A stretch of DNA of 22,263 nt from a virus, in IMG/VR virus record IMGVR_UViG_3300033148_005226, positions 1-22,263 of that record; one strand, written 5' to 3'. The notes under the pieces are model-generated. The model had not been told where the DNA came from, did not search any database, and saw nothing but the letters and a program-made list of their open reading frames with translations. The position numbers and the translations under genes are program-made. Positions 1 through 22,263 of this stretch are shown piece by piece. The first letter of the stretch is position 1. Each line of letters begins with the position of its first letter.

Positions 1-725
1 GCATTACTTAACCTGTCTAATATTAAATATATAGGCGGATAATTATCCATAGGCATAACTTGCTTCAATCTTTTAATAGTAGTCCTAATGGCTTCTTTTT
101 CTCTATCATCAAATCCTATTCTATACGTTTTCAAAATTAAAGCGACATTCTCATTATTTTGAAACGCATACCAATAAGCTTTTAATAAAGCTGCTGGGTG
201 TTTTCTTTCGAAAAACTGAAAAATAGAATAAAATTTATATGCATCATCTTTAACTTTACCAATTTCGTACGGTTCAATATTTTCATATTCATCTACATCT
301 ATAATATGAGGCACAGTATAAATTGGTACTTTAACACCCGATTTTTTATATACATTAACTCCCCACTCAGTTGCTGTAATTACACCATCTGTACATTCAT
401 TAATCCACTCAACCCAAGCATCATGAATTTTATCTGTTTCCCATATTGAATACCCTATATTTATTTTACCTGGTTCATAGTGTTTTTTATAATGTTCAAC
501 CGTTAAATGAGTAAGAACAACGTTATAATCTATATGCTTATTCACAAGTGATTTTATAATTCTACCTTTTTCACCACAATCAACCATTCCGCCTTCAAAA
601 GTTACAACCTTAACAGTTATTGGCACTCCTTTTTTATGCAAAGCCAATATATAATCTCTTGCAGCCTGTGCGTAACCTGATATATCAAAAACAGGGCCTA
701 CATATTTTATACCTTTTAATTTCAT
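1..725 (-). CDS. GT4-like glycosyltransferase, 3' end outside the window (partial)
   Basis: The frame opens with ATG at 725, five bases after a strong GGAGG site, and stays open for 241 codons to the left edge, so the C-terminal half is missing. The protein begins MKLKGIKYVGPVFDISGYAQ, the glycine-rich first loop of a GT-B fold, as in phage and bacterial glycosyltransferases of the GT4 type. Further in are YSIWETDKIHDAWVEWIN (about residues 94-111), then VITATEWG and VPIYTVPHIID, a pattern seen in family members that remodel surface sugars. The EX7E motif would lie beyond the edge. It would transfer a sugar from a nucleotide sugar, but acceptor and sugar cannot be read. It follows the intein-bearing glycosyltransferase by 36 bases, so the two are probably cotranscribed. 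Possible targets are phage DNA bases, virion proteins or host surface glycans. The family call is fairly sure; the target is unknown. Confidence 0.85.
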   Translation of the reverse strand, partial: MKLKGIKYVGPVFDISGYAQAARDYILALHKKGVPITVKVVTFEGGMVDCGEKGRIIKSLVNKHIDYNVVLTHLTVEHYKKHYEPGKINIGYSIWETDKIHDAWVEWINECTDGVITATEWGVNVYKKSGVKVPIYTVPHIIDVDEYENIEPYEIGKVKDDAYKFYSIFQFFERKHPAALLKAYWYAFQNNENVALILKTYRIGFDDREKEAIRTTIKRLKQVMPMDNYPPIYLILDRLSN

Positions 726-761
726 AAAAGCCTCCTTTAGAGCCAAATAAAGGCTATACAA

Positions 762-3338
762 CTAAAATTCTTCAGTATTTATCACCTTACCTATATTATC
801 AACCATATTAATTGCTTCCTCTTTTTGTCTATTTACATTTAATATCATATTAGTATAAGCTTCATCAAATAATTTAACCCACTCTGGTACAATATGTTTT
901 TGCCAATCCATTTTTGTAGTTACCCATTTATAACCATTTTCAGCTCTGCGTTTAGCTTCTTCACGGTTATTATAAATTTCCAATAATTTTTCTACCATAT
1001 CTTCAACATCTACTAATGGACGTCTAACTTCATTGTCGAACTGAATAGTAGTCCATAGTGATGGATTAGAACCACTTTTAGCTAGCCAGCCTATATCTCC
1101 AGTTATAAATTCCGGCAACATAGTATTAGCTGGCATAAGAATAGGAGTTTTAGTTGCAAGCGACTCAAGCCATGAAAGCCCAAAACCTTCTCCAAGTGTA
1201 GTACTAACGACCACATCACTGGCATTATAAATTAAATTTAAAACTTCTCTTGGATATCCTTGATTAGGACCAAAATTTTTTGGAAATATAACATCTTTTG
1301 ATGTATCAAAGCCAAATGTTTTACAAACTTCTGCTAAATCCCAACCTTGGTCTTTAATTGCACAGTTGTGTACAATAAAGCCATTAGCACAATAGGACTC
1401 ATCTTCTTCTACAGACATATTATAAAGATAGCCATCATATCCGCATTCTTCTATTTTATAAATTTTACATAGTACAAAATTATCCAACCAAGAATGGTAG
1501 TTACAAACATCTCTATTTTTATTGCTTTTAGTTAAGTTAAAATAATTATATAATTTATCAGCCTCTGCATGAATGGCTAAAGTATACCCATTAAATTGAT
1601 TACTAGCTTGGCATATACGCAAAGAAGAGAATATTCCATAACGTAATAAACCAGACTGTAACAAAGACATTAAATTTAATGACACACTACTATAACTTAT
1701 AAATCTCTCATTATAGTGACCGTCTCCATCAAACATACCTTTAATAAACGACATAAATTTATAGACTGGTAAAAAATTGAATACTTCAGGATAACATTTA
1801 GTATGTGCCGAATGCCCAAACAATATCTTAAATAAACGTGCTAGTGTTGTGCAGAAAAAACTTATTCGCATAGTATGTGTGTCTTCAAACACTTCTACTT
1901 TACCATCTAAGTCAAATATGTCTTTCATAGCGGATAATAGCTTGTCACGCATCTCTAGTTCATTAATATTAAATGTAAAATATATAGCGTCGTGATGACC
2001 TTTTACACAACCTTCCGACACATATAAACCAAACACATATAGTAATTCATCGGTTATCTTTATAATGTTTGGTATAGATTTAGTATTTGGATGATTAGAC
2101 GTTTTAATACGCCCATTATTATCGATAATATAATTTTGATTATTGCTAGCAAATATATCAGACACACACAACTCATCAGGAACAATAACATCATCAGTCT
2201 TTCGTAAACGCGGTATTAATAAATAATCATCCTCCACTAGCTCTTTAACTGGAATCCACTCTGGGGTATAGGTTAAATATACACGTTCTTTACAATTAGA
2301 TTGAGCATTTTTCCATTGTTGTTTGCATGTAGGTAAACAGATTCTCGTATTAGTAGAGTTATGTTTACATTTAGCATGTTTAATAGCTAATACTTTATGA
2401 TCTTCAGTAATTGTAATTGGTTTATTTCTACCAACAACATAAACATTAAAAACTTTCTCATCTTTATTTAATTTACGTTTAGAAGTCTCATATACTCGTC
2501 TAAATCGACCTTCGTGAGTTAATACGTAATCACCAATTCTAATATCTTCAATAGTTTTAACACCATTTAATACCCTTATCTCAGTACCTTCAGCTAAACA
2601 ATGTAAATATAGAGTGCTATTAGGAACATGCTTTCTAAATTCTTCAAAAACAGCTATTGTTCGTGGTATATCTTTACGTTGTTGATTCCTATTGACATTC
2701 GTTATGATAAAAGTATCAGACAACGGACCAAAATATTGTTTTCTAAAATTCATAACGTCTGTTTCTGGTAATGGATAAAAATCTCTTGTATTAACACCAT
2801 GAGGAATTACTAATATATCTCTATCAACTCTTTTTAAAGTTTCTTGCTTACCAAATTCAGAATATGCAACTAAATAATCAACATCTTTTATATTATCAGC
2901 CCATTCTTGTTTAATAATAGAATCTACTGGATAATAACAAATAGATCTAAACGGTTTACTTCTATTTTTCTTCAAATGATCTAAAAGCATAGGCACAAAA
3001 TTCAAAATGAAACTATCTTGAAGAAAAAATAAAATATCAAAATCCATTAACGGAATCATGTTCAAAACTTTTTGCCTTCCATATGGGTCTTTCTGATTAT
3101 TTGTCCCAGTAGGCCATATTCTATAAGGAAAATTATGTGGGTCGCCCCAATAATTAATGCCAAGAATCTCAATATCAAACCGTCCAGTTCTATATAATCC
3201 CTCAAAAATATTACGGCTTACAGTTGCAAACCCAGTTGCACATGTTGGACTATCGCAGTATCCTAACACCTTAATTTTTCTTTTAGCTCCTTTCCTTTGC
3301 GTAGATACAACCTTCTTTCTATTTTTCTTTTTAGACAT
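762..3338 (-). CDS. GT4-like glycosyltransferase interrupted by an intein
   Basis: This 858-residue precursor has two extein parts, residues 1-246 and 659-858, which join into a glycosyltransferase of about 446 residues, normal for the family. The N-terminal part has KVLGYCDSPTCATGFATVSR (Rossmann entry loop) and VAYSEFG, VIPHGVNTRDFYP. The C-terminal part has the GT-B retaining motif E717-GFGLSWL-E725 (EX7E) in TTLGEGFGLSWLES. A GGAGG site at 3346-3350, seven bases before ATG, fixes the start. The start overlaps the end of the 800-residue nuclease gene by eight bases. The Lys/Arg-rich N-terminus is not a signal peptide, so action in the host cytoplasm is likely. Substrate and acceptor are unknown. 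The enzyme should work only after the intein splices itself out. The next gene is a second glycosyltransferase, so the pair may act in one pathway. Confidence 0.92.
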   Translation of the reverse strand: MSKKKNRKKVVSTQRKGAKRKIKVLGYCDSPTCATGFATVSRNIFEGLYRTGRFDIEILGINYWGDPHNFPYRIWPTGTNNQKDPYGRQKVLNMIPLMDFDILFFLQDSFILNFVPMLLDHLKKNRSKPFRSICYYPVDSIIKQEWADNIKDVDYLVAYSEFGKQETLKRVDRDILVIPHGVNTRDFYPLPETDVMNFRKQYFGPLSDTFIITNVNRNQQRKDIPRTIAVFEEFRKHVPNSTLYLHCLAEGTEIRVLNGVKTIEDIRIGDYVLTHEGRFRRVYETSKRKLNKDEKVFNVYVVGRNKPITITEDHKVLAIKHAKCKHNSTNTRICLPTCKQQWKNAQSNCKERVYLTYTPEWIPVKELVEDDYLLIPRLRKTDDVIVPDELCVSDIFASNNQNYIIDNNGRIKTSNHPNTKSIPNIIKITDELLYVFGLYVSEGCVKGHHDAIYFTFNINELEMRDKLLSAMKDIFDLDGKVEVFEDTHTMRISFFCTTLARLFKILFGHSAHTKCYPEVFNFLPVYKFMSFIKGMFDGDGHYNERFISYSSVSLNLMSLLQSGLLRYGIFSSLRICQASNQFNGYTLAIHAEADKLYNYFNLTKSNKNRDVCNYHSWLDNFVLCKIYKIEECGYDGYLYNMSVEEDESYCANGFIVHNCAIKDQGWDLAEVCKTFGFDTSKDVIFPKNFGPNQGYPREVLNLIYNASDVVVSTTLGEGFGLSWLESLATKTPILMPANTMLPEFITGDIGWLAKSGSNPSLWTTIQFDNEVRRPLVDVEDMVEKLLEIYNNREEAKRRAENGYKWVTTKMDWQKHIVPEWVKLFDEAYTNMILNVNRQKEEAINMVDNIGKVINTEEF
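1365..2600 (-). mobile_element. Intein with LAGLIDADG homing endonuclease, 412 residues
   Basis: The intein spans precursor residues 247-658. It begins with Cys247 in CLAEGTEIRV (block A), has TEDHKVLAIKH at 311-321 (block B), and ends with GYLYNMSVEEDESYCANGF then IVHN658 (blocks F and G). It is followed by Cys659 as the +1 nucleophile, so all visible splicing residues are present: Cys1, the TxxH histidine, the penultimate His, the terminal Asn and the +1 Cys. Two dodecapeptide motifs of a LAGLIDADG (DOD) endonuclease are present: VFGLYVSEG at 435-443 and IKGMFDGDG at 532-540. Their acidic catalytic residues (Glu442, Asp539) are kept, so the endonuclease looks active. The target would be the uninterrupted glycosyltransferase gene, cut between the codons for LYLH and CAIKDQGW. 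Extra cysteines at 324, 334, 338 and 349 may bind zinc. The boundaries are exact at codon level. Confidence 0.95.
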
Positions 3339-5733
3339 TATTAAACCTCCGTAATCTTATCTGTAGTAATATATTATAATACTCCTTAAACCATTCCCTA
3401 TCCGAATTAGCTCTAATATTACATCGTCTACATAATGTTATTAAATTATTAGGATTACAATTCTTCTTATTATAATCAATATGATGTATAGTTAAATCCT
3501 TATCATCAATTCTATCACATAAAGGGTTTAGACATCTATAACCATCTCTCTTTTTAATCGCCTCTTTGAACCCTTTTATATACCATTCTTTACAATACTC
3601 TTCTTTAGAACTACCCCCTTTCCAATTAGCGTTGCCTTTACCAGTAATTTTCTCGTAATAACAATATTTACAACGATAACCTTGTACCCAATCAGACCAA
3701 GTAACTTCCCAATAATGATCATTAGGACAAATGCATTTAAGCTTTTGTTTATTATTTTTATAAACAGAAGTTAATAAAATATAACCTTCTTTCTCAAAAC
3801 TCTCCTTAACCTCATTTATAGTCTTTTTAATATTATTGGCACATTTAGCACATCTATAATCTAATTTCCAATTAGACCAAGTTATGTAATGTTTATGTCC
3901 ATTAGGACAAATAAATACTAATTTTTGTTTATTATTAACATACTTTTTGGTTAATAATTTATACCCTTCTTTTTCAAATGAATTTTTAATGTAATCATAG
4001 GAATGCCTACCTCCTCCATTACAATACTTACATCTATGTTTACCAGCTGACCAAGCATTCCACCCAATTTTAAAAAAATGTCCATTAGGACATAATACAT
4101 CTAACTTAGATTTACGATTTATATATTTATCAGAAAGTAAAGTATACCCCTCTTTAGCCATTTCCTTACGTATAAAACTAATAGACACTGATACATTTCT
4201 TGAACAATAATAACATCTGGCACCTTTTTTCCAATTAGTCCAAGTAATACTATGTTTATGCCCATTAGGGCATCTATACACATATTTAGTTCTACCGTTA
4301 AATTTTTCGGTACCAATCAGCCTATAACCTTCTAATTCAAAAGAATGTCTAACATAATTTAACGATACTCGGTTTGTTTTCTCTAAAATAGTTATTCCAC
4401 AGTCATAGATTTCATACTTGCCGCCAGACCTAACTCTATTATTCCTATTATCAACAAACCATTTTTGTGGTTCTAACTCATACTTTACTTTAAACCCTAA
4501 ATTTTCAAAAAAATTAATATCATATATCCTCCTATCTACACAAAAAATTAGTTTATAATAGCTATTTTTAAATTCAACTAAAAATTTTTTAATAGAATCA
4601 TAATTAATATATTTATTATACAAATCAACTAAATATTCCATATAATCTATCTTATAAGTTTTTATATCATATATAATTTCAACGTCTACACCGCAAATAT
4701 CTAAAATAAAATTTTTAACATCGTCTTTATACAATTCAAATTCATCAGAAAAAACAGTTAATAATTTATAGCCAATCTCATTACACTTATTCAATTTAAC
4801 CTGGTGGTAATCATAACTAACAAATTTATTAGAATGCCAATATAAACCACAATATTCAATAGCTAACTTATATTGAGGAATAACAATATCTAATTCAAAA
4901 GGAAATATTAACTCCCTATCATGTAATTTATAATCAATATTATATTTGTTTAATAAATCTAGAATTGCTTGTTCGCCAGAAGATATGTTTATACTACATT
5001 TTGGACATCTACAACCTTGCTGCCAATCATTCCATCTAACAAAATACTTATGACCATTAGGGCACTCAACTTCTAATTTATCAAAAGCATTGTTATATAC
5101 AGTACTCAATAATTTATAACCTTCTTTAGACAAACTATTTTTTACATAAGCATAAGATAACCTATATTCACTAGCCAATTTAATATAATGACACATCTTG
5201 CACCCGCGCCCAGCTTTTAATTTACTATAGCAAGTTTCAAAAACATGGCCATTACTACACTTAACTATAATTTTAGATTTACTGCCATTAAACGGCTCTT
5301 TATAATATAATAACACAAAACCCGATAAATTTAACAAGTTTATTAGTTTTTCTTTAGAAATTTTTCTACTAGAAAAGTAACATTTCCTACACCTAACCCC
5401 CTTTTTAAAATTAGTATATGAAATTTCACCTTTATGTCCATTAGGACAAATATAAAGTAATTTTTGTTTAGTATTTTTATAGTCTTTTTCACTTGTCAAT
5501 AGCTTATAACAAGCCGATTCAAATAGGGCCTTAACTTCAGAATAGGCTACTCTATAAGAACAAAAAGGGCATCTACGCCCTTTTTTCCAGCTATTTAATG
5601 TTAACTTAAAAACATGCCCTTTGTTACACTTAATAAATAATTTATCGTAAACACCTTTATATTTAGAAGACAATAACTGATAGCCTTCGTCTTCAATTAA
5701 TTTCGTTACTGTTAATAAAGTATATTTACGCAT
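3331..5733 (-). CDS. Zinc-ribbon module array with central Vsr-like nuclease and C-terminal HNH nuclease
   Basis: The 800-residue protein has eight zinc-ribbon modules of about 58-62 residues, consensus EGYkLLs..Y.n..kL...CPNGH...tW..W..G.RC..C. Modules 1-4 occupy residues 1-247 and modules 5-8 about 456-693. Between them lies a Vsr-like PD-(D/E)XK domain of the EDxHD homing type (about 251-350), with Glu254, Asp282 (FELDIVIP), Glu293 (AIEYCG) and His300 (YWH). It is followed by a shortened copy of the GNAT-like domain usual in that family (about 390-452, CVDRRIYD, LGFKV, YDCG). The C-terminus is an HNH nuclease with IHHIDYNKK at 749-757, Asn763, and zinc cysteines 734, 739, 768 and 771. Each module likely binds zinc through Cys-x3-His and Cys-x2-Cys, and the array probably binds DNA. 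The start overlaps the previous gene by eight bases with no clear ribosome site, suggesting coupled translation. The homing role is inferred. Confidence 0.85.
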   Translation of the reverse strand: MRKYTLLTVTKLIEDEGYQLLSSKYKGVYDKLFIKCNKGHVFKLTLNSWKKGRRCPFCSYRVAYSEVKALFESACYKLLTSEKDYKNTKQKLLYICPNGHKGEISYTNFKKGVRCRKCYFSSRKISKEKLINLLNLSGFVLLYYKEPFNGSKSKIIVKCSNGHVFETCYSKLKAGRGCKMCHYIKLASEYRLSYAYVKNSLSKEGYKLLSTVYNNAFDKLEVECPNGHKYFVRWNDWQQGCRCPKCSINISSGEQAILDLLNKYNIDYKLHDRELIFPFELDIVIPQYKLAIEYCGLYWHSNKFVSYDYHQVKLNKCNEIGYKLLTVFSDEFELYKDDVKNFILDICGVDVEIIYDIKTYKIDYMEYLVDLYNKYINYDSIKKFLVEFKNSYYKLIFCVDRRIYDINFFENLGFKVKYELEPQKWFVDNRNNRVRSGGKYEIYDCGITILEKTNRVSLNYVRHSFELEGYRLIGTEKFNGRTKYVYRCPNGHKHSITWTNWKKGARCYYCSRNVSVSISFIRKEMAKEGYTLLSDKYINRKSKLDVLCPNGHFFKIGWNAWSAGKHRCKYCNGGGRHSYDYIKNSFEKEGYKLLTKKYVNNKQKLVFICPNGHKHYITWSNWKLDYRCAKCANNIKKTINEVKESFEKEGYILLTSVYKNNKQKLKCICPNDHYWEVTWSDWVQGYRCKYCYYEKITGKGNANWKGGSSKEEYCKEWYIKGFKEAIKKRDGYRCLNPLCDRIDDKDLTIHHIDYNKKNCNPNNLITLCRRCNIRANSDREWFKEYYNILLQIRLRRFNNV
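3346..3350 (-). promoter_or_regulatory. Ribosome binding site GGAGG for the intein-bearing glycosyltransferase
   Basis: GGAGG reads on the minus strand seven bases before ATG 3338 and sits inside the last codons of the upstream 800-residue nuclease gene. The glycosyltransferase therefore has its own strong initiation site despite the eight-base overlap. By contrast, the upstream nuclease genes starting at 5733 and 13767 have no clear site. Confidence 0.75.
3655..4368 (-). repeat. Zinc-ribbon modules 5-8 of the 800-residue nuclease
   Basis: These are four in-frame modules of about 59 residues each, with zinc pairs in CPNGH...RC-x2-C form (for example Cys488/His492 with Cys507/Cys510). Module 8 reads CPNDH in place of CPNGH, and module 6 has one extra residue (GKHRCKYC). 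The DNA copies are partly conserved: the same 15-mer coding CPNGH occurs at 3895-3909 and 4078-4092. Confidence 0.85.
4993..5733 (-). repeat. Zinc-ribbon modules 1-4 of the 800-residue nuclease
   Basis: These are four in-frame modules. Module 1 (CNKGH...LNSWKKGRRCPFC) lacks the first tryptophan of the W-x2-W pair, exactly as module 1 of the 349-residue protein does, so the two N-termini are homologous. Module 3 is the most divergent (CSNGH...CYSKLKAGRGCKMC). Module 2 carries the same 15-mer DNA copy of CPNGH at 5434-5448 that recurs elsewhere. Confidence 0.85.
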
Positions 5734-6628
5734 AATTTTTAACTATAAACTTTTTATGCCCGCAGTCCCAAACCCTATCAATACCGTTATTTATCATGTT
5801 TTGATACTCAGTTAAATTAGGATCAAACGTCTTTAATTTTTTAGCTAATACAGACTTTCTATAAGAAAACCTATGCACTCTACGTCCATTTATTATATAA
5901 AAATAATTGGTTTGAGTAAATTTATCAAATTCAAACCCTAAATAATTATAAACATTCCCACTTGTAAAACGTAAATCAGCATATGTAACAATATCATTAT
6001 TACCATGATCATACGTATCGATAAAAAACTTAAACATTTTACTAGCTAACCCAGGAATATTATGGCCAACTAAAGTGCAAAACCTATCCATCTCTAAAGC
6101 TGCGCTATTTCTAGACAAATTGCCTTTCCTAAAAGACATAACTCCTACTAAACGTCCATTATAAAACGCACCTATATCGATTTTCCTACCATAATTTCTA
6201 CCGTGAATATGGTTATTAGATAAAAAATAATTTGATGTGGTAGAATCCAAATAAGAAATACTACAATTACGCGCTCCACACAGCCTAGTAGACAACTTTA
6301 ACTTATTACGTAACACCGAAAGTACAATTTCAAATAAAAAACTTATCTCATCTTCAAAAAATTGTAAAATAACCCACCCATTAGAGTTAAAACTTAGATA
6401 CTTTTCTAACATATACCGCCTAGGCAAAACGCCTAATTTAAACATATTTTGCTCAAAACAATTTTCAAATTTATAAATAACAACAATAGTTTTAAAAGCC
6501 TCTATAAGTATTTCTAACTCACCAACTCTACCAATATTCAATTTATACTCCACGCCATTATTATACAAAAAATATAACAATTTTTCATAATTCGTATCAA
6601 AGAGTTCCTTATCATAATTAAATAACAT
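5726..6628 (-). CDS. Homing-endonuclease relative with degenerate nuclease site and intact GNAT-like domain
   Basis: The 300-residue protein resembles the second half of EDxHD homing endonucleases of large phages. Residues about 119-255 hold the GNAT-like domain: FLSNNHIHGRNYG, IGAFYNGRLVGVMSF, LEMDRFCTLVGHNIPGLASK, IVTYADLRF and NVYNYLGFEF, then HRFSYRK and a closing WDCGHKKFIV. The N-terminal 110 residues align with the Vsr-like domain of the next gene (YNNGVEYKL with KYNIDYKL; GELEILIE with FELDIVIP; FFEDE with FSDEF). The expected catalytic Asp is Glu39, and the Glu and His positions hold Val/Ile and Phe, so cleavage is unlikely. The gene begins 12 bases after the RecB/Cas4-like nuclease gene and overlaps the 800-residue gene by eight bases. 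It may be a partner subunit, an acetyltransferase-like domain or a decaying mobile gene. The family is fairly sure, the role unknown. Confidence 0.7.
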   Translation of the reverse strand: MLFNYDKELFDTNYEKLLYFLYNNGVEYKLNIGRVGELEILIEAFKTIVVIYKFENCFEQNMFKLGVLPRRYMLEKYLSFNSNGWVILQFFEDEISFLFEIVLSVLRNKLKLSTRLCGARNCSISYLDSTTSNYFLSNNHIHGRNYGRKIDIGAFYNGRLVGVMSFRKGNLSRNSAALEMDRFCTLVGHNIPGLASKMFKFFIDTYDHGNNDIVTYADLRFTSGNVYNYLGFEFDKFTQTNYFYIINGRRVHRFSYRKSVLAKKLKTFDPNLTEYQNMINNGIDRVWDCGHKKFIVKNYA

Positions 6629-6640
6629 AGTAATACCCCG

Positions 6641-7771
6641 CTATTGCTTTATTTTACGGACACCTATAAATGGACTAGTATACTCTTTTACAGCCGACTC
6701 CTCCACATAAACTCTTATGTCTGGTTTGTTTACCAAATACTTATCAGCCTCTTTTTTAGATACAGTAACTAACTTCAAAAAATCTTCTACAGGTATATGT
6801 CTATACAACGTTTCTGGGTTATAAGTCGTCATTAATCTTTGCTTTGGATAAAACTCTTTACCATTACCAACTAAATTCTTTTGTGTCGATTCGATTTTAT
6901 TTAACATATAACGACGCAACTCTCTTTCGCGTTTATCAATAATACGTTTTTTACTTTGAACCTTTTGATACTCTACCAACAAGTCTTCATCTTCATAGTC
7001 TTCCGGTTTTTTCTTAATAAATAAATTACCACCAACAGCCTCATGGTACGCCGTACAATTTTCAGTAAAGTCGCACCAGTTACACATATCATTAAGTGTA
7101 GGAGTCGCATCTTCTTTTTTCAACGTAAGCATTTCTTGATAAATTGCTGTTATATACTCTAAAAAACTTTTACGTTCTTCAATAGTTCTATATGTATAAA
7201 CAGGGTTACCTCTTAAATAATCCAATGACAAAACAATACGCTTATAATTTGGATATTTAATATTCGCCACCAAGTCATAAATAGACAACTGTATATCAGA
7301 TTTTAGTTCATCCTGTGTTTCAAAATATTTAGACGTTTTATAATCAGTCACCAACAACGTATCATCATCAATTTCTTCAACTTTATCCATAGCGCCAATT
7401 AAAATGACTCCCGTGTCGGTTGTTACATTAAAACGCTCTTCAATAGAAACTATTTTACCATTGACAAAATTTTTTAATCGCTCTAAAACCATATCCAGGC
7501 CATCTTTATAAATAATTGGGTCTTCAATACCTCCTTTAGCAGCGAGCCTACTATATTCCTCTCGTATATTTTTAATGTCCTCTGCTGTAAACTTTTCTTT
7601 CTCTCTCCAAATTTTTCCAGCCAAAAATAAAGCACCGTGTACAGCCAGCCCCAACTTAAACGATAGGTTGGGTTTTCGCGGCAATTTTAAAACATAATTA
7701 CACCAATATTTCCATTTACATTGTAAAAACATGGACAGCCGTGTAGCAGAAACCATAATAACATTATTCAT
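6641..7771 (-). CDS. RecB/Cas4-like PD-(D/E)XK nuclease with iron-sulfur cluster motif
   Basis: The 376-residue protein shows the RecB-type nuclease motifs in order: His45 in LGLAVHGALF, Asp129 in IGAMDKVEE, Asp143-x-Lys145 in VTDYKTSK, and Gln161/Tyr165 in DIQLSIYDL. Four cysteines are placed as in the AddB and Cas4 4Fe-4S cluster: Cys18 in LQCKWKYW and Cys230, 233 and 239 in MCNWCDFTENC. Family members are 5' or bidirectional exonucleases that trim DNA ends. With RecA and a RuvC-like gene in the same operon, a role in phage recombination or genome processing is likely. A GTG nine bases upstream is also in frame, but GAGGTG (7778-7783) sits six bases before the ATG at 7771, so I prefer that start. 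A charged C-terminal region after about residue 250 (KKKPEDYEDEDLLVEYQK) may be a separate helical domain. No cas genes are nearby, so this is not CRISPR adaptation. Confidence 0.9.
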   Translation of the reverse strand: MNNVIMVSATRLSMFLQCKWKYWCNYVLKLPRKPNLSFKLGLAVHGALFLAGKIWREKEKFTAEDIKNIREEYSRLAAKGGIEDPIIYKDGLDMVLERLKNFVNGKIVSIEERFNVTTDTGVILIGAMDKVEEIDDDTLLVTDYKTSKYFETQDELKSDIQLSIYDLVANIKYPNYKRIVLSLDYLRGNPVYTYRTIEERKSFLEYITAIYQEMLTLKKEDATPTLNDMCNWCDFTENCTAYHEAVGGNLFIKKKPEDYEDEDLLVEYQKVQSKKRIIDKRERELRRYMLNKIESTQKNLVGNGKEFYPKQRLMTTYNPETLYRHIPVEDFLKLVTVSKKEADKYLVNKPDIRVYVEESAVKEYTSPFIGVRKIKQ

Positions 7772-7777
7772 AATAAT

Positions 7778-7783
7778 CACCTC
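7778..7783 (-). promoter_or_regulatory. Ribosome binding site GAGGTG that decides the nuclease start
   Basis: GAGGTG reads on the minus strand six bases before ATG 7771. The in-frame GTG at 7780-7778 overlaps this site and has no ribosome site of its own, so the later ATG is preferred. It overlaps the stop codon of the RuvC-like gene, which favours coupled translation. Confidence 0.65.
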
Positions 7784-8237
7784 ATTGACTATCGATATAA
7801 TACAGCGCTTGTAATATCGAATCCGTTATATCGTTGCCATTATTAAACATTAAACCTTTCAACTTCACTCTATATTTATTTTTAACAAAATCAAAAACGT
7901 CGTGTTTAGTTTTCAACTTAAAAAACGCACGTACTGTGTTTGGACTCAAATAAATCGTTTGTTTACGATACTTAAAACACACAAAATTTACAATACCTAT
8001 AAATTGTGATAAAGTCTTAAGTGTTTTAACATTTTTTAAATAAGTTTCTTCAACTAAAACTATGGCTGGGTCTAATGTAATAATTAAAGACTCAATATAA
8101 TTATGAAACCAATACAACTTAGCAGAAAGCTCTACATCCGGAATACTAATAACTCCAAAACATAATAATTTCTTTTCATTAGTTAATAAAGACCAACCAG
8201 TTGATATTGAAGAAACATCTAATGAAAGTACTTTCAT
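7782..8237 (-). CDS. RuvC-like Holliday junction resolvase
   Basis: The 151-residue protein starts MKVLSLDVSSISTGW, the first strand of an RNase H fold. It carries acidic residues at Asp7, Glu63/Glu64 (VLVEETYLKN), Asp136 and Asp139 (GNDITDSILQALYY), nearly the spacing of E. coli RuvC (7, 66, 138, 141). The length is close to that of cellular RuvC (about 170) and phage RuvC-like resolvases. It should cut four-way junctions formed during RecA-driven recombination or replication-fork repair, acting as a dimer in the cytoplasm. The ATG at 8237 overlaps the TGA of the zinc-ribbon gene as ATGA, typical of coupled translation. A TTG 15 bases upstream is in frame but unlikely. It precedes the RecB/Cas4-like nuclease, so the two probably form an end-processing and junction-resolving set. 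Confidence 0.85.
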   Translation of the reverse strand: MKVLSLDVSSISTGWSLLTNEKKLLCFGVISIPDVELSAKLYWFHNYIESLIITLDPAIVLVEETYLKNVKTLKTLSQFIGIVNFVCFKYRKQTIYLSPNTVRAFFKLKTKHDVFDFVKNKYRVKLKGLMFNNGNDITDSILQALYYIDSQ

Positions 8238-8545
8238 TTCATAACTTCCCAACTAAACCCACAATTTAAACAAGTATACACACCATTCTCTACCATCACT
8301 GGATGGCTGCAACGTAAACATTTATCTATTAAATCAAACATAGAAACATTAGCATCTAATAAACTAGTGCCTTCATAACCCAAAGAAACAGTATCATAAA
8401 TTTTCCCATTCTGTAAACGCATAGATGATAAACAATTTTTACAAACTAAATAAGTTACTTCCATCTTTGATCCACAATCATCACAAGTAAACACATCCGT
8501 GCCAACATTTATCAAATATGCACTACCACATTTAACACACTCCAT
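8234..8545 (-). CDS. Small zinc-ribbon protein with five CxxC pairs
   Basis: The 103-residue protein has Cys-x2-Cys pairs at 3/6, 21/24, 35/38, 76/79 and 92/95. Pairs 1 with 2 and 4 with 5 look like two complete zinc ribbons (CVKC...CDDC and CLRC...CLNC), and the middle pair (CKNC) is unpaired. The last ribbon ends YTCLNCGFSWEVMK, as in rubredoxin-like or TFIIS-like ribbons. I do not recognise the family. Such proteins usually bind nucleic acid or another protein. The ATG at 8545 is preferred over a TTG 21 bases upstream because GGAGG (8552-8556) is placed six bases before it. The gene sits between an unknown beta-rich protein gene and the RuvC-like gene, so a replication or recombination accessory role is plausible but unproven. 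Confidence 0.75.
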   Translation of the reverse strand: MECVKCGSAYLINVGTDVFTCDDCGSKMEVTYLVCKNCLSSMRLQNGKIYDTVSLGYEGTSLLDANVSMFDLIDKCLRCSHPVMVENGVYTCLNCGFSWEVMK

Positions 8546-8546
8546 G

Positions 8547-8921
8547 CTAAACCTCCACCATCTCAATTAAATTACCAACAATATCCACATAATCTTCACC
8601 GATCAATAAAGCTATTGGAACAAAAGCTTGGTTGTCCTTCATATCAGGATATTGTGTTGTAGCAAATAGCAACTTTGACACAGCAGGTAAAAATACAATT
8701 TTTAATTCTGTCTCTTCATCATACGACAAAATATTAAAATCGCCATCTTTTTCACTAAACAACGTATCATTCAAATCTACGTACCTGCCACGCCTAGGAA
8801 CCCGCAAACTATATTGTTTCTCGTATACCTTAAATTTATAATTTCTAGACGGCAATAATAAAGGGGTTGGAGTTCCATAAGCTTCAACAAATTCATTCTT
8901 TTTACTAGTCTTTTTAACCAT
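8547..8921 (-). CDS. Unknown phage protein, 124 residues, beta-rich
   Basis: I do not recognise this protein. It begins with a basic stretch (MVKKTSKKNEF) and then alternates short hydrophobic strands with charged turns (NYKFKVYEKQYSLRVPRR, TELKIVFLPAVSKLLFAT, ALLIGEDYVDIVGNLIEMVEV), with no cysteines and no membrane segment. The ATG follows AGGAGG by eight bases and overlaps the primase stop by eight bases (ATGGTTAA). The strong ribosome site and the tight position between primase and the zinc-ribbon gene indicate a real, well-expressed gene. A replisome accessory role (single-strand binding or primase loading) is possible from position alone. The sequence shows no clear OB-fold signature. 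Confidence 0.65.
   Translation of the reverse strand: MVKKTSKKNEFVEAYGTPTPLLLPSRNYKFKVYEKQYSLRVPRRGRYVDLNDTLFSEKDGDFNILSYDEETELKIVFLPAVSKLLFATTQYPDMKDNQAFVPIALLIGEDYVDIVGNLIEMVEV
8552..8556 (-). promoter_or_regulatory. Ribosome binding site GGAGG that decides the zinc-ribbon start
   Basis: GGAGG on the minus strand lies six bases before ATG 8545. It excludes the earlier TTG at 8566, which would place the site inside the coding region. Confidence 0.65.
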
Positions 8922-9963
8922 TAATTATTCCTCCTAATAATAACTTTATCTGATTAATAGATAAATCTGCAGGATCTTTTCCAGTGTACGGTAAAAAAAT
9001 AGGTTTAATATCTATCTTACCTTTCATTACTGTTAAAGCATCGATTGTTCCTTTAATACCAGCTTGATCAGCATCAAATAAAACATAAACACTTTTCGCA
9101 TATTTATAAAGCAACATCTGCTGACCCTCAGTTATCTTACTTCCCATACACGCCACAACATTCCGATATCCAGCCATAAATAATCTCCACACAGATTTAA
9201 AGCCTTCAACAACAATTATTGCTCTATCATCTCCCAGATAATTCTTCGCATTATTAAGGTTGTACAATACGTTGTTTTTCTTAAAATTTTCAGTTAAAAT
9301 ATACTTACACTCATCTTCGACCTTTCCTGTAATATCTCTACAGCTATAGGCTACTAACACGCCTTTATCATCACGTATAGGAATAATTTCACGCTGTAAA
9401 CCAAATTTATCTACATAACCACCACCTATCTCAAAATAATCTAAGACATGTTTAGGAAATCCTCCGTTTTCTACCTTTTCAAAAAAACAAGTTCTAAATT
9501 TTTTAAAACTTTCCAAATAATCTTCGCTTACTAAAGAAGGAGGTATGTAATGGTTATTAAAAACTTCTTGTATAAACTCTTTTTTATCGACTTCATTTTT
9601 ATACCTAGCAAATAAATTAGGGTCATTAATATTTAATCCAGTAATAGTTTCTAAATAATTTACGGCTTCGACAAAAGTAAAATTCAACATATGCATAACC
9701 AGACTAATGACATCGTAACCTATATCTTCATGACAATTGTGTGAAAAACATACCCAATTTTTAGTTACTTTATTCATTCTAAATGCAGTTTTATTATCTC
9801 CTCCGTGCACTTTACACGCTGCCCGTATCTCTTTTGAAGTTTCCCTATAAACAATAAACCCTAAAGATTCTAATAATTGCCGAGCATCAACCGCTTCCTT
9901 TAATTTAGCTATCCTATATTTTCGTTCTTCATCAGAATAACTGTTCTTCGTCTTTACTGACAT
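8914..9963 (-). CDS. dnaG: DnaG-type DNA primase with zinc finger and TOPRIM domain
   Basis: The 349-residue protein begins with a CHC2-type zinc-binding module (Cys50-x2-His53 in CKVHGG, Cys72 and Cys77 in CFSHNC), then the DnaG core. The TOPRIM domain follows: Glu253 in IIVVEGFKS, Asp297/Asp299 in LFDADQAG and Asp330 in GKDPADLS. It makes RNA primers for lagging-strand synthesis and should interact with the DnaB-like helicase encoded just upstream. It is shorter than cellular DnaG (about 600) and ends right after TOPRIM, so the helicase-binding C-terminal domain seems to be missing; this is common in phage primases. The ATG at 9963 lies inside the helicase gene (32-base overlap), with GAGGAG (9974-9979) ten bases upstream. 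All catalytic acids expected for the family are visible. Confidence 0.95.
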   Translation of the reverse strand: MSVKTKNSYSDEERKYRIAKLKEAVDARQLLESLGFIVYRETSKEIRAACKVHGGDNKTAFRMNKVTKNWVCFSHNCHEDIGYDVISLVMHMLNFTFVEAVNYLETITGLNINDPNLFARYKNEVDKKEFIQEVFNNHYIPPSLVSEDYLESFKKFRTCFFEKVENGGFPKHVLDYFEIGGGYVDKFGLQREIIPIRDDKGVLVAYSCRDITGKVEDECKYILTENFKKNNVLYNLNNAKNYLGDDRAIIVVEGFKSVWRLFMAGYRNVVACMGSKITEGQQMLLYKYAKSVYVLFDADQAGIKGTIDALTVMKGKIDIKPIFLPYTGKDPADLSINQIKLLLGGIING

Positions 9964-11389
9964 TGTTTACTGACTCCTCAAATACTTCTTCAATGCTAGA
10001 TTCGTCTTCAACAAACATAATCTCATCTTTTTCTTTACTTACATAATTATCATAATCAATTAACTGTTTAGGAGCTTCTTCTATTTTTAATAACCGTTTC
10101 AAAAAATAATACCCAATACCTTCGTCAGGGGTCGTTCCTCCTCTCCTACTATCAGTTATAACTAATTTATAATTACCATAATCTTTCTCAAACGGATGAA
10201 CTTTATCAAATTCTTCTTTTGTTTTTGGTTTAAAAAACATTACAACATCAGAATAGCGTAAAATCCTATCACTATCAGCTATATCGTTCTGCCTATTAAT
10301 TTGATTAGCACACAAAAATGGAATTTCCAATTCTCCAGCCAAGTCTTTTAATGTAGTTGTAACATCTCCCAAAATTTGATATTCTTTTTTATTCTTAAAA
10401 TCCGCTCTACTTGGTGCCTTAATATAATCAAATATTGCTAATTCAATATTCTCTATATGTTTATACTTATTATACAAAGCTGTTAATTTATCTAATGAGT
10501 AGCCAGGCATAAATTCATGGAAAAGTTTGCCTTTTTTAATAATAGAAGCAGCTAACTTTAACCTACCATATTCTTCTTCTGTATAACCCCCATGCTTTAT
10601 TTTACGTTCAGGAACATTTGATAACATAGCCAAAATTCTACTACGCCACTGATCAAAATCCATTTCTGTATCAACATACAACACTGGCTTACGTAGTTCA
10701 TAAGCCACATAAGCCGCTATATTACTTAAAAACGTACTTTTACCATGTTTAGGTCTAGCGCATAATACAGTAAGTGTGCCAGGAACTAAGCCGTCTATAC
10801 GTTTGTCTAAAATTGGAAGTCCAGTAGAAATACCGCAAAATTCAACCTCATTCTCATAACGCTCTTTTAAATACTCATCAATACCATCCGCTAAATTTTT
10901 AGCTTCTTTTATAGCTTTACTGCTTAGTGACAACTCTAACAACTCTTTGCTAACTTTACCGATAAGATCAGCAGCTTTAAAATCATCATTAACTGCGGCT
11001 TCTTTTACCAATTTAAGATTACTATTTAAATTAGTATAAAGTTTATATTTAGCGCTAGCGTCTAAAACTACTTTAATACAAAAATCTAAATTGATACTTG
11101 ATAAATCCATATCGGCTAACGCCAAAATATAATTATGAAGTTGCTCAGTTAAAATATTATTTTTTCTAGCCTCGTCTATAACTAAATACACGTCTAAGTG
11201 TTTTATACGTTTTTTTACTAAGCCATCAAAAATCATCCATATTAATCTATGCTCATCATCTAAAAAATCATTAGCAGTAATAAAAATAGAAATCATATAA
11301 TAATTATCCAAGCGCTTAAAACAATAAGACAATAAAGCGCGTTCATAAAAATTTTGCTTAAAACTTAATTTAGTACTTACATCATTCAT
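9932..11389 (-). CDS. dnaB: DnaB-type replicative helicase
   Basis: The 485-residue protein has the DnaB layout. A helical N-terminal domain (about 1-115, starting with NFYERALLSYCF) is followed by a linker and a RecA-like ATPase from about 185 (GISTGLPILDKRIDGLVPGT). Walker A is ARPKHGKST (211-219), Walker B ends in Asp321 of ELAIFDYIK, and CANQINRQ (360-367) is the sensor loop. The paired arginines at 415-416 (DSRRGG) match the C-terminal arginine finger region. It would form a hexamer that unwinds DNA at the phage fork and works with the primase encoded by the next, overlapping gene. The acidic C-terminal tail (about 450-485, EDESSIEEVFEES) may contact primase or other partners. Length is within the family range (about 450-500). 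No intein interrupts it, although DnaB is a common intein site. Confidence 0.95.
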   Translation of the reverse strand: MNDVSTKLSFKQNFYERALLSYCFKRLDNYYMISIFITANDFLDDEHRLIWMIFDGLVKKRIKHLDVYLVIDEARKNNILTEQLHNYILALADMDLSSINLDFCIKVVLDASAKYKLYTNLNSNLKLVKEAAVNDDFKAADLIGKVSKELLELSLSSKAIKEAKNLADGIDEYLKERYENEVEFCGISTGLPILDKRIDGLVPGTLTVLCARPKHGKSTFLSNIAAYVAYELRKPVLYVDTEMDFDQWRSRILAMLSNVPERKIKHGGYTEEEYGRLKLAASIIKKGKLFHEFMPGYSLDKLTALYNKYKHIENIELAIFDYIKAPSRADFKNKKEYQILGDVTTTLKDLAGELEIPFLCANQINRQNDIADSDRILRYSDVVMFFKPKTKEEFDKVHPFEKDYGNYKLVITDSRRGGTTPDEGIGYYFLKRLLKIEEAPKQLIDYDNYVSKEKDEIMFVEDESSIEEVFEESVNNVSKDEEQLF

Positions 11390-11392
11390 AAA

Positions 11393-11866
11393 CTATGAGT
11401 ACCTTTCTGTTTTGACCATTCTATATTCTAACTCCCGCCTACTTAATTCTCTCTTAAATGCATTTATTAATTCGACGTAATATTTCTCTAAATTTTCGGT
11501 AAGTTTCAATTCATATTCTAGAACTTCAACATCATTAACTAGTTGCTTAACTCTATAATCTTGCTCAACAAGCTTATTTAATTTTTCAGCTTTAGTTTTA
11601 GCCTTAATGCCGCTCCTACTAACTGCTGCATCTAATAATCGCTTCTTCTGCATCAACTTAACTTTAGAGGCGTTAGTTTGCGATGTAAAATAAATTAGAA
11701 ATTGGGCCAAACCAACAGTATAACGACTAATATCAACAGCGGATGCTTGTTCTAATGTCTGAGGGTTAAAACTAAATATTTCATTCATCAGCGTTTCATT
11801 TTTTGGCATCTTAAATAACATTAAATCTTCGGAACGTTTAGCCAAATAAGTGCTTATGCCGTCCAT
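11393..11866 (-). CDS. Unknown helical protein in the replication operon, 157 residues
   Basis: I do not recognise this protein with certainty. It is highly charged and predicted helical from sequence pattern: VKLMQKKRLLDAAVSRSG, then an extended heptad-like stretch (KLNKLVEQDYRVKQLVNDVE, LEYELKLTENLEKYY) ending in AFKRELSRRELEYRM. There are no cysteines, membrane segments or catalytic motifs. It lies directly before the helicase gene. Small helical proteins in this place in other phages include recombination mediators such as UvsY and helicase loaders, and RecA is encoded here too; the comparison is by size, charge and position only. The ATG at 11866 is chosen because CTGGAG (11874-11879) lies seven bases before it. 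An upstream in-frame ATG at 11911 would overlap the previous gene by 41 bases without a ribosome site. Confidence 0.7.
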   Translation of the reverse strand: MDGISTYLAKRSEDLMLFKMPKNETLMNEIFSFNPQTLEQASAVDISRYTVGLAQFLIYFTSQTNASKVKLMQKKRLLDAAVSRSGIKAKTKAEKLNKLVEQDYRVKQLVNDVEVLEYELKLTENLEKYYVELINAFKRELSRRELEYRMVKTERYS

Positions 11867-11870
11867 AATA

Positions 11871-12347
11871 TTACTCCAGATTAAATTGTAACCATTGCTT
11901 AAACTCTTCAAAAGTTAACACTCTGATATTTTTATATTTAATACTAGCACAACGGGCTTTTAACCATTCCCGCGCTCCTCTCTTAAACCCATACCCTTCC
12001 AAAACTATGATAACATTATGTTGCCTAAACGCAAGAGCAGACTCAAAAAGGTAAGGAAGTTTTTCATCAACCGATCCACTTACTTGTTGAGATCGACATT
12101 CAATTCGAATACCGTTATCTAATGAATAGCCATTTTTTAATAATAAAAATTCACTTCTACCACTGCCACCGTATATAGTTGTATAAGGAACATTTTTTAA
12201 TAAAACATACTCTGTATCAACACCGAACCTACTGGATATCCACTCCTTATATGTTAAACTTATTATATCATAACTTATAATTAACTCCTCAACACGATTT
12301 TCTAATGCATGCCCATTCGACTTAGCAACTTTTCCTTGAATACTCAT
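11871..12347 (-). CDS. PD-(D/E)XK nuclease family protein with altered ExK motif
   Basis: The 158-residue protein matches a phage family of PD-(D/E)XK fold: N-terminal helix with Glu20 (ENRVEELI), GGSGRSEFLLL around 60-70, and the strand IRIECRSQQVSGSVDEKLPY around 80-99. In relatives I know, that last motif reads E-C-K; here it is Glu83-Cys-Arg85, so the catalytic lysine is replaced by arginine, and the usual Asp of the preceding strand is Glu66. The fold and the VSGSVDEKLPYL segment are well kept, and VIIVLEGYGFKRGAREWL follows. The protein may bind DNA without cutting or cut weakly. AAGGAGAGG lies just before the ATG, so it is well translated. It sits between the Dam methylase and helicase genes; a methylation-linked restriction-like or repair role is only a guess. 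Confidence 0.7.
   Translation of the reverse strand: MSIQGKVAKSNGHALENRVEELIISYDIISLTYKEWISSRFGVDTEYVLLKNVPYTTIYGGSGRSEFLLLKNGYSLDNGIRIECRSQQVSGSVDEKLPYLFESALAFRQHNVIIVLEGYGFKRGAREWLKARCASIKYKNIRVLTFEEFKQWLQFNLE
11874..11879 (-). promoter_or_regulatory. Ribosome binding site CTGGAG that decides the start of the helical protein
   Basis: CTGGAG on the minus strand lies seven bases before ATG 11866 and spans the final codons of the upstream PD-(D/E)XK gene. It supports the shorter 157-residue product over a 172-residue reading from ATG 11911. Confidence 0.6.
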
Positions 12348-12364
12348 AACGCCTCTCCTTTCTA

Positions 12365-13168
12365 TTAATTATAAATAACTAACACCTCCTCAACTTTTGG
12401 GCGGCCATAAGCACTTATATATCTACAAGTAATTATTCTCCTACTAACATCTCCATTTTTATATAAAACATCCGTTATACCTGGAAGCCAATGATTAGAA
12501 ATTAAAATCAAAGCTGTTGACTCCTCCGCCAATTTAACTAATTGCTCATGCATTTTAAAAGTAAACCCCCCACTAGTATAATCAGTAAAATTCGAAGTTT
12601 CTGTTAATGGTAAATATGGGGGATCACAATAAATAACATCACTTTCAGTATGTTCTTTAAAAGTTACATCAAATGCTTGACACTTAAAAATATACTTATC
12701 AATATTATTTACTAAGAAAAGCATTTCTTTCTCAGGAAAATAAACATTTTTATATTTACCAAAAGGAACATTAAACTCGTTTTTAGAATTATACCTACAT
12801 AACCCATTAAAACAGTGCCTATTTAAATATAAAAAAAGCGCCGCCCTGTAATAATCAAACTCTAAACCATTAAAAATTTTTCTATTATAATAATAAACAT
12901 CCTTAACATTTCCATTAATAAATAATTGTTTACAATAGTCAATAAACTCCAATTTATATTCTTTCAATGTATTAAAAAAATTAATAACATCCTTATTAAT
13001 GTCGGCTACCAAATACTCGTCTGCTTCAATATTAAAAGAAACTACAGCTGAACCTGCAAATGGCTCTATAAAACGTTTTGGTTTAATTGGTATAGCATCT
13101 AAAATAAAATCAAGGCTCTTAGCTTTACTTCCAGCCCATTTTAATGGTGACTTAATATGCTTTCTCAT
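12365..13168 (-). CDS. dam: Dam-type N6-adenine DNA methyltransferase (D12 class)
   Basis: The 267-residue protein has the full D12-class layout: KWAGSK near the N-terminus (10-15), the SAM-binding motif FIEPFAGSAVV (33-43), ADINKDVINF, and the catalytic DPPY motif (182-185, IYCDPPYLPL). It transfers methyl from S-adenosylmethionine to adenine N6; by family the likely site is GATC, but specificity cannot be read from the sequence. The length is typical (Dam is 278). Phages use such enzymes to evade restriction or to mark DNA for replication or packaging. GATC sites occur throughout the window, so the site is not avoided. An in-frame GTG at 13174 is an alternative start; neither has a strong ribosome site, and the gene overlaps the preceding small gene by 17 bases. 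Its neighbours are a small cysteine protein and a PD-(D/E)XK protein. Confidence 0.95.
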   Translation of the reverse strand: MRKHIKSPLKWAGSKAKSLDFILDAIPIKPKRFIEPFAGSAVVSFNIEADEYLVADINKDVINFFNTLKEYKLEFIDYCKQLFINGNVKDVYYYNRKIFNGLEFDYYRAALFLYLNRHCFNGLCRYNSKNEFNVPFGKYKNVYFPEKEMLFLVNNIDKYIFKCQAFDVTFKEHTESDVIYCDPPYLPLTETSNFTDYTSGGFTFKMHEQLVKLAEESTALILISNHWLPGITDVLYKNGDVSRRIITCRYISAYGRPKVEEVLVIYN

Positions 13169-13418
13169 CTTCACTTCTTTCTTCCCAAACAGGACGTTTA
13201 CCAGTACACAAATAATCCCTAATAATCACATTACCATTTTCATCCGTAAACTCAACATAATCACTCAACATCCCTATTTGCCTACATTGAAACGATAAAT
13301 TACAATATTTCCAATCACCTTTAATAGTCCCATCATCCAATGGAATAAAATCTGGACAATCTTTTTCCATATCAGGATCTCTCGGATGTTTTTTCTTATC
13401 AGTTATTATCTCAATCAT
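13152..13418 (-). CDS. Unknown small acidic protein with four cysteines, 88 residues
   Basis: I do not recognise this protein. It is polar and acidic, with cysteines at 21, 39, 45 and 71 (KDCPDFIPL, DWKYCNLSFQC, DYLCTGKRPVW) that could bind a zinc ion or iron-sulfur centre. It ends in a charged tail (WEERSEDEKAY). There is no signal peptide or membrane segment. The ATG directly follows the stop of the upstream nuclease gene by one base, and its 3' end overlaps the Dam gene, so it is translated within the operon. AAAGGA about ten bases upstream of the ATG is a weak ribosome site. Conserved cysteines and operon placement argue for a real gene; its role is unknown. Confidence 0.6.
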   Translation of the reverse strand: MIEIITDKKKHPRDPDMEKDCPDFIPLDDGTIKGDWKYCNLSFQCRQIGMLSDYVEFTDENGNVIIRDYLCTGKRPVWEERSEDEKAY

Positions 13419-13419
13419 C

Positions 13420-13767
13420 TTAATCTATATCCTTTAACAAATTTAAAATACGTTTCAAAAATTCATCTTTATTTAATTCTGTTTCTGAATGTATATACAA
13501 TAATACAATCTCATTATATTGACAATATTCTTTTTTCAAATTATCTCTATGTTTAGAGCGCAAAAATCCTTCTTTATCTTCATGAAAATGTTTAATAAAC
13601 GAATAATGCTGCTCACCTTGAACCTCTATTGCTAAATTAAGCTCTTTTATAAAAAAATCAAAGAATAATCTATGACCCTTATATTTAATATAATATTCCG
13701 GTATTATTGTATAAAAAGGAAACACATTACGTAAAAAATCATAAGTTTTATCAGCCAACTTACTCAT
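13420..13767 (-). CDS. Small PD-(D/E)XK endonuclease, homing type
   Basis: The 115-residue protein has a compact PD-(D/E)XK core: a tyrosine-rich entry strand (YTIIPEYYIKYKGHRLFFDF) with Asp37, then LAIEVQGEQHYSF with Glu48-Val-Gln50, and an Arg-Asp pair in KHRDNLKKEYC. Such single-domain nucleases occur in phages as free-standing homing or Vsr-like enzymes that cut DNA near their own insertion point. The ATG at 13767 overlaps the end of the HNH gene by eight bases (ATGAGTAA) without a good ribosome site, so translation probably depends on the upstream gene. A TTG 12 bases earlier is in frame but unlikely. Together with the HNH protein it forms a two-gene nuclease insertion between recA and the Dam-side genes. 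It may act with the HNH enzyme or be an independent mobile gene. Confidence 0.75.
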   Translation of the reverse strand: MSKLADKTYDFLRNVFPFYTIIPEYYIKYKGHRLFFDFFIKELNLAIEVQGEQHYSFIKHFHEDKEGFLRSKHRDNLKKEYCQYNEIVLLYIHSETELNKDEFLKRILNLLKDID

Positions 13768-14809
13768 ATTTATACCCAAATTTACGACTTAGTAAACGTT
13801 TAAACCACGTTTCATACCAAACCCTATTCTTATTTACCCTACTATTACACGCTCTACAAAGCGTTATTAAATTCGATAATTCACAATTCTTTTTATTATA
13901 ATCCACATGATGTATAACTAAATCAGTATTTTTAGTACAACCAGCATTATTGCATATATATCCATCTCTCCACTTAATATATTCTTTAAAATCTCTATCC
14001 TTCCACAACGAACAATAGCGCTCAAACGATTTACCGCCTCTCCACATAGGATTACCTGAGCCAAACCTTTTAATAGCAGCGCAAACAGAACATCGCCTAC
14101 CGTGTTTCCATTTATCCCAACTAATATATATTACGTGTCCATATGGGCATTTACATTTTAATTTCGCATAACTATTAATATATCTCTCACTCAATAATTC
14201 ATACCCTTCACAAACAAACGCTTCTTTAACAATTTCATAACTCGGTTTAGCATTTCCAGCACAAACAGCGCATCTTTTACCGCTTGCCCATTCACGCCAC
14301 GTTGTATAATAAATATGTCCATTAGGACATTTAAATTTTAATTTAGTATTCCTATTAACATAACCACTGCTTAATAATTCATAGCCTTCTTCTGAAAAAG
14401 CCTTCTTAATATAATCAAACGACTTTCGTTGCTTTATGGAAGCCTTAATTCTACCACACATAAAACATCTATGCCCTTTTAACCAATTAATCCATAATAT
14501 ATAACCACGATGCCCATTAGGACATATAAAATATAACCTTTGCTTATTATTTTTATAGCCTTTATTTAATAATTGATAACCCTCTTTTTCAAACGCCGCC
14601 TTCACTTCATCATAACACCATTTTTTACGTCCAGTACACAACGGACATCTTACACCAGATCTCCAACTAGATAATGTAGTTTGATATTCATGACCTCTAG
14701 AACACTTAACAATTAAAGGTTTATAATAGCCTTGGTACTCACTTAATAATACATACCCTTCTAACTGCATTATAGATTGAACATTATATGTTGTAAATTT
14801 TTTGGGCAT
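13760..14809 (-). CDS. Zinc-ribbon module array with C-terminal HNH endonuclease
   Basis: The 349-residue protein has four tandem zinc-ribbon modules of about 60 residues (1-243) followed by an HNH nuclease (about 250-349). Modules share EGYeLLs..Y...K...CPNGH....W..W..G.RC..C; module 1 lacks the first tryptophan. The nuclease has GNPMWRGGKS, zinc cysteines 286, 291, 318 and 321, IHHVDYNKK (299-307) and Asn313, the usual HNH metal site. It is closely related to the 800-residue protein: both first modules and both HNH domains match, even partly at DNA level (13863-13925 against 3436-3498). By family it is a free-standing homing-type endonuclease, with the array likely giving DNA-binding specificity. 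The ATG has AGAGG eight bases before it, just inside the recA stop, and the gene overlaps the small PD-(D/E)XK gene. It appears intact and probably active. Confidence 0.88.
   Translation of the reverse strand: MPKKFTTYNVQSIMQLEGYVLLSEYQGYYKPLIVKCSRGHEYQTTLSSWRSGVRCPLCTGRKKWCYDEVKAAFEKEGYQLLNKGYKNNKQRLYFICPNGHRGYILWINWLKGHRCFMCGRIKASIKQRKSFDYIKKAFSEEGYELLSSGYVNRNTKLKFKCPNGHIYYTTWREWASGKRCAVCAGNAKPSYEIVKEAFVCEGYELLSERYINSYAKLKCKCPYGHVIYISWDKWKHGRRCSVCAAIKRFGSGNPMWRGGKSFERYCSLWKDRDFKEYIKWRDGYICNNAGCTKNTDLVIHHVDYNKKNCELSNLITLCRACNSRVNKNRVWYETWFKRLLSRKFGYKYE
14081..14809 (-). repeat. Four zinc-ribbon modules of the 349-residue HNH protein
   Basis: There are four in-frame copies, with zinc pairs at Cys36/His40 with Cys55/58, Cys96/His100 with Cys115/118, Cys161/His165 with Cys180/183, and Cys221/His225 with Cys240/243. 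Spacing inside each copy is almost constant, while residues between the W-x2-W pair and the last cysteines vary. The 15-mer DNA copy of CPNGH at 14315-14329 is identical to three copies in the 800-residue gene. Confidence 0.85.
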
Positions 14810-14820
14810 GTATATAGCCT

Positions 14821-15852
14821 CTACTGTAACATTAACATCTTTTTAACATCATTTACAAGAATTTTATACGTCTTTTTATCATCATTTATAAAATTTATCA
14901 AATTATCCCTACCTTGAATGCTGTTAGACTCATACTCAAACCACGATCCTTTTTGATTTATTATTCCAAATTGTACGGCCAAATCAACAACTTCAGATAC
15001 ATAATTATATCCTTTACCATAAATTAAATCTATAGATGCAGTACGCCATGGAGCTGCAAGTTTGTTTTTAACAACCGTAAATTTACATTTATGACCTATA
15101 ACTACCCCATCCTCAGACATGATCCTAGATACTCCTGTCTCACCACCGTCTACTTTAATTCTAGTTGTTGAATAAAACGACAATGCTTCTCCACCAGTAG
15201 GAATCTCATTATTTCCCCATTTACCTATACTATGCCGTATCTGATTTACAAAAATTAATAAGGTATTAGTATAATTGGCAACTGGCGTAAGTTTTACACA
15301 TGCTTTACTCATCAATCTCGCTAACAACCCAATATAATTATCACCAATCTCACCATCGGCCATATCTTTAGGCAGTAAAGCTGAGACGCTATCAACTACT
15401 AAAACAGCAATCTCACCAGTTTTCATTAATAATTCGGCTATCTCAAGATTATCATCTCCAGTAAAAGCTTGAACAATATCCATTGAATCTGGATTTACTC
15501 CAACAGCTGCTCCCATATTTCTAACTAATTTAGGATCTAGCGAGTGTTCAGCATCAATATATACTACTTTAAGATCTTGCTTTAATGCTTGCATACAAAC
15601 ACTCAAAGCTAATGTTGATTTACCACTGCTATTAGGCCCATACATTTCATGAAGTCTACCACGAGCTAAACCACCAACCCCTAATGCCGAATCTAAAGCC
15701 AAACAACCAGTAGAAATAACTTCCACTTTTAAATCTTCATGTGATTTTAATTCGCTTATAACCTCACTCCCATACTTTTGAATAATCGCTTTTTTAGCTA
15801 ACTCCAACGTACTAAGTTTATTTTTAGACTTATTCTTTTTATTCTTTGCCAT
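14821..15852 (-). CDS. recA: RecA recombinase, bacterial type
   Basis: The 343-residue protein is a bacterial-type RecA: Walker A GPNSSGKST at 72-80, YIDAEHSLDP around 98-107, Walker B ending in Asp154 (AVLVVDSVSALLP), FVNQIRHSIG (loop region) and IPTGGEALSFYSTTRI (cf. TGGNALKFYAS in cellular RecA). It forms filaments on single-stranded DNA and drives strand exchange for recombination-dependent replication and repair. Phages usually carry UvsX-like proteins; this one is nearer to cellular RecA in motif detail. A Lys-rich N-terminal tail (MAKNKKNKSKNK) precedes the core. The start is set by AGAGGTGA six to ten bases upstream, inside the end of the preceding gene. It is separated from the Dam and helicase genes by a two-nuclease insertion. 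The length is near normal (about 350), so the protein looks complete. Confidence 0.97.
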   Translation of the reverse strand: MAKNKKNKSKNKLSTLELAKKAIIQKYGSEVISELKSHEDLKVEVISTGCLALDSALGVGGLARGRLHEMYGPNSSGKSTLALSVCMQALKQDLKVVYIDAEHSLDPKLVRNMGAAVGVNPDSMDIVQAFTGDDNLEIAELLMKTGEIAVLVVDSVSALLPKDMADGEIGDNYIGLLARLMSKACVKLTPVANYTNTLLIFVNQIRHSIGKWGNNEIPTGGEALSFYSTTRIKVDGGETGVSRIMSEDGVVIGHKCKFTVVKNKLAAPWRTASIDLIYGKGYNYVSEVVDLAVQFGIINQKGSWFEYESNSIQGRDNLINFINDDKKTYKILVNDVKKMLMLQ

Positions 15853-15855
15853 AAA

Positions 15856-16461
15856 TCACCTCTCCAACCCATTTAAAATTCTTTGTAAATCAGCCTTAGA
15901 ATAATTAATTTCTTTTTCAACCTCTTCTTCGATACCCTCTGCAATGTTCCTAACTTTTTCAAACTTTGCTTTCTCTGTTTTCGCATTGAGTAGTCGTAAT
16001 GCTTTATCGGTTACCCACGCCATTTTCTTTTGGCCTAAAATACGGATATCAGGTATTCTATCAAAATTAAACTCATCTAAATTGTCAAAAATTACATTAA
16101 TAATTGCTGCTGCTTCTTGAATTGCATTAAAGCGATTTAAACCTTCTAACTCCCTTTCCTCAACTAACAATCGTAAATATTTTAAATCAATTTGATAATT
16201 ACCGAACAAATAACTATTATCTTCTAATCTATACTTCTCATATAAACGAGTATAAAATAATTTTCGTAAATCTTTTAATGTAGTTATTTTGTTATCAGTA
16301 AAAATAGGATCTAACACCTTATAACCAACATCTATAGCTAAATCACGCGCTTCCTCTTTAGAACGCACTACTTTATAGCCATGTTCCTCAACAATACGCA
16401 CAGCTTCCTCTAAACGACTTTTATCAAAATCTTCGCCTGTAAAAATATCAAATGCTTTCAT
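15856..16461 (-). CDS. Unknown helical protein between sliding clamp and RecA, 201 residues
   Basis: I do not recognise this protein. It is mostly helical and charged: LEEAVRIVEEHGYKVVRSKE near the N-terminus, a tyrosine-rich middle (LFYTRLYEKYRLEDNSYLFG), a hydrophobic helix around QEAAAIINVIFDNLDEF, and a charged C-terminal helix (IAEGIEEEVEKEINYSKADL). It has no cysteines, signal peptide, membrane segment or obvious enzyme motif. Its ATG overlaps the clamp gene's TGA as ATGA, and recA follows within three bases, so the three are co-translated. This position suggests an accessory factor for clamp or RecA function, such as a recombination mediator, but no motif proves it. There are no signs of truncation or frame disruption. 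Confidence 0.7.
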   Translation of the reverse strand: MKAFDIFTGEDFDKSRLEEAVRIVEEHGYKVVRSKEEARDLAIDVGYKVLDPIFTDNKITTLKDLRKLFYTRLYEKYRLEDNSYLFGNYQIDLKYLRLLVEERELEGLNRFNAIQEAAAIINVIFDNLDEFNFDRIPDIRILGQKKMAWVTDKALRLLNAKTEKAKFEKVRNIAEGIEEEVEKEINYSKADLQRILNGLER

Positions 16462-17579
16462 ATCATTTTCAAAGTTGAAACTAATGTAGTATAATTCTCA
16501 GTATTAGATTTAAAAACAACGAACTTTAACGCGTCATTTATAAAAATATCAATTACATCATACATAAAATATTGCAAAACGCTTTCCAACATCAGTCCAT
16601 TTACTGCAAACATAAAAGGCTGATCAACGCTATAACCCAATTCATAAACAGCCTCTACTCGTGTATTACTAACTACTAATTTATCGTTTTTAAACTCAAA
16701 TATAACCCTATTGTCATCTCCAGCATCAAACGTATCACTCATTGTTTTTAATGTATCGTATACTGCCAACCGTGGAAATTTATAGCTTTTATCAACATTA
16801 GACAAGGTTTGTTTGTAATCAGGGTATTCTTCATTAATGATTAAAGCTCCAGCTAAAAACACATTTTCAAATTTAAAATATGCATATTTAGATCCAAACT
16901 TTATAAAAACCTGTTTATCTAAATCTAATAAACTTCGTAAAATATTTGCTAAAGTATAAGTAAACAAAACAATTTTTTCATCCATATTAATTTTCAATGG
17001 AATAATATATTCTGCCAAACGAACGCCATCCGAACCAACAAAAATTATTTTGTCTTTATAAAGCTTAATATAAAGACTAGCTAAAGCCTTTCTAATTTCA
17101 GTTGGATTAATAATATTAAGCGTTTTTATAATCCCATCTTTTAATATGCTACTGTTTAGAACTAAATCAGGTTGGTTAACTACTTTTATAATTGGAAAAA
17201 TGGAAGGATTATAAATATCGAAGTGCAGTTTACGGGAAGAAGACTTTCCATCTTCAAAGAAAGTTTTTGCTTTTACCAAACCGTTCTTATCAATTACGAA
17301 ATGAAATTCTTTTGTCCCACCTGTTTCTGAATATGGAATAAATTTTGAAATGTACCCCTTTAAATCTCTAAATTTAAATAATGCTACTCCTTTATTAACT
17401 ATTTCAGCGGACTCAGACTTTATAATTATTGATAGTGGCCCGTTTGTAGCTTTAAAATAAAGCTCATCTCCAGCTTCGATACAAACCATACCAACTATAC
17501 TATCCTCCGCTGGCCTGACCACTCCACCTAATTTATTAAAAATCTGCTGTAATTCATAAACTGAAATCTTAAATTCCAT
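16458..17579 (-). CDS. dnaN: DNA polymerase III beta subunit (sliding clamp)
   Basis: The 373-residue protein has the length and three-domain repeat of bacterial DnaN (about 366-378). Landmarks are the N-terminal EFKISVYELQQIFNKLGGVV, VGSDGVRLAEYIIPL in the second domain (cf. TDGHRLA in cellular clamps), INEEYPDYKQTL (cf. GxFPDY), and the C-terminal domain ending with NTENYTTLVSTLKMI. It forms a ring around DNA that holds the polymerase and other factors. The cellular C-terminus usually ends in PMR-L; here that end is less conserved (STLKMI). It is the first gene of the replication block, with a strong AAGGAG (17586-17591) six bases before ATG and candidate promoters upstream. It tells us that the phage polymerase is a clamp-dependent type, encoded outside the window or taken from the host. 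Confidence 0.93.
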   Translation of the reverse strand: MEFKISVYELQQIFNKLGGVVRPAEDSIVGMVCIEAGDELYFKATNGPLSIIIKSESAEIVNKGVALFKFRDLKGYISKFIPYSETGGTKEFHFVIDKNGLVKAKTFFEDGKSSSRKLHFDIYNPSIFPIIKVVNQPDLVLNSSILKDGIIKTLNIINPTEIRKALASLYIKLYKDKIIFVGSDGVRLAEYIIPLKINMDEKIVLFTYTLANILRSLLDLDKQVFIKFGSKYAYFKFENVFLAGALIINEEYPDYKQTLSNVDKSYKFPRLAVYDTLKTMSDTFDAGDDNRVIFEFKNDKLVVSNTRVEAVYELGYSVDQPFMFAVNGLMLESVLQYFMYDVIDIFINDALKFVVFKSNTENYTTLVSTLKMI

Positions 17580-17585
17580 AAATAA

Positions 17586-17591
17586 CTCCTT
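17586..17591 (-). promoter_or_regulatory. Ribosome binding site AAGGAG of the sliding clamp gene
   Basis: AAGGAG reads on the minus strand six bases before ATG 17579, about ten bases after the predicted transcript start from the proximal promoter. This gives a short leader and strong initiation for the first gene of the replication block. Confidence 0.75.
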
Positions 17592-17607
17592 TGCGCTTTT
17601 TACTTAT

Positions 17608-17634
17608 ATTATAGCACAAAAATTTTATTTTCAA
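17608..17634 (-). promoter_or_regulatory. Candidate proximal sigma-A-type promoter for the replication block
   Basis: On the minus strand, TATAAT lies at 17608-17613 preceded by TG and one base (17615-17616), an extended -10 element. TTGAAA at 17629-17634 could be the -35 with a 15-base spacer, shorter than the usual 17; a weaker TTTTGA at 17 bases is the alternative. Transcription would start near 17601 and reach the clamp gene with a short leader. It is the best promoter-like site in the gap, and an extended -10 can act with a poor -35. This is a pattern match only. Confidence 0.55.
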
Positions 17635-17705
17635 AATACTTTTTTCACCTTTTGTTACATCTATTTTTTCAATTGGGCTTCCAGCTTCAACAAAAAACCA
17701 CCCTC

Positions 17706-17734
17706 TCTATAAATGTAAGTTTGACCCATTCCAA
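17706..17734 (-). promoter_or_regulatory. Weak candidate distal promoter
   Basis: On the minus strand, TTGGAA (17729-17734) and TATAGA (17706-17711) are separated by exactly 17 bases, each matching four of six consensus positions. In so AT-rich a sequence this may be chance. If real, it would start transcription about 120 bases before the sliding clamp gene. Confidence 0.25.
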
Positions 17735-17757
17735 TCATACCACTCATAAACTAAAAC

Positions 17758-19725
17758 TTAATTACAAATAATAGAAGCCCGTAAATACGTACTCCATCTA
17801 TACCTTGCGTTACCTTGTGGCATAATCTTAGCTTTTAAATAACTAATTTTGTCTAAATACGCATTAATACGTGCACTTAAATCAAATTCTCTATAAACCG
17901 CTACCCTATCAATTAAATCCCTAACTGCCTCATCAATAGAGTTATATTTACTTATATCAAAAATAAATTTAGTTCTTACCGCATTCCTTTCAATCATATC
18001 AGTTTTATCAGAAACATAAGAATATGCCCAAATTGTCCAATGCCTAGTTTTATCAACCTTATAAACTTTATTTTCACCACTTACGTAAAAATAATGATAA
18101 GGCTCATCGCCATCTTTTTTAAACATTAACTCCACAAAACGACGCCATTTTTCTCGGCCCTTTGTATCAAATTTTATAACAACCTCATGACTTTTTGGTT
18201 TAACATATTCTGGCAATTCACTATAATTTCTAGGTATATGTGGTTTTACATACGCTGATAAATTGCTAAAACGTAACGTTCCTACAACGCTAGCCATTAA
18301 ATTTTTAAAATAATAAGCTCCAAATAAAACATCAATAGTATCATAACTATAATAAGCACGTCTTGGTCTAATTACAATATTATTGCTAGTATATTTCGGC
18401 TGGCTTGGTACATATTTTACATCAAATTTATCTTCTACATTATATAATGCAGTATTAATTGAAGCCGCTAAGTCTAAATAACCATCGTCTGACTTCCACG
18501 AAAAAATATAAGCTCTCAAATCATTTTTATAAATAGGATATAAATAACCATTCAAATCACTAAACGATGACGCGAAACAAGAATAATTAATAACAGCATT
18601 TAAATCTATATGTTCTAACAAAGATACAAGCACTACCTTTTTTAAATGTACAACTTTTGGTCTAATTTTAGCTTGTAATGTGTTTGAATAACCTTTTATT
18701 ACCACACTAGCCGCCAAATCAATGCTTCCAATACCTACAATACTACCAGTTAATGCTGCCATATAAAAACTACTAACATTAGCCCGTAAATTAGAAGATA
18801 CTTTAATACCTTTGTATCCATGAATTACAGCTTTAAGATTACTAGGAGGCACTACATATAAGTAGGCGCGTAAATGTCCTGGCGAATACCCACCTGTAAT
18901 TGAACCAAACAATAATTTAGCATCAAAACCATGTAGTTGTGCAGATAAATTATATGGTATAATATTATAAATAAAAGCGTTAAGATCAAATATTGTGCTT
19001 GACCGAATAAAAGCTGCCAAATCATATTTATAAACAATCGTAATTAACCCCACCAAATCCGTAACATCATACCCATGTAATATACCACGTAAATTTAAAC
19101 GCCCACGTTGATAAATTTTATATATATTAGCTTGTAAATTAAAAATACCATGCAACCATTCACCTTTAATATATCCTGGTAAATCTTGTATCTCTATAAT
19201 ATTTAAACAAGCAAACAAATTTGCAGGCAAATGGCCTGATATAACCGCATCCAAATCAGTTAATTCAAAGCCTTGCAACTCAGCATACAAATTAACCACA
19301 TCAAAACCATGAACAAAAGCTGAAAGGTGTATAGATGGTATAGAATAAACCGTGGCTGACAAATTAAGGTATGTCTGTATAGTAGTCCTTAAAAAAGCGG
19401 AAATATCTAAATAATTACTAACAGCATAAATATATGCAGTAAGAGTAACGTTAGGAGGCAATACTTGTAAATAAGCGCTTAAATGCCTAAAACCAGTATA
19501 CACACATGGCAACTGTAATATTTGTGGTGCACCACTACTATATCCAACTACAATAGTGGGGCACTCTTTAATATAATCTTGACCAAAAACAGCTATAGCC
19601 GCTTTTAAAGATGAGAACTCTGCAGTACCAAATCGAAAACGTACTTTTTGTGAGTCTGGAGTTGTATACCCTTTAGTAGTAAACTTAAACGGTATATTCG
19701 ATGCTATAGGTCTAGTATAAGCCAT
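17758..19725 (-). CDS. Structural (tail or fibre) protein with 12-residue L-x-A/G-x-I repeat
   Basis: The 655-residue protein begins with a phage structural motif (IPFKFTTKGY, then VRFRFG, residues 11-33) that recurs in the 113-residue neighbour. From about 82 to 421 it consists of a beta-rich repeat, mostly 12 residues long, of type D/N-L-x-A/G-x-I/V, often followed by x-G-H/Y/F: LSAFVHGFD, LYAELQGFE, LDAVISGHL, LRGILHGYD, LSAQLHGFD, LKAVIHGYK. Consecutive starts at 134, 146, 158, 170 and 182 keep exact register. A mixed C-terminal domain follows (about 510-610, EVVIKFDTKGREKWRRFVEL), then three more LxAxI copies (615-650). The pattern suggests a beta-solenoid or beta-sandwich shaft. It lies after the fibre-like genes in a tight tail cassette, so a fibre, tail needle or tail-associated role is likely. 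No enzyme motif is visible. Confidence 0.7.
   Translation of the reverse strand: MAYTRPIASNIPFKFTTKGYTTPDSQKVRFRFGTAEFSSLKAAIAVFGQDYIKECPTIVVGYSSGAPQILQLPCVYTGFRHLSAYLQVLPPNVTLTAYIYAVSNYLDISAFLRTTIQTYLNLSATVYSIPSIHLSAFVHGFDVVNLYAELQGFELTDLDAVISGHLPANLFACLNIIEIQDLPGYIKGEWLHGIFNLQANIYKIYQRGRLNLRGILHGYDVTDLVGLITIVYKYDLAAFIRSSTIFDLNAFIYNIIPYNLSAQLHGFDAKLLFGSITGGYSPGHLRAYLYVVPPSNLKAVIHGYKGIKVSSNLRANVSSFYMAALTGSIVGIGSIDLAASVVIKGYSNTLQAKIRPKVVHLKKVVLVSLLEHIDLNAVINYSCFASSFSDLNGYLYPIYKNDLRAYIFSWKSDDGYLDLAASINTALYNVEDKFDVKYVPSQPKYTSNNIVIRPRRAYYSYDTIDVLFGAYYFKNLMASVVGTLRFSNLSAYVKPHIPRNYSELPEYVKPKSHEVVIKFDTKGREKWRRFVELMFKKDGDEPYHYFYVSGENKVYKVDKTRHWTIWAYSYVSDKTDMIERNAVRTKFIFDISKYNSIDEAVRDLIDRVAVYREFDLSARINAYLDKISYLKAKIMPQGNARYRWSTYLRASIICN
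18463..19482 (-). repeat. 12-residue L-x-A/G-x-I repeat region in the tail protein
   Basis: I count about 25 copies of the L-x-[AG]-x-[ILV] core between residues 82 and 421. Many are spaced exactly 12 residues apart (134-146-158-170-182 and 212-224-236-248-260). Others are stretched to 13-15 by inserts such as PPNV or PPS. Regular alternation of hydrophobic and polar residues predicts one short strand per repeat. Confidence 0.75.
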
Positions 19726-19738
19726 CTATCCCCTCAAT

Positions 19739-19990
19739 TTACATACCAGATACAGTAACAGGATACAAATCACCATACACTAAATCATTATAACCAACTA
19801 AACCAGATGGTGGAACACATACCAAAAAATGAGCAGCGCTAGTAGTAGTTGTAACATAAAATGATCCGTCACCACTAGAAGTCGTGCTATTAATAAACTC
19901 CCCAGTACTTTCTAAATAAACATAAATAGATGCTCCACTTACAGCAGTGGATTGTTCAGTAACAGTTCCTGCAAAATAATATAATGACAT
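19739..19990 (-). CDS. Small carboxypeptidase-regulatory-like (Ig-fold) protein, 83 residues
   Basis: The protein is a single Ig-like beta domain of the CarboxypepD_reg type: YYFAGTVTEQSTAVSGASIY, VYLESTGEFINSTTSSGDGS, FYVTTTTSAAHFLVCVPP. It is a free-standing relative of the C-terminal domain of the large fibre-like protein (YYIDGHVTENGSPVKRLVRL, GELVDTTTSSGDGYYRVTT), sharing TTSSGDG. Such domains fold as a beta-sandwich and in phage tails decorate or bind carbohydrate or protein surfaces. ATG has GGAG six bases before it. No enzyme motif or signal peptide is present. It probably joins a fibre or baseplate part as a small accessory unit, but a partner cannot be named. Confidence 0.75.
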   Translation of the reverse strand: MSLYYFAGTVTEQSTAVSGASIYVYLESTGEFINSTTSSGDGSFYVTTTTSAAHFLVCVPPSGLVGYNDLVYGDLYPVTVSGM

Positions 19991-19999
19991 GTTTATCTC

Positions 20000-20341
20000 C
20001 TAATCAACTACAATATCAACAATATTAGAGTTATCTAAAACTTCGTCAGCGCGCCCTTTTTGCGTCATAGAATACCAATCACATAAAGTGTTAGATTTTA
20101 AATCAATGACATTTAAAACGTCGTTAGTTATATATAACTTACTGTTTAGTACCCAAACAGAAGTAAAATTATTTGTAGTGCCAAATAAAACATCAAAATT
20201 TTTTTTAATAATTCCAAAATTAAAATTAGAGTTTGGAGCATACCCAGTATTAATAAAATTAAAATTAATTACTCCGCGTTGGCCAAAATGAAAGTTTAAA
20301 TCTAACGCAGGCCCATTTATAAAATTAAAAATCGTACCCAT
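20000..20341 (-). CDS. Small phage structural protein with F-x-F/GY motif, 113 residues
   Basis: The N-terminal half is rich in Phe and Asn, with repeated FNF and HFG blocks: LDLNFHFGQRG, VINFNFINTGYAPNSNFNFG. The pattern F-x-F-x3-GY-x4-6-F-x-FG is also found at the start of the 655-residue neighbour. The second half looks like one blade of a beta-propeller (TSVWVLNSKLYITNDVLNVI, DLKSNTLCDWYSMTQKGRAD, then EVLDNSNIVDIVVD). The ATG overlaps the last base of the upstream stop (TAATG), so translation is coupled to the fibre-like gene. I do not recognise a named family. It is likely a tail or fibre accessory, possibly a linker between the fibre and its receptor-binding part. Confidence 0.6.
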   Translation of the reverse strand: MGTIFNFINGPALDLNFHFGQRGVINFNFINTGYAPNSNFNFGIIKKNFDVLFGTTNNFTSVWVLNSKLYITNDVLNVIDLKSNTLCDWYSMTQKGRADEVLDNSNIVDIVVD

Positions 20342-22260
20342 TATAACACCCTCGGAACTAAACGATCTGCAATTAAAGCATTATACTCTTCTCCCTCATC
20401 ATCGTCAAAAACAACTACAAAATGTTGACCGCTATATGACGTTGTCACTCTATAATAACCATCGCCGCTAGAAGTTGTTGTATCTACTAATTCTCCCGAC
20501 AATCTATAATATAAACGAACTAATCTCTTAACAGGCGAACCATTTTCTGTAACATGTCCATCAATATAATAAATAGGTCCATATTCAACATCGCCATAAG
20601 TAATTAATTCATCCCAAATTGCATAATAGGTTGCCTTTATATATGCATTCGAACGCTTAACTTTTGAAACACGAACCTCATCTAACGCGCCAGCATATAA
20701 ATCATGGCCATCTGAACGCCGTCCAAACCATAAATTAGAATTAGGTAAATTAATACCAAAGTTTGTCTTTTCACTAGGTGTACTATCGTCTAATATATGA
20801 TAACAATCAGCACCATCCCAATAATGGACATTATAATGCCAGTTATTATCATAAACAGCAGCCGTTGGCTGCTCATACCAAAAACCCCCATCACTCCGAA
20901 TAGCTAAATTATTACCATAATTGTAAATACCACAACCATCGGTTGAACCATTCCAAAAAACATGAGCGTCACCATCAACATTAGTCGCAGAACTCTTAAA
21001 TAAATATTCTATAGTCCATTGATTAGATGTTGTTCCAATATTATGTGCTATATGAATATAATCGTCACTACCATCAAATTTAACTGCACACCCTGTTTTA
21101 GCATCCACCAACGACGAAAATTTCATATTACCGCCAGAAGTACCATGATTAGCATTCCTAGTGGAATCTTTAATAACATTAATTCTATCATTATCAGGAT
21201 TTTGCGACAAATGATAAACACATAAGTAATTATTATCCCATACCTGCATAGCAGCGGATTCACCTATATAACCAACTGTAGTACCATTGTCTTCCTCACC
21301 ATCATAATAAAAATATAAAACTGTGTCTGTACCTGAAACTATATTAGGAACTTTAACCCACAAAGTAGCATCATTAAATGTCCAATGCTCAATTTCAGTG
21401 TAACACGGTACATGGTCATTTGTAGTAATAATAAATTTTTTAGAGCCTGCCTGCACATGAGTAATTTTAATATTATCATAGTATTGAGTACCCGTATGAC
21501 TATAAGTATGCCAATGAAAATTTAATTTGAATTCTGTGCCTATGTAATCCAAGATTGTAGAACCAAAACTAGATGATCCTATAAATTGGTCATCAATATA
21601 CAACTTTATTGTAAATAAATCAAAATCAATAACCCATTTCACATAATGATGATTTCCATATGTAAAATTTTCATTAATTAAAGTAGTTAAGGTACCATTT
21701 AAACGTTGCCAACATGATACTTTATTACTCTTATTAGAACGCAAAGCCAAAATAAGTTTAGAATTAGTATTAATTGCATATTCAGGCGCATTATACCGAA
21801 AAACACCGCTATTATAACTAGGATTAGTACACAAAATAGACAATTGATTTCTAGCATCAGTATTATCATCATCATACCATACGGAACCGTCTACAGGATA
21901 CCAATCAAATTCAATAATATATTTACCACTAGCTTCAAATGAAGACTTGCTCAATACATTAACACCTTCAGTATCTCCTCCATTGTTTAATTGTAAATAT
22001 AATCTTCCATTATTATAACCTGAATATGAATCGCCATTAGATTTGTCTTCCCATTTGTTTATAAAACCACTACTACAATCATCATTAAAAACAACCTCAC
22101 TATTTGTTAAAGTTGTTATAATATCTGTAATATCTTTTTGGTTGATACCGGCCGCTGATGATAATTTAACCATTAGTGGGAAATTAGTTAAATCGCCTGT
22201 TATTTTAGTACCATCAATAGTTAATTTTATACGTTTATTCCACGGACTTAACCACTCCAT
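20341..22260 (-). CDS. Fibre-like host-binding protein with DUF2341, lectin (LamG) and Ig-like domains
   Basis: The 639-residue protein is a multi-domain surface-binding type. A DUF2341 domain starts at WLSPWNKRIKLTID and is split: its first half is about 3-54 (NFPLMVKLSSAAGINQKDIT), and it resumes at about 273-350 (KKFIITTNDHVPCYTEIEHW, LWVKVP, VLYFYYDG, YLCVYHLSQ). The insert (about 55-270) is a ConA-like beta-sandwich (NDDCSSGFINKWEDKSN, FDWYPVDGS, VKWVIDFDLFTIKLYIDDQF, YYDNIKI). A second lectin of LamG type is at about 385-535 (AVKFDGSDDYIHI, WTIEYLFKSS, ALDEVRVSKVKRS), and a carboxypeptidase-regulatory-like Ig domain at about 563-615. This layout fits a tail fibre or receptor-binding protein that grips host surface glycans. 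Only three bases lie before ATG 22260, so the start is likely (typical DUF2341 start) but the ribosome site is unseen. Confidence 0.8.
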   Translation of the reverse strand: MEWLSPWNKRIKLTIDGTKITGDLTNFPLMVKLSSAAGINQKDITDIITTLTNSEVVFNDDCSSGFINKWEDKSNGDSYSGYNNGRLYLQLNNGGDTEGVNVLSKSSFEASGKYIIEFDWYPVDGSVWYDDDNTDARNQLSILCTNPSYNSGVFRYNAPEYAINTNSKLILALRSNKSNKVSCWQRLNGTLTTLINENFTYGNHHYVKWVIDFDLFTIKLYIDDQFIGSSSFGSTILDYIGTEFKLNFHWHTYSHTGTQYYDNIKITHVQAGSKKFIITTNDHVPCYTEIEHWTFNDATLWVKVPNIVSGTDTVLYFYYDGEEDNGTTVGYIGESAAMQVWDNNYLCVYHLSQNPDNDRINVIKDSTRNANHGTSGGNMKFSSLVDAKTGCAVKFDGSDDYIHIAHNIGTTSNQWTIEYLFKSSATNVDGDAHVFWNGSTDGCGIYNYGNNLAIRSDGGFWYEQPTAAVYDNNWHYNVHYWDGADCYHILDDSTPSEKTNFGINLPNSNLWFGRRSDGHDLYAGALDEVRVSKVKRSNAYIKATYYAIWDELITYGDVEYGPIYYIDGHVTENGSPVKRLVRLYYRLSGELVDTTTSSGDGYYRVTTSYSGQHFVVVFDDDEGEEYNALIADRLVPRVL

Positions 22261-22263
22261 ATA

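What the first reader, a model, noticed from the sequence alone, without database searches (positions are those of the whole stretch)
3331..5733. Tandem zinc-ribbon array as a possible modular DNA-reading platform joined to two nucleases
Eight near-regular modules share a zinc site and W-x2-W framework while residues between these fixed points vary. A second gene (13760-14809) has four such modules and the same HNH end. A constant scaffold with variable faces, present in different copy numbers, resembles array-type DNA-binding proteins, so recognition length could scale with module number. Related ribbon modules (PF14311/DUF723-like) are known in phage homing proteins, but I know of no described reading code.
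Basis: partly seen in the sequence, partly recalled or inferred. Interest (0 to 1): 0.8.

Follow-up and report, generated by a model that had tools for sequence, protein, structure and literature searches.

The report
Phage nuclease with DNA-reading zinc-module array
This is a selfish phage DNA-cutting gene whose string of small zinc-binding modules appears to choose where it inserts: across about 100 relatives, two or so variable residues per module follow the insertion site while the cutting domain does not, so nature may hold an undescribed modular DNA-reading system.

Summary
ORF 3331-5733(-) has eight ~60-aa zinc modules, split 4+4 by a Vsr-like (EDxHD) nuclease domain and a truncated Mom-like domain, and ends in HNH. 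Gene 13760-14809(-) has four modules and HNH. Both are free-standing homing-endonuclease genes: relatives with the same gene order lack them exactly at these junctions. The kind is known (Hef; CapR/DUF723-type zinc repeats, already called 'beads on a string').

Arrays of 2, 3, 4, 5, 6 and 8 modules occur. In HNH types the array follows the insertion site and the nuclease follows the genome. In an independent Hef-type set (29 arrays), nuclease identity is the same within and between sites (0.50 vs 0.49), but the two residues inside W-x2-W are site-locked: both match in 60% of in-register modules at the same site, 0% out of register and 5% between sites. Arrays of 2, 3, 4 and 8 modules at the window's own site share last-module reader residues.

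So modular, register-dependent site recognition is well supported by inference. A base code, DNA contact and length scaling remain unproven.

The parts
3331..5733 (-). G1: 800-aa homing-endonuclease-like gene, 4 modules + Vsr-like + Mom remnant + 4 modules + HNH
   Evidence: fusion also intact in L005/L006 (74% identity), dN/dS 0.18
5557..5715 (-). module 1 (reader residues N-S)
   Evidence: module HMM
5377..5544 (-). module 2 (T-N)
5188..5352 (-). module 3 (S-K)
4993..5154 (-). module 4 (N-D)
4684..4980 (-). Vsr-like (EDxHD-type) nuclease domain
   Evidence: best structural match I-Bth0305I catalytic domain 3r3p (TM 0.77 of target), then E. coli Vsr; Hef-type profile hits 3r3p E=1e-7 by sequence
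4384..4683 (-). truncated Mom-like domain (core missing relative to intact Hef-type proteins)
   Evidence: alignment A4
4201..4362 (-). module 5 (T-N)
4018..4182 (-). module 6 (N-A)
3838..3999 (-). module 7 (S-N)
3658..3819 (-). module 8 (S-D; shares its reader signature with 2-, 3- and 4-module arrays at the same site)
3337..3654 (-). HNH nuclease domain with its N-terminal W-x-GG linker
5726..6628 (-). G2: companion gene overlapping G1 by 8 bp; Mom-like domain with a Vsr remnant that lacks the catalytic acids
   Evidence: the remnant is judged from the sequence (ELEIL...VIYKF in place of ELDIV...IEYCG)
13760..14809 (-). G3: 349-aa four-module + HNH homing-endonuclease-like gene
   Evidence: absent at this junction in L004, L021, L008 and others
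14633..14788 (-). G3 module 1
14453..14614 (-). G3 module 2
14258..14419 (-). G3 module 3
14078..14239 (-). G3 module 4
13763..14074 (-). G3 HNH domain
3331..3338 (-). insertion junction A, downstream side: the 3' end of G1 overlaps the glycosyltransferase start
   Evidence: junction is empty in L004, L007-L009, L012, L013, L016, L017, L019, L021-L024
13760..13779 (-). insertion junction B: G3 end overlaps the start of the conserved 119-aa gene
   Evidence: in empty relatives the RecA stop overlaps this gene's start codon

Best explanation
Both genes are free-standing homing endonuclease genes of a phage. Each module is an independently folded ~54-residue zinc domain (helix, beta-hairpin with C-x3-H at the turn, short W-x2-W helix, C-x2-C). 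The modules form a flexible string that binds the DNA of one insertion site, and the attached HNH (G3) or Vsr-like plus HNH (G1) domain cuts there, so that the gene is copied into phages lacking it. Site choice lies in the array: module order supplies the register and a few exposed residues per module supply specificity, chiefly columns 42-43 (the two residues inside W-x2-W), with 40, 23/24, 45 and 48. Modules are gained and lost as whole units by recombination, and nuclease ends are exchanged or homogenised among copies in one genome. Shown by sequence statistics: mobility pattern, module gain/loss, array-follows-site, nuclease-follows-genome, reader columns. Inferred: DNA contact by those residues, cleavage, homing, zinc binding. 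Not shown: base code and length scaling.
For: Mobility: presence/absence exactly at gene junctions in relatives with the same gene order; G1 dS 0.96 against 2.55 for the adjacent exonuclease gene. Array ladder: 2 to 8 modules on one HNH, 0-5 on Vsr/Mom tails. Clean 60-aa module difference between L115 and L131 at one site, later modules nearly identical. HNH set: same site/different genome, array excess given HNH p=0.0003, HNH excess given array p=0.80; same genome/different site, HNH 0.71 vs 0.58 identity, array excess given HNH p=0.56. Trees agree: array tree clusters by site (22 changes vs 28.5 shuffled), HNH tree by genome (23 vs 30.8) and not significantly by site (p=0.10). Independent Hef set, modules aligned by counting from the C-terminus: col 42 identity 0.71 same-site vs 0.15, col 43 0.86 vs 0.31, family-wise p<1/5000; nuclease 0.50 vs 0.49; holds without any one site. 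Both 42+43 identical: 59.5% in register, 0% out of register, 4.9% between sites. Col 42 was also one of the two best columns in the HNH discovery set. Window site: K24+[ST]42+D43 in the last module in 8/12 arrays of 2-8 modules vs 1/67 elsewhere. Model of G3: modules mostly pLDDT ~80-93, pTM 0.29, as for beads on a string.
Against: No binding or cleavage data. The site/nuclease asymmetry in the HNH set alone weakens when site A is left out (0.35 vs 0.47); the Hef set carries the claim. Permutations treat proteins as exchangeable, so p-values are optimistic. The K24/[ST]D signature was chosen after seeing the data. Four of 12 HNH-type arrays at the window's site do not share it. No common DNA word near the junction separates carriers from non-carriers. 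Modules 2 and 3 of G1, least like the consensus, may be degenerate. On the Hef nuclease tree sites also cluster weakly (p=0.02).
Confidence: 0.78

Rival explanations
1. The array is only a non-specific or weakly specific DNA tether (charge and affinity); the site is set by the nuclease domain and its linker, and the array-site link reflects vertical descent at each site.
For: HNH linker W-x-GG and HNH are highly conserved; without site A the HNH-set asymmetry disappears; closely related same-site pairs are orthologues.
Against: In the Hef set the nuclease tail carries no excess identity at a shared site (0.50 vs 0.49, p=0.38) while cols 42/43 do, in register only. HNH clusters by genome, not by site. 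Descent alone would not put the signal on two residues between conserved aromatics while cols 14, 19, 28 and 10 show none.
Confidence: 0.12
2. Modules act as protein-protein or RNA-binding units (for example docking on replication or transcription machinery at the locus) rather than reading DNA.
For: Zinc ribbons often bind protein or RNA (general knowledge); no solved structure of this module exists.
Against: A protein or RNA partner would not predict per-site, per-register residue conservation across phages with ~50% diverged proteins; CapR, a relative from this domain family, is reported as a DNA-binding zinc-finger repressor (PMC10448857).
Confidence: 0.06
3. Specificity is in the array but not modular: modules cooperate in one composite surface (as in I-TevI or I-HmuI), so no per-module code and no length scaling exist. 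(This is a refinement of the best explanation, not exclusive of its first part.)
For: Phage homing endonucleases usually use heterogeneous strings of motifs with uneven contacts (PMC3943268); arrays of 2 to 8 modules occupy the same junction, so length is not dictated by the site.
Against: Modules are homologous, separately folded, added or lost singly, and reader residues stay in register when an N-terminal module is added (L333 vs L349/L356/L371; L336/L387 vs L340/L376/L351/L348).
Confidence: 0.3

Closest known systems
CapR/DUF723/DUF4379 zinc-finger repeats of T5orf172 homing endonucleases (Barth et al. 2023, PMC10448857) and the PLE repressor CapR
   Same: Same domain family (PF21817 over cut-off for G1), tandem copies in homing nucleases, loss of a repeat by recombination, proposed 'beads on a string' recognition
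   Different: Here the arrays are fused to HNH and Vsr-like/Mom ends; the cited text proposes modular recognition but, in the passages read, shows no reader positions and no array-versus-nuclease dissociation
Hef homing endonuclease of phage U5 and Hef-like genes of Campylobacter phages
   Same: Hef-type architecture; tblastn hits annotated Hef-like; PHROG 3339/559
   Different: G1 has lost the Mom core and gained a second four-module array plus HNH; Hef of U5 itself was not aligned here
I-Bth0305I (EDxHD family)
   Same: Vsr-like catalytic domain, best PDB match by sequence and by fold; long target of nearly 60 bp (PMC3943268)
   Different: Only the catalytic domain is in the PDB match; whether its DNA-binding part has these modules was not tested
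HNH homing endonucleases I-HmuI and T4 Mob proteins
   Same: HNH nuclease plus separate DNA-binding regions; Mob genes are free-standing between conserved genes (PMC2988022)
   Different: Their binding regions are not described as homologous tandem arrays; Mob places HNH N-terminally
TAL effectors and C2H2 zinc-finger arrays
   Same: Works like them in outline: constant scaffold, few variable residues per repeat, variable repeat number
   Different: No homology claimed; no code, base register or length scaling shown

Membership tests
Phage free-standing homing endonuclease genes | Present/absent at one exact junction among relatives with the same gene order | tested here: met
Phage free-standing homing endonuclease genes | Nuclease domain with catalytic residues | tested here: met
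   HNH and Vsr-like domains by PHROG, Pfam and fold match; motif residues invariant in alignments A2 and A4
Phage free-standing homing endonuclease genes | Cleaves the empty allele and is copied into it | not testable with these tools
   needs enzyme assay and phage cross
CapR homology domain (PF21817) | Score above the curated cut-off | tested here: met
   G1 48.8 bits vs 24.2; G3 22.4, just below; relatives 28.9-70.3
CapR homology domain (PF21817) | Zinc-dependent DNA binding | not testable with these tools
   ligand pattern C-x3-H...C-x2-C invariant or nearly so; no assay
Hef-type homing endonuclease | Zinc modules + Vsr-like nuclease + Mom-like C-terminal domain | tested here: inconclusive
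   G1 has modules and Vsr but a truncated Mom; the intact Mom sits in the neighbouring gene G2
TALE-like or C2H2-like code-reading array | Homologous repeats with hypervariable specificity residues | tested here: met
   cols 42/43 and others are variable overall and site-locked
TALE-like or C2H2-like code-reading array | Per-module base preference (code) | tested here: inconclusive
   only a word search at one site was tried, without result
TALE-like or C2H2-like code-reading array | Recognition length scales with repeat number | tested here: inconclusive
   different lengths at one site with shared C-terminal readers; footprint not measurable here
TALE-like or C2H2-like code-reading array | Sequence or structural homology to TALE/C2H2 | tested here: not met
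   no such match in Pfam, PDB sequence or fold searches; filed as 'works like' only

The most novel reading that the evidence does not exclude
The modules form an undescribed modular DNA-recognition system with an RVD-like dipeptide (the x-x of W-x2-W, helped by columns 40 and 23/24), each module reading a short DNA sub-site in register from the nuclease end, so that recognition length grows with module number and arrays could be reassembled for new sites.
Probability: 0.35. Interest if true: 0.92.

Novelty: new variant of a known kind. Interest (0 to 1): 0.72.

Why it matters
How phage homing endonucleases acquire new sites is an open question. A natural array in which a few residues per module follow the target, while nuclease ends move independently, gives named residues and named natural pairs (same site with different module number; same genome with different site) on which modular recognition and length scaling can be tested directly. 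If a code exists it would be a new small zinc-based scaffold for sequence-specific DNA binding.

Tried and rejected
Modules as chance Cys repeats: rejected. The 119-aa gene 13420-13779 as part of the element: rejected, it is present in almost every relative whether or not the element is. Intron-encoded: no group I/II intron or other Rfam family in the window. A solved relative of the module: none by sequence or fold (weak, incoherent matches). Common DNA word at site A in arrays sharing the last-module signature: nothing specific. A second HNH sample for replication: only 5 same-site pairs, too few to decide. The family-wise p printed was faulty (undefined columns) and was redone. Possible bias of the last scan (one search pattern lies in a module, [IV]RWND[WF]Q): the sites that carry the result do not contain that pattern, so they came in through the nuclease pattern. 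Literature on the CapR repressor and on I-Bth0305I itself was not held.

Full report
What is there. The window is a fragment of a phage record, nearly all genes on the minus strand. ORF 3331-5733(-), here G1, encodes 800 aa with eight zinc modules, four before and four after a middle region, and an HNH end. The middle region is a Vsr-like nuclease of the EDxHD type: best fold match I-Bth0305I catalytic domain, then E. coli Vsr; sequence support. It is followed by a Mom-like domain whose core is missing. G1 is therefore a Hef-type protein fused in frame to a four-module HNH protein. The same fusion is intact in L005 and L006 at 74-75% identity, with purifying selection on every part (dN/dS 0.08 for modules 5-8, 0.27 for modules 1-4, 0.15 Vsr, 0.19 HNH), so it is not a recent accident. 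ORF 13760-14809(-), G3, has four modules and HNH. The gene just upstream of G1, G2 (5726-6628), holds the intact Mom-like domain and a Vsr remnant that has lost its acidic residues (sequence).

They are mobile insertions. A search with neighbouring core genes brought relatives with conserved gene order. The junction between the exonuclease gene (6641-7780) and the glycosyltransferase gene (762-3338) is empty in most of them and is occupied by module proteins of other lengths in others; the RecA/119-aa-gene junction is empty in all but a few. Occupants sit exactly between genes. The synonymous divergence of G1 from its L005 counterpart (0.96) is below that of the adjacent exonuclease gene (2.55), as expected for a gene that moves, though co-conversion or selection could also contribute.

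The array is a real ladder. With a module profile, 84 non-redundant module proteins were found in the first scans: HNH types with 2, 3, 4, 5, 6 or 8 modules (13, 31, 17, 2, 1, 2 complete cases), one unit every ~60 residues. Vsr/Mom types carry mostly 3 or 4. L115 and L131 sit at the same site and differ by one clean 60-aa module, by recombination between modules 1 and 2, while their later modules are nearly identical. One insertion site holds arrays of 2, 3, 4 and 8 modules, so the site does not dictate module number.

Array follows site, nuclease follows genome. For pairs of HNH-type proteins, module arrays were compared with the HNH ends. Pairs at the same site in different genomes have more similar arrays than their HNH identity predicts (p=0.0003), but not more similar HNH than their arrays predict (p=0.80). 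A noise explanation based on length was checked: the conserved columns of the array, a smaller and noisier measure, show the same asymmetry (core given HNH p=0.006; HNH given core p=0.53). Pairs in the same genome at different sites show the reverse: HNH identity 0.71 against 0.58, and no array excess (p=0.56). Trees give the same picture: the array tree clusters by site (22 changes, shuffled 28.5 +/- 1.4), the HNH tree by genome (23, shuffled 30.8 +/- 1.3) and not significantly by site (p=0.10). The genome effect survives every leave-one-out; the site asymmetry depends on the best sampled site.

Reader columns. In that set the columns with the strongest site excess were 24 and 42. An independent set of Hef-type arrays was then collected and compared with modules aligned simply by counting from the C-terminus, without fitting. 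Nuclease identity was the same for same-site and different-site pairs (0.501 vs 0.494, p=0.38). Column 42 was 0.71 vs 0.15, column 43 0.86 vs 0.31, followed by 23, 40, 45, 48, 38 and 24, all family-wise significant; columns such as 14, 19, 28 and 10 showed nothing. Both residues of the W-x-x-W dipeptide match in 59.5% of in-register module pairs at one site, in none out of register, and in 4.9% between sites. Leaving out any site does not change this. On the Hef array tree the sites fall into perfect groups (4 changes for 5 sites), on the nuclease tree less so (7 changes). These positions lie on the last residue of strand 2, the start of the short W-x2-W helix and the loop before strand 1 in the model of G3, and their residues are mostly N, D, S, H, K, R, Q and T, the kind that contacts bases (inference).

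The window's own site. In the last module, K24 with [ST]42-D43 occurs in 8 of 12 HNH-type arrays at the exonuclease/glycosyltransferase junction, with 2, 2, 3, 3, 3, 4, 8 and 8 modules (G1 among them), against 1 of 67 elsewhere; Q-K at 23-24 occurs in 5 of 12 against 0 of 100. The signature was chosen after inspection. At two Hef sites the arrays with four modules have their extra module at the N-terminus, and the three C-terminal modules keep most of their reader residues. This is what one expects if the register is counted from the nuclease end and arrays grow at the far end.

How it most likely works. The string of zinc modules binds the site, the nuclease cuts beside it, and repair copies the gene in. 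Shown here: architecture, mobility pattern, module gain and loss, the array/nuclease dissociation, reader columns. Inferred: zinc, DNA contact, cutting, homing. Open: a per-module base code and length scaling. I could not find the target: the conserved flanking codons are common to all phages at the site and no word separates carriers from non-carriers.

What is known. Tandem CapR/DUF723/DUF4379 zinc fingers in T5orf172 homing endonucleases, their 'beads on a string' nature, recombination between repeats and the DNA-binding repressor CapR are published (PMC10448857). Hef and I-Bth0305I are known homing endonucleases (PMC2988022, PMC3943268). In the papers that could be searched I found no report of reader positions, of arrays following the site while nucleases follow the genome, or of a code; most subscription papers are not held. 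The family is therefore known; the evidence for modular, register-dependent site reading is new as far as I could check.

Noticed in passing
762-3338 (-): The glycosyltransferase gene carries an intein with a LAGLIDADG domain (protein residues ~247-660); L004 and L016 have a similar long form, L005, L010 and others lack it.
   Followed up: partly
5726-6628 (-) with 3331-5733 (-): Complementary decay: G2 keeps the Mom-like domain but its Vsr part has lost catalytic acids, G1 keeps Vsr but has a truncated Mom; both are under purifying selection (dN/dS 0.18), which suggests a two-gene split of one Hef-type protein's functions.
   Followed up: partly
L088 8670-10268, L015 8130-9725: A homing nuclease carries a Mom-like (DNA-modification type) C-terminal domain over or near the Pfam cut-off; whether it protects or modifies the target is unknown.
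   Followed up: no
11871-13174 (-): Dam-type methyltransferase next to a PDDEXK_11 protein, a possible restriction-modification pair; the nuclease is missing in L004 while Dam stays, and both are missing in most relatives.
   Followed up: partly
13420-13779 (-): 119-aa Vsr-like protein conserved in nearly all relatives although PHROG matches it to homing nucleases; it looks like a domesticated core gene.
   Followed up: partly
L089 796-2967, L014 5674-6966, L333 2-3007: RecA of 723 aa, RuvC-like protein of 430 aa and a glycosyltransferase with an apparent intein: this phage group carries many insertions in core genes.
   Followed up: no
L340 4608-5445: Three group I introns in a row downstream of a Hef-type gene.
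   Followed up: no
3337-3654 and 13763-14074 (-): The HNH domain matches the HNH part of the IscB profile (E=1e-6 and 1e-8, far below that profile's cut-off).
   Followed up: no
L049 9593-10903, L054 1265-1471: Broken remnants of module proteins at the same kind of junction, i.e. the decay stage of the element's life cycle.
   Followed up: no
19739-19990 and the C-terminal end of 20341-22260 (-): Two proteins share a short STTSSGDGxxxVTT-type stretch (translations), probably a virion or adhesion domain.
   Followed up: no
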